A DNA stretch of 64,000 bases from a beta proteobacterium KB13 (GTDB lineage: Bacteria; Pseudomonadota; Gammaproteobacteria; Burkholderiales; Methylophilaceae). Location: NCBI GenBank assembly GCA_000156155.1, contig DS995299.1, positions 1,045,400 to 1,109,399 of the forward strand. The letters run 5' to 3'. The notes beneath the pieces were generated by a model. That model made no database searches. It saw nothing but the letters and a program-made list of their open reading frames with translations, and was not told where the DNA came from. The translations under genes were made by a program, and so were the position numbers. The number at the start of each line of letters is the position of its first letter. Position 1 is the stretch's first letter. Positions 1 through 64,000 of the stretch are shown piece by piece.

Positions 1-1
1 G

Positions 2-1609
2 ATACCCCAACTGCCTTTAAATTTAGTTTTAAATAAAATTAAATCAATTACTGAAAACGAAAATATAACAAAAGTTGGCCAGAACATTAAATACGACATG
101 CATGTTTTAAAAAATTATGACGTTACCTTTAAAGGACCAATTGAAGATACCATGATCATGAGTTATGTCATTGACAGTACTGAATCTCACGGCATGGACA
201 AACTTGCAAAAAAATATTTAGATCATGATTGTATTAGCTTTGAATCGGTTGTTGGAAAGGGTGTAAAACAGCTCACCTTTGATCAAGTATCAATAGATGA
301 TGCATACCTATATGCGTCAGAAGATGCTGATGTCACATTGCAACTCTACGAACACCTTAATAAAAAAATTATTGCTGATTCAAAATTAAATTACATCTAT
401 AAAGAAATTGAAATACCTTCCCTGCTCACGCTATTTTGTATTGAACGCAACGGCGTGTTGATTTCTGAAAAAATCTTACATGACCAAAATCAAGATCTGG
501 GTTTAAAAATTCTCAATCTCGAAAACGAAGCATATCAAATAGCCGAACAACCTTTCAATTTGTCATCGCCGAAACAGTTGCGTGAGATTCTTTTTGACAA
601 GATGAAAATAATTCCTACAAAAAAAACTCCAACGGGCACACCGTCAACGAGTGAGGATGTGCTTGAAGAGCTTTCACATGATCACGCACTGCCAAAAGTT
701 ATTTTAGAACACCGCAGTTTAAGTAAACTAAAAAACACATACACAGACAAGCTCCCTAAGATGATCAACCTCAACACAAAAAGAATCCATACCAGCTACA
801 ATCAGGCCGTTGCAATCACTGGAAGACTAGCCAGCTCAGAACCTAATTTACAAAATATTCCCATCAAAACAAAAGAAGGCAGAAAAGTACGAGAAGCTTT
901 CATTGCAAATACTGATAGTCAGATTGTCTCTTGTGATTATTCTCAAATTGAACTTAGAATTATGGCTCATTTATCTAAGGATCCAGGACTTTTGGATGCC
1001 TTTAATCAAAATGAAGATATTCACAGATCAACGGCAAGTGCAATTTTTAACACCAATGATGCATCGGTAAGCTCAGAACAAAGGCGATTTGCCAAGGTCA
1101 TTAATTTTGGTTTGATTTACGGGATGAGTGCATTTGGATTATCACAAACCCTTAATATTGATAGAAACTCTGCTAAAAACTTTATTGACCAATACTTTGA
1201 AAAATACCCTGGGGTTAAAAACTATATGGATCAAGGAAAGTTGGTTGCAAAAGAACAAGGATATGTTGAAACAGTCTTCGGCAGAAGATTATGGGTCCCA
1301 TTAATCAATAGCTCCAACGGGATACAGCGAGCAGCTGCGGAAAGAGCAGCAATTAATGCTCCGATGCAGGGTACTGCAGCTGATTTAATCAAGATGGCGA
1401 TGAACAATGTTCAGCAATGGATAGGAGATAATAAACTGGAAACCTTGATGATCATGCAAGTGCATGACGAACTAGTTCTAGAAGTTCCAAATGCCGAGCT
1501 AGATATTATCAAAACCGAGATTCCAAAAATCATGTCAAATGTAGCCACGCTAGATGTTCCATTGATTGCTGATTTAGGATCAGGGATTAATTGGGAAGAG
1601 GCTCACTAG
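2..1609 (+). CDS. polA: DNA polymerase I, C-terminal part (5' end outside window)
   Basis: This is DNA polymerase I, which fills gaps in repair and replaces Okazaki primers. The frame is open from the first bases of the window, so only about 535 residues are present. The 5' nuclease domain and the start of the 3'-5' exonuclease domain lie outside. The visible part begins within the exonuclease domain (KVGQNIKYD, then YASEDADVTLQ, which match two metal-binding Asp regions of proofreading Pol I). The polymerase domain has motif A (DYSQIELR), motif B (RRFAKVINFGLIYGM) and motif C (MQVHDELVLEV). An internal ATG at 98 is not the true start because coding homology continues upstream of it. The next gene begins on the base after the stop codon. 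Confidence 0.97.
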   Translation: MPQLPLNLVLNKIKSITENENITKVGQNIKYDMHVLKNYDVTFKGPIEDTMIMSYVIDSTESHGMDKLAKKYLDHDCISFESVVGKGVKQLTFDQVSIDDAYLYASEDADVTLQLYEHLNKKIIADSKLNYIYKEIEIPSLLTLFCIERNGVLISEKILHDQNQDLGLKILNLENEAYQIAEQPFNLSSPKQLREILFDKMKIIPTKKTPTGTPSTSEDVLEELSHDHALPKVILEHRSLSKLKNTYTDKLPKMINLNTKRIHTSYNQAVAITGRLASSEPNLQNIPIKTKEGRKVREAFIANTDSQIVSCDYSQIELRIMAHLSKDPGLLDAFNQNEDIHRSTASAIFNTNDASVSSEQRRFAKVINFGLIYGMSAFGLSQTLNIDRNSAKNFIDQYFEKYPGVKNYMDQGKLVAKEQGYVETVFGRRLWVPLINSSNGIQRAAAERAAINAPMQGTAADLIKMAMNNVQQWIGDNKLETLMIMQVHDELVLEVPNAELDIIKTEIPKIMSNVATLDVPLIADLGSGINWEEAH

Positions 1610-2335
1610 ATGGAAGATAATGAAATACATTTAGTCATTATTGGCGACGAAATTCTTTCAGGCAAAAGAGAAGACAAACACTTCAAAAAAGCATTAGATG
1701 TTACAAAACAAAATAACTATGTAATTAAAAGCGTCAGCTACTTGCCCGATAGTGAGCATGAAATTCAATCAAAAATTGAAAATTTAAAAGATAAAACCGT
1801 CTTTTGTTTCGGAGGAATTGGAGCAACGCCAGATGATCACACAAGGTCAAGCGCCGCAAAAGCTCACCAAAAAGCTCTTAAACGCCACACTGATGCAGCA
1901 AAACTTATTGAGGATAAATTTGGTAAGGAAGCTTATCCTAAAAGAATTTTGATGGCTGACCTTCCAGATGGGTCTGAGCTGATCCCGAATGAAATCAATA
2001 TGATTCCAGGCTTTTATATAAATAAAAATTTTTTTATGCCGGGGTTTCCTGAAATGGCATGGCCGATGATGGATTGGATATTTAAAAACAAGCTTCCTCA
2101 ATCCAATAAAATTGAATTCGATCGGTCAATTATCATTCCAGATATTGCAGAAAGTCTACTTATTGATTTAATGAACCAAATTGAAAATGATTTTCCTTTA
2201 GTAAAAATGTATAGTCTGCCCAAAATAACCCCACAAAGACAAGTTGAGTTTGGTATTAAAGGTGATAAACAGCAAGTACTGAGCGCCATGGAAGTGGTAA
2301 AAAAATACGTAAAAGAATTAGGTTATCACTTTTAA
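1610..2335 (+). CDS. MoaB/CinA-type molybdopterin-binding-fold protein
   Basis: The 241-residue protein has the MoCF-biosynthesis (MoaB/MogA/CinA N-terminal) fold signature: VIIGDEILSGKREDKH at the N-terminus and FCFGGIGATPDDHTR near residue 65-80, the usual GGxGxTxDD ligand-binding loop. It lacks the C-terminal CinA deamidase domain. Members of this stand-alone group are usually annotated as competence/damage-inducible or molybdopterin-binding proteins, and their substrate is mostly unknown. The ATG directly abuts the polA stop codon, so translational coupling with polA is likely. No other molybdenum cofactor gene is nearby, so a molybdenum role is not supported by context. Confidence 0.8.
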   Translation: MEDNEIHLVIIGDEILSGKREDKHFKKALDVTKQNNYVIKSVSYLPDSEHEIQSKIENLKDKTVFCFGGIGATPDDHTRSSAAKAHQKALKRHTDAAKLIEDKFGKEAYPKRILMADLPDGSELIPNEINMIPGFYINKNFFMPGFPEMAWPMMDWIFKNKLPQSNKIEFDRSIIIPDIAESLLIDLMNQIENDFPLVKMYSLPKITPQRQVEFGIKGDKQQVLSAMEVVKKYVKELGYHF

Positions 2336-2345
2336 AAATCACTGA

Positions 2346-2364
2346 TTGCCTATAAAATAGGCAA
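2346..2364 (+). promoter_or_regulatory. Perfect inverted repeat before dusB-fis
   Basis: TTGCCTA and TAGGCAA (7-base arms) flank the five bases TAAAA. The element sits in the only spacer between the MoaB/CinA-like gene and dusB. In RNA it would form a 7-bp hairpin, but the following sequence (CTCATTTTATT) is a poor U-tract, so it is at best a weak terminator. As DNA, the palindrome encloses a -10-like TATAAAAT, so it could instead be an operator over the dusB-fis promoter. Confidence 0.4.
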
Positions 2365-2388
2365 CTCATTTTATTCAAAAATTTAAAG

Positions 2389-3399
2389 ATGCGAATAGGT
2401 CCATACACTTTAAAAAATAATATTGTTGTTGCTCCAATGGCTGGGGTTACAGATCGTCCATTTCGCCAGCTATGCAAAAAATATGGGGCTGGGATGGCAG
2501 TGAGTGAAATGGTTACTTCTAACTCGCTGCTTTATGGAAGCTCAAAAACTATCCGAAGAGCAAACCACGATGGCGAGGTTGAGCCTATATCTGTCCAAAT
2601 TGCTGGAGCTGATCCCCAAATGATGGCTGAAGCTGCTCAGTACAATGCTGACAAGGGAGCTCAGATTATCGACATTAACATGGGCTGCCCAGCAAAAAAA
2701 ATATGTAATGTCATGGCAGGTTCAGCACTTCTTCAGCATGAGGACCTTGTTAAAAGAATTTTAGAGGCGGTTGTCAAAGCCTCACCTATTCCCGTCACTT
2801 TGAAAATCAGAACGGGATGGGATAAACAAAACAAAAATGCGATTACCATTGCAAAAATTGCAGAAAACTCAGGTATTCAGGCTCTTGCTATTCATGGTCG
2901 AACCAGAGCGTGCCACTATACCGGAGATGCTGAATATGAAACAATTGCAGCTGTAAAAGATCAAATAAAAATTCCGGTAATTGCTAATGGTGATATCACT
3001 TCCCCCGAAAAAGCATTACATGTTCTAAAAAAGACATCTGCTGACGGAGTCATGATTGGTCGCGCCGCTCAAGGAAGACCTTGGATTTTCCGTGAAATTG
3101 ACCACTACATTAAAACAGGTGAACACTTACCTCCACCCTCTATTGATGAAGTTGAAAAAACAACCATCGAACACGTAACTGATCTCTATGATTTTTATGG
3201 GGAAGACTCTGGTCTTAAAATCGCTAGAAAGCATATCTCCTGGTACACCAAAGGGCTCAAGAATTCAGCTATGTTTCGAGCGAAAATGAATTTAATTAAT
3301 GATAATCAACAACAACTTAATTTCATAAAAGAATTTTTTGAAAGTCAAAAACAAATTTCCAACTATATATCCTACGAAGACATTCTGGAGCCAGCATAA
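2389..3399 (+). CDS. dusB: tRNA-dihydrouridine synthase B
   Basis: This FMN-dependent enzyme reduces uridines in the D-loop of tRNA. The 336-residue protein has the TIM-barrel start VVAPMAGVTDRPFRQL, the catalytic-cysteine motif NMGCPAKK with the following MAGSALL, the LKIRTGW strand, the HGRTR motif and the phosphate-binding IGRAAQGRPW. Placement directly upstream of fis is the classic proteobacterial dusB-fis pair, which separates DusB from other Dus paralogues. The spacer to fis is 3 bases, so the two are co-transcribed. Confidence 0.96.
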   Translation: MRIGPYTLKNNIVVAPMAGVTDRPFRQLCKKYGAGMAVSEMVTSNSLLYGSSKTIRRANHDGEVEPISVQIAGADPQMMAEAAQYNADKGAQIIDINMGCPAKKICNVMAGSALLQHEDLVKRILEAVVKASPIPVTLKIRTGWDKQNKNAITIAKIAENSGIQALAIHGRTRACHYTGDAEYETIAAVKDQIKIPVIANGDITSPEKALHVLKKTSADGVMIGRAAQGRPWIFREIDHYIKTGEHLPPPSIDEVEKTTIEHVTDLYDFYGEDSGLKIARKHISWYTKGLKNSAMFRAKMNLINDNQQQLNFIKEFFESQKQISNYISYEDILEPA

Positions 3400-3402
3400 A
3401 AC

Positions 3403-3636
3403 ATGGATCAGAACCTTCAAGATAAAATAGAAACACTATTAGATAAGTATTTTAAAGATCTTGACGGTGAAAATCCTAATGGTGTCTACGATATGGTTTT
3501 ACATTCGGTTGAAAAACCACTTCTCATCTATATTATGAATTATGCTCAAGGTAATCAAACGAGAGCAGCGAAAATATTAGGCCTTAATCGTAATACATTA
3601 AGAAAAAAACTAGAATTCTACAATCTTAACTTTTAA
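3403..3636 (+). CDS. fis: DNA-binding protein Fis (short form)
   Basis: The 77-residue protein matches the C-terminal part of Fis: the dimerisation helices (VYDMVLHSVEKPLLIYIMNYAQGNQ) and the helix-turn-helix TRAAKILGLNRNTLRKKLEFY. It is about 20 residues shorter than enterobacterial Fis, so it lacks most of the N-terminal beta-hairpin arm used there for Hin/Gin recombination. Fis family proteins bend DNA and tune transcription of stable RNA and metabolic genes. It is cotranscribed with dusB, and purH starts 2 bases after its stop. Confidence 0.93.
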   Translation: MDQNLQDKIETLLDKYFKDLDGENPNGVYDMVLHSVEKPLLIYIMNYAQGNQTRAAKILGLNRNTLRKKLEFYNLNF

Positions 3637-3638
3637 CT

Positions 3639-5195
3639 ATGAGTAAAATAAAAACAGCATTAATAAGCGTATCAGATAAATCAGGCTTAGTTGAACTCGG
3701 AGCCGCTCTAAACTCTTTTGGAATTAAAATTCTGTCCACTGGCGGAAGTGCGAAAACTTTAAAAGAAGCAGACATCGACGTCATTGAAGTTTCGGATCAC
3801 ACTGGTTTCCCAGAAATGCTTGATGGACGAGTAAAAACTCTAAATCCGATAATTCACGGGGGGATACTCGCAAAAAGAGATTCAGATGATCATATGCGCA
3901 CACTCAAAGATCATAATATCGAGACTATCGATCTAGTTATCATCAACCTGTATCCATTCGTCAAAACAATCGAGAATCCAAATTCAACATACGAGGACGC
4001 CATTGAGAATATTGATATTGGTGGTCCAGCGATGATTCGTTCCTCGGCAAAAAATCACAAGGATGTCACAATAGTAACCAGCCCAGATGATTACCAATCA
4101 TTAATTGATGAGTTAAATAAAAATAATGGGGAAGTAAGTTTTGATTTAAAAAAAGAGTTTGCCTTGAAAGCATTTGAACATACCTCAAACTATGATCAGG
4201 CAATATTTCAATATCTACAAAATGATAATAATGTTTGCGATAAATTTCCGCAAAATATTTCAATTCACCTCGAAAAGTCAATGGACATGAGATATGGTGA
4301 GAATCCACATCAACAGGCTGCTTTTTACAAGCATAAAACAAATTATGCAGGAGCGCTATCAAACTTTAATCAAATTCAAGGAAAAGAACTGTCCTTCAAT
4401 AACTTAAATGATGCAGAAAATGCTTGGGAGTGTGTAAAGAATATGTCTGCATCATCTTGCGTTATTGTGAAACATGCTAATCCTTGTGGTGTAGCAATGG
4501 CAGACAAGCCAAAAGAAGCATATCTTAGAGCTTTCATGACTGATCCAACGTCAGCCTTCGGAGGCATTATTGCTTTTAACAGTAACGTTGATGGAGAAAC
4601 GGCCGAGGAAATAAATAAACAATTTGCAGAAATAATCATTGCCCCAAGTTTTTCTGAGGATGCTCTTAACATCTTTGATTCTAAAAAAAATCTTAGGGTT
4701 TTAGAAATTTCTAATAAAGCAGGATCTGATGATTTCGATTTTAAAAAGATTGGAGGCGGTTTCTTAATTCAAACACCCGATCAAATTGATTTCGACATTA
4801 ATGCATGTGAAGTGGTGAGTGAATTAAAACCGAATCAAGACCAACTCAATGACATGAGCTTTGCTTGGCATGTGGCACAGTATGTGAAGTCAAATGCCAT
4901 TATATTTTGTAAAGATAATATGACATTGGGAGTGGGTGCAGGACAAATGAGTCGTGTCGACAGTACTCGAATTGCCGCCATCAAAGCTGAGAACGCAAAC
5001 CTTGATCTTACTAACAGCGTGGTAGCTTCTGATGCTTTTTTTCCATTTCGAGATGGCATTGATGTCCTAGCAAAATTTGGTGCCAAATGTGTCATTCAAC
5101 CAGGCGGCAGTGTTCGCGATGATGAAGTGATCGAAGCTGCAAATGAACTTGGGCTGGTAATGCTATTTACTAAAGTTCGTCATTTTAAACATTAA
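3639..5195 (+). CDS. purH: Bifunctional AICAR transformylase / IMP cyclohydrolase
   Basis: PurH catalyses the last two steps of de novo purine synthesis, formylating AICAR and cyclising FAICAR to IMP. The 518 residues are the usual family length. The N-terminal MGS-like cyclohydrolase domain ([36 protein letters not shown]) is followed by the transformylase domain ([50 protein letters not shown]). It lies just after fis and before purD, so purine synthesis may share transcription with the dusB-fis unit. Confidence 0.97.
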
Positions 5196-5207
5196 AGATA
5201 TAAAAAA

Positions 5208-6473
5208 ATGAAAGTTTTAATTATTGGAAGTGGTGGTAGAGAGCATGCACTCGCATGGAAAATGTCCCAAAGTGAGCATGTGACAAAAGTTTTTTTAGCT
5301 CCAGGAAACGGTGGTTCAGATTCTGAACCAAAAATTGAAAACATCGATATCACAGACCATGATGAATTAATTAAATTTGCTCAGAATAATTCTATTGAGC
5401 TCACTGTAGTGGGTCCTGAACAACCCTTATCAGAAGGTATAGTTGATAAATTTGAAGCCCGCCATCTGAAAATATTCGGCCCTTCACAGGAAGCGGCACA
5501 ATTAGAGTCCTCAAAAAAATATGCAAAAGAATTTATGATCCGACATAGCATACCAACTGCATTCTATTCGTCTTTTAGCGATCCTCAGTTAGCACATCAG
5601 TATATTGACCAACAGCAAACTGTGCCTATTGTTATTAAAGCTGATGGTTTAGCAGCAGGTAAGGGTGTGATCATCGCGAATTCATTAGAGGAAGCTCATC
5701 AAACAGTAGACTTTATGTTGGAGGATAATAAGTTTGGGCATGCTGGATCCTCGATTGTTATTGAGGAATTTCTCCGAGGCGAGGAAGCCAGTTTTATTGT
5801 TATGAGCGATGGTGAAAATATTTTTCCTATGGCATCCAGTCAAGATCATAAAAGGCTTCTTGATAATGACCTTGGTCCAAATACAGGCGGAATGGGTGCT
5901 TATTCCCCCGCCCCAATTGTTACTCCTGAACTTCATGAAAAAATAATGCATGAAGTCATACATCCAACTATTTCTGGATTAAAAAAAGATGGAATTACCT
6001 TTAAAGGATTTCTGTATGCTGGCTTAATGATTGATGAGAATAATATTAAGGTATTGGAATTTAACTGCCGAATGGGTGACCCTGAAACACAACCTATTCT
6101 ATTTAGAATGAAAAATGATCTTTACGAATTAATCAAGGATGCATGCGATGGACAGCTAAACAAACATGTCCCCTTGTGGGAGGATGATTTTGCTTTAACT
6201 GTGGTATTGGCTGCTAAAAATTATCCTGACACTCCTGAAAAAGATAAGAAAATATTAAATTCTAATTTTAAAAGTCCAACACAGTATGTCTTTCATGCTG
6301 GAACAAAAAAAGCAAATGGTGATATTCTGACTAATGGAGGAAGGGTGCTCGGCTTGACTGGGAAAGGCATGAATCTTCAATTAGCATTTGATGAGGCTTA
6401 TAAACTCACTGATATTGTTAACTTTGATGGCGTTCAATTTCGAACAGATATAGGAAAAAAGGCATTAAACTAA
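5208..6473 (+). CDS. purD: Phosphoribosylamine--glycine ligase (GARS)
   Basis: PurD joins phosphoribosylamine and glycine with ATP, the second step of purine synthesis. The 421-residue protein begins with the nucleotide-binding MKVLIIGSGGREHALAWK, has the ATP-grasp core (VIKADGLAAGKGV, GEEASFIVMSDG, GPNTGGMGAYSPAP) and the metal-binding EFNCRMGDPETQ. It follows purH by 12 bases, the common purHD arrangement. The tsaC start is one base after its stop codon. Confidence 0.97.
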   Translation: MKVLIIGSGGREHALAWKMSQSEHVTKVFLAPGNGGSDSEPKIENIDITDHDELIKFAQNNSIELTVVGPEQPLSEGIVDKFEARHLKIFGPSQEAAQLESSKKYAKEFMIRHSIPTAFYSSFSDPQLAHQYIDQQQTVPIVIKADGLAAGKGVIIANSLEEAHQTVDFMLEDNKFGHAGSSIVIEEFLRGEEASFIVMSDGENIFPMASSQDHKRLLDNDLGPNTGGMGAYSPAPIVTPELHEKIMHEVIHPTISGLKKDGITFKGFLYAGLMIDENNIKVLEFNCRMGDPETQPILFRMKNDLYELIKDACDGQLNKHVPLWEDDFALTVVLAAKNYPDTPEKDKKILNSNFKSPTQYVFHAGTKKANGDILTNGGRVLGLTGKGMNLQLAFDEAYKLTDIVNFDGVQFRTDIGKKALN

Positions 6474-6474
6474 T

Positions 6475-7014
6475 TTGCTTACACCTCGCATTCAAAGAAA
6501 AGTACTCACAGGGAAAATTTTAATTCACCCAACTGAATCCTGCTTTGGTCTTGGCTGTCATCCAAAAAATATTAATGCGCTTAAGAAAATACTCATCATA
6601 AAAAAAAGGTCTAAGAATAAATCTTTTTTACTTATATCAGATAAAGTGCAAAAATTTTTTCGATACGTATCTCTTTCTGAAAAAAATTTGCAACATATTT
6701 CTGACTGGCCAAAACATACTTCGTACTTATTTAAAAAAAATCTAAGAAGTCCAATGTTACTCTCACCCAAAAAGGAAAAAATTGGGTGTCGTATTCCAGA
6801 TCATAAAAAAATAAAAAGAACTTTAGAAAATTTAAATTTTCCTATTACATCAACCAGTGCAAACTTTTCTGGCCAAATAAGTTTGAAGTTTTGGAGACAT
6901 TGTTGCAGAAAGTTTTCTAGCAAATCTTGTATCATAATGAATGAAAGGGTGGGAAATTACAAAAGGCCCTCAACAATTATTGATTTTGAAACCAAAAAAA
7001 TAATTAGGAAATAA
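6475..7014 (+). CDS. tsaC: L-threonylcarbamoyladenylate synthase, TsaC/YrdC type
   Basis: TsaC makes threonylcarbamoyl-AMP, the donor for the t6A modification at position 37 of ANN-decoding tRNAs. The 179-residue YrdC domain shows PTESCFGLGC near residue 21, the KKRSKNKSF basic motif, IGCRIPDH and TSTSANFSG near residue 122. It is the short TsaC form without the extra Sua5 domain. Translation must begin at TTG, since no in-frame ATG precedes the PTES motif. Sitting next to hemF is common in proteobacteria and supports the call. The protein is rich in Lys and Ile, in line with the AT-rich genome. Confidence 0.9.
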   Translation: MLTPRIQRKVLTGKILIHPTESCFGLGCHPKNINALKKILIIKKRSKNKSFLLISDKVQKFFRYVSLSEKNLQHISDWPKHTSYLFKKNLRSPMLLSPKKEKIGCRIPDHKKIKRTLENLNFPITSTSANFSGQISLKFWRHCCRKFSSKSCIIMNERVGNYKRPSTIIDFETKKIIRK

Positions 7015-7016
7015 TA

Positions 7017-7925
7017 TTGGTAAACAAAGAATTAGTGAATGATAAGTTTCAATTACTCCAGCATAAGATTATTGAAACAATCGAAATGACAGAATCTAAA
7101 ACCTTTCTTCATGACTCATGGCAAAGACCTGAGGGTGGTGGAGGCAATACCTGCATTCTTGAAAATGGAGAGGTTTTTGAAAGAGCAGGAATTGGGTTTT
7201 CCCATGTTCATGGCTCTCAACTTCCTCAATCCGCCACTGATACACATCCTGAGATAGTTAATCGAAAATGGGAAGCAATGGGCGTTTCTCTTGTTTTCCA
7301 TCCTTTTAACCCTTTTATTCCTACAGTACATTTAAATGTTCGTTTTTTTGTTGCATCAAAAGAGGGTCATGATGATATATGGTGGTTTGGAGGTGGTATG
7401 GACTTAACACCGTATTACCCATTTGAAGAGGATGTAATTCATTTTCATCAAACTTTAAAAGATGGACTAGATAAATTTGACACGAGTCTTTATGCTGATT
7501 ATAAGAATCAATGTGACGACTACTTTTTTTTAAAACATAGAAATGAGCCCAGAGGAGTGGGTGGAATATTCTTTGATGATTTAAACAAATTTGGTTTTTC
7601 AGATACCTCAAAATTTGTTTTCTCGATCGGGGATTTATTTTTAAAAGCTTACATGCCAATTGTTCAAAAAAGAAAAAAAGAAAAATTCACGGAACATCAT
7701 AAAAATTTTCAGCATTACCGAAGAGGAAGGTATGTTGAGTTTAATCTTCTCCAAGATCGTGGAACATTGTTTGGCATTCAATCTAAAGGAAGAACCGAAT
7801 CTATTCTCATGTCTATGCCGCCCAAAGTAAACTGGAGTTATGATTGGACACCTGAGAAAGCTAGTGCGGAAGAGAAACTTTATAAAAACTTTTTAGTTAA
7901 AAAAGATTGGTTAAAAAATGTTTGA
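7017..7925 (+). CDS. hemF: Oxygen-dependent coproporphyrinogen III oxidase
   Basis: HemF oxidatively decarboxylates coproporphyrinogen III to protoporphyrinogen IX in aerobic haem synthesis. The 302-residue protein has all the conserved blocks: [86 protein letters not shown] and [16 protein letters not shown] start at 7017 is supported by AGGAA six bases upstream. The gene begins 2 bases after tsaC and overlaps the permease gene by 8 bases. Haem supply fits the cytochrome genes in this window. Confidence 0.97.
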
Positions 7926-9312
7926 GCGACTATTTAGGAAAAAAAGTATCAATGCTGGTGCAAGCGGTCTAAAAAGATGTCTCTCCACTTTTGACCTAAC
8001 GCTGTTAGGAATAGGCTGTATTATTGGAACTGGTATCTTTGTTTTAACAGGGATTGCAGCAGCCAATCTTGCTGGTCCTGCAGTAGTCTTATCATTTGTT
8101 ATCTCAGGCCTAGCCTGTACCTTCGCAGCTCTATCTTATGCCGAACTTTCCTCATCCGTAGGTGGATGTGGAAGTGCTTACGGCTATGCTTACGTTACTT
8201 TTGGTGAGCTTATTGCATGGATGATTGGTTGGATTTTATTGCTGGAGTATGGAATGTCAATCGCTGCAGTAGCCAATGGTTGGTCAGGTTATTTTCAGAG
8301 CGCGGTAACATCAATAGGGCTAGAAATTCCTGAAGCATTATCAAAAGGTCCAAGCCAGGGAGGGTTAATTAACTTACCGGCTTCATTAATCATAATTCTA
8401 ATTATGATTTTGCTCATCATCGGTGTTAAAGAAAGTGTAAAATTTAATGCCCTTATGGTTCTTGTAAAATTAATAGCCATATTCACGTTTATATTTGTTG
8501 CTGCTTTTAATGTTGATATTACTAATTGGCAACCCTTCATGCCTTATGGATGGTTTGAAAAGTTAGATAATGGCAATACGATTGGCGTCCTAGCAGGAGC
8601 ATCCATTGTCTTTTTTGCTTACGTTGGTTTTGATGCGGTATCAACTGCAGGAGATGAGGCTGTCAATCCTCAACGTGACCTCCCACGAGGAATTATTTAT
8701 TCATTAATTTTTTGCACTATCATCTATATTATAGTTTCAGCTTTATTGACAGGCGTTGTGAATTACCAGGAGTTGGATACATCCTCACCTGTTGCTTATG
8801 CTTTAATGAAAATCGGATTCAAAGGGGCGTCGGCTCTTGTTGCTACTGGAGTTATATCTGGACTTACGACAGTCATCCTAGTGCTATTTTATGCTTTGAC
8901 CAGAATTCTTCTGGCTATTAGTAATGATCAGTTGATTTCAAAAAAATTATCTTTGATCAATGATAAAACTAAAACGCCAGTGCGTATAATTTTAATCACA
9001 GGGGTCTTGATATCAATTGTTGCAGGATTGATTCCCCTCGGTGACTTAGCTGAAATTGTTAACATAGGCACATTAACTGCATTTATTTTTGTTTGTATCG
9101 GTGTGATCAGAATAAGATGTCAAAACATTATTAAATCACAAAAGGTTTTCAAAAATAAATATCACCCGTTGATTCCCGTATTGGGAGTTCTATCTTGCTC
9201 TTCTCTCATCTTTTTTCTTCCCACAGACACATGGTTGAAATTTATTGTTTGGAATTTAATTGGTTTGGTAATCTACTTTATGTACGGGTTTAAAAACAGC
9301 AAATTAAATTGA
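7918..9312 (+). CDS. APC-superfamily amino-acid permease (YfnA/CAT-like)
   Basis: This inner-membrane transporter has 464 residues and about 12 hydrophobic segments. The N-terminal consensus [19 protein letters not shown] is the substrate-binding helix 1 break of the amino acid-polyamine-organocation family, and helix 6 is seen in [28 protein letters not shown]. This pattern is that of the cationic-amino-acid-transporter/YfnA subgroup; the actual substrate cannot be read from sequence. It overlaps the end of hemF by 8 bases, so it is probably translated from the same mRNA, and its 3' end overlaps the convergent cytochrome gene by 9 bases. Confidence 0.85.
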
Positions 9313-9612
9313 TAAGATCCAAGTAACTATCTTTTCAATATCTTTTTCTTTTAATTTTGGATGTGGTGGCATCGGCACATTCCCCCAGTTACCCTTTCCC
9401 CCATTTTTTATCTTTTTTACAAGCATGGACTTAGCCGTTTTATCTTGCTTATATTTTTTTGCGACATCCTGATAGGAAGGGCCTAAAACTTTAGTTTTTA
9501 CAGAATGGCAAGCTAGGCAACCACTCTCTTGTGCTAACTGCTTTCCCGTTTCATCAGCATGTGAATTTGAGTAAATAAATACTAGGGAAAATAAAAGGAA
9601 TATTTTTTTCAT
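9304..9612 (-). CDS. Periplasmic cytochrome c, c551/c552 type
   Basis: This is a small monohaem electron carrier. From the ATG at 9612 it has a clear signal peptide ([19 protein letters not shown]) and a mature part of about 83 residues. The haem motif is CLACH and the axial Met lies in [12 protein letters not shown], the layout of bacterial c551/c552. A longer frame exists from a TTG at 9648 but would put 12 charged residues before the signal peptide, so I rejected it. It could carry electrons from the bc1 complex (petABC, near 55 kb) to a terminal oxidase; that partnership is inferred. Confidence 0.92.
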
Positions 9613-9672
9613 TAAAACTTTGTCAAAATAATTAAAGTTAAGTTCCAACGGGATTTAATAGTTTTTTAAATT

Positions 9673-10551
9673 TTAATACTCTTGAACTGCAATCTCTGAA
9701 CCAATAGTATGTGATTTTCCAGGGTATATGACAACATTATTTTCTAAGGCATTAACTGCTTCAACACAAACCATCCTTCGCCATTCACCCTTAGCCCCCA
9801 TGTCACCCATTTTTTTTGCCTTATTCTCTCCAGGTGTCCATATGACTGTGGAATTACTGTTAGATTTTTTGACGGTAATCACTCTATTAAATTTTTCATC
9901 CTCGATGAAGCAGTCGTTACTGTTATTCAAATAGACTTTATCAAATTCAGATCCACTAAAAGTAATGACGTCCCCTTCTATATCTTTTTTAAAATTATTT
10001 ACCTTGTCTGTTAGGACCGCACTTTCCAAACCTTTTATTTTAATATTTTCGATATCAGAGATATAAAAATAAGTATGAAAGCCCTCAGAGATTACAAATG
10101 GAAAGCTTGCGTTATTGGTGGTCGTAAGATTCGTACTTAAACTTTCACCAATAATAATCACGAGCTCTAACGAAAAATCATAAGATAATTGCTTTTTTAC
10201 TTCTTGAGTGGGCACCATTCTTAGTGCCAATTTTGTTGCTCCATTTCTTAAATCTTCTGATTTAACCAACTCCCAAGGAATGACTCTTGCAAATCCATGT
10301 ATGCAATAACTGTTATCAGTGGGATGCTGTCCAAACCAAGGCCAAATAATGGGTACTCCCCCCCTGATTGATCTTCCTTTTTCAAATCGCGCATCGGTTG
10401 AAAGCCACAGAACATCCTCCGTTGTTGACTTAGGTCGCCACCAAGAGACATGCGCCCCTTGAAGAGAGACAGTCGCTTCTGCAAGTGGGTTGTCAATTTT
10501 AAGATATTGCAATCCATTACTTTCTTCAATTTTTAAGTATTTTGATGTCAT
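9673..10551 (-). CDS. Aldose 1-epimerase-like / D-hexose-6-phosphate mutarotase
   Basis: The 292-residue protein resembles YeaD-type mutarotases: NPLAEATVSLQGAHVSWWRP near the N-terminus, IRGGVPIIWPWFG, a catalytic-type His in YCIHGFAR, FVISEGFHTYF and the WTPGENKAKKMGD/RMVCVEAVNA C-terminal blocks. Proteins of this family interconvert anomers of hexose 6-phosphates. The ATG at 10551 was chosen because it follows the ilvD stop by one base; the frame also extends upstream into ilvD from 10620 but without family homology. It is probably cotranscribed with ilvD although the two pathways are unrelated. Confidence 0.85.
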   Translation of the reverse strand: MTSKYLKIEESNGLQYLKIDNPLAEATVSLQGAHVSWWRPKSTTEDVLWLSTDARFEKGRSIRGGVPIIWPWFGQHPTDNSYCIHGFARVIPWELVKSEDLRNGATKLALRMVPTQEVKKQLSYDFSLELVIIIGESLSTNLTTTNNASFPFVISEGFHTYFYISDIENIKIKGLESAVLTDKVNNFKKDIEGDVITFSGSEFDKVYLNNSNDCFIEDEKFNRVITVKKSNSNSTVIWTPGENKAKKMGDMGAKGEWRRMVCVEAVNALENNVVIYPGKSHTIGSEIAVQEY

Positions 10552-10552
10552 T

Positions 10553-12406
10553 TTATGATGATTTAATTTGATTAATATCTCTAACTGCGCCTTTAGCCGC
10601 ACTGGTTGCCATGAGTGCATATGCTTCTAGCGCTCTTGATATTTTTCTCTCTCTTGGTTGAGGTTTCCATGCTTGAGTACCTCTACCTTCCATACGAAGT
10701 CTTCTTTTTTGAAGCTCATCATCAGATAAAGAAACATTGATACTCCTATTAGGAATATCAATCACGATCTCATCCCCCTCTTCAACCAAACCTATCTCTC
10801 CACCTTCAGCAGCTTCAGGAGAAACGTGCCCAATACTCAGACCTGATGTGCCTCCAGAAAATCTACCATCTGTCAAAAGAGCACATGATTTGCCAAGACC
10901 TTTGGATTTTAGATATGAGGTTGGGTATAACATTTCTTGCATGCCCGGACCCCCTTTGGGTCCCTCATAAGTGATGAGAACAATATCTCCCTCTTTGATT
11001 TGATCACCAAGGATTGCATTAATCGACGCTTCTTGAGACTCAAAAAGCCTTACTCTGCCAGTAAATTTTAAAATATCTTCATCTACACCGGCAGTTTTAA
11101 CAATACAGCCCTCTTTCGCAATATTCCCATATAAAACAGCCAATCCACCATCCTGGGAATAAGCATTTTTAATATTTCTTATACATCCCCCTTGCCGATC
11201 ATTATCTAATGTTGGCCACAATTTATTTTGTGAAAAGGCCTCAGTTGTTCTAACGCCTCCGGGAGCTGCTCGAAAAAAATTTTTAATATTTTCATCCTCA
11301 GTTGTCACTATGTCATATGTCTGAATAGCCTCTCCCATAGTTTTTGAATGTACGGTTGGTACATCTCGATGAATAAGGTCACCTCTATTGAGCTCAGCTA
11401 AAATTCCAAAAACTCCCCCAGCCCTATGGACATCTTCCATATGATATTTTTGAGTTGCTGGAGATACCTTTGCAACACATGGGGTCTTTCTTGAAATCTG
11501 ATCAATATCACTCATCGTGAAATCTACTTCAGCTTCTTTTGCAGCTGCTAGCAAATGAAGAACGGTATTGGTCGAACCACCCATTGCCACATCAAGTTTC
11601 ATTGCATTCTCAAATGCTTTTTTTGATCCTATTGATCTTGGTAAAACAGAGTTATCGTTATCCTCATAGTAACTTTTAGTGATCTGAACAATTCTTTTAC
11701 CCGCCTCAAGGAATAAATTTTTTCTGGCTTCATGAGTTGCAAGCGTTGAGCCATTGCCAGGTAAACTTAATCCAAGCGCTTCTGTTAAACAGTTCATTGA
11801 ATTGGCAGTAAACATTCCTGAACAGGAGCCACATGTTGGGCAAGAGGATCTTTCTAAACTTTCTAGTTGAGATTCTGAAACATTATTATCTCCAGAAGCA
11901 ATCATTGGGCTAACTAAATCAACTTTAACTTCTTCGATATCCCACTTAACTTTTCCAGCCTCCATTGGGCCGCCTGATACAAAAATTGTTGGGATATTTA
12001 TTCGCATCGCAGCCATAAGCATTCCGGGTGTTATTTTGTCACAATTTGAAATGCACACCATCGCATCTGCACAATGAGCATTGACCATATACTCAACTGA
12101 ATCTGCTATGAGGTCTCTGCTAGGGAGACTATAGAGCATGCCATCATGTCCCATCGCAATACCATCATCAACTGCAATGGTATTAAATTCCTTGGCTACA
12201 CCACCATTTTTTTCAATTTCACTGGCAACCAGCTGGCCCAGGTCTTTTAGATGTACATGACCTGGTACAAACTGAGTAAAAGAATTAACCACTGCAATAA
12301 TAGGTTTTTCAAAATCGCCATCACCCATTCCCGTTGCTCTCCAAAGGGCTCTAGCTCCAGCTTGGTTCCTACCATGTGTTGTAGTATGTGATCTATATTT
12401 TGGCAT
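10553..12406 (-). CDS. ilvD: Dihydroxy-acid dehydratase
   Basis: IlvD dehydrates dihydroxy acids to the 2-keto acids that become isoleucine and valine. The 617-residue protein keeps the iron-sulphur cysteines at positions matching E. coli IlvD: Cys122 in [12 protein letters not shown] and Cys195 in [17 protein letters not shown]. Other blocks are [12 protein letters not shown] and the C-terminal [27 protein letters not shown] lies a few bases before the ATG. It is transcribed divergently from lgt over a 27-base gap, and the mutarotase gene follows after one base. Confidence 0.97.
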
Positions 12407-12425
12407 TATGCTTCCTTAAAAAAAC

Positions 12426-12433
12426 ATTATAAT
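12426..12433. promoter_or_regulatory. Symmetric ATTATAAT: -10 box for both ilvD and lgt
   Basis: The 8-base palindrome ATTATAAT gives a consensus TATAAT on each strand (plus 12428-12433, minus 12431-12426). It is the only -10-like element in the 27-base gap between the divergent ilvD and lgt genes. Neither strand has a convincing -35 box at 16-18 bases. For lgt, a start site 7 bases downstream would fall on the second ATG at 12440, giving a leaderless message; for ilvD it would leave about 13 bases with an AAGGA site. This is inferred from sequence only. Confidence 0.45.
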
Positions 12434-13219
12434 ATGACGATGGTTAACTACCCAGAAATAAATCCTATAGCTGTGGATCTAGGAATAATCAAAGTCCACT
12501 GGTATGGTTTAATGTATTTCTTTGCCTTTATTTTATTCATCCAGCTTGGAAAATATAAAATCATAAATCATCCAAACCCAAGCAATTTAAATGAGAAAAT
12601 CCTTGACGATTTATTCTTCTATGGCGCGCTGGGCGTCGTTCTAGGTGGACGTCTGGGATACGTTTTATTCTATCAACCAGGGTATTTTTTTTCAAACCCA
12701 TTTGAGATTTTTGCAGTGTGGCAGGGTGGTATGTCCTTTCACGGAGGTTTATTGGGCGTTATTGGTGCATTAATCTTCATTGCAAATCGATATAAAAAAA
12801 AATGGCTAGAATTGACTGATTTTGTAGCTCCCCTTGTTCCACTGGGTTTGGGTTTAGGAAGATTAGGAAACTTCATTAATCAAGAACTGTGGGGTCGCCC
12901 AACAGATATCGCATGGGCAATGATCTTTCCCAACGTAGATAGCATTCCTAGACACCCCTCTCAGTTGTATCAGTTTTTCCTTGAAGGTATATTACTCTTC
13001 TTCATTCTTTGGACACTGTCCAAAAAACATAGAAAGATTGGCTATATTTCTGGATTATTTTTGATTTTATATGGTTTCTTTAGGATTGCTGCTGAATTCT
13101 TTAGAGAGCCTGATTCTCATATTGGTTTACTTATGAATTTCTTCAGTTTTGGGCAAATACTCTGTATTCCAATGGTGCTTGTCGGTATTTATCTCATTAA
13201 ACCTAGCAACAACGATTAA
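12434..13219 (+). CDS. lgt: Prolipoprotein diacylglyceryl transferase
   Basis: Lgt moves a diacylglyceryl group from phosphatidylglycerol to the lipobox cysteine of prolipoproteins in the inner membrane. The 261-residue protein has about seven membrane segments and the family motifs VHWYGLMYF, GGRLGYVLFY, GGMSFHGGLLG, LGRLGNFINQELWGRPT and RHPSQLYQ. Two start codons are possible (ATG at 12434 and at 12440); the promoter reading above favours the second. The 3' end overlaps the convergent YbdD-like gene by 17 bases. Confidence 0.96.
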   Translation: MTMVNYPEINPIAVDLGIIKVHWYGLMYFFAFILFIQLGKYKIINHPNPSNLNEKILDDLFFYGALGVVLGGRLGYVLFYQPGYFFSNPFEIFAVWQGGMSFHGGLLGVIGALIFIANRYKKKWLELTDFVAPLVPLGLGLGRLGNFINQELWGRPTDIAWAMIFPNVDSIPRHPSQLYQFFLEGILLFFILWTLSKKHRKIGYISGLFLILYGFFRIAAEFFREPDSHIGLLMNFFSFGQILCIPMVLVGIYLIKPSNND

Positions 13220-13382
13220 TTTTATTCCATTTTTTTTCAATTTGATGGAGATAAAATTCTTTTTGGGTCATTAGTTTATGGGATGCGTGCCTGCTCTGAG
13301 CATCTTTGAGGTATCTTTGGTAATGATTCTCCCCAGCCAATTCTTTCACGAAGTAAAAAATATTCTTAAATAGTTTTTTCAC
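13203..13382 (-). CDS. YbdD/YjiX-like small protein, CstA partner
   Basis: This is a 59-residue protein of the DUF466 type, which regularly follows cstA genes. The recognisable part is ENHYQRYLKDAQSRH...MTQKEFYLHQIEKKW. I set the start at a GTG (13382) because GGAG lies 8 bases upstream inside the end of cstA; a longer reading from 13427 has no ribosome binding site. It overlaps cstA by 17 bases. Known relatives are needed for transport by the CstA/BtsT family in enterobacteria; the role here is inferred from that pairing. Confidence 0.8.
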   Translation of the reverse strand: MKKLFKNIFYFVKELAGENHYQRYLKDAQSRHASHKLMTQKEFYLHQIEKKWNKINRCC

Positions 13383-15363
13383 TATGTTTTCTCCAAAAAA
13401 TAAGTTTGAAAACATCAAACACCACAATCCACAAAATGACCACTAATATGGAAACAATCACCACATTGAGATGAAGATTAAAAGACAGTTGTTGCAATAC
13501 ATTAATATCAATATTTGTAGAATTACTCATGATTTGATTATCTATATTTTTTGCTGCAGATAAAAACCCAACTCTTACATCGCTACTAAAAATCTTCTCA
13601 AAGGCTGCCGTCGTTGTGATCACTAACAACCATATGAGCGGAATCCCAGTAATTAAGGCAAAAATTTTATTTCTATATTTAAGGATCATGGCAGTGACCA
13701 CACATAATGCTATCGCAGCCAGCATTTGATTTACGATCCCAAATAAAGGCCATAAAATATTCACCCCACCATTAGGATCAATCACACCAATATACAAAAA
13801 ATAGCCCCAGCATAAAACAACAAATGAACTTGTTAAGATATTCGAAGTAACTGATGAATGGTTGCCAAGGGGTTTGTAGTAGTTTCCTAAGATGTCTTGT
13901 AACATGAAGCGCCCAACACGTGTTCCAGCATCTAAAGTGGTTAGAATAAAAACGGCTTCAAACATGATGGCAAAGTGATACCACATGGCTAATAAATGTT
14001 TACCAAAGGCCTCAGCAAAAATAGTCGCCATACCGACAGCCAGAGATGGTGCTCCACCCGTTCTAGCAAATAAGGTGCTTTCCCCAACATCGTCAGCTAA
14101 TTGTTGCATTTGCTCCAGCGTCACACTAAAGCCCCAGCTGTTAATCGTTTCAATCGTTTCTACGACTGTTGCACCAACAATTCCTGGAGGGCTGTTAATT
14201 GCAAAATAAACACCAGGCTCTAAAACACAGGCTGCGACAATAGCCATAATAGCCACAAAACTCTCAAGCAACATGCCACCATAACCAATCATGGGAATAT
14301 ATTTTTCATTTGTAATAAGTTTTGGTGTTGTGCCTGATGAAATTAGAGCATGAAAACCTGAAATCGCACCACAGGCAATCGTAATAAAAACAAATGGAAA
14401 GAGCGAACCACCAAAAATTGGTCCCGAACCATCAACAAACTGTGTAACGGCTGGCATATTTATTTCAGGTCTTATGATAACAATAGATATGGCAAGAAAA
14501 ATAACTGTGCCTAATTTTACAAATGTCGACAAGTAATCTCTGGGTGCAAGAAGAAGCCAGACAGGAAGGACGGCTGCACAAAAACCGTAGATAATGACTG
14601 CGTAGGCAAGCGTTAAACCATCATGATCAAAAAGGCTTCTGAGTGATTCAGATTGATCAATCTCCCCTCCATAATAAACTGCGCATAAGAGAAGAAAAAT
14701 TCCTATTCCCGTTGCTTCTAGGACTCGGCCTGGTCGAATATTTTTTAAATAAAGTCCGATAAGAATCGCAATCGGGATGGTGGCAGCTACTGTAGATGTC
14801 GCCCATGGACTATGCTTCATTGCGTTGACCACAACCAAACCAAGCACAGCAATAAGAATTATCATAATCACAAAGGTACCCAACTGAGATGCTATTCCAG
14901 CTAGTTTGCTTAACTCATCCCGCGCCATTTGCCCTAGACTTTTTCCATTCTTTCTAATTGAGAAGAATAATACGGACATGTCCTGAACAGCTCCGCCGAG
15001 GACACCACCAACCAAAATCCAAATTGTTCCAGGCAGATAACCAAATTGCGCAGCCAGAGTTGGTCCGACTAAGGGTCCTGGACCTGCAATGGCAGCAAAA
15101 TGGTGGCCAAAGACAATCCATTTGTCGGTGGGGATGAAATCCTTACCATCATTATTTCTAACTGAAGGTGTAACTTTACTAGAATCTAGCACAAGAGCTT
15201 TAGCAGCGATCCATGCAGCATAAAATCGATACGCGATGAGATAAATACAAACAGCGGCAACAATAAACCAGATTGCATTGATCGATTCATCACGAGCCAG
15301 AGCAATAAAAGAGAAGGCAATAGCGCCGGCAATACTTATTAGAAACCAAATTATTTTTTTCAT
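13366..15363 (-). CDS. cstA: CstA-family transporter (peptide/pyruvate type)
   Basis: This is a large inner-membrane carrier of 665 residues with many hydrophobic segments. Conserved blocks include TDKWIVFGHHFAAIAGPGPLVGPTLAAQFGYLPG, GGAVQDMSVLFFSIRKNGKSLGQMARDE, AISGFHALISSGTTPKLI, and a C-terminal part with LDAGTRVGRFMLQD and PLFGIVNQMLAAIAL. Family members CstA and BtsT import peptides or pyruvate. Which substrate applies here cannot be read from sequence. Its ATG directly follows the stop of the DUF429 gene, and the YbdD-like partner overlaps its end. Confidence 0.92.
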   Translation of the reverse strand: MKKIIWFLISIAGAIAFSFIALARDESINAIWFIVAAVCIYLIAYRFYAAWIAAKALVLDSSKVTPSVRNNDGKDFIPTDKWIVFGHHFAAIAGPGPLVGPTLAAQFGYLPGTIWILVGGVLGGAVQDMSVLFFSIRKNGKSLGQMARDELSKLAGIASQLGTFVIMIILIAVLGLVVVNAMKHSPWATSTVAATIPIAILIGLYLKNIRPGRVLEATGIGIFLLLCAVYYGGEIDQSESLRSLFDHDGLTLAYAVIIYGFCAAVLPVWLLLAPRDYLSTFVKLGTVIFLAISIVIIRPEINMPAVTQFVDGSGPIFGGSLFPFVFITIACGAISGFHALISSGTTPKLITNEKYIPMIGYGGMLLESFVAIMAIVAACVLEPGVYFAINSPPGIVGATVVETIETINSWGFSVTLEQMQQLADDVGESTLFARTGGAPSLAVGMATIFAEAFGKHLLAMWYHFAIMFEAVFILTTLDAGTRVGRFMLQDILGNYYKPLGNHSSVTSNILTSSFVVLCWGYFLYIGVIDPNGGVNILWPLFGIVNQMLAAIALCVVTAMILKYRNKIFALITGIPLIWLLVITTTAAFEKIFSSDVRVGFLSAAKNIDNQIMSNSTNIDINVLQQLSFNLHLNVVIVSILVVILWIVVFDVFKLIFWRKHSEKTI

Positions 15364-16044
15364 TTAAAAACTTATAGACATATTTTTTAAATCATCATCC
15401 ACTATCATTTCTGAAGATTTATTATATAGCTTTAAACCTACATGCAAAGTCACAAATGCATCTAAAATATCATCATCATTAACAAATTTTTTGGGATATA
15501 GTGCTCTGTATCTATCAAATCTAAAATTTTTAAATATTTTATTTATCAATTTCACTCTTATTTCAAAACCTTCTTTATCTTTCTTCTTTTGGGACAAAAC
15601 TTGATTGTTATTTAAATTCATAAAAGCTAATTCGGGGTGTGATTCAAAAATATTGATTTTAGGATGGGTCTTTAAAAAACTTTGGACCTCACGTATTTTA
15701 GGGAACAAATTAAAGCTTTGGACGCTTAGTTTTTTTCCAGTAAGTCTGAAGTTTTCTGCTGAAGCTAAAATATAATCATTTTTGATTAAAGCATCCTTTG
15801 CTGGAGCACTAAAGATGGTTGATGCTCTCCTTCCCAATAATTTTCTTGCTTTTTGATCAACAGAACGGGGTCCATTCTCTAGAATCACAGGCATATCAAT
15901 TGCAATTATTTTAGGCTCATTATAAATTTGATTAATTTGCTCAAGACGGTCAATTAATCTTAATTCCAACTTGCTAGTTTTTAAATTTTTTGATGCTGAC
16001 ACCCAGCCCGCCGAACATCCATCAAGACCAATAATTGTAGGCAT
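15364..16044 (-). CDS. DUF429 family protein (predicted RNase H-like fold)
   Basis: The 226-residue protein starts MPTIIGLDGCSAGWV, typical of DUF429. It continues with the acidic AIDMPVILE motif, RSVDQKARKLLGRRASTIFSAP and a late FVNDDDILDAFVTL motif. These recurring acidic residues suggest a ribonuclease H-like fold, but no biochemical function is established for this group. The ATG at 16044 was preferred over an in-frame start at 16068 because the latter would overlap coaBC and precede the conserved LDGCSAGW block. It is joined head-to-tail to cstA with no spacer. Confidence 0.8.
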   Translation of the reverse strand: MPTIIGLDGCSAGWVSASKNLKTSKLELRLIDRLEQINQIYNEPKIIAIDMPVILENGPRSVDQKARKLLGRRASTIFSAPAKDALIKNDYILASAENFRLTGKKLSVQSFNLFPKIREVQSFLKTHPKINIFESHPELAFMNLNNNQVLSQKKKDKEGFEIRVKLINKIFKNFRFDRYRALYPKKFVNDDDILDAFVTLHVGLKLYNKSSEMIVDDDLKNMSISF

Positions 16045-16047
16045 ATT

Positions 16048-16056
16048 TGTTATAAT
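16048..16056 (+). promoter_or_regulatory. Extended -10 promoter of coaBC
   Basis: TG-T-TATAAT forms a perfect extended -10 element. The consensus start site, seven bases after the hexamer, falls on the A of the coaBC ATG at 16063, so the transcript would be leaderless. No -35 is needed for extended -10 promoters and none is visible. The gap to the divergent DUF429 gene is only 18 bases. Confidence 0.55.
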
Positions 16057-16062
16057 ATTGAG

Positions 16063-17253
16063 ATGCAAAAAACTATTATACTTGGTGTTTGTGGAGGTAT
16101 TGCCGCATATAAATCTGCTGAGCTGGCACGTCTATTAGTTAAAAGTAATATCAATGTTCAAGTGGTAATGACAGATGCAGCTAAAAAGTTTATTACACCC
16201 CTTACTTTTCAAGCAATAACAAACAACAAGGTTCTCACCAATGAGCATTTTTGGACCACTAATGCGAATGAAACAATGGAGCATATTCATGTGTCAAGAA
16301 ATGCTGATCTTATTCTTATTGCGCCAGCAACAGCTAATTTTATTGCAAAAATAAATCAGGGAATCTGTGACGATCTTCTAACAAATATTTGTGCTGCAAG
16401 AAATTGTAACCTTGTTATTTGTCCTGCAATGAATACCTACATGTACATGAACCCTCCGAACCTAAGAAATATAGAGCAATTGAAAAATGACGGAGTTACT
16501 TTTGTCGGTCCTGAAACAGGTGATCAAGCATGCGGGGAAACTGGCCTTGGGAGACTAACTGAACCACAAGATATATTGATAGATCTAAACCGATATTTAT
16601 CAAACTCAAAATTAAAAGATCTAAAAATTTTAATATCAGCGGGCGCAACTTCTGAAAATATCGATGATGCACGAATTATTACCAATCGTAGCTCTGGAAA
16701 AATGGGTATTTCAATAGCCAATGAAGCTTTTGACCTAGGCGCAGAAGTAACTCTGATTAAAGGCAAAACGGAAGTGTTGCCTCATAAAGGAATTAAGATA
16801 ATTGAAGCAAATAATCATGAGGAAATGGAACAAAATGTGCTCAATGAGGCATCAAACCATGACATTTTTATTAGTGTTGCCGCTGTTTCAGATTATAAAG
16901 CAGATCACGTTTTTCAGGGCAAAATCAAAAAAGATCAAAATGTCCTTAACTTAAAATTAATTAAAACAAGTGATATCTTAAAGTCGACAAAAAAATTATT
17001 TCCAAATCTTTTTTGTGTTGGATTTGCGGCCGAAAGTAATAATTTAATTAACTATGCTAAACAAAAATTAGTAGAAAAAAACCTAGATATGATCATAGCC
17101 AATGAGCTTCAAAAAACTATGGGTGAAGATCAAGCCGAAGTTGTTATTCTAGATAAGAAACAAGAAAAAATTCTACCCAAAATGGAAAAAAAACTTTTAG
17201 CGAATAGTATTCTTACTGAAATTTACGACAGGTTTAAAACCAATGAAAATTAA
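16063..17253 (+). CDS. coaBC: Bifunctional phosphopantothenoylcysteine decarboxylase/synthetase
   Basis: CoaBC converts 4'-phosphopantothenate and cysteine to 4'-phosphopantetheine on the way to coenzyme A. The 396-residue protein has the FMN-binding CoaC half ([41 protein letters not shown] with the catalytic His, and [12 protein letters not shown]) followed by the CoaB half ([46 protein letters not shown]). dut begins 11 bases before its stop, a common coaBC-dut arrangement in proteobacteria. Confidence 0.96.
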
Positions 17254-17695
17254 TGTAGATATAAAAATTATCAATGAAATGATCAAAGAACATCTTCCAG
17301 GTTATGGATCAATAGGCTCTGCTGGCTTGGACTTGAGGGCCTGTATCAATGAAGATATTACAATTCAACCTGGAAAGACAGCTTTAATCCCAACTGGGTT
17401 TGCAATGTTCTTAAAAAATCCTGATTATGCTGCATGTATTTTGCCAAGATCAGGTTTAGGCCACAAAAATGGCATAGTTCTTGGAAATTTAGTAGGTTTG
17501 ATTGATTCCGATTATCAGGGTGAATTAATGGTGTCATGTTGGAACAGATCTAGTGAAAATTTCACTATTAAACCTCTTGATCGCATCGCTCAAATGATCA
17601 TTGTTCCAGTCATGCAGGCTAATTTAAATATAGTGGAAGATTTTGAGGCAACCGACAGAGGTTCGGGAGGCTTTGGAAGCACTGGAAAGAACTAA
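17243..17695 (+). CDS. dut: dUTP diphosphatase
   Basis: Dut hydrolyses dUTP to dUMP, keeping uracil out of DNA and feeding thymidylate synthesis. The 150-residue trimeric-type dUTPase has the five motifs: [49 protein letters not shown] and the C-terminal [10 protein letters not shown] loop that closes over the active site. It overlaps the coaBC end and is translated from the same mRNA. Confidence 0.97.
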
Positions 17696-17702
17696 AAAAC
17701 AC

Positions 17703-17731
17703 TTGGTTTTAGGCCCATTTTATGGTTTAAT
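17703..17731 (+). promoter_or_regulatory. Sigma-70-like promoter for rpmB-rpmG
   Basis: TTGGTT (17703-17708) and TTTAAT (17726-17731) are separated by exactly 17 bases in the 70-base gap between dut and rpmB. The expected start site near 17738 leaves a leader of under 30 bases containing a TAAGAG ribosome-binding-like stretch before the rpmB ATG. Confidence 0.55.
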
Positions 17732-17765
17732 ATCGGTCTTTCAAAATTAAGTTAAGAGTTTTATT

Positions 17766-18002
17766 ATGGCAAAAGAATGTCAAGTTACAGGCAAGAAACC
17801 GGTAAGCGGAAACAACGTTTCGCATGCAAATAACAGAACTAAGCGTCGTTTTATGCCAAACCTACAAAATAAAAAGTTTTGGGTTGAAAGTGAAAATCGT
17901 TGGGTTTCTTTAAAAATAACTAATGCAGCATTAAGAACTATTGATAAGCTTGGTATTGATGCGGTGATAGCTAAAATGAAAGCTGAAGGTAAAAAGGTAT
18001 GA
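17766..18002 (+). CDS. rpmB: 50S ribosomal protein L28
   Basis: The 78-residue protein matches L28 along its whole length: [40 protein letters not shown] and [20 protein letters not shown]. It overlaps rpmG by four bases (ATGA), the usual L28-L33 pair. Confidence 0.98.
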
Positions 18003-18154
18003 GAGAGAAAATCAAATTAGAATCTACAGCTGGTACTGGTCATTTCTATACTACAACCAAAAACAAAAAAACCATGCCTGACAAAATGGAAATCAAAAAG
18101 TTTGATCCTAAGGCAAGAAAACACGTCATCTACAAAGAAAATAAGATCAAGTAA
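17999..18154 (+). CDS. rpmG: 50S ribosomal protein L33
   Basis: The 51-residue protein begins [20 protein letters not shown] and ends [19 protein letters not shown], a full-length match to L33. It is the zinc-independent form: no CxxC pairs are present. The ATG overlaps the rpmB stop as ATGA, so the two are translationally coupled. The convergent mscS gene ends 8 bases after its stop, and no clear terminator separates them. Confidence 0.97.
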
Positions 18155-18162
18155 TAATTAAC

Positions 18163-19416
18163 TTATTTTTCTTCTTTGTTGATAATCTCAATATTTCTAT
18201 AAGGGTAAGGTATTTCGATACCTTCCTCCTTAAACTTTCTCCATATTTTTCTATAAACATTTGATCTAAGCTCCCAAGAGCCTTCCTCAGGATCCTCAAT
18301 ATAGAAAGTCATTTTTAAATCAATACCGCTTTCACCAAAACCCATTAGATATACCTTTGGGGATGGATCTTTTAAAACTCTTTTCTCTTTTTTAGCAGCA
18401 TCTAACATAATCTCAAACGCTTGATCAACTGATGAATTGTAACCAATTTGAACATCCGTAACAATTCTTGCTTTTCTATCAGAGAGTGAGTGATTTATTA
18501 TATTTTGTGACATTAATTTTTCATTTGGGATGATTACTTCAACACCATCAAGTTTTTTCAAAACTGTATAGCGAGATCTAATAAGGGTTACTATTCCATA
18601 ATGCCCATCAATTGTAAGCACGTCTCCTATATGGATAGACTTGTCCATTAATATAATAAAACCAGTTATATAATTACTAGCAATATTTTGTAATCCAAAC
18701 GCCAAACCAACACCAAATGCCCCTCCCAAAACACTCAAAAAGGTAAGGTTTATTCCAAAGGATGATAGGGACACAACAACCGCGATAAAGTACAGAAAGA
18801 TTCTAAAAACTTTGCCAATCATTACTCTTGCATTGGGATCAAGTTGTGATTTTTTTAATAGTTTATTTTCAAAAAATCTACAAATCGTCATTGCTATTAA
18901 AATAGCCAAAAAGATTGCAAAAATAGCCTGAATCATCAATAAAAGGGATAGCTTTTGCGCGCCTATTTTAAATGTAATATCTTCCAAAGCATCAATAATT
19001 TGTGGCAGTATTCCTGAAATCTGTAAAAGAAAAAAAATCCAAATTGTTATTGAAATAATATTTTCGAACGAACGAATAATAGAATTTTGATTTGTCAGAT
19101 ATCGTACTAAATAAACAGAAGCTCTAATTATCAAAAGTGCAATCAGTATTTGTTGGCCCAGCAACAATAAGCCCTGATAAAAAAATAGTGATGTTATCGT
19201 TTGCGCAATTCCAATAATTACAACAGCACATAAAGGGAACAATATTCTGGTCAGGCCATCTTTTAGAATCTTTGAATTCGCTTTATTAGATACAAACTTT
19301 TTTAAGTTGTCAGCGACAAAGTAATAAGAAATTAAAATTGATGCTAAAAGAATTAATAATTCAATTAATGAATAAAAATTTAAATAATCATCAAAACTAG
19401 ATAATTGAAAATTCAT
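18163..19416 (-). CDS. Small-conductance mechanosensitive channel family protein (MscS)
   Basis: This inner-membrane channel likely releases solutes on hypo-osmotic shock. The 417 residues contain about five N-terminal membrane helices, more than the three of E. coli MscS. The pore-lining helix TFLSVLGGAFGVGLAFGLQNIASNYITGFIILMD follows, then the beta domain DVLTIDGHYGIVTLIRSRYTVLKKLDGVEVIIPNEKLMS and a C-terminal alpha/beta domain. The Gly/Ala-rich packing of the pore helix is intact. mgtE lies 4 bases upstream, so both are likely on one mRNA. Confidence 0.88.
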   Translation of the reverse strand: MNFQLSSFDDYLNFYSLIELLILLASILISYYFVADNLKKFVSNKANSKILKDGLTRILFPLCAVVIIGIAQTITSLFFYQGLLLLGQQILIALLIIRASVYLVRYLTNQNSIIRSFENIISITIWIFFLLQISGILPQIIDALEDITFKIGAQKLSLLLMIQAIFAIFLAILIAMTICRFFENKLLKKSQLDPNARVMIGKVFRIFLYFIAVVVSLSSFGINLTFLSVLGGAFGVGLAFGLQNIASNYITGFIILMDKSIHIGDVLTIDGHYGIVTLIRSRYTVLKKLDGVEVIIPNEKLMSQNIINHSLSDRKARIVTDVQIGYNSSVDQAFEIMLDAAKKEKRVLKDPSPKVYLMGFGESGIDLKMTFYIEDPEEGSWELRSNVYRKIWRKFKEEGIEIPYPYRNIEIINKEEK

Positions 19417-19420
19417 AAAG

Positions 19421-20851
19421 TTAAATTAATATTAATGTTGCCAATCCTAAGAAAATAAAAAATCCACCACTGTCAGTCATAGCTGTGATTAAAACACTCG
19501 ATCCAACTGCGGGGTCTCTTCCTGACTTACTTAATGTGAAAGGTATCATAACTCCCATTAAAGCTGCAAGAATTAAATTTAAAGTCATTGCAGTTGTCAT
19601 GACTAGGGCTAAGCTTGAGTTGCCGTAAAGATAGTATGCAATAAATCCAAGGACCCCTCCCCACAAAATCCCATTGAGTATTGCTACACCAATTTCTTTA
19701 AATAACAACTGCCTCAAGTGACTTACAGACACTTGACCAAGAGCAATTGCTCTAACAATCATTGTTGTTGTTTGATTACCTGAGTTCCCACCAACCCCAG
19801 CAACAATAGGCATTAGCGCAGCCAGGGCAACCACTTTTTCAATTGATCCTTCAAAAATACCAATAACTCGAGATGCGATTAAGGCAGTGATGAGATTGAT
19901 TGCCAACCATGCCCATCTGTTCCTGACTGATTTCCAAATAGAAGAAAAGATATCCTCACCTTCTCGTAAACCAACCATGGACAGCGCACTGCTATCAGTT
20001 TCTTCACGAATATAATCCATCACAGCATCCACTGTTATTCTTCCAACCAATTTGTTTTGATCATTAACAACAGGGGCTGTTACCAGATCATACCTTTCAA
20101 ATGCTTTTGCTGCCTCCGCAGCATCATCACTGTCTTTAAATAAAACGGCATCCTGCGCCATAACATCACTCACCATCAATTCTGGCTCATTCACCACTAT
20201 TTTTTTTAAGGATAGAACTCCTAAAATTTTTTGTGATCGATTTACAACAAATAATTTATCAGTGAGTTCGGGAAGTTTTTTTATCTTTCTTAGGTATCTC
20301 AGGGCAACTTCTAATGATATATCGTCCCTAATCGTAACAATATCAAAATCCATTAGAGCGCCTACTTGATCCTCGGGGTAAGATAAAGCTGATTCTAGTC
20401 TTTCTCTATTGTTGCTATCTAAGCTTTGCAAAAGATCTTGAAGAACGTCCTCTGGCAGATCAGCTGCAATATCAGCAATTTCATCCGTATCAAGCTGTTC
20501 AGCGGCAGCTAACAGCTCTGTACTATCCATGTCCGCAATCAGTGTTTGACGAACACTATCAGAAACTTCTAGAAGAATTTCACCATCTCTGTCCGCTCTA
20601 ACTAAATCCCATACAATCAACCTATCATCTAAAGGCAACGATTCTAGAATAAAGGCGACATCTGCTGAGTGAAGGGAATTGAGAAGCTTTCCTAATGCTG
20701 ATAGATTCTGCTTTTGAACCAAATTCTTAATTAACTTCTGTTTTGGCATTTCTTGCTTATCAACTAAATCTTCTACGATTTTGTTTTTGCCAAGAAGATC
20801 ATTGACATCCTGCAGTAACTTGCTTAAATTTTCTTTATTTTTTGGATCCAT
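19421..20851 (-). CDS. mgtE: Magnesium transporter MgtE
   Basis: The 476-residue protein has the MgtE architecture: a cytoplasmic N domain of helical repeats (LLNSLHSADVAFILESLPLDDRL, DIAADLPEDVLQDLLQSLD), two CBS domains (about residues 160-285, including MDFDIVTIRDDISLEVALRYLRK and APVVNDQNKLVGRITVDAVMDYI) and a C-terminal five-helix pore domain with MPIVAGVGGNSGNQTTTMIVRAIALG and the late DPAVGSSVLITAMTDSGGFF. CBS/N domains gate the channel by sensing cytoplasmic Mg2+ in characterised homologues. It lies just beyond the rplQ terminator; its own promoter in the 53-base gap is not obvious. Confidence 0.94.
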   Translation of the reverse strand: MDPKNKENLSKLLQDVNDLLGKNKIVEDLVDKQEMPKQKLIKNLVQKQNLSALGKLLNSLHSADVAFILESLPLDDRLIVWDLVRADRDGEILLEVSDSVRQTLIADMDSTELLAAAEQLDTDEIADIAADLPEDVLQDLLQSLDSNNRERLESALSYPEDQVGALMDFDIVTIRDDISLEVALRYLRKIKKLPELTDKLFVVNRSQKILGVLSLKKIVVNEPELMVSDVMAQDAVLFKDSDDAAEAAKAFERYDLVTAPVVNDQNKLVGRITVDAVMDYIREETDSSALSMVGLREGEDIFSSIWKSVRNRWAWLAINLITALIASRVIGIFEGSIEKVVALAALMPIVAGVGGNSGNQTTTMIVRAIALGQVSVSHLRQLLFKEIGVAILNGILWGGVLGFIAYYLYGNSSLALVMTTAMTLNLILAALMGVMIPFTLSKSGRDPAVGSSVLITAMTDSGGFFIFLGLATLILI

Positions 20852-20905
20852 AGAGTTTTAATTTAATTATGATTTATTTATCCAAATAATCAAAACATTA
20901 ATTAC

Positions 20906-20930
20906 AAAAAAAAGCCGGTATAACCGGCTT
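20906..20930 (-). terminator. Intrinsic terminator of the alpha operon (after rplQ)
   Basis: On the minus strand AAGCCGGT and ACCGGCTT pair in an 8-bp stem with a 3-base loop, followed directly by eight T (six beyond the stem). It lies 23 bases after the rplQ stop and is the clearest Rho-independent terminator in the window. It closes the ribosomal block that begins near 53 kb. Confidence 0.92.
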
Positions 20931-20952
20931 CTATTCAAAAAAAAAAATAGAC

Positions 20953-21573
20953 TTATTTTTTCTCAGCTGCTGGTTTAGCTGCTTTTTTCTCAGCTGCTGG
21001 TTTAGCTGCTTTTTTCTCAGCTGCTGGTTTAGCTGCTTTTTTCTCAGCTGCTGGTTTAGCTGCTTTTTTCTCAGCTGCTGGTTTAGCTGCTTTTTTCTCA
21101 GCTGCTGGTTTAGCTGCTTTTTTCTCAGCTGCTGGTTTAGCTGCTTTTTTCTCAGCTGCTGGTTTAGCTGCTTTTTTCTCAGCTGCTGGAGCATCTTCGA
21201 CTTTTTCTGCTACCAGCGGTCTATCAACAAGTTCAACGAATGCCATTGGAGCATTGTCACCTTTTCTGAAACCACATTTTAATATTCTTAGATAACCACC
21301 ATTACGTGTTTTATATCTTGGTCCTATCTCAGCAAATAATTTCGCGACTACTTCATCATTTCTTAATTGAGCAAAGGCTTTTCTCTGATTATGAACAGAA
21401 CTCTCTTTTGCTAATGTAATTAATGGCTCAGCATACTTACGAAGTTCTTTTGCTTTTGGCAGTGTTGTTCTAATAACCTCATTAGCAAGCAAAGATGCAG
21501 CCATATTTTTAAACATTGCTTTACGATGACTGCTTGTTCGATTTAATTTTCTATGACTGTTTCCGTGTCTCAT
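20953..21573 (-). CDS. rplQ: 50S ribosomal protein L17 with long repetitive C-terminal tail
   Basis: Residues 1-120 are a normal L17 ([52 protein letters not shown]). E. coli L17 is 127 residues, but this protein has 206. The extra 86 residues are a tail in which PAAEKKAAK repeats about nine times up to the stop codon. The tail is highly basic, low in complexity and predicted to be disordered and surface-exposed at the exit-tunnel side of the 50S subunit. Its function is unknown. The gene is last in the alpha operon, 14 bases after rpoA. Confidence 0.96.
20956..21189 (-). repeat. Tandem 27-bp repeat inside rplQ, 8.7 copies
   Basis: Eight full copies of a 27-base unit (20956-21171) and an 18-base partial copy (21172-21189) lie head-to-tail without spacers. 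By eye all copies are identical at nucleotide level. The unit length is a multiple of three, so each copy adds nine residues (AAKPAAEKK) in frame. Identity at synonymous positions implies recent expansion or homogenisation by slippage or recombination. Confidence 0.97.
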
Positions 21574-21587
21574 AATATTTCCAAAAT

Positions 21588-22571
21588 TTAGTTAGTTTCA
21601 ACACCTTGTGGTGGCCAATTATCAACTTTCATACCAAGCGATAAGCCTTTCGTGGCTAGTATGTCTTTAATCTCATTGAGTGATTTTCTCCCAAGATTTG
21701 GTGCTTTTAAAAGATCATTTTCGTGTCTTTGAATTAAATCTCCAATGTAATAAATATTTTCTGCTTTTAGGCAGTTTGCTGAACGAACAGTCAATTCAAG
21801 ATCATCTACAGGTCTTAAAAGAACTGGATCAATTTGAGGAGCTTGCTGTACTTCAACCTCAGTTAATTCACTCTCTAAATTTGCAAATACAGATAATTGT
21901 CCCATTAAAATTCTTGCTGCATCTCTAATGGCTTGCTCTGCATCAACTACCCCATTTGTTTCAACATCCATAATTAACTTATCAAGATCTGTTCTTTGTT
22001 CTACACGAGCACTTTCAACTACATAACTGACTTTAAAGATTGGGCTGAAAGAAGCATCAATCATTAAATGGCCAATTACATTGTCCTGATCTTTATTAAC
22101 ACGCTGTGGAACTGGTTGATAGCCACGTCCCATTTCAACTTTAGCTTCAATATTCAGATTGCCGCCTTTGTTAACATTAGCAATTACTAAATCTTTATTA
22201 ACAATTTCAACGTTATGGGGAAGCTCAAAATCAGCTGCAGTAACTTCACCTTCTGAATCTTTTTTTAAGTTGATAGTAGCTTCTGCGCCATCATGAATTT
22301 TAAGAGCAACTTTTTTTAAGTTTAATAAGATGTCAACCACATCTTCTTGAACACCATCAATTGTTGAATATTCATGAACTACACCATCAATTTTTACTTC
22401 TGTAATAGCGAATCCAGGGATAGAAGAAAGCAAAACTCTTCTTAAAGCATTTCCTAATGTAAAACCAAAACCGCGCTCCATTGGCTCAAGAACAACTTTT
22501 GCTCTATTTGGATTAATTAAATCAACTTCAACAATTCGAGGTTTTAAGTACTCTGTTGGACTATTTTGCAT
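21588..22571 (-). CDS. rpoA: RNA polymerase alpha subunit
   Basis: The 327-residue alpha subunit nucleates RNA polymerase assembly. The N-terminal assembly domain has [28 protein letters not shown] and the C-terminal domain has [49 protein letters not shown], including the Arg and Asn/Lys residues that bind UP elements and activators. It lies between rpsD and rplQ in the standard alpha operon order. Confidence 0.99.
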
Positions 22572-22595
22572 AAAAATCCTTATAAAATATTTAGC

Positions 22596-23225
22596 TTATT
22601 TTGAATACAATTCAACAATTAATGATTCGTTAATTGTTGGTGGTAAATCATCTCTTTGTGGTTTGTTTTTGAATGTTCCAGAAAGCTTTTTAACATCAAC
22701 CTCAACCCACTCCGGAAAACCTCTTTCATCAGCTGCTTCTGTTGCAGCCTTAATTCTTAACTGGTTTTTAGAAGCTTCAGCAACGGCAACTTGGTCGCCG
22801 GGTTTTACTTGATATGATGGAATATTTACTCTATTACCATTAACAGTAATTGAATTATGTCTCACAAGCTGTCTTGATTCAGATCTTGAAACTCCAATAC
22901 CCATTCTGTAAACAACATTATCTAGTCTCGATTCTAAAAGTTGTAAAAGATTTTCACCTGTAACGCCTTTCAGACGATCTGCTTCTGCATAATATGAACG
23001 GAATTGTTTTTCTAAAATACCGTATATTTTTCTTAACTTTTGTTTTTCGCGTAATTGCACGCCATAATCAGACAATCTTCCACCACGTCTTTGACCGTGT
23101 TGACCAGGAGGATAACTTCTTTTTTCAATTCCGCATTTGTCTGTGAAGCATTTTTCACCTTTTAGAAAAAGTTTTTCACCTTCTCTACGACATTGTTTAC
23201 ATTTTGGATCTAGGTTTCTTGCCAA
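22596..23225 (-). CDS. rpsD: 30S ribosomal protein S4
   Basis: The 209-residue primary 16S-binding protein has the S4 RNA-binding domain [48 protein letters not shown]. Its N-terminal segment keeps four Cys (CKQCRREG...[19 protein letters not shown]), the zinc-binding form. In E. coli S4 is the autogenous repressor of this operon. Confidence 0.98.
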
Positions 23226-23236
23226 CTTTAATCTCC

Positions 23237-23626
23237 TTAAATTCTTCTTTTCTTAGGTGGTCTACAGCCGTTATGAGGAACCGGTGTAACGTCTTGAATA
23301 GCTGTAATTTTCAAACCTATTGAATTAAGTGCACGAACTGAAGATTCTCTTCCTGGGCCTGGGCCTTTGATTCGAACTTCAACATTTTTCACTCCATACT
23401 CTTGAGCAGCTTTACCAGCTGCCTCGGCCGCTACCTGTGCAGCAAATGGTGTACTTTTTCTGGAACCTTTAAAGCCTGCTCCACCTGATGTAGCCCAAGA
23501 TAAAGCATTACCTTGCCTATCAGTTATAGTAATGATTGTATTGTTAAATGATGCATGAACGTGTGCTATACCTTCAGCAACATTCTTTTTAATTTTCTTT
23601 TTAACTCTGGTATTAGATTTTGCCAT
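23237..23626 (-). CDS. rpsK: 30S ribosomal protein S11
   Basis: The 129-residue protein of the 30S platform matches S11 throughout: [40 protein letters not shown] and the C-terminal [18 protein letters not shown]. It is separated by 12 bases from rpsM and 11 from rpsD. Confidence 0.98.
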
Positions 23627-23638
23627 AACAATTAGCCT

Positions 23639-23995
23639 CTATTTTTTAATAGCACGAATAGGACCTTTTCTGGTTCGTGCGTTTGTTTTTGTTCTTTGGC
23701 CTCTTACAGGCAACCCTCTTCTATGTCTTTGGCCTCGATAGCAATTAAGATCCATAAGACGCTTGATATTCATGGTAACTTCTCTTCTTAAGTCACCTTC
23801 GATCTGGTATTTTGCGATCTCATTTCTTAATTTTTCAACAGCAGCATCATCTAGATCTTTGATCTTTGTTGCCGCATCAACGCCAACAGATTTACAAATG
23901 TTTTGCGCTGTTGTTCTTCCAATACCATAAATAGCTGTTAATGCTATATCAGCATGCTTATTGTCTGGTACGTTTACACCTGCTATACGAGCCAT
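23639..23995 (-). CDS. rpsM: 30S ribosomal protein S13
   Basis: The 118-residue protein of the 30S head has [34 protein letters not shown] and the C-terminal tail [20 protein letters not shown] that contacts P-site tRNA. It is the first gene of the alpha operon (rpsM-rpsK-rpsD-rpoA-rplQ), with its own promoter upstream. Confidence 0.98.
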
Positions 23996-24040
23996 AATTT
24001 CTCCAAAATATTAGGCAATTTACTAAAAATAAAGCCGTAA

Positions 24041-24069
24041 ATTATATCAATTTTTGTTTGAATATACAA
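24041..24069 (-). promoter_or_regulatory. Sigma-70 promoter of the alpha operon
   Basis: On the minus strand TTGTAT (24069-24064) and TATAAT (24046-24041) are separated by 17 bases, with a TGA extended -10 before TATAAT. It lies in the 77-base gap between rpmJ and rpsM. The predicted start near 24034 gives a leader of about 40 bases in which AATTTAC and GTAAATT can pair, a possible S4-response element by analogy with E. coli. Confidence 0.7.
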
Positions 24070-24073
24070 TTAC

Positions 24074-24187
24074 TTAACCTTGTCTTTGTTTATGACGAGG
24101 ATCCTTACAAATTACTCGAACAACTCTTCTTCTTCGAATAACTTTGCAGTGTCTACACAATGCTTTTACTGATGCTCTCACTCTCAT
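24074..24187 (-). CDS. rpmJ: 50S ribosomal protein L36
   Basis: The 37-residue protein begins [19 protein letters not shown] and ends [13 protein letters not shown]. The Cys, Cys, Cys, His zinc-ribbon ligands are present, so this is the zinc-binding form. It sits between infA and rpsM, the usual position at the end of the spc operon. Confidence 0.97.
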
Positions 24188-24213
24188 AATCTTTCCTTAT
24201 CTACTCTATTTTT

Positions 24214-24432
24214 TTACTTTTCTCTAAAAGTAATTCTGCCTTTAGTTAAATCATAAGGCGTCATCTCAACTGTAACTTTATCTCCAGGAAGAATACGAAT
24301 GTAATTCATACGCATCTTACCGGATATAAAACCCAAAACCTCATGTCCATTTTCTAACTTAACTTTAAAAGTTGCATTTGGAAGGTTTTCTAAAATTTCG
24401 CCCTGCATTTCTATGATATCTTCTTTAGCCAT
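24214..24432 (-). CDS. infA: Translation initiation factor IF-1
   Basis: The 72-residue OB-fold protein [41 protein letters not shown]...[25 protein letters not shown] matches IF-1, which blocks the ribosomal A site during initiation. Its ATG overlaps the secY stop by one base (TAATG), so it is translationally coupled. Having infA inside the spc cluster is the arrangement of betaproteobacteria and Gram-positives, not of E. coli. Confidence 0.97.
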
Positions 24433-25748
24433 TACCTTATCATTCCTTGTTGACCACGGAAGTTTGCTTTTTTAAGCAAACTATCATACTGATAGGACAT
24501 CATTTGTGATTGCACTTGTGTCATAAAGTCCATAGCAACAACTACAATAATCAATAAAGATGTTCCCCCAAAATAGAAGGGTGTGTTAAATTTTAAAATT
24601 AAAAACTCTGGAAACAAACAAACCAAAGTAATATAAATTGCACCGACTAAAGTCAATCTACCCATGATGGTATCTATAAATTTTGCTGTTTGCTCACCTG
24701 GTCTAATACCAGGAACAAAGGCACCAGCTCTTTTAAGATTCTCAGCAGTTTCCTTAGGGTTAAATTGTAGAGCAGTGTAAAAGTAGCAGAAAAAGACAAT
24801 AGCAACTGCAAAAAGAAAAATATAAATTGGTTGACCAGGTGATAATAATGCCGAAATGTCTTTCAACCAAAAGAGGCTTTCACTTGATCCAAACCACCCA
24901 GCAATAGTAGCGGGGAAAAGAATTACACTTGATGCAAAGATTGCGGGAATAACTCCGGCTTGATTTATCTTAAGAGGCAAATGTGAAGACTGGCCACCAT
25001 ATAATTTGTTACCAACTTGTCTTTTTGCATAGTTAATAGTGATTCTTCGCTGGGCTCTTTCAATGAAAACCACTATGGCAGTTACAAGCACTACTGCAGC
25101 AATTAAGAAAAAGACTAATGGAATGGAATATGCGCCAGTTCTAGCAAGCTCTAAGGTATTTCCAAGAGCACTTGGAAGTCCTGCAACAATACCAGCAAAG
25201 ATAATCATAGAAATGCCATTACCAATTCCACGTGATGTAATCTGAGTTCCAAGCCATACTAAGAACATTGTTCCAGTAACTAAAGTCAACATTGCAGTGA
25301 TACGAAACATAAAACCTGGATCAAGAACCAAACCTGGCTGCGCTTCAAGAGCTACAGAAATACCAAGTGATTGAAATGCAGCAAGAACTAAAGTGCCTTG
25401 TATTGTGTATTTAGCAATTTTCTCTTGACCAGATTTTCCTTCTTTTTTTAATTCTTTTAATGTAGGAGACATTGCTTGCAGAAGGTTCATGATGATTGAA
25501 GCTGAAATATATGGCATGATTCCAAGTGCAAATACAGTAAATCTACTGAGTGCTCCACCAGAAAACATATTAAACATGCCTAAAATGCCGCCACTTTGAC
25601 TGTCAAACAATTTCTTCAATTCTAGTGGATCGATACCTGGTACAGGGATGTGTGCCCCAAGACGAAACACAATAAGAGCACCTAATAGAAATAATATTCT
25701 ACTTTTCAACTCTGTCATACCACTAAAATTTAAAGGATTTTGTGCCAT
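24432..25748 (-). CDS. secY: Protein translocase subunit SecY
   Basis: SecY is the pore of the SecYEG translocon. The 438-residue protein has ten membrane helices, the plug region after helix 1 ([11 protein letters not shown]), [18 protein letters not shown], and cytoplasmic loops with [43 protein letters not shown] and [26 protein letters not shown] used for SecA and ribosome contact. It follows rplO by 4 bases in the spc operon. Confidence 0.98.
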
Positions 25749-25752
25749 TATC

Positions 25753-26187
25753 TTATGATTCTATTTTCCCGCCAGCAGCCTCGATTGCTTCTTTAGCTCC
25801 CTTGGTAACACCCAAACCAGAAATGGTATACTTATTTTTAACTTCACCGGATAAAAATATTTTTACTGACAAAGCTAACTCAGATACGAGGTTTTCTTTT
25901 TTAAGAGTTAATAAATCAATTTTTCCAGCAGGTAATTTATTTAACTCTGAAGTTCGGATTTGATCCTTATAATCTTTTTGTGAAGACTTGAAACCTCTTT
26001 TAGGAAGTCTTCTTTGAATTGGCATTTGACCACCTTCAAAACCTACAGCTACAGAACCTCCAGCTCTAGACTTTTGACCTTTATGGCCACGACCTGCTGT
26101 TTTACCAAACCCAGAGCCAATACCTCTTCCAACTCTTTTAGCTGATGGATTTGATCCTTCTGATGGTTTAAGTGTATTAAGTTTCAT
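25753..26187 (-). CDS. rplO: 50S ribosomal protein L15
   Basis: The 144-residue protein begins [41 protein letters not shown], the glycine-rich RNA-binding arm of L15, followed by [19 protein letters not shown]. One base separates it from rpmD. Confidence 0.98.
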
Positions 26188-26188
26188 A

Positions 26189-26374
26189 TTAATTCTCTAC
26201 TCTTAATAAATAATTGACTGAATTAATCATGCCTCTTACTTCAGGGCTATCAACTAATTCAACAGTATGATTGATTTTTCTCAAGCCTAAACCTTTGATG
26301 GTGGCAATATGTTTTTTGCCTGCGCCAATAGTGCTTTTAACTTGCGTTACTTTGATTGTTTTATCTTTAGCCAT
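26189..26374 (-). CDS. rpmD: 50S ribosomal protein L30
   Basis: The 61-residue protein [33 protein letters not shown]...[15 protein letters not shown] is a complete L30. I chose the ATG at 26374; a TTG three codons upstream also lies in frame but overlaps the rpsE stop and adds only MIK. Confidence 0.96.
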
Positions 26375-26379
26375 TTTTA

Positions 26380-26892
26380 TCAACCTCTAATTTCTTCTAC
26401 TGTTTTTCCTCGCTTAGCTGCAATCTCAGCTGGCGTATTCATATTTGCTAGACCGTTAAGTGTTGCTCGAACAATATTGTATGGGTTTGATGACCCAAAG
26501 CTTTTTGCAGTAACGTTATGCATTCCCATCACTTCAAAAATTGCTCGCATAGCACCGCCCGCAATTATTCCTGTACCTTCAGTAGCTGGTTGGATCAAGA
26601 CTTTAGCAGCGCCATGTTTACCGATAACAGCATGCTGGAGTGTGCCTGTTTTGGTAAGGCTAACTTTTAACATACCTCTTTTCGCTTCTTCCATTGCTTT
26701 TTGGACTGCTAGGGGTACCTCTCGCGCTTTACCCTTACCCATTCCGATTGATCCATCACCGTCACCAACAACTGTTAATGCGGCAAAACTCATAATACGA
26801 CCACCCTTAACAACTTTGGTGACACGATTAACTGTGATCATCTTTTCTTTAAGACCGTCTGTTTGTTGTTGTAATCCTTGATCTTGAGCCAT
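26380..26892 (-). CDS. rpsE: 30S ribosomal protein S5
   Basis: The 170-residue protein has the S5 double-stranded-RNA-binding domain ([45 protein letters not shown]) and the C-terminal fold ([26 protein letters not shown]). S5 takes part in decoding fidelity at the mRNA entry site. Confidence 0.98.
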
Positions 26893-26912
26893 AGTTTATT
26901 TCCTAATATTTT

Positions 26913-27269
26913 TTAGAATTTAAGTCCGTTTTCTCTAGCTGCATCAGCAAGAGCCTTTATTCTTCCGTGATATCTGTACCCGGAGCGATCGAAAGCAACA
27001 TCTTCAACGCCTGCTTTTTTAGCTTTCTCAGCAATTCTTTTCCCAATCTCAGCTGCAGCAGCAATATCGCTTGTCTTTTTTAGTTTTTTTCTCATGTCAG
27101 CTTCAACAGTAGATGCGCTAGCAAGAACTTTGTTTGTTGCGCCATCTATAACTTGAGCATAAATATTTAAATTTGATCGATAAACGGTCAACCTTGTGCG
27201 ACCTAGCTCAGCAATCTTAGCTCTTGTCTTCCTTGATCTTCTGATTCTTGATTGTTCTTTATTAACCAT
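26913..27269 (-). CDS. rplR: 50S ribosomal protein L18
   Basis: The 118-residue 5S rRNA-binding protein has [36 protein letters not shown] and ends [26 protein letters not shown], a full match to L18. It lies between rplF and rpsE. Confidence 0.98.
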
Positions 27270-27278
27270 AATTAATCC

Positions 27279-27812
27279 TTATTGTTTCTTAGCTTCTTTC
27301 ATGACAACGCGCTCATCAGCGTAACGGACACCTTTGCCTTTATAAGGCTCTGGTGGTCTGTAGCCTCTAATCTCAGCCGCAACTTGACCAACAACTTGCT
27401 TATTAGAACCCTTGATAACAAGTTCTGTTGGTGATGCCGCCTGCGCAGTAATGCCTTCAGGAAGATCATGAATGATTGGATGTGAGAATCCTAAATCCAA
27501 ATTGACTTTATTGCCTTGAACTTGGGCTTTGTATCCAACACCGATTAATGTAAGTTTCTTTTCAAAGCCAGCCGATACACCAGTGACCATATTATTTACC
27601 AATGCTCTCAAAGTGCCAGACATTGATTTTGCAAACTTTGATTCATTGTTAACTTGAAAAGTAAGAACATTATCTTCTTTGTTGATTTTTACATCACCTG
27701 TTAGTGACTGATTTAACTCTCCTAAAGGTCCTTTAACTTGAACGTTATCTTGAGAGATAACAACTTCAACCTTTTCAGGAATGTTAACTGGCATATTCGC
27801 TACTCTAGACAT
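27279..27812 (-). CDS. rplF: 50S ribosomal protein L6
   Basis: The 177-residue protein starts [17 protein letters not shown] and has the C-terminal signature [24 protein letters not shown]. The ATG at 27812 is preceded by AAGGA seven bases upstream; an in-frame extension to 27854 runs back into rpsH and has no family match. Confidence 0.98.
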
Positions 27813-27822
27813 ATTGTTTTCC

Positions 27823-28218
27823 TTATGAAACGTAGCAAAGGATCTCGCCACCAATTCCGGCAGATCTTGCTTTAATATCAGTCATTACGCCTTTAGAGGT
27901 AGTTACAATAGCAACACCCAAACCGTTCATCACTTTCGGAAGGTTTTCGGCCCCTTTATAAATTCTCAAACCAGGTTTACTGATTCTCTCGATTTTTTCG
28001 ATTACTGGTCGTCCAGCATAATATTTCAACTCAACAGTCAATGTTGGTTTGCCATTATTTTCACTAGTGCTGAAGTCTTCAATATAGCCTTCGTCTTTAA
28101 GCACTTCGGCAATCGATTTTTTTAATTTTGATGCTGGCATGGAAACGTGGACTTTGTTAGTCATCTGTCCGTTTCTTATTCTTGTCAACATATCTGCTAT
28201 AGGGTCATGCATACTCAT
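27823..28218 (-). CDS. rpsH: 30S ribosomal protein S8
   Basis: The 131-residue protein begins [18 protein letters not shown] and ends [30 protein letters not shown] lies 8 bases before the ATG at 28218, which sets the start against a longer frame from 28236. S8 is the autogenous repressor of the spc operon in E. coli. Confidence 0.98.
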
Positions 28219-28229
28219 ACTGTTTTCTC

Positions 28230-28535
28230 CTACCAACTCGCTTTAATAACGCCAGGTACTTCGCCTGCCATCATTAAATCTCTTAGTTTTCCACGAGCGA
28301 TTCCAAACTTTCTAAATGTGCCACGTGGTCTTCCAGTTAAAGCACATCTATTTCTTAATCTCACTGGGCTAGAATTTTTTGGCAGTGCTGCTAATTTAGC
28401 TCTTGCCTCATTTTTTTGCTCACTTGTAGATTTAGAGCTCTTAATAATTTCATTTAATTCAGCGCGCTTAGTCTTGAATTTATCAACCATCTTGCGGCGC
28501 TTGATTTCACGTTCTGTCATACATTTTTTAGCCAT
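28230..28535 (-). CDS. rpsN: 30S ribosomal protein S14
   Basis: The 101-residue protein [21 protein letters not shown]...[43 protein letters not shown] is the long, zinc-free S14: the short zinc form would have two CxxC pairs. The start at 28535 matches the E. coli length; an upstream extension to 28592 reads into rplE. Confidence 0.98.
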
Positions 28536-28542
28536 ATTCGTG

Positions 28543-29082
28543 TTACCCTCTAAATGGAAAACTAAATGCTGATAATAAACCTTTGGCTTCATCGTCAGTT
28601 TTAGCTGAAGTTGTTATAGTGATGTTCATTCCTCTTAAAGCATCGATCTTATCGTATTCAATTTCAGGAAAAATGATTTGCTCTTTAATACCCATGTTGT
28701 AATTGCCTCTGCCATCAAAAGACTTAGCAGATATTCCTCTGAAGTCTCTAATTCGTGGAATAGCTATTGAAATGAGGCGATCTAAAAATGTGTACATGTT
28801 ATTTTTACGGAGTGTTACCTTGCAACCAACAGGATAGTCATCACGAATCTTAAATCCAGCAATTGATTTTTTTGCTTTAGTAACTAACGGCTTTTGACCA
28901 GCGATTTTCTCTAAATCACTTACCGCATTTTCCATTACTTTTTTGTCAGCTACAGCTTCACCTACACCCATATTAAGTGTAATTTTTTCAATTCTTGGAA
29001 CTTCCATTACTGATTTGTAATTAAATTGCTCCATTAATTGCTTTACAACTGTTTCTTCATAATATTTTTTTAAACGAGCCAT
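28543..29082 (-). CDS. rplE: 50S ribosomal protein L5
   Basis: The 179-residue 5S rRNA-binding protein has [47 protein letters not shown] and the terminal [27 protein letters not shown]. It lies between rplX and rpsN. Confidence 0.98.
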
Positions 29083-29091
29083 ATCTTATCC

Positions 29092-29409
29092 TTATACGTC
29101 AATCGCTTCATCGTTTGATTTAAATACCCTGATCTTCTTACCATCCTTCAGAGTTTTAAAAACAACCTTATCGGCCTTATTAGTCTTACTATTAAAAATT
29201 GCAACGTTAGAGATGTCGAGTGGACGCTCTTGACTAACAATACCACCTTGAATACCTAAATTTGGATTTGGAGAAACGTGTTTTTTCACCATATTGATGC
29301 CTTCTACCAAAACTTTACCATTCGCAAGAATTGAAGAAACAATACCGTCTTTCCCTTTATCTTTGCCTGAATTGATGAAGACTTTGTCGCCTTTACGAAT
29401 CTTATTCAC
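29092..29409 (-). CDS. rplX: 50S ribosomal protein L24
   Basis: The 105-residue protein carries the KOW motif ([28 protein letters not shown]) and [15 protein letters not shown], as in L24, an early assembly initiator of the 50S subunit near the tunnel exit. Confidence 0.98.
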
Positions 29410-29419
29410 TGTTTACTCC

Positions 29420-29788
29420 TTATATAACTTCCGGCGCTAATGAAACGATTTTCATAAACTTTTCTGTTCTAAGTTCTCTTGTAACAGGTCCGAAAATACG
29501 TGTGCCAATAGGTTCTAATTTGTTGTTTAATAAAACAGCTGCATTGCCATCGAATTTTATGAGTGAGCCATCAGGTCTTCTAACACCCTTTGCTGTGCGA
29601 ACAACGACAGCGTCATAGACTTCACCTTTTTTAACCCTTCCTCGTGGCATAGCTTCTTTAACACTAACTTTAATAATGTCTCCAACGCTAGCGTAACGGC
29701 GTTTTGAACCACCAAGAACCTTAATGCACTGAACGGAACGTGCACCAGTATTATCGGCAACCTCTAATTTTGATTGCATTTGTATCAT
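29420..29788 (-). CDS. rplN: 50S ribosomal protein L14
   Basis: The 122-residue protein matches L14 throughout ([71 protein letters not shown]). It is the first gene of the spc operon, downstream of a 135-base gap that holds its promoter. GGAG lies upstream of the ATG. Confidence 0.98.
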
Positions 29789-29856
29789 GAAATATTCTCC
29801 AACTTAATCCGCTATTTCAACCCAGTTTAACTAACTGCTTTTACGGTCAGTATTGG

Positions 29857-29873
29857 GGTGCTAAGCACGCACC
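29857..29873 (-). promoter_or_regulatory. Small hairpin in the spc operon leader
   Basis: On the minus strand GGTGC and GCACC (5-bp arms) enclose GTGCTTA, about 12 to 28 bases downstream of the predicted spc transcription start. No U-tract follows, so it is not a terminator. Its role is unknown. Confidence 0.35.
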
Positions 29874-29891
29874 ACTTTTAAAAAGACGCAA

Positions 29892-29920
29892 ATTTTATAA
29901 TATTTGCCTGTAAAAGACAA
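29892..29920 (-). promoter_or_regulatory. Sigma-70-like promoter of the spc operon
   Basis: TTGTCT (29920-29915) and TAAAAT (29897-29892) on the minus strand are separated by 17 bases, just after the rpsQ stop codon. The predicted start near 29885 gives an unusually long leader of about 97 bases before rplN. This marks the S10/spc operon boundary, as in E. coli. Confidence 0.6.
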
Positions 29921-29923
29921 GTA

Positions 29924-30193
29924 TTAATTAACTTGCGGAGCTTTTGATAAAACTTTAGTAACCACCCATGTTTTCGTTTTTGACATTGGTTTAGACTCAG
30001 CAATTTCAACTAAATCGCCTTCACCAATTTCATTTTTTTCGTCATGAGCATGAAATTTATTGGACAGTTTTATCACTTTACCAACGACTGGATGCTTTAC
30101 TCTTCTTTCAACCAGCACTGTGACTGTCTTGTCCATTTTGTTACTTAGAACCTTGCCTTGCATAGTTCTAATATTTTTTTGAGCTTCAACCAT
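29924..30193 (-). CDS. rpsQ: 30S ribosomal protein S17
   Basis: The 89-residue OB-fold protein has [34 protein letters not shown] and [32 protein letters not shown]. It is the last gene of the S10 operon; the next gene, rplN, is 135 bases away behind its own promoter. Confidence 0.98.
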
Positions 30194-30196
30194 TAT

Positions 30197-30391
30197 TTAG
30201 TTAGCCTCCACTTTTTCAGCCATCACATGTTTTACACGTGCAATGTCTTTTTTAATTTTAGATATCTGGTCAGTTTTATTTGACTGCTGCATTGTTAATT
30301 GCATTTTTGCGTTAAATTGAGCCTTTCTCAATTCAATTAACTCTTTACCAAGATCTTCAACAGATTTTTTTCTTAATTCAACAGCTTTCAT
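30197..30391 (-). CDS. rpmC: 50S ribosomal protein L29
   Basis: The 64-residue helical protein MKAVELRKKSVEDLGKELIELRKAQFNAKMQLTMQQ...IKKDIARVKHVMAEK is L29. GGAGG lies 8 bases before the ATG at 30391, overlapping the end of rplP; the longer frame from 30406 would start at a TTG inside that ribosome binding site. Confidence 0.97.
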   Translation of the reverse strand: MKAVELRKKSVEDLGKELIELRKAQFNAKMQLTMQQSNKTDQISKIKKDIARVKHVMAEKVEAN

Positions 30392-30395
30392 CCAA

Positions 30396-30812
30396 CTAAC
30401 CTCCAATGTGTCTTGTTATAAATGTTGTTTGCACTGGAAGTTTAGCGGCTGCAAGCCTAAAAGCTTCTCTAGCTAACTCCTCAGGTACGCCATCCATTTC
30501 ATACAACATTTTTCCTGGTTTGATTTCGGCAACATAATACTCAACACTACCTTTACCTTTACCCATACGAACCTCAGCAGGTTTTTTTGAAATCGGCTTA
30601 TCTGGGAACATACGTATCCATACACGTCCGCCCCTCTTGATATGTCTAGTCATCACTCTTCGAGCAGCCTCAATCTGACGGGCTGTAATTCTTCCGCGAG
30701 TAATTGCCTTAAGGCCGAACTCACCAAAGCTAACTTTGTTACCAGTAGTTGCGATACCAGTATTTCTGCCTTTATGTTGTTTTCTAAATTTTTGTTTTGC
30801 TGGTTGTAACAT
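30396..30812 (-). CDS. rplP: 50S ribosomal protein L16
   Basis: The 138-residue protein [19 protein letters not shown]...[46 protein letters not shown]...[20 protein letters not shown] matches L16, located near the A site of the 50S subunit. Two bases separate it from rpsC. Confidence 0.98.
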
Positions 30813-30814
30813 AA

Positions 30815-31663
30815 TTAAGCCTCGTTATTATCTTTGCCTGATTCTTCATTTGAAGACTCTGTGGTGTCAGCTTTATCCGTAACTACAGGTTCCTCTTTCA
30901 CTTCAGTTTTCTTCGTAGCAGCTTTTACTGTTGTTTTTTTTGCAGCTGGTTTTGCTGCTTTTTTTGCCGGTTTATTGTCATCTAATGATTTATCGCCAAC
31001 AACATCTTTTGTAATTGGTGATGCAACTTTATCATCTTGAAATACTTCACCTTTATAAATCCAAACTTTAATTCCAATAATTCCGTATTGTGTTTGAGCT
31101 CTTGCTACACCATAGTCAATATCTGCTCGAAGTGTATGAAGCGGAACTCTTCCTTCACGGTACCATTCTGATCGGGCAATTTCGATACCATTAAGTCTTC
31201 CAGAACTCATAATTTTTATGCCCTGAGCGCCTAATCTCATTGCATTCTGCATCGCTCTTTTCATAGCTCTTCTAAACTGAACACGCTTTTCAAGCTGTTG
31301 AGCAATACTCTGAGCAATCAAAGTAGCATCGATTTCAGGTTTTCTTACTTCTTCAATATTAAGCTGAACAGGAATACCCATTAATCCTTGAAGGTCAGAA
31401 CGAAGATTCTCAATATCCTCACCTTTTTTACCAATAACAATACCTGGTCTGGCTGTCATTATTGTTACTTTCGCATTTTTTGCTGGACGCTCAATGATGA
31501 TCTTACTCACTGCGGCATTAGCTAGCTTTTTATTTAAGAATTCTCTTACTTTAATATCATTATTTAAAAAAACAGGGAAATTCTTAGTACTAGTAAACCA
31601 TTTAGACGACCAGTTCTTTTGAACACCTAAACGAAAACCAATTGGATTAATTTTTTGACCCAT
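30815..31663 (-). CDS. rpsC: 30S ribosomal protein S3 with extended low-complexity C-terminus
   Basis: Residues 1-210 are normal S3: [22 protein letters not shown], the KH domain near residues 39-107 with [15 protein letters not shown], and [20 protein letters not shown]. The protein has 282 residues, about 50 more than E. coli S3. The added tail starts Lys/Ala-rich ([15 protein letters not shown], about residues 231-245) and ends acidic ([15 protein letters not shown]). Its first part resembles the repeat unit in the L17 tail of this genome. S3 lines the mRNA entry channel. Confidence 0.97.
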
Positions 31664-31672
31664 AATTCTCTC

Positions 31673-32011
31673 TTAACTTCCTACTGTCACTTTGATGTGA
31701 CATGTTGGTTTAATAATTCTTCCAGCACGGCCTTTTGCACGAGCTCGAATCCGTTTGAAGACCATACCTTTATCAACGGTGATGGTTTTAACTTTTAATT
31801 CGTCGATATCAGCGCCATTATTATTTTCAGCGTTTGCAATAGCAGATTCGACAACTTTCTTGATAATTTCAGCGCCTTTTTTTGGGCTAAAAGTCAGAAT
31901 ATTTAAAGCATTATCAACTTTTTTTCCTCGAACCTGATCAGCAACAAGACGGGCTTTTTGAGGAGAAATTCTCACACCTCTTAAGATTGCAGAAACTTCA
32001 TTAGTAGCCAT
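31673..32011 (-). CDS. rplV: 50S ribosomal protein L22
   Basis: The 112-residue protein has [32 protein letters not shown] and the tunnel-lining hairpin [28 protein letters not shown]. No insertion is seen in the loop that alters macrolide response. Confidence 0.98.
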
Positions 32012-32013
32012 AA

Positions 32014-32286
32014 TTATTTCGCCTTCCTGTCGCCGGAGTGACCTTTAAAAGTTCTAGTTGCAGCAAATTCACCTAATTTGTGTCCAACCATGTTTTCAGT
32101 AATTAAAACTGGAACATGTTGTCTACCGTTGTGAACTGCAATGGTTAAACCGATAAAGCTAGGTAAAATCATTGATCTTCTTGACCAAGTCTTAATTGGT
32201 TTTCTATCTCTTGTTTCTTGAGCAACATCTACTTTTTTAGATAGATGCGAATCAACAAAAGGTCCTTTTTTAATTGATCTTGACAT
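32014..32286 (-). CDS. rpsS: 30S ribosomal protein S19
   Basis: The 90-residue protein [19 protein letters not shown]...[60 protein letters not shown] is a complete S19 of the 30S head. Confidence 0.98.
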
Positions 32287-32292
32287 AGTTAA

Positions 32293-33126
32293 TTACCTCT
32301 TATTAGCCGGTCTGCGGCTAACTCTCATGTTATCAGTACGTTTGTTATTTCTAGTTCTGTATCCCTTGGTTGGAACACCCCATGGGCTTACTGGATGGCG
32401 TCCACCAGAAGTACGGCCTTCACCGCCGCCATGTGGGTGATCGACTGGGTTCATCACAACACCTCGAACAGTCGGTCTCACACCTCTCCATCGAACAGCA
32501 CCAGCTTTGCCAAGTTTTCTTAATGAGTGCTCGTCGTTTCCTACTTCACCAATTGTTGCAATGCAGTTGATATGGACTTTTCTTACCTCACCTGATCTTA
32601 AACGAAGCTGAGCGTATTCACCTTCTCTAGCTAATAGCTGAACAGAGGTACCAGCTGATCTCGCAATCTGTGCACCCTTGCCTGGTTTAAGCTCAACACA
32701 GTGAATGGTAGTGCCGACAGGAATATTCTTAATCGGCATCGCATTACCAGTTTTGATTGGAGCGACTTGTCCAGTTAAGATCTCTGTTCCAACTTCTAGG
32801 CCACGTGGAGCAACAATGTATCGTCTTTCTCCATCGGCATAGCATAAGAGAGCTAAGCGTGAGCTTCTGTTTGGATCATATTCAATACGTTCAACTTTGG
32901 CTGGAATATCGTGCTTGTTACGCTTAAAATCGACAATACGGATGTGGTGTTTATGACCGCCTCCGCGATGACGAACCGTTATTCGACCATTGTTATTTCT
33001 TCCGGACTTTTGAATTTTCTTTTCAAGTAAAGGAGCATGTGGTTTACCCTTATGTAAACCCTCAGTAACTACTTTTTGTAATCCTCTTTGTCCTGGCGTT
33101 GTAGGTTTAACTTTTAAAATAGACAT
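32293..33126 (-). CDS. rplB: 50S ribosomal protein L2
   Basis: The 277-residue protein, needed for peptidyl transferase activity and subunit joining, has [39 protein letters not shown] and the C-terminal [40 protein letters not shown] containing the conserved His of the PHGGG motif. Confidence 0.98.
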
Positions 33127-33131
33127 ATTCG

Positions 33132-33440
33132 TTAATCTCCAACAAAATTAATTTCTTGACCAGGCTTAAGAGATACATAAGCTTTTTTCCAGTCAGCGCG
33201 TTTACCAAAATTGTTACCACGTCTTTTAGTTTTACCCTTCATGTTAAGAAGATTAACTGCAGTAACTTCTACTTTAAACATTAATTCAACAGCCTCTTTT
33301 ACTTGATCTTTGGTTGCTGATTTTCTCACTTTAAATGCTACTTGGTTGAATTTATCAGCCACGTAAGTTGCTTTTTCAGTGATTTGTGGAGCAACAATTG
33401 CATTAAGTGTTTGGCTGTTTTTAATAGTTATTTCACTCAT
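33132..33440 (-). CDS. rplW: 50S ribosomal protein L23
   Basis: The 102-residue protein at the tunnel exit has [64 protein letters not shown]. It overlaps the end of rplD by 4 bases. L23 is the docking site for trigger factor and SRP in characterised ribosomes. Confidence 0.98.
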
Positions 33441-34063
33441 GCAAACATCTCCTCGATAGTCTTAAGCGCTTGCTCAGTTACGATAACTTTGGAAAAATGA
33501 ACAAGGCTTACTGGATCAATATATCTTGCTTCAACAACAAGAGCTGTCGGAATATTTCTTGATGATAAATATAAGTTTTCATCAAACTCATTCGTGATTA
33601 CCAAAACGTTGTTTTCAATATTAAAGTTTTTAATTAGTTCATTGAAAGACTTTGTTTTTGGTTTATCCACTTTGAATTCCTCAACCACTGTAAGGCGGTC
33701 TTGGCGAACCAGCTCAGAAAAGATGGATTTCATTCCTGTACGATAAGCTTTTTTATTTACTTTCTTAGAATAATTTTCATCAGGGCGATTTGGGAATGCA
33801 CGGCCACCAGATCTCCAAATAGGGCTTGATGTCATACCTGCACGGGCATTACCTGTTCCCTTTTGTCTAAAAGGTTTTCTTGTGCTGTGTTTTACTTCGG
33901 CTCTTGTTTTTTGAGCGCGTGTAGCAACACGGGCGTTAGCCATATAAGACACTACTAGTTGATGAACTAATGATTCTTTAAAATCAGCAGCAAATATAGC
34001 ATCAGAAGCTTTCACTTTTTTTGTTGATGCCTTACCTTTATTATCGACTAATTTAATATCCAT
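33437..34063 (-). CDS. rplD: 50S ribosomal protein L4
   Basis: The 208-residue protein has ARVATRAQKTRAEVKHSTRKPFRQKGTGNARAGMTSSPIWRSGGRAFPNRPDENYSKKVNKKAYR, the extended loop of L4 that reaches into the exit tunnel. In E. coli L4 represses its own operon by acting on the S10 leader. It overlaps rplC by 1 base and rplW by 4. Confidence 0.98.
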   Translation of the reverse strand: MDIKLVDNKGKASTKKVKASDAIFAADFKESLVHQLVVSYMANARVATRAQKTRAEVKHSTRKPFRQKGTGNARAGMTSSPIWRSGGRAFPNRPDENYSKKVNKKAYRTGMKSIFSELVRQDRLTVVEEFKVDKPKTKSFNELIKNFNIENNVLVITNEFDENLYLSSRNIPTALVVEARYIDPVSLVHFSKVIVTEQALKTIEEMFA

Positions 34064-34713
34064 TATTTAGTCTCCTTTGCTTTTACTGCAGGCTTGATTG
34101 TTACATTAGAACCAGATGAACCAGGAACCGCGCCCTTGATCATAATTAGATTTCTATTCTCATCAACTCTAATCACTTCAAGATTTTGAGTAGTTCTAGT
34201 AACTGCACCCATATGTCCAGCCATCTTCTTACCTTTAAAGACACGGCCTGGATCCTGACACATACCTGTTGAACCTGGAGCATTGTGTGAGATGGAATTA
34301 CCATGAGTAGCTCGTTGTGAGCCAAAATGATGGCGTTTAATTCCGCCTTGGAAACCCTTACCAATTGTAGTACCAGTAATATCCACTTTTTGGCCAGCCT
34401 CAAAAATTGAGACTTTTAATTCGCCACCAAGTTGGAAATTATTTAATTCATCACCAGTAACTCTGAATTCTTTGAGACCATCAATCGAATCAACACCAGC
34501 TTTAGCTAAGTGTCCTTTGATAGACTTATTTAATTTTGAAGATTTTGAATTGCCATAGGACACTTGAAGTCCGTTATAGCCGTTATCATCAATTTTTTTG
34601 ATCTGTGTCACTTTGTTAGGAACAACCTCAAGTACCGTGACAGGAACACTGTTTCCGTCCTCAGTAAATAAGCGAGTCATTCCCACTTTGCGACCAACAA
34701 GCCCTAAGCTCAT
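34063..34713 (-). CDS. rplC: 50S ribosomal protein L3
   Basis: The 216-residue protein has the signature [30 protein letters not shown] and the peptidyl-transferase loop [52 protein letters not shown], with the Gln that is N5-methylated in E. coli (PrmB target). It follows a 103-base gap after rpsJ that carries a promoter and a terminator-like hairpin. Confidence 0.98.
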
Positions 34714-34740
34714 GATCTTTTCCTTTATCTTATTATTATT

Positions 34741-34768
34741 AAAAAAACTAATTACAATTGATTAGTTT
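34741..34768 (-). terminator. Attenuator-like hairpin in the rplC leader
   Basis: On the minus strand AAACTAAT and ATTAGTTT pair in an 8-bp AT-rich stem with an 8-base loop, and the stem runs into seven consecutive T. It lies about 30 bases before the rplC start codon and downstream of the promoter at 34795-34822. The shape is that of a weak intrinsic terminator, so it may attenuate transcription into the S10 operon. Confidence 0.55.
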
Positions 34769-34794
34769 CTGCTTTATTACAATTAAGAGCGTGA

Positions 34795-34822
34795 ATTATA
34801 CAGAACTCTTAAAATATTACAA
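34795..34822 (-). promoter_or_regulatory. Sigma-70 promoter between rpsJ and rplC
   Basis: TTGTAA (34822-34817) and TATAAT (34800-34795) on the minus strand are separated by 16 bases. The -35 box contains the TAA stop codon of rpsJ. The predicted start near 34788 gives a 75-base leader including the attenuator-like hairpin. An internal promoter splitting rpsJ from the rest of the S10 operon differs from the E. coli layout. Confidence 0.65.
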
Positions 34823-35122
34823 CTTGATTTCGACATCCACACCTGCAGCGAGTTCTAATTTCATTAGGGCATCTACAGTTTTATCAGTTGGGTCTAATAT
34901 GTCCATTAATCTTAAATGAGTACGGATTTCAAACTGATCTCTTGATTTTTTATTTACGTGTGGAGAACGAAGTAAATCATATCTCTCTTTTTTAGTAGGT
35001 AAAGGAATTGGTCCTTTAACAATAGCGCCAGTCCGTTTTGCTGTATCAACAATTTCCTGAGCTGATTGATCAATTAACTTATAATCAAAAGCTTTTAATC
35101 TAATTCTAATTTTTTGATTCAT
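34817..35122 (-). CDS. rpsJ: 30S ribosomal protein S10 (NusE)
   Basis: The 101-residue protein [89 protein letters not shown] is S10, which also links NusG and antitermination complexes. An ATG two codons upstream (35128) is also in frame. I favour 35122 because AAAGG is 9 bases from it, against 3 from the first ATG. It follows tuf copy 1 by about 60 bases. Confidence 0.96.
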
Positions 35123-35146
35123 TTCCATTTACCTTTCAAAGAACGA

Positions 35147-35169
35147 ACGCCCCACAAAAAGTGAGGCGC
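35147..35169 (-). promoter_or_regulatory. Stem-loop between tuf and rpsJ
   Basis: In the minus-strand RNA GCGCCUCAC and GUGGGGCGU form a 9-bp stem with two G-U pairs and a five-U loop. On the plus strand the central wobble becomes a C-A mismatch, so the minus-strand RNA is the likely functional form. The U-tract after it (UUCGUUCUUUG) is interrupted, so it is either a leaky terminator after tuf or an S10-type leader element. Confidence 0.5.
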
Positions 35170-35186
35170 TTTTTTATTTTTATTTA

Positions 35187-36377
35187 TTACTCAACAATCT
35201 TTGCAACAACACCCGCACCAACGGTACGGCCACCTTCACGAACAGCGAAGCGTAAACCTTCTTCCATCGCGATCGGAGCAATCAATGTTGCTGTAATCGA
35301 TACGTTGTCGCCTGGCATTACCATTTCTGTACCTTCTGGTAACTCCACAGCGCCTGTTACGTCTGTTGTTCTAAAGTAGAACTGAGGACGATATCCATTA
35401 AAGAATGGAGTGTGTCGACCACCTTCATCTTTACTTAAACAGTAAATTTCAGCAGTAAATTTTGTGTGTGGTGTAATTGAACCTGGTTTCGCAAGCACTT
35501 GGCCACGTTCAACATCTTCACGTTTTGTACCTCTTAAAAGCACACCCACGTTGTCACCTGCTTGACCTTCGTCAAGTAACTTACGGAACATTTCTACACC
35601 AGTACATGTTGTTTTTTCAGTTGCTTTGATACCAACGATTTCAATCTCTTCGTTGACCTTAATAATGCCACGCTCTACACGGCCGGTTACCACAGTACCT
35701 CGACCAGAGATAGAGAACACGTCCTCTACTGGCATCAAGAAGGTACCATCCACTGCACGCTCTGGAGTTGGGATGTATGAGTCAAGTGCTTCCGCAAGTT
35801 TAAGAATTGCTGGCTCACCAATCTCAGATTGGTCACCTTCAAGAGCTTTAAGAGCAGAACCCATGATAATTGGAGTGTCATCACCTGGGAATTCGTATTT
35901 ATTTAATAAGTCACGAACTTCCATTTCTACTAATTCGAGTAATTCTTTGTCATCCACCATATCAGCTTTGTTAAGGAATACAACGATGTATGGCACACCC
36001 ACTTGGCGTGATAAAAGGATGTGTTCACGAGTTTGTGGCATTGGGCCGTCAGCTGCAGAACATACGAGAATCGCACCATCCATTTGAGCAGCGCCGGTAA
36101 TCATGTTTTTCACATAATCCGCGTGGCCTGGGCAATCAACGTGAGCATAGTGACGAGTTTCAGTTTCGTATTCAACGTGAGCAGTATTAATCGTAATACC
36201 ACGAGCTCTTTCTTCAGGAGCTGAATCAATCGCTGCATAATCTTTAGCTTCACCACCGTGTTTCTTAGTCAGAATCGTTGTGATCGCAGCTGTTAATGTT
36301 GTTTTACCATGATCCACGTGGCCAATTGTGCCGACGTTAACATGGGGTTTGGTACGCTCAAATTTACCTTTAGCCAT
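35187..36377 (-). CDS. tuf: Elongation factor Tu, copy 1
   Basis: EF-Tu delivers aminoacyl-tRNA to the ribosome as a GTP complex. The 396-residue protein has the G-domain motifs [25 protein letters not shown] and NKADMVDD, then domains 2 and 3 ending in [15 protein letters not shown]. This copy is in its ancestral str operon place, 18 bases after fusA. The protein is identical to copy 2 at 51380-52570. Confidence 0.99.
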
Positions 36378-36405
36378 AATATATTCCTTAAAAAATTACT
36401 CTTTA
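35187..36405. repeat. Duplicated tuf segment, copy 1 (in str operon)
   Basis: This 1219-base segment recurs at 51380-52598 in the same orientation, with no difference seen by eye. It spans the whole tuf gene, its ribosome binding site and the last codons of fusA. Identity begins exactly at the tuf stop codon on one side and ends ten bases into the fusA 3' end on the other. Confidence 0.93.
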
Positions 36406-38489
36406 TTCATAATTGCTTCAGCCACATTTCTTGGAGCTTCAGCATAATGTTTAAATTCCATTGAGTATGTTGCTCTACCCTGACTCAATGACCTTAATGT
36501 TGTTGAATAGCCAAACATTTCTGATAATGGCACTTCAACAGTGATTACTTTTCCAGTGGCGTTGTCGTCCATCCCTTGAACAATGCCACGTCTTGACGAT
36601 AAGTCACCCATGACATCACCCATGTATTCTTCGGGTGTTTCCACCTCAACAGCCATCATTGGCTCAAGAATCACAGGGTCTGCTTTTTTACATGCATCCT
36701 TAAACGCAAAGGAGGCAGCCATCTTAAAAGCGTTTTCGTTTGAATCCACATCGTGGTATGAACCGTCATATAAAGTTACTTTAACGTCTTCAATTGGATA
36801 GCCTGCAAGAACGCCTGCAACGATCGTCTCTTGAAGACCTTTGTCAACCGCCGGAATAAATTCACGAGGTACGGTGCCGCCTTTAATGGCATCAACAAAC
36901 TCATAACCCTTGCCTTGTTCATTTGGCTCAACTTTTAACCAAACGTGGCCGTATTGACCTTTACCACCAGACTGTTTAACGAACTTGCCTTCAGCATCAA
37001 CAGATTTTTTGATCGCTTCACGATAAGCCACTTGAGGAGAACCGATGTTGGCTTCAACATTAAATTCTCTTTTCATACGATCAACTAAAATTTCTAAATG
37101 AAGCTCACCCATACCAGAAATAATAGTCTGGTTAGTTTCTTCATCCGTTTTAACTCTAAATGATGGGTCTTCTTGTGCTAATCTGTTTAGAGCAATACCC
37201 ATTTTTTCTTGGTCTGCTTTTGTTTTCGGCTCAACTGCAACGTGGATCACTGGGTCTGGGAAGATCATTCTTTCAAGGACAATGTCTTTACCGACAGCGC
37301 ATAGAGTATCCCCAGTAGTTACATCTTTGAGACCAACTGCTGCAGCGATATCACCTGCACGGACTTCTTTGATCTCTTCTCTTGAGTTAGCATGCATTTG
37401 AAGAATTCGACCAACACGTTCTTTTTTTCCTTTAACTGCATTCTGAACTGAGTCACCCGCATTAATGACACCAGAATAAACCCTGAAGAATGTTAGTGAC
37501 CCTACAAAAGGGTCAGTCATGATTTTAAATGCGAGTGCAGAGAAGGGTTCCTCATCGGTTGGTTTACGTGACATCTCTTTTTCACCAGAAACATCAGTCC
37601 CCTTAATCGCTGGAACATCAATTGGGGATGGCATTAGCTCAATTACTTTATCAAGCATAGCCTGAACGCCTTTGTTTTTAAAAGCAGAACCAAGCATCAT
37701 TGGTACGATTTCATTACCAATGGTTCTAAGTCTTAACCCTTCGAGAATTTCTGTTTCAGATAAATCACCCGTTTCAAGGTATTTATTCATTAAATCTTCA
37801 TTTGCTTCAGCAGCCGTTTCAAGTAATTCACCTCTCCATTTATTGCAGGTATCAACTAATTCTGCTGGTATTTCACGGTAGTCAAATTTCATACCCATTG
37901 ACGCCTCATCCCAATAGATAGCTTGCATCTTAATAAGGTCTACAACCCCTTCAAACGTTTCGGCAGCACCGATTGGAACTTGTAATGGAATAGGATTAGC
38001 TTTTAATCTTGTTTTCATTTGCTCATGGACTTTGAAGAAATCAGCGCCCATTCTGTCCATTTTATTAACGAATGCAATACGTGGAACATTGTATTTATTA
38101 GCCTGTCTCCAAACTGTTTCTGATTGAGGCTGAACTCCGCCTACGGCACAATAGACCATACATGCGCCATCCAATACACGCATGGACCGCTCAACTTCAA
38201 TGGTGAAATCAACGTGACCAGGGGTATCAATAATATTGATACGGTGTTCATCAAATTGCTGAGCCATGCCAGACCAGAAGCAGGTTGTCGCGGCTGATGT
38301 GATGGTAATACCACGCTCTTGTTCTTGTTCCATCCAATCCATAGTGGCTGCGCCGTCATGCACTTCACCAATCTTATGGCTTATACCAGTGTAGTAGAGA
38401 ATACGCTCAGTGGTTGTAGTTTTACCAGCATCAATGTGAGCACTAATACCTATGTTTCTATATTTGTCAATTGGAGTTTTACGAGCCAC
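36396..38489 (-). CDS. fusA: Elongation factor G
   Basis: EF-G drives translocation and, with RRF, ribosome recycling. The 697-residue protein has G1-G5 motifs ([66 protein letters not shown]) and domains II-V with [10 protein letters not shown] and the C-terminal [22 protein letters not shown]. It is the third gene of the str operon. Its last codons (AAA GAG TAA) are part of the segment repeated upstream of tuf copy 2. Confidence 0.99.
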
Positions 38490-38510
38490 TTAATTAATCC
38501 TCAAAAATTA

Positions 38511-38981
38511 TTAAAAACGGAAATGTGAAAACGCTTTGTTAGCTTCAGCCATACGATGGACTTCTTCTCTTTTCTTCATGGCATTACCTTTATTTTCTGA
38601 TGCATCCATGATTTCATTCGCTAGTCGAATATCCATAGATTTCTCACCACGAGATCTTGCCGCATCGCGTAACCAACGCATAGCTAATGCTTGTCTTCTA
38701 GAAGGTCTAACTTCAACTGGTACTTGGTAATTAGCGCCACCAACTCGACGACTTTTAACTTCCACTAGTGGTTTTAGGTTATCTAATGCAACGGAGAAAA
38801 CTTCAATTGGATCTTTACCACTCTTACCTTGCACTTGATCAAATGCACTATAAATAATTCTTTCAGCAACTGCTTTTTTGCCGCTGGTCATTAACACGTT
38901 AACGAATTTGGAAACCTCTTGGCTTCTAAATTTAGGATCAGGTAAGATCTCTCTTTTTGGAACTTCTCTTCTTCTTGGCAT
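38511..38981 (-). CDS. rpsG: 30S ribosomal protein S7
   Basis: The 156-residue protein [50 protein letters not shown]...[29 protein letters not shown] is S7, a primary binder of the 16S 3' domain. In E. coli it represses its own operon through the rpsL-rpsG spacer; here that spacer is only 19 bases, so the E. coli mechanism would not fit unchanged. Confidence 0.98.
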
Positions 38982-39000
38982 AGTTTTAACCTTTAATTAA

Positions 39001-39378
39001 TTAAGCCTCTTTAGGACGTTTTGCACCGTATTTAGAACGGGCTTGTTTTCTATCATTAACACCGGCAGTATCTAGACTACCGCGAACAGTATGGTATCTC
39101 ACACCCGGAAGATCTTTTACACGACCTCCTCGAATCAATACAACTGAGTGTTCTTGCAGGTTGTGGCCTTCACCACCAATGTAACTAATTACTTCGTAAC
39201 CAGTGGTTAATCTCACCTTGGCCACTTTTCTCAAAGCAGAGTTAGGCTTTTTCGGAGTTGTAGTGTAAACACGAGTACACACACCACGCTTTTGTGGCGA
39301 TGCTTCAAGTGCTGGCACCTTACTTTTCTCAACGATTCGCTTTCTTGGCTTACGAATTAATTGGTTAATGGTTGGCAT
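39001..39378 (-). CDS. rpsL: 30S ribosomal protein S12
   Basis: The 125-residue decoding-centre protein has [32 protein letters not shown] and [17 protein letters not shown]. The lysines altered in streptomycin-resistant mutants (in KKPNS and RVKDLPG) are wild type. It is the first gene of the str operon, about 100 bases after rpoC. Confidence 0.98.
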
Positions 39379-39411
39379 AAGTTTCCTTTAAATTTATCAA
39401 GTTCATTTTCT

Positions 39412-39450
39412 AATCTTGCACTTTTTCCATCTTAGAAAAAGCACAAGATT
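39412..39450 (-). promoter_or_regulatory. 16-bp hairpin at the head of the str operon
   Basis: Two 16-base arms (39412-39427 and 39435-39450) pair with two adjacent G-U wobbles in the minus-strand RNA and a 7-base loop. The 5' arm overlaps the -10 box of the str promoter, so only RNA reading through from rpoC can form the whole stem. RNA begun at the str promoter keeps roughly the inner half. No U-tract follows, so it is more likely a processing or regulatory hairpin than a terminator. Confidence 0.6.
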
Positions 39451-39476
39451 TTATTGTTCTTCAAGATGATTGTCAA
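39448..39476 (-). promoter_or_regulatory. Sigma-70 promoter of the str operon
   Basis: A perfect TTGACA (39476-39471) and TAAAAT (39453-39448) are separated by exactly 17 bases on the minus strand, six bases after the rpoC stop. It is the best consensus promoter in the window. The predicted start near 39441 leaves a leader of about 60 bases before rpsL. Confidence 0.8.
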
Positions 39477-39481
39477 CTATT

Positions 39482-42400
39482 TTATTCTTGATTCTCATCC
39501 ACATTTGGCGTCTGTTCTTCTGATGGTGCTACATCCTCCTCAACAGGAGCTTCTGTTTCAGTTGCAAATAGAGCTTCAGCTTCTTTTAATTCTGGACTTG
39601 GCTCATTTTGCTCTTCAACAACATGATTATCAGGATTCATAACATCTGCATTTTCTTTTCTTGCTTTATGGTAAGCAAGGCCTGACCCTGCCGGAATTAA
39701 CCGTCCTACAATAACGTTTTCTTTCAATCCCCTTAAATCATCTCGTTTTCCAAGGATTGCAGCTTCAGTTAGAACTCTTGTTGTTTCCTGGAATGATGCC
39801 GCAGAAATGAATGAATCCGTTGCTAAGGACGCTTTGGTAATTCCTAAAAGGACATACTCATATTCAGCAGGTCTTTTATCTTCAGCAACTACCTCATCGT
39901 TACGATTTAATACAACCGCTCTTTCAAGCTGTTCGCCAGGGATAAAGCCAGTATCACCAGCATCAGTAATCTTAACTCTACGTAGCATTTGTCTAACAAT
40001 CACTTCAATATGTTTGTCATTAATTTTAACGCCCTGAAGTCTATAAACATCCTGAACCTCATCAATCACATATCTTGCAAGCGCCTCTCTACCTTGAAGC
40101 CTTAAAATGTCTGCAGGATCAGCTGGTCCATCCACAATTACCTCACCTTTGGTCACAACTTGACCATCATGGACGGTGATATGTTTATCTTTAGGAATTA
40201 AAAATTCTTGGGCTTCGCCTTCCGAATCAGTAATTACTAATCGCTGTTTACCTTTAGTATCTTTACCAAAAGAAATTGTTCCCGTAATTTCGGCTAACAC
40301 ACCTGCATCTTTTGGAGCACGTGCCTCAAAAAGTTCTGCAACTCTTGGAAGACCACCAGTGATATCTCTTGTTTTTGATGATTCTTGTGGAATTCTTGCA
40401 ATAACATCACCCACATTAATATCTTGACCATCAGATACGGTAATAATATATCCCAACTGGAACGTCACGTTTACTGGGTTATCGCTGCCAGATAATTTCA
40501 CTTCACCGCCTGCATTATCTAAAAGCTTAATTTGTGGTCGACTTGTTTTAGATTGTGTTCCTTTTTGCTTGGAATCAATAACCACCAATGTTGACAGGCC
40601 GGTTACATCATCAATTTGTTTTGCGACTGTAATGCCCTCTTCCACATTTTCAAATTTAACTTTTCCAGCGTATTCTGAAATGATTGGTCTTGTGTGAGGA
40701 TCCCAGTTAGCTAAAACTTCACCAGCTTTAACTTTTTTACCATCCATCACAGATAAAGTGGCACCATAAGGGACTTTATGGCTTTCTTTTTCGCGACCAT
40801 TTTCATCCTCAATGAGGAATTCCCCGTTACGTGAAATAACAATTTGTTCATTTCTTGCGTTGGTGACGTATCTCATAGTTGAAGCAAAACGAACAGTCCC
40901 TGAAGATTTAACTTCAATTTGGCTTACTGCAGCAGATCTTGAAGCTGCACCACCGATGTGGAAAGTTCTCATCGTCAACTGAGTACCTGGCTCACCAATT
41001 GACTGAGCAGCAATCACACCAACAGACTCACCCTCGCTAATCAAGTTACCGCGACCTAAATCACGGCCGTAACAATTGGCGCAAATACCATGACGTGTGT
41101 CACATGTCAGAGCCGTTCTCACCTTTACTTCGTCAATACCTAGAGATTCGATTTTTTCAACCTCATCTTCAGTTAGCAACGTTCCGGCTGGATAAATGAC
41201 TTCTTGCGTTGAAGGGTCTTGAATATCAAGAGCAGCAACTCGTCCAAGAATTCTATCTCCAAGAGGCTCAACAACCTCACCGCCCTTGATGAGAGCTTTA
41301 GTAACTAAACCTTCCTCAGTTCCACAATCTTGCTCAGTCACTACTAAATCTTGAGTAACGTCAACTAACCTTCGAGTTAAGTAACCAGAGTTAGCGGTTT
41401 TAAGTGCAGTATCAGCAAGACCTTTTCGCGCGCCATGGGTTGAAATAAAGTATTGAAGAACATTAAGCCCATCTCTAAAGTTGGCTGTAATAGGGGTTTC
41501 AATAATTGAACCATCAGGTCTAGCCATCAATCCCCTCATACCTGCTAACTGTCTCACCTGAGCAGCAGAACCTCGAGCACCAGAATCAGCCATCATGTAA
41601 ATTGCATTAAATGATTCTTGTTTTAATACATTGCCTTGCTCATCTTTCACTAACTTGCCGTTTAAGTCATAGACGTCCTCTTCTTTAAGTTGCTTCATCA
41701 TTGCATCTGCAACTTTATCTCCAGCACGACCCCAGATATCAACTACTTTGTTGTATCTTTCACCCTGGGTTACCAATCCTGAGGAGTATTGATCTTGAAT
41801 TTCTTTCACTTCAGCATCAGCACTTTCAAGGATTGTTGATTTTTCTTGAGGAACCAGCATGTCATGAACACTGATCGACATTCCAGCTTTAGTCGCATAA
41901 GAATAGCCTGTGTACATTAACTTATCGGCTAATATCACCGTATCCTTAATACCAATTTTCCTAAATCCAGTATTAATTAATTTTGAAATTTCTTTTTTCT
42001 TCAAAGCTTTGTTTATGAGCTCAAAAGGTAAGCCTGCTGGCAGAATTTCACTTAGAATCGCTCGGCCAACTGTGGTTTCGTAACGATTAGTTTTTGGAGT
42101 CTTGCTGCCATCAAAATTTAGCTCGAATTCTCTAATTCTCACTGTAACTTTGGCGTGAAGATCAACCACTCCGTTGTCATATGCTCGCAGAACTTCAGCA
42201 ACATCACTAAATATTTTACCTTCACCCTTAGCGGCAACTTTTTCTCGAGACATATAATAAAGTCCCAGAACAATATCTTGTGATGGCACGATAATTGGTT
42301 CACCATTGGCTGGTGATAAAACGTTATTCGAGGCAAGCATTAATGTTCTTGCTTCCATTTGGGCTTCTAGAGACAAAGGAACGTGAACAGCCATTTGGTC

Positions 42401-43789
42401 ACCGTCAAAGTCAGCGTTGAAAGCTGCACAAACCAATGGATGTAGTTGAATTGCCTTACCTTCAATCAACACAGGTTCAAATGCCTGAATACCTAATCTA
42501 TGAAGAGTTGGTGCACGGTTTAATAATACTGGGTGTTCTTTAATCACTTCTTCCAAGATATCCCAAACCTCCGGACCTTCTTCTTCAACTTTTTTCTTTG
42601 CTGCCTTAATGGTTGTTGCTAAACCTAATAACTCTAACTTGTTAAAAATAAATGGTTTGAATAACTCTAAGGCCATTTTTTTTGGCAATCCACATTGATG
42701 AAGTTTTAACTGAGGGCCAGTAACAATTACTGAACGACCAGAATAATCAACTCGCTTACCTAAAAGGTTTTGTCTAAATCGGCCACCTTTACCTTTAATC
42801 ATATCTGCTAAAGATTTTAAAGGTCTCTTGTTTGCACCTGTCATTACTTTGCCTCGTCTACCATTATCTAGTAGTGAGTCAACAGACTCTTGAAGCATCC
42901 TTTTTTCATTTCTTAAAATAATTTCAGGAGCTCTCAAATCAAGTAAGCGACGTAGACGGTTATTTCTATTAATCACTCTTCTATACAAATCGTTTAAGTC
43001 AGAAGTAGCAAATCGCCCACCATCCAAAGGTACAAGAGGTCTCAGCTCTGGTGGCAATACAGGTAAAACATCTAGGATCATCCATTCAGGCTTGATGCCA
43101 GATTTTTGGAAAGCTTCAAGTACTTTTAATCGTTTTGCGATTTTCTTAATTTTTGCCTCGGAGTTTGTGCTGCTTAATTCTTCACGAAGAGCATCAACCT
43201 CTGAATTGATATCCAATGATGCTAGTAATTGTTTTACTCCCTCAGCACCCATTACCGCTTCGAATTCATCACCATATTCCTCAATCTTTGCATGGTAATC
43301 ATCTTCAGTTAACAATTGACCTTTTGTTAATGGAGTCATGCCTGGATCCACAACCATATATGCTTCGAAATAAAGTACTCGCTCGATATCTCTTAGGGCA
43401 ATATCTAGGACCATTCCAAGTCGGCTTGGCAAACTCTTTAGGAACCAAATATGGGCAACCGGGGTTGCAAGATCAATATGGCCCATTCTTTCACGACGAA
43501 CTTTTGAAAGTGTTACCTCAACTCCACATTTTTCACAAATAACGCCTCTATGTTTAAGTCTCTTATACTTTCCACATAAACATTCGTAATCCTTCACTGG
43601 ACCGAAAATTTTTGCGCAAAATAGACCGTCACGCTCTGGCTTAAAAGTTCGATAATTAATCGTTTCGGGTTTCTTGACTTCACCAAACGACCAAGATCTT
43701 ATTTTTTCAGGAGATGCAAGGGCTATCTTAATTGCATCAAATTCCTCTTCATGGGTAACCTGCTTAAATAGGTCTAATAAAGCTTTCAT
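39482..43789 (-). CDS. rpoC: RNA polymerase beta' subunit
   Basis: The 1435-residue subunit carries the N-terminal zinc ribbon with Cys70, Cys72, Cys85 and Cys88 ([21 protein letters not shown]), the catalytic Mg motif [12 protein letters not shown] near residue 460, and the bridge-helix/trigger-loop region with [11 protein letters not shown] and [20 protein letters not shown]. The length is near that of other betaproteobacterial beta' subunits. The last 40 residues are acidic and low in complexity ([25 protein letters not shown]). It follows rpoB by 15 bases. Confidence 0.99.
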
Positions 43790-43804
43790 GCATAATCTCC
43801 TTAA

Positions 43805-46800
43805 TTAATCTCTGTCTAAATCGATATCAATCGCAAGTGATCGAATCTCTTTTGTTAAAACATTAAATGACTCTGGCATTCCTGCATCAATCTTATGTTC
43901 ACCCTTAACAATATTTTCATAAACTTTCGTTCTTCCAGAAACATCATCAGACTTCACAGTTAACATTTCTTGCAGAGTGTAAGATGCTCCGTACGCTTCA
44001 AGAGCCCACACCTCCATCTCACCAAATCTCTGTCCACCAAATTGCGCTTTACCGCCAAGTGGCTGTTGTGTAACGAGTGAATAGGGTCCAGTGGATCGAG
44101 CATGCATTTTGTCATCAACTAAGTGATGCAATTTAAGAACATGCATATAGCCAACTGTTACAGGTCGTTCAAACGCCTCACCAGTTCTACCATCAAATAA
44201 CTGCAATTGAGTTTTCTTGGCAGAAAAATTAAGCTTCTTAGTTAATTCATGGCCATCCGGATAAGCCAAATCAAGCATATACTGGATATCAGACTCAGCA
44301 GCGCCATCAAAAACTGAAGTTGCAAAAGGTACCCCTTGTTTGAGATTGTGAGCCATCTCAATAACTTCACCATCTTTTAAGCTCTTAATGTCTTCTTGTT
44401 TGCCTGATGATTCGTTATATATTTTTTCTAAAAGGTCTCTTACTTCAGCAACCTTTCTTTCTTCTTTTAACATTTCATCAATACGATTACCAAGACCTTT
44501 TGCTGCCCAACCCAAATGAACCTCAAGAATTTGTCCAATGTTCATTCGAGAAGGAACGCCTAATGGGTTAAGAACAATATCTAGAGTTGTTCCATCTGCC
44601 ATGTGTGGCATATCCTCGACTGGCACAATTTTTGAAATAACACCCTTGTTACCATGTCTACCAGCCATTTTGTCGCCCGGCTGAATTCTTCGTTTAACCG
44701 CCAGATAAACTTTCACCATTTTTTGAACACCAGGCTGAAGTTCATCACCTTGAGTTAATTTTTGTTTCTTTTCCTCGTAGCGAAGATCAAAGTCTTTCTT
44801 CGCTTTATTTAAATTCTCTTTCAGAGACTCAAGCGATTTAGAATCCTTGTCATCAGCTAGACGAATGTCAAACCAATCGTATCTTCCAATTTCTTTGAGC
44901 TGGTCTTTTGTGACTTTATCGCCTTTTTTTATGCCTTTAGGGCCTCCAGACACAGTTTTACCAACCAGTAATTTTTCAATCCTAGCGAAAGTATCATCCT
45001 CAACAATTCGTAATTGGTCATTCAAATCTTGTTCAAAATGACTTAACTGTTCTTGAATGATTTGTTCTGCTCTTTCATCTCGGTCTATACCTTCACGAGT
45101 AAATACTTGAACATCAATTACAGTTCCAGACATTCCTGAAGGAACACGGAGGCTAGTATCTTTAACATCAGAAGCTTTTTCACCAAAAATAGCTCTTAAT
45201 AATTTTTCTTCTGGTGTTAATTGTGTCTCACCTTTTGGAGTGACTTTACCGACCAACACGTCACCAGCCTCAACCTCGGCACCCACATAGATTATTCCAG
45301 ACTCATCCAGACGACCTAACATTCTTTCAGACAAGTTTGAAATATCACGAGTAATCTCTTCTGGTCCAAGTTTAGTATCTCTGGATACTACAGATAATTC
45401 TTCAATATGTACTGAAGTGTAACGATCATCTGCAACAACCTTTTCCGAGATCAAAATAGAATCTTCAAAGTTATAACCATTCCATGGCATAAAACCAACT
45501 AGCATATTTTGACCCAAGGCTAATTCACCAACATCAGTAGAAGCGCCATCCGCAATAATATCTCCACGAGCAATCGTATCACCGATTTTAACTAAAGGTT
45601 TTTGATTAATGTTTGTGTTTTGATTAGAGCGAGTGTATTTAGTCAAATTGTAAATATCTACACCCACATCTTCAGCAGAAGTTTCTTTATCATTGACTTT
45701 AACCACAATCCTTCTTGAATCAACATAATCAACGACACCACCTCGTTCTGCTTGCACTGTTGTTCCCGAATCCATTGCTACAGTTCTTTCAATACCGGTA
45801 CCAACAACTGCTTTTTCAGCTCGTAAACATGGCACAGCTTGACGTTGCATGTTTGCTCCCATCAGCGCTCGGTTTGCATCATCATGCTCAAGGAATGGAA
45901 TTAATGACGCAGCCACAGAAACAATTTGACCGGGAGCAACGTCCATGTAATTAATTTCGTTATTATTTGATAACACGAATTCATTTTTAAATCGGCTGGA
46001 CACTAATTCTTCCTTGAAGTTAGATTTTTCATCTAACTCTGAATTGGCCTGGGCGATTGTAAATTGACTCTCTTCAATTGCAGACAAATAATCAATTTCT
46101 GCAGTTACTTTTCCGTTCTCTACTCGACGATATGGAGTTTCTAAAAACCCATATTTATTTGTTTTAGCAAATAGGGCAAGAGAGTTGATCAGACCAATAT
46201 TCGGTCCTTCAGGAGTTTCAATTGGACATACACGACCATAATGTGTTGAGTGAACATCACGAACCTCAAAGCCGGCTCGCTCTCTCGTTAAACCACCAGG
46301 GCCTAATGCAGAAACTCTACGCTTATGTGTAATTTCTGATAACGGGTTAGTTTGATCCATAAATTGTGATAACTGTGATGAACCAAAGAACTCTCTAATG
46401 GCGCTTGAAATTGGTTTTGAATTAATCAAATCATGTGGCATGAGGTTGTCAGCTTCAGCCTGACCGAGTCTCTCTTTAACTGCTCTTTCAACACGAACAA
46501 GTCCAGTTCTGAATTGATTTTCAACAAGCTCGCCAACGGAACGTATTCTTCTATTACCAAGATGATCGATGTCATCAATTTCGCCACGCCCGTTTCTAAG
46601 CTCAACCAGTATTCCAACCACAGCTAAAATATCATCGATGGATAAAATTCCGGCGCCTTCATCATTTTGTTCACCAACTCTTTGATAAAATCTTTGCATC
46701 CAGCCAGCTGATTTTTCAAAGGATTTAGGATAGGCGCGTCGATTAAATTTCATTCGACCAACATTCGACAAGTCATATCTATCTTCTGAGAAAAACATTC

Positions 46801-47974
46801 CTTCGAATAATGCCTTCACTGAATCTTCAGTTGGAGGCTCGCCAGGTCTCATCATTCTGTAGATTGCCACACGAGCTGAATATTCATCAGGAATTTCATC
46901 GGTCGATAAAGTATGAGATATGAAGTCACCTTGATCTAAATCATTATAGTAAAGAGTTTCAATTTCGTTTATGGATAGCTCTTTAATTTGCGCGAGTAAC
47001 TCTTCTGTAATCTCAGCATTAGCTTCCGCAATTACTTCACCTGTGTCAGCATCAATAATGCCTTTAGCAAGTTTCCTACCAATAATGAATTCTTCTGAGA
47101 CTTCAATTTTTTTAATATTCGCTTTTTCAATTTCTCTGATGTGCTTAACAGTAATTCTTTTATCCTTAGCAACAATAAGCTCACCTTTTTTGTCAGCAAT
47201 ATCAAATTTTGCAATCTCACCTCTTAATCTTTCAGGATATAGAGTAAAATTTAATTTGTTTTTAACAAATGAGAATTGATCAAAATCATAAAACGTTGAT
47301 AATATTTCTTCCGAGGATAAGCCTAATGCTTTAAGCAATGTCGTTACAGGCATTTTTCTTCTTCTATCAATTCGGAAGTACAAATAATCTTTTGGATCAA
47401 ACTCAAAATCTAACCATGAACCACGATATGGAATGATTCTTGCAGAGAATAGCAACTTACCTGAGCTATGGGTTTTGCCTTTATCGTGCTCAAAGAATAC
47501 ACCCGGGCTACGATGCAACTGAGAAACAATTACCCTCTCAGTACCGTTAATCACAAATGAGCCGTTATTTGTCATTAATGGCATTTCACCCATGTAAACT
47601 TCTTGTTCCTTCACTTCTTTAACTGTAGGTTCAGAAGCATCCTTATCCATAATTGATAAGCGAACCTTCACTCTTAATGGAACACCAAAAGTTAGTCCTC
47701 GAAGTTGGCATTCTTTAACATCAAAGACAACTTTACCAAGTGAGTATGAAACAAAATCTAATTTAGCATTACCAGAATGGCTTGAAATAGGAAATACAGA
47801 GTTGAATGTATTTTGTAATCCCTGATCTTTTCTTTCATCAGCTGGGATATCCATCTGGAGATAATCTTTGTAAGATTCCAGCTGCATAGATAATAAGTAG
47901 GGAACTTCAGCAACTGTTTGTCGTTTTGCAAAATTCTTTCTTAAGCGTTTCTTCTCGGTAAAGGAATAGCTCAT
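43805..47974 (-). CDS. rpoB: RNA polymerase beta subunit
   Basis: The 1389-residue subunit has the rifampicin-binding region [68 protein letters not shown] with no classical resistance change visible, and the C-terminal [38 protein letters not shown] that contacts beta'. GGAG is 7 bases before the ATG. The 115-base upstream spacer contains an attenuator-like hairpin. Confidence 0.99.
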
Positions 47975-47997
47975 AGCGTCTCCAAAGTTAACAAATG

Positions 47998-48021
47998 TAT
48001 ATAAAAATTATTTTTTATATA
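47998..48021 (-). promoter_or_regulatory. AT-only inverted repeat in the rpoB leader
   Basis: TATATAAAAA and TTTTTATATA (10-base perfect arms) flank four bases in the spacer between rplL and rpoB. In RNA it is an all-A-U hairpin of low stability. The same DNA contains TATAAA-like -10 boxes on both strands, so it may instead be part of an internal rpoBC promoter. Confidence 0.4.
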
Positions 48022-48044
48022 AACTCGCTTGTAAAAATAACTAA

Positions 48045-48076
48045 AGGCTGGCACACAAAATGATGTGTGCCAGCCT
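48045..48076 (-). terminator. rplL-rpoB attenuator-like hairpin
   Basis: Two perfect 13-base arms (48045-48057 and 48064-48076) with a 6-base loop lie 13 bases after the rplL stop codon. On the minus strand the stem is followed by TTTAGTTATTTTT, a broken U-tract. Position and shape match the partial terminator between rplL and rpoB in E. coli, which lets only part of the ribosomal-protein transcripts reach rpoBC. The long perfect stem could also be an RNase III site. Confidence 0.8.
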
Positions 48077-48089
48077 CTAATAAATAAAA

Positions 48090-48476
48090 TTACTTCAGCT
48101 CAGCTGTTGCGCCTGCGTCAGTTAATTTTTTAGCTGCTTCTTCTGCGTCAGCTTTTGCAAGTCCTTCTTTAATTACTTTTGGTGCACCGTCAACTAAATC
48201 TTTAGCTTCTTTTAAGCCAAGACCAGTAATTTCACGAACCGCTTTAATCACGTTCACTTTTTGGTCACCAGCAGCAGTTAGATGAACATCAAATTCTGAT
48301 TTTTCTGCAGCAGCGCCAGCATCACCGCCAGCAGCAGCTCCACCTGCAGGCATTGCTACAGCAGCGGCAGCAGCTGAAACACCAAACTTATCTTCCATTT
48401 CTTTGATTAATTCAGATAAATCAAGAACTGACATAGATCCAATTGCTTCTAAAATTTCCTCTTTTGAGATAGCCAT
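48090..48476 (-). CDS. rplL: 50S ribosomal protein L7/L12
   Basis: The 128-residue stalk protein has an N-terminal dimerisation helix region, an Ala/Gly-rich hinge near residues 35-58 ([25 protein letters not shown]) and the C-terminal factor-binding domain [40 protein letters not shown]. It recruits translation GTPases such as EF-Tu and EF-G, also encoded in this window. Confidence 0.99.
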
Positions 48477-48498
48477 TTATATTTCTCCTTAATAAAAA

Positions 48499-49026
48499 TT
48501 ATGCTTGAGCTTCTTTTTGATCGCGAACAGCAGCAAGTCCACGTACAAATTTCGTAGGTACTTCGTTAAGAGTACGAACAAATTTTGCAATTGGTGCCTG
48601 CATAGTGCCCATCAATTTAGCAAGAAGTTCTTCACGACTTGGTAACGAAGCAAGAGCTTTAATCTTAGCTTCATCCATTTTTTCGTTAGGCAGTGCGCCA
48701 GACTTAATAACAAATAAGTCATTTTCTTTTGCAAAGTTATTTAAAACCTTAGCAACCGCAACAGGATCTTCAGACATACCAAAAATCAATGGTCCTGTCA
48801 TATCTCCTGACAGATCTGCAAATGGAGTTCCTTCAACTGCTCTTTTTACAAGAGTGTTTTTTAAAACTCTCAAATACACACCGGATTCGCGTGCTTTTGA
48901 TCTTAAATCAGTTAACTGAGCAACTCCCACACCACGATATTCAGCAAGAATTAACGCTTGTGCAGACTCTACTTGTTTACTAACTTCAGCAACAACAGCC
49001 TTTTTTTCTTCAAGATTCAGACTCAA
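48499..49026 (-). CDS. rplJ: 50S ribosomal protein L10
   Basis: The 175-residue stalk base protein has [65 protein letters not shown] and a C-terminal helix that binds L7/L12 dimers. The GGAG site precedes the ATG. It is preceded by a 192-base structured leader. In E. coli the L10-(L7/L12) complex binds this leader to repress translation. Confidence 0.98.
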
Positions 49027-49043
49027 AGTCTTCTCCTTCCGTA

Positions 49044-49185
49044 TTTAAAATCAAAGTGTTTTCACACTCACCTTACGGCGGACTTTATCAGGATGCTATC
49101 CCTTAGGTTTCGCCATCTGCGTAGGTAATCACTTATTAAACCTTTCGGTACCTACGGTCTTTGATAACCCCGTCTCACGACGGAC
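49044..49185 (-). promoter_or_regulatory. L10 (rplJ) ribosomal protein leader
   Basis: The gap between rplA and rplJ holds a structured RNA. In minus-strand order: CCGTC-GTGA-GACGG; then the long stem CGTAGGT...ACCTACG (arms 49150-49156 and 49120-49126) enclosing a small ACC-GAAA-GGT hairpin; the CAGATGG segment; and a small AGUGU-GAAA-ACACU stem (49055-49068) followed by TTGATTTT. The CGTAGGT/ACCTACGCAGATGG pattern is that of the known L10 leader family, the target of L10-(L7/L12) autoregulation. Confidence 0.85.
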
Positions 49186-49197
49186 CCAAAGCTCTTA

Positions 49198-49212
49198 TTG
49201 GTCAATGACCAA
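49198..49212. promoter_or_regulatory. Perfect palindrome between rplA and the L10 leader
   Basis: TTGGTCA-A-TGACCAA is a 15-base palindrome with 7-base arms and a single central base, six bases after the rplA stop codon. It is too tight for an RNA hairpin, so a DNA operator for a dimeric regulator is the simpler reading. It may also be chance. Confidence 0.35.
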
Positions 49213-49218
49213 AATTCG

Positions 49219-49911
49219 TTATGCCAATAAATTGGCTTGATCTACCTTAATACCAGCTCCCATCGTGCTGGAGATAGAAACTTTTTTAATAAATACACCT
49301 TTAGCCGATGCTGGTTTTGCCTTGTTCAGAGCATCAATCAAAGTTGTTAAATTTTGTTGTAATTTGTCAGCATCAAATGAAGCTCGACCAATGCTGCAAT
49401 GAATAATACCTGCCTTATCAGTTCGGTACTGAACTTGACCAGCTTTTGCATTTTCTACTGCTTTAGCAGGATCGGGTGTTACTGTGCCTACTTTTGGATT
49501 CGGCATTAATCCCTTAGGACCTAAGATTTGTCCAAGAGCGCCAATAATTTTCATTGCATCTGGAGTCGCAATAAGGACATCAAAATCCATGTTCCCTTTT
49601 TTGATATCATCCGCAAGATCTTCATAGCCAACTTTATCAGCGCCAGCCTTTTTTGCAGCTTCGGCGGCATCGCCTTCAGCCATAACAGCAACCTTAACTG
49701 TTTTACCAGTGCCGTTAGGAAGCACGATCGCACCTCTCACTAACTGATCAGATTTTTTGGCATCAATACCAAGATTGATTGCGGCATCAATTGACTCATC
49801 AAATTTTGCTTTTGCATTTTCTTTTACCAACTTGAGTGCATCTGCGACTGAGTAAAGTTTATCTGCATCTACTTTTTCAACGATTGATTTCATTCTTTTA
49901 GATAAGCTCAT
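49219..49911 (-). CDS. rplA: 50S ribosomal protein L1
   Basis: The 230-residue protein of the mobile L1 stalk has [68 protein letters not shown] and [15 protein letters not shown]. Its ATG directly abuts the rplK stop codon, so L1 is translationally coupled to L11, as expected for L1 autoregulation. Confidence 0.98.
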
Positions 49912-50343
49912 TTACACACCCTCCACTTCAATACCCATACTGCGAGCAGTGCCAGCCACAGTTCTAACGGCCGCATCCATATCAGCAGCTGTTAAGTCAG
50001 GTTCTTTTGCTTTTGCAATTTCTTCGGCCTGAGCACGAGTAATTTTTCCAACTTTGTTTGTGTGAGGAACGGGTGAGCCTTTTTGCACTTTAGCCGCTTT
50101 CTTAATCAGAATAGCTGCCGGTGTTGTTTTCATTACAAAAGTAAAACTCTTATCTGAGTATGCAGTAATAACAACTGGCACTGGAAGGCCGGGTTCGATA
50201 TTTTGTGTTTGAGCATTAAAAGCTTTACAAAAGTCCATAATATTTAAACCCTGCTGACCAAGAGCTGGACCAACCGGTGGACTTGGGTTTGCTTTACCCG
50301 CTGGGATTTGTAACTTAATGTATCCCTGTATTTTTTTTGCCAT
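49912..50343 (-). CDS. rplK: 50S ribosomal protein L11
   Basis: The 143-residue protein has [46 protein letters not shown], the proline-rich switch that binds the GTPase-associated centre, and the C-terminal rRNA-binding domain ending [10 protein letters not shown]11 is needed for RelA-dependent stringent response in characterised bacteria. Confidence 0.98.
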
Positions 50344-50368
50344 AAATTTTTCTCCTTTTGGTACAAAC

Positions 50369-50384
50369 GCTTGTTAAGTCAAGC
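50369..50384 (-). promoter_or_regulatory. Small stem-loop in the rplK leader
   Basis: GCTTG and CAAGC pair around six bases in the 51-base spacer between nusG and rplK. In E. coli L1 binds a stem-loop in the rplK leader to repress rplKA. Position agrees, but the stem is only 5 bp and I could not match the L1 consensus. Confidence 0.3.
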
Positions 50385-50394
50385 TCCCAAATAT

Positions 50395-50931
50395 CTAAAC
50401 TTCTTTCTGGATCTGACCAAAGTCAAGTTCTACTGGAGTAGCTCGACCAAAGATGACCACTTCAACACGAAGTTTATTTTTTTCATAATTAATTTCTTGG
50501 ACTGATCCAGAGAAATCCTTAAATGGTCCATCAATTACTCGAATTGATTCACCAACTTCAAACGTTAATTTTTGTGTTGGATTAACTTTACTGTCATCCA
50601 TACGACGAAGTATTAACTCAACTTCTTTGTCTTTAATTGGTGTTGGTTTTAGCGCAGAACCGCCAATAAATGCAGTCACCTTAGGTGTACTTCTCACTAA
50701 GTGCCAGCTATCATCGTTCATGTCCATCTGAACCAAAACATATCCAGGATAGAGTCTTCGCTCACTGATTGTTTTTTGCCCGGCCTTCAATTCAACAACT
50801 TCTTCAACAGGAACGAGAACGTCACCAAACTGATCTTTTATGTTTGAAATTTCAATACGTTCCAACAAACCTTTTTGAACGATTTTTTCGTATCCCGAAT
50901 AAGCCTGAACTGCATACCATCTTTTCGTCAT
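50395..50931 (-). CDS. nusG: Transcription termination/antitermination factor NusG
   Basis: The 178-residue protein has the NGN domain (KRWYAVQAYSGYEKIVQKGLLERIE, ERRLYPGYVLVQMDMND) and a C-terminal KOW domain (FEVGESIRVIDGPFKDFSGSVQEINYEKNKLRVEVVIFGR). NusG binds RNA polymerase and, through KOW, either Rho or S10. It lies 2 bases after secE. Confidence 0.98.
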   Translation of the reverse strand: MTKRWYAVQAYSGYEKIVQKGLLERIEISNIKDQFGDVLVPVEEVVELKAGQKTISERRLYPGYVLVQMDMNDDSWHLVRSTPKVTAFIGGSALKPTPIKDKEVELILRRMDDSKVNPTQKLTFEVGESIRVIDGPFKDFSGSVQEINYEKNKLRVEVVIFGRATPVELDFGQIQKEV

Positions 50932-50933
50932 AT

Positions 50934-51275
50934 TTATCGTCCCAAAACTAAGTTAACAATATAAGTAAAACCAATGTCTACTAATGCTAAAAAGATAGCC
51001 ATCAAAACAACTACCACAAATACCACCAGTGTCATTTGCACTGTTTCTTTCCGTGTCGGCCATACAACCTTTTTTGCTTCCAAAACAACACTATTTAAAA
51101 AAGTAAATAATTCATTACCTTTAGCTGATTGCTTAAAAATAAATAGTGATAAACCCAATCCAACAAGCACACTAAGTACTTGCAAGACAAGTGGCTGGTT
51201 ATCTAACGCATAGAAACCCACAATTCCTAATGTGAAAACAACAATCGCTGAAGTTGTTTTTAATTTATCACTCAA
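50934..51275 (-). CDS. secE: Protein translocase subunit SecE
   Basis: The 113-residue protein has three membrane helices, the proteobacterial form. The conserved part is LNSVVLEAKKVVWPTRKETVQMTLVVFVVVVLMAIFLALVDIGFTYIV. I set the start at a TTG (51275) with GGAG seven bases upstream, giving MSDKLKTTSAIV. A longer frame from a TTG at 51293 begins before that ribosome binding site, and no ATG is available. It lies between tRNA-Trp and nusG. Confidence 0.93.
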   Translation of the reverse strand: MSDKLKTTSAIVVFTLGIVGFYALDNQPLVLQVLSVLVGLGLSLFIFKQSAKGNELFTFLNSVVLEAKKVVWPTRKETVQMTLVVFVVVVLMAIFLALVDIGFTYIVNLVLGR

Positions 51276-51297
51276 ACTATTTACTCCTATCAAATAA

Positions 51298-51373
51298 TGG
51301 CAGGCCAGGAGGGCTTCGAACCCCCAACCCTCGGTTTTGGAGACCGATACTCTACCAATTGAGCTACTGGCCT
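51298..51373 (-). tRNA. tRNA-Trp (anticodon CCA)
   Basis: The 76-base cloverleaf has acceptor arms AGGCCAG and CTGGCCT, the D-loop segment TAGCTCAATTGGTAGAG, anticodon loop CTCCAAA with CCA, the T-loop GGTTCGAAGCC and an encoded 3' CCA. It sits six bases after tuf copy 2 and 22 bases before secE, so it is processed from the tuf-secE transcript. Confidence 0.98.
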
Positions 51374-51379
51374 AAATCC

Positions 51380-52570
51380 TTACTCAACAATCTTTGCAAC
51401 AACACCCGCACCAACGGTACGGCCACCTTCACGAACAGCGAAGCGTAAACCTTCTTCCATCGCGATCGGAGCAATCAATGTTGCTGTAATCGATACGTTG
51501 TCGCCTGGCATTACCATTTCTGTACCTTCTGGTAACTCCACAGCGCCTGTTACGTCTGTTGTTCTAAAGTAGAACTGAGGACGATATCCATTAAAGAATG
51601 GAGTGTGTCGACCACCTTCATCTTTACTTAAACAGTAAATTTCAGCAGTAAATTTTGTGTGTGGTGTAATTGAACCTGGTTTCGCAAGCACTTGGCCACG
51701 TTCAACATCTTCACGTTTTGTACCTCTTAAAAGCACACCCACGTTGTCACCTGCTTGACCTTCGTCAAGTAACTTACGGAACATTTCTACACCAGTACAT
51801 GTTGTTTTTTCAGTTGCTTTGATACCAACGATTTCAATCTCTTCGTTGACCTTAATAATGCCACGCTCTACACGGCCGGTTACCACAGTACCTCGACCAG
51901 AGATAGAGAACACGTCCTCTACTGGCATCAAGAAGGTACCATCCACTGCACGCTCTGGAGTTGGGATGTATGAGTCAAGTGCTTCCGCAAGTTTAAGAAT
52001 TGCTGGCTCACCAATCTCAGATTGGTCACCTTCAAGAGCTTTAAGAGCAGAACCCATGATAATTGGAGTGTCATCACCTGGGAATTCGTATTTATTTAAT
52101 AAGTCACGAACTTCCATTTCTACTAATTCGAGTAATTCTTTGTCATCCACCATATCAGCTTTGTTAAGGAATACAACGATGTATGGCACACCCACTTGGC
52201 GTGATAAAAGGATGTGTTCACGAGTTTGTGGCATTGGGCCGTCAGCTGCAGAACATACGAGAATCGCACCATCCATTTGAGCAGCGCCGGTAATCATGTT
52301 TTTCACATAATCCGCGTGGCCTGGGCAATCAACGTGAGCATAGTGACGAGTTTCAGTTTCGTATTCAACGTGAGCAGTATTAATCGTAATACCACGAGCT
52401 CTTTCTTCAGGAGCTGAATCAATCGCTGCATAATCTTTAGCTTCACCACCGTGTTTCTTAGTCAGAATCGTTGTGATCGCAGCTGTTAATGTTGTTTTAC
52501 CATGATCCACGTGGCCAATTGTGCCGACGTTAACATGGGGTTTGGTACGCTCAAATTTACCTTTAGCCAT
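51380..52570 (-). CDS. tuf: Elongation factor Tu, copy 2
   Basis: This 396-residue EF-Tu is identical in sequence to copy 1 (35187-36377), with the same G motifs. It lies in the conserved tRNA Thr-Tyr-Gly-Thr - tuf - secE position of tufB in other proteobacteria. Its upstream region starts with the last codons of fusA, showing that it was overwritten by copy 1. Confidence 0.99.
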
Positions 52571-52598
52571 AATATATTCCTTAAAAAATTACTCTTTA
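51380..52598. repeat. Duplicated tuf segment, copy 2 (in tRNA-tuf locus)
   Basis: This segment matches 35187-36405 base for base as far as I can compare by eye. Its upstream edge carries TAAAGAGTAA, the 3' end of fusA including its stop codon, with no fusA gene here. The flanks then differ at once: tRNA-Thr upstream and tRNA-Trp downstream. Confidence 0.93.
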
Positions 52599-52615
52599 AA
52601 ATAAACAAACTACTC

Positions 52616-52690
<75 letters not shown>

Positions 52691-52704
52691 GATTCCTTTA
52701 ATTC

Positions 52705-52778
52705 TGGAGCGGGCGATGGGAATCGAACCCACGAGATCAGTTTGGAAAACTGAGGTTTTACCATTAAACTACGCCCGC
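52705..52778 (-). tRNA. tRNA-Gly (anticodon TCC)
   Basis: The 74-base cloverleaf has acceptor arms GCGGGCG/CGCCCGC, anticodon loop TTTCCAA with TCC, T-loop GGGTTCGATTCCC and encoded CCA. It is equivalent to E. coli glyT in the same cluster position. Confidence 0.98.
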
Positions 52779-52823
52779 TTTATCCTCCGAATACCCATGT
52801 AAAATCTGTCTTACAGAATTAAA

Positions 52824-52908
52824 TGGTGGAGGGGGTAGGATTCGAACCTACGTACTCAGAGAGAACGGATTTACAGTCCGTCGCCTTTAACCACTCGGCC
52901 ACCCCTCC
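52824..52908 (-). tRNA. tRNA-Tyr (anticodon GTA)
   Basis: The 85-base class II tRNA has acceptor arms GGAGGGG/CCCCTCC, anticodon GTA within CTGTAAA, a long variable arm (TTCTCTCTGAGTACG region) and encoded CCA. It is equivalent to E. coli tyrU. Confidence 0.98.
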
Positions 52909-53001
52909 CAACCGAACCCGAAATTATCCATTTAAATTATTGAAATGTCAAACAAAAATAAGGGTTTATGATGATTTTTTTAAATAAATTTTTTGTAAAA
53001 G

Positions 53002-53077
53002 TGGTGCCGGATGTCGGATTCGAACTGACGACCTTCGCATTACAAGTGCGCTGCTCTACCAACTGAGCTAATCCGGC
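53002..53077 (-). tRNA. tRNA-Thr (anticodon TGT)
   Basis: The 76-base cloverleaf has acceptor arms GCCGGAT/ATCCGGC, anticodon loop CTTGTAA with TGT, T-loop CAGTTCGAATCCG and encoded CCA. It is first in the tRNA cluster, about ten bases after the predicted transcription start, equivalent to E. coli thrU. Confidence 0.98.
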
Positions 53078-53093
53078 AATTGAAAAGAACGAT

Positions 53094-53122
53094 ACTATAA
53101 CAACTTTTTTATGAAAATTGAA
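53094..53122 (-). promoter_or_regulatory. Promoter of the tRNA-tuf-secE transcription unit
   Basis: TTCAAT (53122-53117) and TATAGT (53099-53094) on the minus strand are separated by 17 bases, with TGT forming an extended -10. The predicted start near 53087 is ten bases before tRNA-Thr. The bases after the -10 (ATCGTTC) are not a GC-rich stringent discriminator. Confidence 0.65.
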
Positions 53123-53129
53123 CAAAAAT

Positions 53130-53495
53130 TTACTTGATTAATTTTAAATGCGGGTTTTTATTTGGGTTTTCTTTAAAGTCTTCATTATTTGCCGGAATTT
53201 CAAAGAATAGCCCGTCCCCATCTTCCTTTGAAAATATTGCAGTAATTTCATTGTAAGCTATAGACAAATGTTCTTCCACCCCATTAAATCTTGCTTTAAA
53301 AGAAATATCGTCTTTATTAAAAGAAAGGTCTTTTGTTGCCGAAGCTGAAATATTCAACGTCAATTCAGCTTCATTTATAAATTGAACTGGAACAATAGAC
53401 TTGCCCATCAACCTCACTGACAAGAAAGGTGTTGTATTTTCATTTGAACACCAATCATATATTGCCTTGATGAGATAAGGTTTTTTTTTATCCAT
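53130..53495 (-). CDS. sspB: ClpXP protease specificity-enhancing factor SspB
   Basis: SspB binds ssrA-tagged proteins and hands them to ClpXP. The 121-residue protein has the substrate-binding fold (PYLIKAIYDWCSNENTTPFLSVRL, NISASATKDLSF, FSKEDGDGLFFEI). It ends in a short hydrophobic-basic peptide (PNKNPHLKLIK) like the ClpX-docking tail of SspB. It follows sspA by 23 bases. Confidence 0.95.
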   Translation of the reverse strand: MDKKKPYLIKAIYDWCSNENTTPFLSVRLMGKSIVPVQFINEAELTLNISASATKDLSFNKDDISFKARFNGVEEHLSIAYNEITAIFSKEDGDGLFFEIPANNEDFKENPNKNPHLKLIK

Positions 53496-53518
53496 GTTAA
53501 ATTGAATTATGAAATAAC

Positions 53519-54115
53519 TTATCTCATTGCTTTTTCAGCAGGTGTCATTGCCTCATCAAATAATGGACGATTAAATAATGAATCAGCATATTTCATTAAT
53601 GGTTTTGCACTTGCTGGAAGTTTTATGCCATAGTGATCTAGTCTCCAAAGTAATGGAGCCATTGCCACATCAAGCATTGAATACTCATCATATAAAAGAT
53701 ATGGTTGCTTATTTAAAATTGGAACTAACTGAAGTAGTCCTTCAGTGATGGTTTTAAGTGCTTTATTTTTTTTTGCAGTATCAGCACCCTCAACGTCTGG
53801 CATGTGAATAAAAAGCTGATTTTCAAAATCTTTTAAAAAAAGCCTTGCACGAGCTCGCATGATCGGATCAGGCGGCATCAACTGTGGATGAGGAAATCTC
53901 TCATCAATATATTCATTAATGATATTAGGATCAGTAAGAACCAAATTGCGTTCTATCAATACTGGAGAATCAACGTATGGACTCAATGTAGTCAACTCAT
54001 CTGGTTTATTATCCATGTCAACATCGATCACCTCGAAGTCCATACCTTTTTCAAATAAAACAATCCTACATCTATGACTCAGAGGATTTGTGGAATGCGA
54101 ATAAAGCTTCATCAT
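53519..54115 (-). CDS. sspA: Stringent starvation protein A (GST-fold RNA polymerase factor)
   Basis: The 198-residue protein has a thioredoxin-like N-terminal half (MKLYSHSTNPLSHRCRIVLFEKGMDFEVIDVDM, SPVLIERNLVLTDPNIINEYIDERFPHP) and an all-helical C-terminal half. As in other SspA proteins, the GST catalytic position is not conserved, in keeping with its role as an RNA polymerase-binding factor. It lies between petC and sspB, a stable betaproteobacterial order. Confidence 0.94.
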   Translation of the reverse strand: MMKLYSHSTNPLSHRCRIVLFEKGMDFEVIDVDMDNKPDELTTLSPYVDSPVLIERNLVLTDPNIINEYIDERFPHPQLMPPDPIMRARARLFLKDFENQLFIHMPDVEGADTAKKNKALKTITEGLLQLVPILNKQPYLLYDEYSMLDVAMAPLLWRLDHYGIKLPASAKPLMKYADSLFNRPLFDEAMTPAEKAMR

Positions 54116-54117
54116 AA

Positions 54118-54822
54118 TTATTTAATATCTTTCCAAAATTCTTTTTTTAAATTAATTACTAAGATCAATAAGATTAAAAGAAAACCGATGACGTAGTAAC
54201 CTATTTTATGTCGTACCAATTTAGCTGGCTCTGACATAAAAACCATATAATTCGTTGTATCCAACACGAACTGATCATATTCCTCAGCTGACAATAACCC
54301 GGGCTTGGTTAATTTCAATTTACTGTCTTCTAAGTTCTGAACGCCTTGTAACTCCCATAAGACATGCGGCATTGCTGCATTTGGATAGACTAAGTTATTC
54401 CATCCAAGCTCTCTAGATTCATCTACATAAAATGTTCTTAAATAACTATAGATCCAATCTTTACCTCTAGATCTTGCCGTAACAGTTAAATTGGGTGGGT
54501 TAGCTCCAAACCATTTTTTAGCTTCTGTGCTGTCCATATTGATATCCATCAACTCACCTGTTTTCTCTGCAGTGAAAAGCAAATTCTCTTTAATCACATC
54601 ATCGCTCAGACCAATATCAGCTAGCCTGTTGTATCTCATGTAATTAGCGCTGTGACAATTTAAACAATAATTGATGAAATTCCTCGCCCCTCGTTGAAGA
54701 GATTGTTCATCATCTAAATTTATTTTTGCATTATCTAAATGATAGGAACCATCTGCTGAAAAAGAAATACTATTATGTAGGCCCATCATCAGGGCAATTA
54801 AAATTGCGATAAATTTTTTCAT
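54118..54822 (-). CDS. petC: Cytochrome c1 of the bc1 complex
   Basis: This is the membrane-anchored c-type haem subunit of ubiquinol:cytochrome c reductase. The 234-residue protein has an N-terminal signal peptide (MKKFIAILIALMMGLHNSISFSADG), the haem motif CLNCHSANYMRYNRL, the axial Met in PNAAMPHVLWEL and a C-terminal membrane anchor (YYVIGFLLILLILVINLKKEFWKD). It overlaps petB by 4 bases. Confidence 0.96.
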   Translation of the reverse strand: MKKFIAILIALMMGLHNSISFSADGSYHLDNAKINLDDEQSLQRGARNFINYCLNCHSANYMRYNRLADIGLSDDVIKENLLFTAEKTGELMDINMDSTEAKKWFGANPPNLTVTARSRGKDWIYSYLRTFYVDESRELGWNNLVYPNAAMPHVLWELQGVQNLEDSKLKLTKPGLLSAEEYDQFVLDTTNYMVFMSEPAKLVRHKIGYYVIGFLLILLILVINLKKEFWKDIK

Positions 54823-56102
54823 TTGTATGTCACTCTCTTCGGAACTGGTTTTGTCTTATCTTTTTTGCTATACCAAGGCATTAAAATAAAGAAAGCAAAG
54901 TAGATGACAGTGAAAATTCTAGCAACAAATGTTGCCCAATCAAGCCCACCTAGAAGAGGAATGAAATTCGGCATTTGTCCCCATACATTTGATGGAACGG
55001 TCCCAAGATAGCCGAGCAGTAAAAAACTAATTACAAAAGCAATAATCCATTTTTTATATAAACTTCCTTTATATCTGATGGACTTCACATTGCTTTTATC
55101 CAACCATGGAACAAGGAACAGGATTAATACTGCAGCGCCCATTGCAGCGACTCCCGGAAATTGGCTATTCAAAATAGGAGGAACAGCACGCAAGATTGAA
55201 TAGAATGGCGTGAAATACCATACTGGAGCAATATGGGCTGGAGTCACAAGCGGGTCAGCTGGAACAAAATTATTATGTTCTAAAAAGTATCCGCCAACCT
55301 CAGGCATAAAAAATATAATCGAGGCAAACACAATCAAAAACACAGTAAGACCAATTAAATCCTTAACTGTATAGTAAGGATGAAACGGAATGCCATCCAA
55401 AGGAATACCGGTCTTCTTATCTTTATTTTCTTTGATTTCAATGCCATCAGGATTGTTCGAACCTACTGAATGTAATGCTGCTAAATGAAGGAAAATAAGG
55501 CCAGCTAATGCAAGCGGGAGTGCAATCACATGAAAAGCAAAAAATCTGTTAAGTGTTGCGTCTGAAACGAGATAGTCACCCCTCACCCATTCTGCTAAAT
55601 CTGGACCAATAAAAGGAACGGTAGCAAATAGATTGACAATGACCTGGGCTCCCCAATAAGACATCTGACCCCAGGGAAGCAAATACCCAAAGAAAGCCTC
55701 TGCCATGAGCAATAGGAATATTAGTACTCCAAAGATCCATAACAATTCTCGAGGCTGTTTATACGATCCATAAATAAGTGCCCTGAACATATGCATGTAA
55801 ATCACAACAAAAAATAATGATGCTCCTGTCGAATGCATATACCGAATAACCCAGCCAAACGAGACATCTCTCATGATGTATTCCACCGAGGCAAATGCAT
55901 GAAGCGCATCTGGTTTATAGTGCATGGTAAGGAAAATTCCTGTCAAAATTTGCAGAACAAATAATACGATAGCCAAGGCTCCAAAGAAATAAAGAAAATT
56001 AAAATTTTTTGGCGCGTAGTAGTGCGTTAAGTGATTTTTAATAAAAGATGAAACTGGAAGTCTCTGATCAACCCAACTCATAAATCCATTATTTTTTTGC
56101 AT
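54819..56102 (-). CDS. petB: Cytochrome b of the bc1 complex
   Basis: The 427-residue subunit carries both b haems and the quinone sites, with eight membrane helices. Visible blocks are FGALAIVLFVLQILTGIFLTMHY, VRYMHSTGASLFF-like GWVIRYMHSTGASLFF, GYLLPWGQMSYWGAQVI, RFFAFHVIALPLAL and a Qo-site motif reading PVWY instead of the common PEWY. The PVWY form is known from several beta- and gammaproteobacteria. It overlaps petA by one base. Confidence 0.97.
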   Translation of the reverse strand: MQKNNGFMSWVDQRLPVSSFIKNHLTHYYAPKNFNFLYFFGALAIVLFVLQILTGIFLTMHYKPDALHAFASVEYIMRDVSFGWVIRYMHSTGASLFFVVIYMHMFRALIYGSYKQPRELLWIFGVLIFLLLMAEAFFGYLLPWGQMSYWGAQVIVNLFATVPFIGPDLAEWVRGDYLVSDATLNRFFAFHVIALPLALAGLIFLHLAALHSVGSNNPDGIEIKENKDKKTGIPLDGIPFHPYYTVKDLIGLTVFLIVFASIIFFMPEVGGYFLEHNNFVPADPLVTPAHIAPVWYFTPFYSILRAVPPILNSQFPGVAAMGAAVLILFLVPWLDKSNVKSIRYKGSLYKKWIIAFVISFLLLGYLGTVPSNVWGQMPNFIPLLGGLDWATFVARIFTVIYFAFFILMPWYSKKDKTKPVPKRVTYK

Positions 56103-56704
56103 TATGCTTCATCCTTTGAATCTTCACCAATCAATATAGTATTTTCATCAAGATATTTATGTGGAGGGACTACTAAGTTTGTCGGTGCAGGCGAGCCCTT
56201 ATACACTCTTCCCGCAAGATCAAATTTTGATCCATGGCAAGGACAGAAAAATCCTCCAGACCAATCATCTCCCATATCTCCTTTTGGCTCTATTTTAGCC
56301 GATGGCGAACAACCAAGATGAGTGCATATGCCAACTACAACTAACATATCAGACTTAATCGAACGTGTAGCATTTTGACAATACTTAGGTTGTTGAGAGG
56401 TCACTTTAAGATTTGGATCTGCTAAGTTTTTATCTAACTTTGGAAGTGATTGGATCATCTCATCTGTTCTATTTAATACCCAAACAGGTTGACCCCTCCA
56501 CTCCGTAGTAATTAGCTCGCCCTTTTTAATTTTTGAGGTGTCCACCTCTACAGATGCTCCCGCGGCCTTAGCCTTTTCACTTGGAGTCATACTTGAAACA
56601 AATGGGATTCCAGCTGCTGCAACTCCCAGACCACCTGTAAGAGCAGTAGCGGTTAACAAAAATTTTCTTCGGTCTTTGTCAAAACCTTTATCTTTTTTCG
56701 ACAT
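56102..56704 (-). CDS. petA: Rieske iron-sulphur subunit of the bc1 complex
   Basis: The 200-residue protein has the Rieske [2Fe-2S] motifs CTHLGC and FFCPCHGSKFD with both His and Cys pairs, and the C-terminal PTNLVVPPHKY. The N-terminus DRRKFLLTATALTGGLGVAAAG is a twin-arginine signal/anchor. It begins the petABC-sspAB unit and lies next to tatABC, whose products would export it. Confidence 0.97.
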   Translation of the reverse strand: MSKKDKGFDKDRRKFLLTATALTGGLGVAAAGIPFVSSMTPSEKAKAAGASVEVDTSKIKKGELITTEWRGQPVWVLNRTDEMIQSLPKLDKNLADPNLKVTSQQPKYCQNATRSIKSDMLVVVGICTHLGCSPSAKIEPKGDMGDDWSGGFFCPCHGSKFDLAGRVYKGSPAPTNLVVPPHKYLDENTILIGEDSKDEA

Positions 56705-56745
56705 TAATTTCCTTTTGAGAAATGTAAATTCAGAATTGAGGATCT

Positions 56746-56775
56746 ATTATACAAAATTTGACTCACTAAATTCAA
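56746..56775 (-). promoter_or_regulatory. Sigma-70 promoter of petABC-sspAB
   Basis: TTGAAT (56775-56770) and a perfect TATAAT (56751-56746) are separated by 18 bases on the minus strand in the 90-base gap between tatC and petA. The predicted start near 56739 leaves a 35-base leader with AAGGA before the petA ATG. Confidence 0.7.
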
Positions 56776-56794
56776 CCAGTAAATGAAAATGGTT

Positions 56795-57508
56795 TTATTT
56801 TGATATGACTTTAGATAAGATCAGGCCTAATTCAAATAATAAAATCATTGGAAGTGCTAAAAATATTTGTGATAACACATCTGGTGGCGTAAGAATCGCA
56901 GAAAGGATAAATGAAAAAACATATAAATACGGTCGCGCTTTTTTTATTTTAGCAATATCAAGAACTTTCAGTTTAACCAAAAAAATTACAATGACAGGAA
57001 TTTGGAAAGCTATCGTAAACGCAAAGATTAAATTTACAAAAAGTTCTAGATAAAAATTAATATCAATTTTTAAATTTAAACCATCAGGGGCAAAGCTCAT
57101 AAAAAAATTAATGATTTCAGGAAATACGACATAAAAACAAAATACAAAAGCTGTAAAAATTAAAACAGCGCTAATTAAAAATATTTTTTTTGCAAAACTT
57201 TTTTCTCCTTCATACAAACCCGGCTTAATAAAAAACCACAACTCAGTAATCAAATATGGGAAGGTCAAATAAAACGCTGATAAAAAAGAAAGCTTCATGG
57301 GAACAATAAAAGTAGATAACAGTTGAGTGGCAATTATCTCCCCGCCAAAAAGGTTAATGCCTCTTAGTAGAGGATCAGAAAAAAAATCATATAAAACTTG
57401 GTGGTTGTAAAAAAAGACTGAAAATAATACTGAAAAAACAACAATTACTCTTAACAGGAGTTTTTTAAAAATAAAAAAATGATCAAGAAAAATAAATTTA
57501 TTTTTCAT
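56795..57508 (-). CDS. tatC: Sec-independent translocase subunit TatC
   Basis: TatC is the signal-recognition core of the twin-arginine translocase. The 237-residue protein has six membrane helices and family blocks LSFLSAFYLTFPYLITELWFFIKPGLYEGEK, and the late RPYLYVFSFILSAILTPPDVLSQIFLALPMILLFELG. The ATG at 57508 was chosen over a TTG at 57532. It overlaps the end of tatB by 11 bases. Confidence 0.95.
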   Translation of the reverse strand: MKNKFIFLDHFFIFKKLLLRVIVVFSVLFSVFFYNHQVLYDFFSDPLLRGINLFGGEIIATQLLSTFIVPMKLSFLSAFYLTFPYLITELWFFIKPGLYEGEKSFAKKIFLISAVLIFTAFVFCFYVVFPEIINFFMSFAPDGLNLKIDINFYLELFVNLIFAFTIAFQIPVIVIFLVKLKVLDIAKIKKARPYLYVFSFILSAILTPPDVLSQIFLALPMILLFELGLILSKVISK

Positions 57509-57716
57509 TCTTTGAAAAGATTTCTTTTTCAATTTTTTTTAACTTCTTAAATGTCTCCTCACGAAAAATTTCTTCTTTGACATTAAAAAATAGATGGTTA
57601 ATTTTTTTAAATATTGTTCCAAGGTAATGAGAAATTTTTGGAATATTTTTTGGATTTACGAACAATACAAAAACAACGACAACAAGAATAAATTCAGAAA
57701 AAGATATATCAAACAT
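57498..57716 (-). CDS. tatB: Sec-independent translocase subunit TatB
   Basis: The 72-residue protein has an N-terminal membrane helix with an acidic residue (MFDISFSEFILVVVVFVLFVNPKNIPKISHYLG) followed by an amphipathic Lys-rich helix. The Glu at position 8 and the VNPK turn (normally GPE/GPK) identify TatB. It is much shorter than E. coli TatB, which has a long C-terminal tail. Its ATG shares a base with the tatA stop (TAATG). Confidence 0.88.
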   Translation of the reverse strand: MFDISFSEFILVVVVFVLFVNPKNIPKISHYLGTIFKKINHLFFNVKEEIFREETFKKLKKIEKEIFSKNEK

Positions 57717-57868
57717 TATTTATCTTTTTTATCCGACTTGTCAGACATACCCTCTTTGAAATTTTTTATGGCAGCCCCAAGATCCTTTCCAATATTTTTT
57801 AATCTTCCGGCGCCAAATATAATCAATACAACCACTAAAATAATTAATAATTCTTTAAAACCGGGCAT
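57716..57868 (-). CDS. tatA: Sec-independent translocase subunit TatA
   Basis: The 50-residue pore-forming Tat subunit reads MPGFKELLIILVVVLIIFGAGRLKNIGKDLGAAIKNFKEG, with the membrane helix, the FGAGRLKNIG hinge (normally FGxxKLPxxG) and an amphipathic helix, then a charged tail. AAGGAGATTG lies just before the ATG. It follows hinT by 11 bases. Confidence 0.93.
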   Translation of the reverse strand: MPGFKELLIILVVVLIIFGAGRLKNIGKDLGAAIKNFKEGMSDKSDKKDK

Positions 57869-57879
57869 ACTCAATCTCC

Positions 57880-58224
57880 TTATATTTTTTTGAGTTGACT
57901 GCTACCACCATAAACATGGAAATGGATGTGAAAGACTTCCTGACCACCGCTGGCGCCTGAATTAATCATCGTTCTAAAACCTTCCAAACCACTTTCTTTT
58001 GCAAGCTTGGTTCCAAGCATCAGCATTCTTCCAAAAATTTCTGAATCCACTCCGTTTTTCTCAGCAGAGATTAGATTTTCAATATGTTGTTTGGGAATAA
58101 TTAGGATATGGACTTTATCGATGGGGTTAATGTCATTAAATGCCAAGAATTCATCGTCTTCATAGACAATGGTTGCTGGTAGTTCTTTATTGACGATTTT
58201 GCAAAAAATACATGAAGTCATCAT
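57880..58224 (-). CDS. hinT: HIT-family nucleoside phosphoramidase (HinT-like)
   Basis: The 114-residue protein has CIFCKIVNKELPATIVYEDDEFLAFNDINP at the N-terminus and the histidine triad HIHFHVYGG near residue 100, the catalytic motif of HinT purine nucleoside phosphoramidases. It overlaps hisE by four bases (ATGA). Position between hisE and tatA is a conserved betaproteobacterial order rather than a sign of function in histidine synthesis. Confidence 0.94.
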   Translation of the reverse strand: MMTSCIFCKIVNKELPATIVYEDDEFLAFNDINPIDKVHILIIPKQHIENLISAEKNGVDSEIFGRMLMLGTKLAKESGLEGFRTMINSGASGGQEVFHIHFHVYGGSSQLKKI

Positions 58225-58535
58225 TTATTCCTGCTAGCTTTTTCCTCTAGTCCAGACATGCCAGATCTTCTCTCAAGCTCACTGATTACCTCTTTTAAGG
58301 TAACTGATTTTTCTGATAACAACACGAGAAGGTGATAGAGAACATCGGCCGATTCATTAATCACGTTTTTTTTATTATCTTGATTAGAAGCAATAATTAG
58401 CTCAATTGATTCCTCGCCAAATTTTTTTTGAATTTCTTCAATTCCTTGAGAAAATAATTTCGCTGTATAAGATAATGACGGGTCGCTATCTTTTTTACTT
58501 TCTATTAATTGTTGTAATTCGTCTAACTCGCTCAT
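58221..58535 (-). CDS. hisE: Phosphoribosyl-ATP pyrophosphatase
   Basis: HisE removes pyrophosphate from phosphoribosyl-ATP, step 2 of histidine synthesis. The 104-residue helical MazG-like protein has SYTAKLFSQGIEEIQKKFGEESIELIIAS and NESADVLYHLLVLL with the metal-binding Glu/Asp residues. It is a separate gene here, whereas E. coli has a hisI-hisE fusion. Confidence 0.96.
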   Translation of the reverse strand: MSELDELQQLIESKKDSDPSLSYTAKLFSQGIEEIQKKFGEESIELIIASNQDNKKNVINESADVLYHLLVLLSEKSVTLKEVISELERRSGMSGLEEKASRNK

Positions 58536-58539
58536 GACT

Positions 58540-58932
58540 TTATTTCTTGTAAATTAATTTTGGGTCTTTCAATACTTCTTCAATAATATTTATTGTATCT
58601 CCATTATCACTAATTTCATTATAAAAACATGAATTCCTTCCCGTATGACATGATATGCCACTCTTTACATTAACCTTAACGAGTAGTGAATCAATGTCAC
58701 AGTCTACAAGAATACTCACCACGTTATGAAAATTACCTGACTCTTCTCCTTTGAGCCAAATCTTATTCCTTGATCGGGAATAAAAATAACACTGTTTAGT
58801 TTCAATAGTCTTAGACAAAGCTTCTTTATTCATCCAAGCCATCATGACAACCTTCATCGAATTATTATCCTGAAGTATAGCGGGGATCAAACCTTGATCA
58901 TTCCATTTTATTTGATCAAAAACATTCATCAT
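58540..58932 (-). CDS. hisI: Phosphoribosyl-AMP cyclohydrolase
   Basis: HisI opens the purine ring of phosphoribosyl-AMP, step 3. The 130-residue protein has [41 protein letters not shown], the metal-binding [11 protein letters not shown] and [10 protein letters not shown] with the zinc-ligand cysteines. It overlaps hisF by 4 bases and precedes hisE by 4. Confidence 0.96.
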
Positions 58933-59681
58933 CTAACCTCAATCTTTTTATGGCGCATATGATTTTTAGCTTCCGTAATCGTGTATTCACCAAAATGAAA
59001 TATGCTGGCTGCTAAAACTGCATCTGCTTTACCTTCTATTATGCCATCAACGAGATGATCTAAATTACCTACACCACCAGAGGCAATAATTGGGACATCC
59101 ACTTCTGATGAAATGGCAGCATTCAATTCATTGTCAAAACCAGATTTTGTTCCATCTTTATCCATACTGGTGATTAATAACTCCCCCGCACCTCGTCTCA
59201 CCATCTCTTTTGCCCAAGAAATAGCATTTAATCCTGTTGGGTTTCGTCCTCCGTGAGTAAAGATCTCCCAGTCATTTCCAGTTTTTTTTGCATCGATGGC
59301 AACAACAATACATTGAGAACCAAACCTATCCGCTGCATTGGATACAAGTGACGGGTTGTTAATGGCTGCTGTATTAATACTGACTTTATCTGCTCCCGCA
59401 TTTAAAAGTCTCCTTACATCATTTACAGCCCTGACCCCTCCGCCAACAGTTAGAGGAATAAATACCTGCTCAGCAACACGCTCAATAATACCTAAAATCA
59501 AATCTCTATTATCTGAACTTGCAGTGATATCAAGAAATGTTAATTCATCAGCGCCTTGATCGTTGTATTTTTTTGCAATTTCTACCGGATCACCAGCATC
59601 AATCAAGTCGACAAAATTAACGCCTTTTACAACTCGGCCATTTGTAACATCAAGACAAGGAATAATTCTTTTAGCTAGCAA
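58929..59681 (-). CDS. hisF: Imidazole glycerol phosphate synthase, cyclase subunit
   Basis: HisF uses ammonia from HisH to form the imidazole ring. The 250-residue (beta/alpha)8 barrel has catalytic Asp in [18 protein letters not shown] and in [14 protein letters not shown], plus phosphate sites GGGVRAV and ASGGVG. It lies between hisA and hisI. Confidence 0.97.
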
Positions 59682-59685
59682 TATT

Positions 59686-60423
59686 TTATCCCGTCAGTTG
59701 CTCGGCTAGTTTATTAGCCTCACTAAAATCAAGGGTCCCTTCGTATATTGACCTTCCAGCAATCACCCCTTTTATTCCAACATTGGCTACTGCACATAAA
59801 TCTTCGATATCTTTGATGTTTGATAATCCTCCGCTAGCGATAATTGGAACATTTCCTCGCTCAGCTAACTCCACTGTTGCGTCAATATTGATTCCTTCTA
59901 ACATCCCATCCCGTCCAATATCTGTATAAATTATTGAGGCCACTCCATAATCCTCAAATTTTTCAGCCATGTCAAATACCGTATGGCCTGTCATTTTTGC
60001 CCATCCGTTAATTGCCACCTCACCATTTTTTGCATCCAATCCAACAATAATTTGGCCTGGAAATGCAAAGCATGCCTCATGCAAAAAACCTGGGTTAGTT
60101 ATTGCTGCTGTACCGATAATGACTGAATCAATTCCTGCATTAATTAAACTCTCAACGGTATCTAAATTTCTAATGCCGCCGCCAAGTTGAATGGGGACTT
60201 CTCCCATTTCTTGTATCACCTCACGAATTACTGGTAAATTTTTTTGTTGGCCCGCAAAGGCTCCATCTAAGTCAACTAGATGTAATCTTTTAGCGCCCTT
60301 TGATTTCCAGTGGGCAGCCATTTCTGCTGGATGTTCTGAAAATATGGTTGCCTGGTCCATTAGCCCCTGTTTAAGGCGAACACACTTTCCTTCTTTTAGA
60401 TCAATCGCAGGAATTACTTGCAT
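59686..60423 (-). CDS. hisA: ProFAR isomerase
   Basis: HisA isomerises the aminoaldose ProFAR to the ketose PRFAR. The 245-residue barrel has catalytic Asp in [18 protein letters not shown] and in [14 protein letters not shown], and phosphate sites LGGGIRN and ASGGLSN. It is a paralogue of the neighbouring HisF. Confidence 0.97.
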
Positions 60424-60426
60424 AAT

Positions 60427-61041
60427 TTAAACTTTCCATCTTGTAAAATTTTGTAATAATTGTAGCCCAGCCTGTGAACTTTTTTCTGGATGAAATTGAA
60501 CTGCAAAAATATTATCTTTACTGACAGCGCAACAAAAAGGCTTCTCATAAACACATTCACCAGCCACAAGGTTTCTGCTTTGAGGCTGAACGTAATAGCT
60601 GTGGACAAAATAAAATCTCTCGTTATTAGGAATGCCATTCCACATGAAATGATTTTTAGGGCGATGGACTTCATTCCAACCCATGTGAGGTACCTTATTA
60701 AAATGATTTTTAGGTTTAAATTTTAGGACTCTCCCATCAATAATCCCTAATCCCTTAATATTTCCCTCCTCAGAGAAATTATTTAACATTTGCAAACCGA
60801 TGCATATTCCCAAAAATGGCTTATTTCTTGCCGCATCAATGACCGATTCAATTAAATTTCTCTCTGATAGCTCCCTCACACAATCAGGCATCGCTCCTTG
60901 TCCAGGGAATACCACCTTATCCGCAGCTTGTATTAATTTTGAATCAGAAGTGACCAAAATCTTTTGATTAGGCGATACTTTTTTAAATGCATTAAAAACA
61001 GATCTAAGATTACCCATCCCATAATCAACAATTGCAATCAT
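60427..61041 (-). CDS. hisH: Imidazole glycerol phosphate synthase, glutaminase subunit
   Basis: HisH supplies ammonia from glutamine to HisF. The 204-residue class I glutaminase starts IAIVDYGMGNLRSV, has the nucleophile in FLGICIGLQML, and the His-Glu pair in VQFHPEKSSQAGLQLLQNF. It follows hisB by 8 bases. Confidence 0.97.
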   Translation of the reverse strand: MIAIVDYGMGNLRSVFNAFKKVSPNQKILVTSDSKLIQAADKVVFPGQGAMPDCVRELSERNLIESVIDAARNKPFLGICIGLQMLNNFSEEGNIKGLGIIDGRVLKFKPKNHFNKVPHMGWNEVHRPKNHFMWNGIPNNERFYFVHSYYVQPQSRNLVAGECVYEKPFCCAVSKDNIFAVQFHPEKSSQAGLQLLQNFTRWKV

Positions 61042-61049
61042 TGATCTTG

Positions 61050-61640
61050 CTATAAAGCCCCTTTTGTTGAAGGAAGTTGATCGGCCTGTCTTGGGTCAAT
61101 GGTAAGAGCCATTCTTAGGGCTCGAGCGAATGCTTTAAAGATTGTTTCTACCTGATGATGAGCATTATCCCCTCTGAGATTATCAATATGTAAGGTAATT
61201 AATGCGTGATTGACAAAACCTTGAAAGAATTCATATATCAAGTCAACATCAAATTCCCCAATCAATGCTCTTTTGAAATTAGCGTTTAATTCGAGGCCTG
61301 GTCTGCCTGAGATATCCACCACAACTCTGGATAGCGCTTCATCCAATGGTGCGTAACAGTGACCATATCGAGTAATGCCTTTTTTATCACCGACCGCCTT
61401 GGCAAAAGCTTGTCCCAAAGTAATACCGATATCTTCAACTGTATGGTGCGCATCAATGTGTAAATCACCTTTTGCCTGCACCTCAAGATCAATTAATCCA
61501 TGACGGGCAATTTGATCAAGCATGTGATCCAAAAAACCAATACCTGATTCTAATTTGGAAATACCGGTGCCGTCTAAATTCAAATTAATTTTGATTTGCG
61601 TTTCTTTAGTATTCCGCTCTACTGAAGAATTTCTACTCAT
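61050..61640 (-). CDS. hisB: Imidazoleglycerol-phosphate dehydratase
   Basis: The 196-residue protein is the stand-alone dehydratase (the E. coli protein is fused to a phosphatase). It has [16 protein letters not shown], the Mn-binding [15 protein letters not shown], and [20 protein letters not shown]. The separate histidinol-phosphate phosphatase needed for the pathway is not in this window. Confidence 0.97.
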
Positions 61641-61694
61641 AATGTCTCGTAATTATTTTTTTATCAAATTTTAACTTATATTAAACAAATTATT

Positions 61695-62762
61695 TCACTG
61701 GTTAATTATTTTTTTTAGCTCATCAATAAATAAATCCATTTGCTGATCAGTTCCTATTGTAATTCTTAAAAAATTTTTCAATTTTTCAGGTTGATTAAAG
61801 TATCTTACCAAAATACCTATGTCTCTTAGTTGGGAGTAAATTGTATTTGCCGATAATGGAGATGGTGGTTGAGTAAAAATAAAATTGCCGCCAGATGGCA
61901 ATACAGAAAATTGAAGATTTTCTAAAGCTTTTATAAAACGATTTCTTGTTTCAATAATTTTTTTACATGTCTCTTTAAAATAATTGTCTTCCTGAAAAGA
62001 GGTAACGGATGCTTTTTGGGCAATTCTATCCAGTGGGTATGAATTAAAACTATTTTTTATTCTTATTAATCCATCAATTAAAGTTGTATCCCCAATTGCA
62101 TAACCAACTCTTAATCCTGCCAGAGATCTGGATTTTGACATGGACCTAGTTACCACTAAATTTTTATATTTTTTCACCAAATTCACAGAGGAGTCCGTAC
62201 CAAAATCAACATAAGCCTCATCCACAATAATAATAGATAATGGATTATCTTGCAGAAAATCTTCTATTTTTTTTCCGGGAATTGGAATACCTGTTGGTGC
62301 ATTAGGATTTGGAAAAATGACTGCTGAATCTTCATTATGATACAAAGATAAATCTATTTCAAAATCATTATTTAATGGAATTTGTTGGTAACTGATATCA
62401 AATAATTTGGCATATACTGGGTAAAAACTGTAAGTGATATTAGGAAACAGTAAGTTCTTTTTATTTTTAAAAAAACCATAAAAGATAAAAGCCAAAATTT
62501 CATCAGAACCATTGCCAACAAATACATTCGATATATCAACATCATGGTATGTTGCAATTGTACTTCTTAAAATATTGGACTCAGGATCTGGATAAAGATT
62601 TATTCGATCTGCTCCATGATTTTGGATTTCTTCGATAACTGCCGGTGCTGGTGAGTATGGATTTTCATTTGTGTTTAATTTTAATCTTATCTCACCCTGG
62701 GGCTGCTCACCTGGAATATAGGGATCCAAATTTTTAACAAACTGGCTCCAGAATTTACTCAT
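61695..62762 (-). CDS. hisC: Histidinol-phosphate aminotransferase
   Basis: HisC is a PLP enzyme of fold type I. The 355-residue protein has [63 protein letters not shown] and the PLP lysine in [22 protein letters not shown] used the ATG at 62762 ([20 protein letters not shown]), which overlaps the hisD stop by 8 bases; the longer frame from 62813 lies inside hisD. A 54-base gap follows before hisB. Confidence 0.96.
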
Positions 62763-64000
62763 CAACCTTAACTCTGTAATCAGCTGATCTAGCATGAGCG
62801 AATAACCCTTCACCTTCAGCCATCACTGACGCAATTTTCCCAAGTCTTGTTGCCCCTCTCGCAGACAAATTAATAATGCTAGATCTTTTTTGAAAATCAT
62901 ACACACCTAATGGAGAAGAGAATCTTGCCGTTCTCGAGGTAGGTAATACATGATTCGGTCCAGCACAATAATCTCCAACAGACTCACACGTATTTATTCC
63001 CATAAAAATAGCACCTGCATGGTTAATATTTGTTAATAATGATTCAGGATCTTGTACAGATAATTCCAGGTGTTCTGGTGAAATGTAGTTAGATACCTCG
63101 GCTGCTTCATGCAAATTATCAACCTGTATAAACAATCCTCTATTTTGTAATGAGGTGAAGATAATCTCTTTTCTTGGCATTGTATCTATCAGTTTATTAA
63201 TACTGAGCATCACTTTTTCAAAGACACTGGGGTCTGATGATACGAGGATTGCTTGAGCTAACTCGTCATGTTCGGCCTGAGAAAATAGATCCATCGCTAA
63301 CCAGTCTGGGTCAGTCTTTCCATCAGTAATGACTAAAATTTCTGAAGGGCCAGCAATCATATCGATACCTACTGTTCCAAAAACTACCCTCTTGGCCTCT
63401 GCAACATAAGCATTCCCAGGCCCAACGATTTTGTCAACTTGGGGGATTGTGTTCGTTCCATAAGCAAGCGAAGCAACAGCTTGAGCGCCACCAATGGTGA
63501 ACACTCGGTCCACATTAGCTACATATGCGGCTGCTAAAACTAATGCATTTCTCTCACCATTAGGTGTTGGTACAACCATGACAAGATTTTTTACGCCTGC
63601 AACCTTTGCCGGAATTGCATTCATTAAAACTGAAGAGGGATACGATGCTTTTCCACCTGGGACATATAATCCAACTGAATCCAAAGCTGTAATTTTCTGA
63701 CCAAGTACAGTTCCATCCTCTTCTTTGTAGCTCCATGAGTCTTGAACTTGTTTTTCGTGATAATTTTTAATTCTTTGTGCAGATTCATTAAGCGCATTTT
63801 GTGTAAAAGTGTCTAATGAATCATAGGCTTCTTTTAGAATACTCCTTGGGAGCTCTAGATCGCTTGGAGTGTCTAAATCCACTTTATCAAATTTTTTTGT
63901 AAACTCTAAAAGTGAGTGATCACCATTAACTTTTACAGCTTGAACGATATCTTTTACCGTTTGTTGTATCTGGCTATTATCTTCTTCATCAAAAGATAGA
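62755..64000 (-). CDS. hisD: Histidinol dehydrogenase (N-terminus outside window)
   Basis: HisD oxidises histidinol to histidine in two NAD-dependent steps. The frame runs to the window edge without a stop, and the extra part ([20 protein letters not shown]) matches the family, so the GTG at 63882 is not the start. The visible 414 residues include [57 protein letters not shown] and the zinc-site [21 protein letters not shown]. About 15-20 residues are missing. hisG is expected next. Confidence 0.97.

Follow-up and report, generated by a model that had tools for sequence, protein, structure and literature searches.

Our analysis revealed that the gene for ribosomal protein bL17 in this genome ends in a perfect in-frame tandem repeat, that its relatives across the genus carry C-terminal tails of like composition, that the underlying arrays turn over and are homogenized, and that similar extensions are spread over several other proteins, namely ribosomal proteins and the RNA polymerase factor DksA. 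As judged from the sequences, the evidence favors protein-level selection on the composition of the L17 tail. The explanation that we prefer, to which we give about an even chance, is that a translated, disordered, Lys-rich tail on bL17 is one of a set, combining in-frame turnover, selection on composition, and loose contact with polyanions.

RESULTS

A perfect in-frame minisatellite at the 3′ end of rplQ

The window (i.e., the whole stretch of 64,000 nucleotides that was analyzed) belongs to a genome assembled as a single contig of 1.334 Mb (G000), whose closest named relatives are Methylophilaceae and related MAGs, including LSUCC0401. The features at L17 are as follows.

20910..20932, minus strand: intrinsic-terminator-like hairpin plus T run, ~20 bases past the L17 stop codon (10-pair stem then T tract; consensus match only)
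20953..21573, minus strand: rplQ, ribosomal protein bL17, 206 aa (open reading frame; PF01196, E 4.1e-39, residues 20-116)
20956..21189, minus strand: 27-bp x 8.7 array, unit CCAGCAGCTGAGAAAAAAGCAGCTAAA, encoding PAAEKKAAK (Tandem Repeats Finder, codons)
21190..21225, minus strand: 12-residue linker between core and array, divergent in sequence among species (alignment)

Both PF01196 (133.8 bits, cutoff 27) and TIGR00059 (158.2 bits, cutoff 70.05) identify the protein as bL17; its score against the "sunset domain" variant NF051448 (138.7 bits) falls short of the threshold of 280. The conserved core stops at residue 116, the end of the Pfam domain. Tandem Repeats Finder reported the array at 20956-21189 with a period of 27, 8.7 copies, 100% matches, no indels, and a score of 468, placing it at the top of 33 rows for the 64-kb window (runner-up score, 52). 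Eight full identical units are followed by a six-codon partial unit, and synonymous positions are identical across copies, as expected from the initial annotation, which had described a perfect 27-bp in-frame repeat tail on L17. Composed of tandem units of 3n bp, the array is an in-frame protein-coding minisatellite (VNTR), so that the claim of a minisatellite inside an essential ribosomal gene stands; encoding P, A, E, and K only (residues 129-206), it is also a low-complexity ribosomal protein tail. The tail had been described as 86 residues long and as spanning 20953-21189. It does exist and the array does end at 21189, but the tail measures 90 residues past residue 116 (12 of linker and 78 of array), and 20953-20955 is the stop codon, the array starting at 20956. 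Because a terminator-like hairpin sits so close behind the stop codon, L17 probably closes its operon.

Elsewhere, the window holds two EF-Tu genes with identical translations (35187-36377 and 51380-52570); paired EF-Tu genes with identical products are a common arrangement.

An assembly artifact, by which the repeat might have been explained away, is not at issue in any simple sense, given that the genome is one contig and that the same unit occurs in other copy numbers elsewhere. As a general cause it was ruled out by the presence of such arrays in several single-contig genomes. The L17 copy numbers given here are those of the assemblies, with one genome per species. Among 25 L17 loci of the genus, three lie on contigs that stop within the tail repeat and two on contigs that stop short of it; two more contigs start in an L17 array, one of which is the far side of one such break. 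Such arrays may break assemblies.

L17 tails keep their composition across the genus

Sampling covered 31 genomes of the genus, the window's own included, and an L17 match was obtained in 26 of them (i.e., all except G005, G010, G012, G016, and G020, an array end being located afterwards in G020). The split L17 of G009 was left out; 25 loci were read, 20 of them with a stop codon ("closed" tails). The 20 closed tails have 37 to 90 residues. Every one carries a net positive charge (+1 to +15), and past their first three residues the 20 together contain 318 Lys and 0 Arg among 1,089 residues; by contrast, the L17 cores contain 297 Lys and 326 Arg (24 loci). In four of the 20, the net charge is merely +1 or +2, because Glu is frequent.

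Tandem arrays, with units of 18 to 30 bp in ~2 to 9 copies and of variable sequence, make up 16 of the 20 closed tails; comparison of related L17 proteins thus uncovered the tails of like composition and different unit number that had been proposed as a check on the initial annotation. The unit is PAAEKKAAK in seven species, and the other nine array tails are built of AKPAAAKKE, AKPAAKKE, AKPAVKKE, TKPAAVKKE, KKPAAKKAET, or KPAEVVES followed by KPAAAK. The remaining four tails (G002, G004, G017, and G028) are K/E and non-repetitive. In being Lys/Ala/Pro-rich, Arg-poor tandem repeats, the L17 arrays resemble AlgP or histone H1-like tails.

We placed eight tail labels of our own (seven repeat-unit types plus non-repeat) on a tree built from the L17, S3, and DksA cores, with tails excluded and outgroups represented by L17 alone. 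Seven changes were required, i.e., the minimum possible for eight labels. The PAAEKKAAK species form a single group (support 93/100), as do those with non-repeat tails (100/99); of the 25 inner branches of this tree, only 8 pass both support thresholds.

Arrays turn over in frame and are homogenized

Counting partial units, PAAEKKAAK is present in 9 copies in G000, 8 in G001, 6 in each of G003 and G006, 5 in each of G007 and G008, and 3 in G011. Copy number, suspected from the start to be variable, accordingly differs between species, as in a VNTR. These arrays are internally identical, G001 excepted, in which units 1, 4, and 7 have Ser in place of Ala; this three-unit (81-bp) step is the pattern expected under block duplication. 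In the L17 array of G007, two synonymous differences (CCG for CCA and GCA for GCT) are common to all copies, and the DksA array of G006 shows three synonymous differences relative to G000, G001, and G003 in all of its full copies. Since such differences are common to every copy, the arrays must have been homogenized, in agreement with what had been supposed from the window alone. Uniformity is lower elsewhere, e.g., in the L17 array of G019, in which two copies have GCT and two have GCG.

For 24 L17 loci, all Tandem Repeats Finder rows within tails have 3n periods. Five non-3n rows lie outside the tail arrays, two of which touch the stop or last codons of non-repetitive loci (L022 and L026). 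A C-terminal non-3n array would just rewrite the tail, so the exclusive occurrence of 3n periods speaks for some importance of the tail's reading frame. By general reasoning, homogenization alone should leave the neutral divergence rate of a unit unslowed. Across the PAAEKKAAK clade, the commonest unit is without amino acid change, and the adjoining linker has diverged.

The 27-bp unit is letter-identical between diverged species

Between G000, G001, G003, and G006, on the one hand, and G008 and G011, on the other, same-residue codons of the L17, S3, and DksA cores differ at 43 to 46%. Across that split, the commonest 27-bp unit is letter-identical, i.e., 0 synonymous differences were observed and 3.4 to 4.6 expected (P 0.0013 to 0.013 per pair, the eight pairs being non-independent, on one split, and effectively one comparison). 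The array end of G020 has the same 27-bp unit as both groups. No significant shortage of synonymous differences was detected in G007 pairs or in pairs of two other L17 unit types, and in DksA, where the comparison could be made, the divergence of units is at the expected level (3 differences, against 2.2 to 2.4 expected, for G006 versus three species). Protein-level selection alone does not explain unit identity over diverged species; the PAAEKKAAK unit may be subject to nucleotide constraint or to the exchange of arrays from one species to another. Recent long-tract exchange between species was ruled out, the linkers and downstream flanks of G000 and G008 being different. We likewise rejected intragenomic copying of the L17 unit, a DNA search of the genome with three units having returned, besides L17, just 77 to 83% matches (S3 and the 104-aa protein described below).

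Similar extensions occur on other ribosomal proteins and DksA

Three further genes of the window are concerned.

25753..26187, minus strand: rplO, L15, 144 aa, tail-free in the window
29924..30193, minus strand: rpsQ, S17, 89 aa, tail-free in the window; basic N-terminal extension in the sub-clade with non-repetitive L17 tails
30815..31663, minus strand: rpsC, S3, 282 aa, K/A/T/P-rich C-terminal tail; tandem in some sister species

In 24 closed rows of the genus, S3 continues for 70 to 106 residues past its last core motif, with a tail charge of -1 to +8 and some Arg. Tandem Repeats Finder detected S3 copies of 27, 36, 54, or 60 bp in several species, and one 9-residue copy is present in G001, G003, and G006 and absent from G000. 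S3 frames in the rest of the family are mostly 239 to 262 residues long; two other genera also have longer ones (269 to 275 in g14 and 276 to 289 in g9), so this genus is not alone in having a long S3. Of 28 DksA loci, 24 have an N-terminal array according to Tandem Repeats Finder (a weak one in two cases), and the four other rows start too late to show one. DksA of the window's genome (G000:C1:1196428 onward) carries an AKPVAKKAV-type N-terminal array (27 bp x 8.7), and both unit and copy number of DksA vary over the genus.

S17 bears a basic N-terminal stretch of 47 to 75 residues in 5 of 25 readable species, i.e., the four with a non-repetitive L17 tail and G010, in which there is no L17 match. 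This extension is K/A/P/T-rich and tandem in several of the species; L29 was suspected at first of hosting this second array, and the host gene proved to be S17. For L15, G002 has a KPAAKKESA array and G004 a tail of 50 residues; the extensions in G030, G023, and G018 are shorter (23 to 24 residues) and not repeated. The contigs of G017 and G028 stop ~4.2 to 4.3 kb upstream of L17, near the expected L15 position. In G004, moreover, L5 has an acidic tail of KPAEEV repeats and L23 has N-terminal KKVAEKKVAV repeats. Given the neutral or acidic nature of this L5 tail and of a few tails on S3, and the presence of Arg in some of the latter, positive charge and absence of Arg are not the rule at every carrier, and charge is not the whole story.

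The length of most other proteins of the cluster is constant to within a few residues across the genus; in this survey, some differences are start-codon choices, G029 has several apparent frameshifts, G024 has runs of N, and G013, G017, G023, and G028 are partial. A KPAA-type query, biased because such tails served as its source, returned 34 matches spread over 20 of the 31 genomes, assigned by coordinates to L17 (18), DksA (12), S17 (2), L15 (1), and S3 (1), a few rows overlapping or reading another frame of the same array; 11 genomes were matchless though several carry such arrays, so these numbers are no census. Two further searches of the window's own genome retrieved L17, DksA, and a 104-aa KPAAKK protein only. 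The latter consists mostly of KPAAKK repeats (L005 1384-1698; G000:C1 about 929070-929264), and its neighbors are presumably dihydroorotase-like and YggS-like genes. Against the HC2 histone-like profile (cutoff, 40 bits), DksA with its array scored 30.5 bits and the 104-aa protein 25 bits, both below the cutoff, and L17 gave no match at E 0.01, so L17 is not assigned to HC2.

L17 tails outside the genus

In the other genera of Methylophilaceae, L17 stop-to-stop frames have 128 to 148 residues (match in 29 of 30 genomes). Tails are 12 to 19 residues long in eight loci from other genera of the family, including three from Methylophilus/Methylotenera, and 6 to 34 residues in the remaining named loci (64 of 71 parsed, seven of the 80 in the named set being left out). 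In a sample of the phylum, PF01196 matched in 285 of 299 genomes; 20 long-frame loci were chosen among the matches listed, one was left out, and the L17 tail was net negative in 18 of the 19 parsed. KPAA-like L17 tails also occur beyond the genus. A distant proteobacterial family with genomes of ~2 Mb (f69) has Ala/Glu/Lys L17 tails of 51 to 69 residues in five of six loci, with the word KPAAKK in three of these tails and a net positive charge in one.

DISCUSSION

Neutral minisatellite drift, one of the possibilities raised initially, would mean that the exposed C terminus of the last gene of an operon tolerates slippage and that K/A/P words are slippage-prone in an A-rich genome. This is compatible with the position of L17 just before a terminator-like hairpin, with the wide range of tail lengths (37 to 90 residues), and with the existence of a sub-clade with non-repetitive L17 tails; a general preference for Lys over Arg is also reported for streamlined members of the family in the excerpted text of PMC6794327. 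Such a preference could explain part of the Arg absence, but the same L17 cores use more Arg than Lys. For L17, pure drift is disfavored, and we consider it unlikely, since a positive sign of charge and freedom from Arg past the junction in 20 of 20 closed tails, together with exclusively 3n periods, hold while the linker diverges, and since the commonest unit is without amino acid change across diverged species right next to that linker. In addition, matches to the KPAA query, for all its bias and incompleteness, are confined to ribosomal proteins and DksA, and the end of an operon cannot account for the N-terminal extensions of S17, L23, and DksA.

That the tail is a local arm at the tunnel exit, acting on nascent chains, trigger factor, or SRP, appears distinctly improbable. 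Similar tails are found on S3, S17, L15, L5, L23, and DksA, and the sub-clade without L17 repeats has them on S17, a small-subunit protein. These carriers have no common location at the nascent-chain exit, and they lend no support to a role tied to that site, near which the initial annotation had placed the tail. On the other side, the excerpted text of PMC12752688 has trigger factor binding transiently near bL17 in E. coli and puts L23 at the vestibule, and L23 does have an N-terminal repeat in G004. Because the carriers comprise small- and large-subunit proteins as well as DksA, general loose contact with polyanions is likelier than a single contact at the exit. We regard it as very improbable, and slightly more so, that the 27-bp unit is itself conserved as a nucleotide-level element, via array exchange between species or a role of the DNA or RNA, e.g., as eight antisense terminator-like hairpins. 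The letter identity across the split described above and in G020 argues for such an element. So do eight weak terminator-like hairpins then T6, one per full unit, on the plus strand of the array (20964-21170), and an RNA fold that beats 100 shuffles (z -3.16, for a stretch that includes the terminator-like hairpin, and with repeats tending to fold well). These plus-strand hairpins are, however, produced by GCAGCT plus AAAAAA codons. Neither G007, with its two synonymous differences in all copies, nor four other lineages (L016, L017, L027, and L032) have any, so an antisense terminator array was ruled out as a general function. The expected divergence of the DksA units and the differing linkers and flanks of G000 and G008 also speak against the element, the latter with respect to recent long-tract exchange.

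In the explanation that we prefer, the array would encode a disordered, Lys-rich, Arg-free basic tail on bL17, as a member of a set made up of L17 and S3 (in all genomes read), DksA, and, in one sub-clade, S17, L15, L5, and L23. The tails would be lengthened, shortened, and homogenized as whole 3n-bp units slip or are exchanged unequally, and selection would maintain composition (for L17, Lys, Ala, Pro, and Glu, a net positive charge, and an open frame), leaving lengths and motifs free to vary. Protein-level selection is suggested by the constant sign of charge, the absence of Arg, the kept frame, the unit unchanged beside a diverging linker, and the recurrence on nucleic-acid machinery. The tail would then most likely act as an arm in the manner of the AlgP KPAA tail or a histone H1 tail, making loose, multivalent electrostatic contacts that need no fixed binding site. 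By these contacts, the surface of the ribosome, and DksA when on RNA polymerase, would engage polyanions, e.g., mRNA, rRNA, nucleoid DNA, or polyphosphate. Translation and retention of the tail, its disorder, polyanion binding, and any benefit are our inferences. A strong polycation is argued against by the frequency of Glu, which such a tail would not need.

More tentatively, and with less than even confidence, we envisage a free-living lineage with a changing coat of Lys-rich disordered tails, in which arrays would arise at the termini of ribosomal proteins and DksA, homogenize, vanish, and be replaced, the chemistry being kept even as its carriers and sequences change; within the clade of the window, array DNA may also cross between species too diverged elsewhere to recombine. 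Ribosomal proteins are usually treated as near-constant in length within a genus, and most in this gene cluster fit that expectation. Here, a few components of the essential ribosome change through the turnover of minisatellites, and do so in genomes that are otherwise pressed to lose DNA, which offers a testable case of selection on tail composition rather than sequence and raises the question of why several ribosomal proteins and an RNA polymerase factor gain similar chemistry.

Two aspects are already known, namely long bL17 chains in structures and low-complexity stretches of L17 and S3 as a class. The long chains come from ribosomes that we take to be those of mycobacteria, Cutibacterium, and Bacteroidota. 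They measure 160 to 199 aa (e.g., 5o60, 5v7q, 8crx, 7jil, and 9i5t) and, compared by length only, share with the present protein an L17 fold plus a C-terminal extension of some 40 to 80 residues. As to low-complexity regions (LCRs), the excerpted text of PMC6821194 names L17 and S3 among those bacterial ribosomal proteins for each of which 20 or more orthologs contain an LCR; about half (402/822) of bacterial ribosomal LCRs are at least 70% Ala and/or Glu, and Lys reaches at least 30% in 9% (77/822). The tails described here are likewise Ala/Glu/Lys-rich and located on L17 and S3, whereas nucleotide repeats, copy-number turnover, homogenization, and movement between proteins within a genus are not described in those excerpts. 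Within the open-licence PMC literature, our searches turned up no publication that deals with the turnover of tandem repeats in bacterial ribosomal proteins, be it L17 or any other, and the terms "ribosomal protein" and "tandem repeat" are absent from the main text of two papers on Methylophilaceae, one of them PMC6794327.

By analogy, the closest functional parallels of the L17 tail may be AlgP and histone H1 tails (excerpts of PMC9239181 and PMC11764897). Pseudomonas AlgP and PhaF carry Lys-Pro-Ala tandem repeats that are predicted to be disordered, have been likened to histone H1, and vary in number among clinical isolates; the L17 repeats vary in number likewise, between species. In the same excerpts of PMC9239181, the even spacing of granules depends on the KPAA domain of AlgP, and binding of KPAA peptides to DNA in vitro is reported. 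AlgP, however, is a dedicated nucleoid and granule protein, whereas the tails described here belong to the ribosome and DksA; their L17 unit also exceeds that of AlgP in length and includes Glu. The histone H1-like extensions of RpS6 and RpL23a, said in the excerpts of PMC11764897 to be independently evolved, are similarly histone-like tails on ribosomal proteins; they are eukaryotic, with mosquitoes named, whereas the L17 tail is bacterial.
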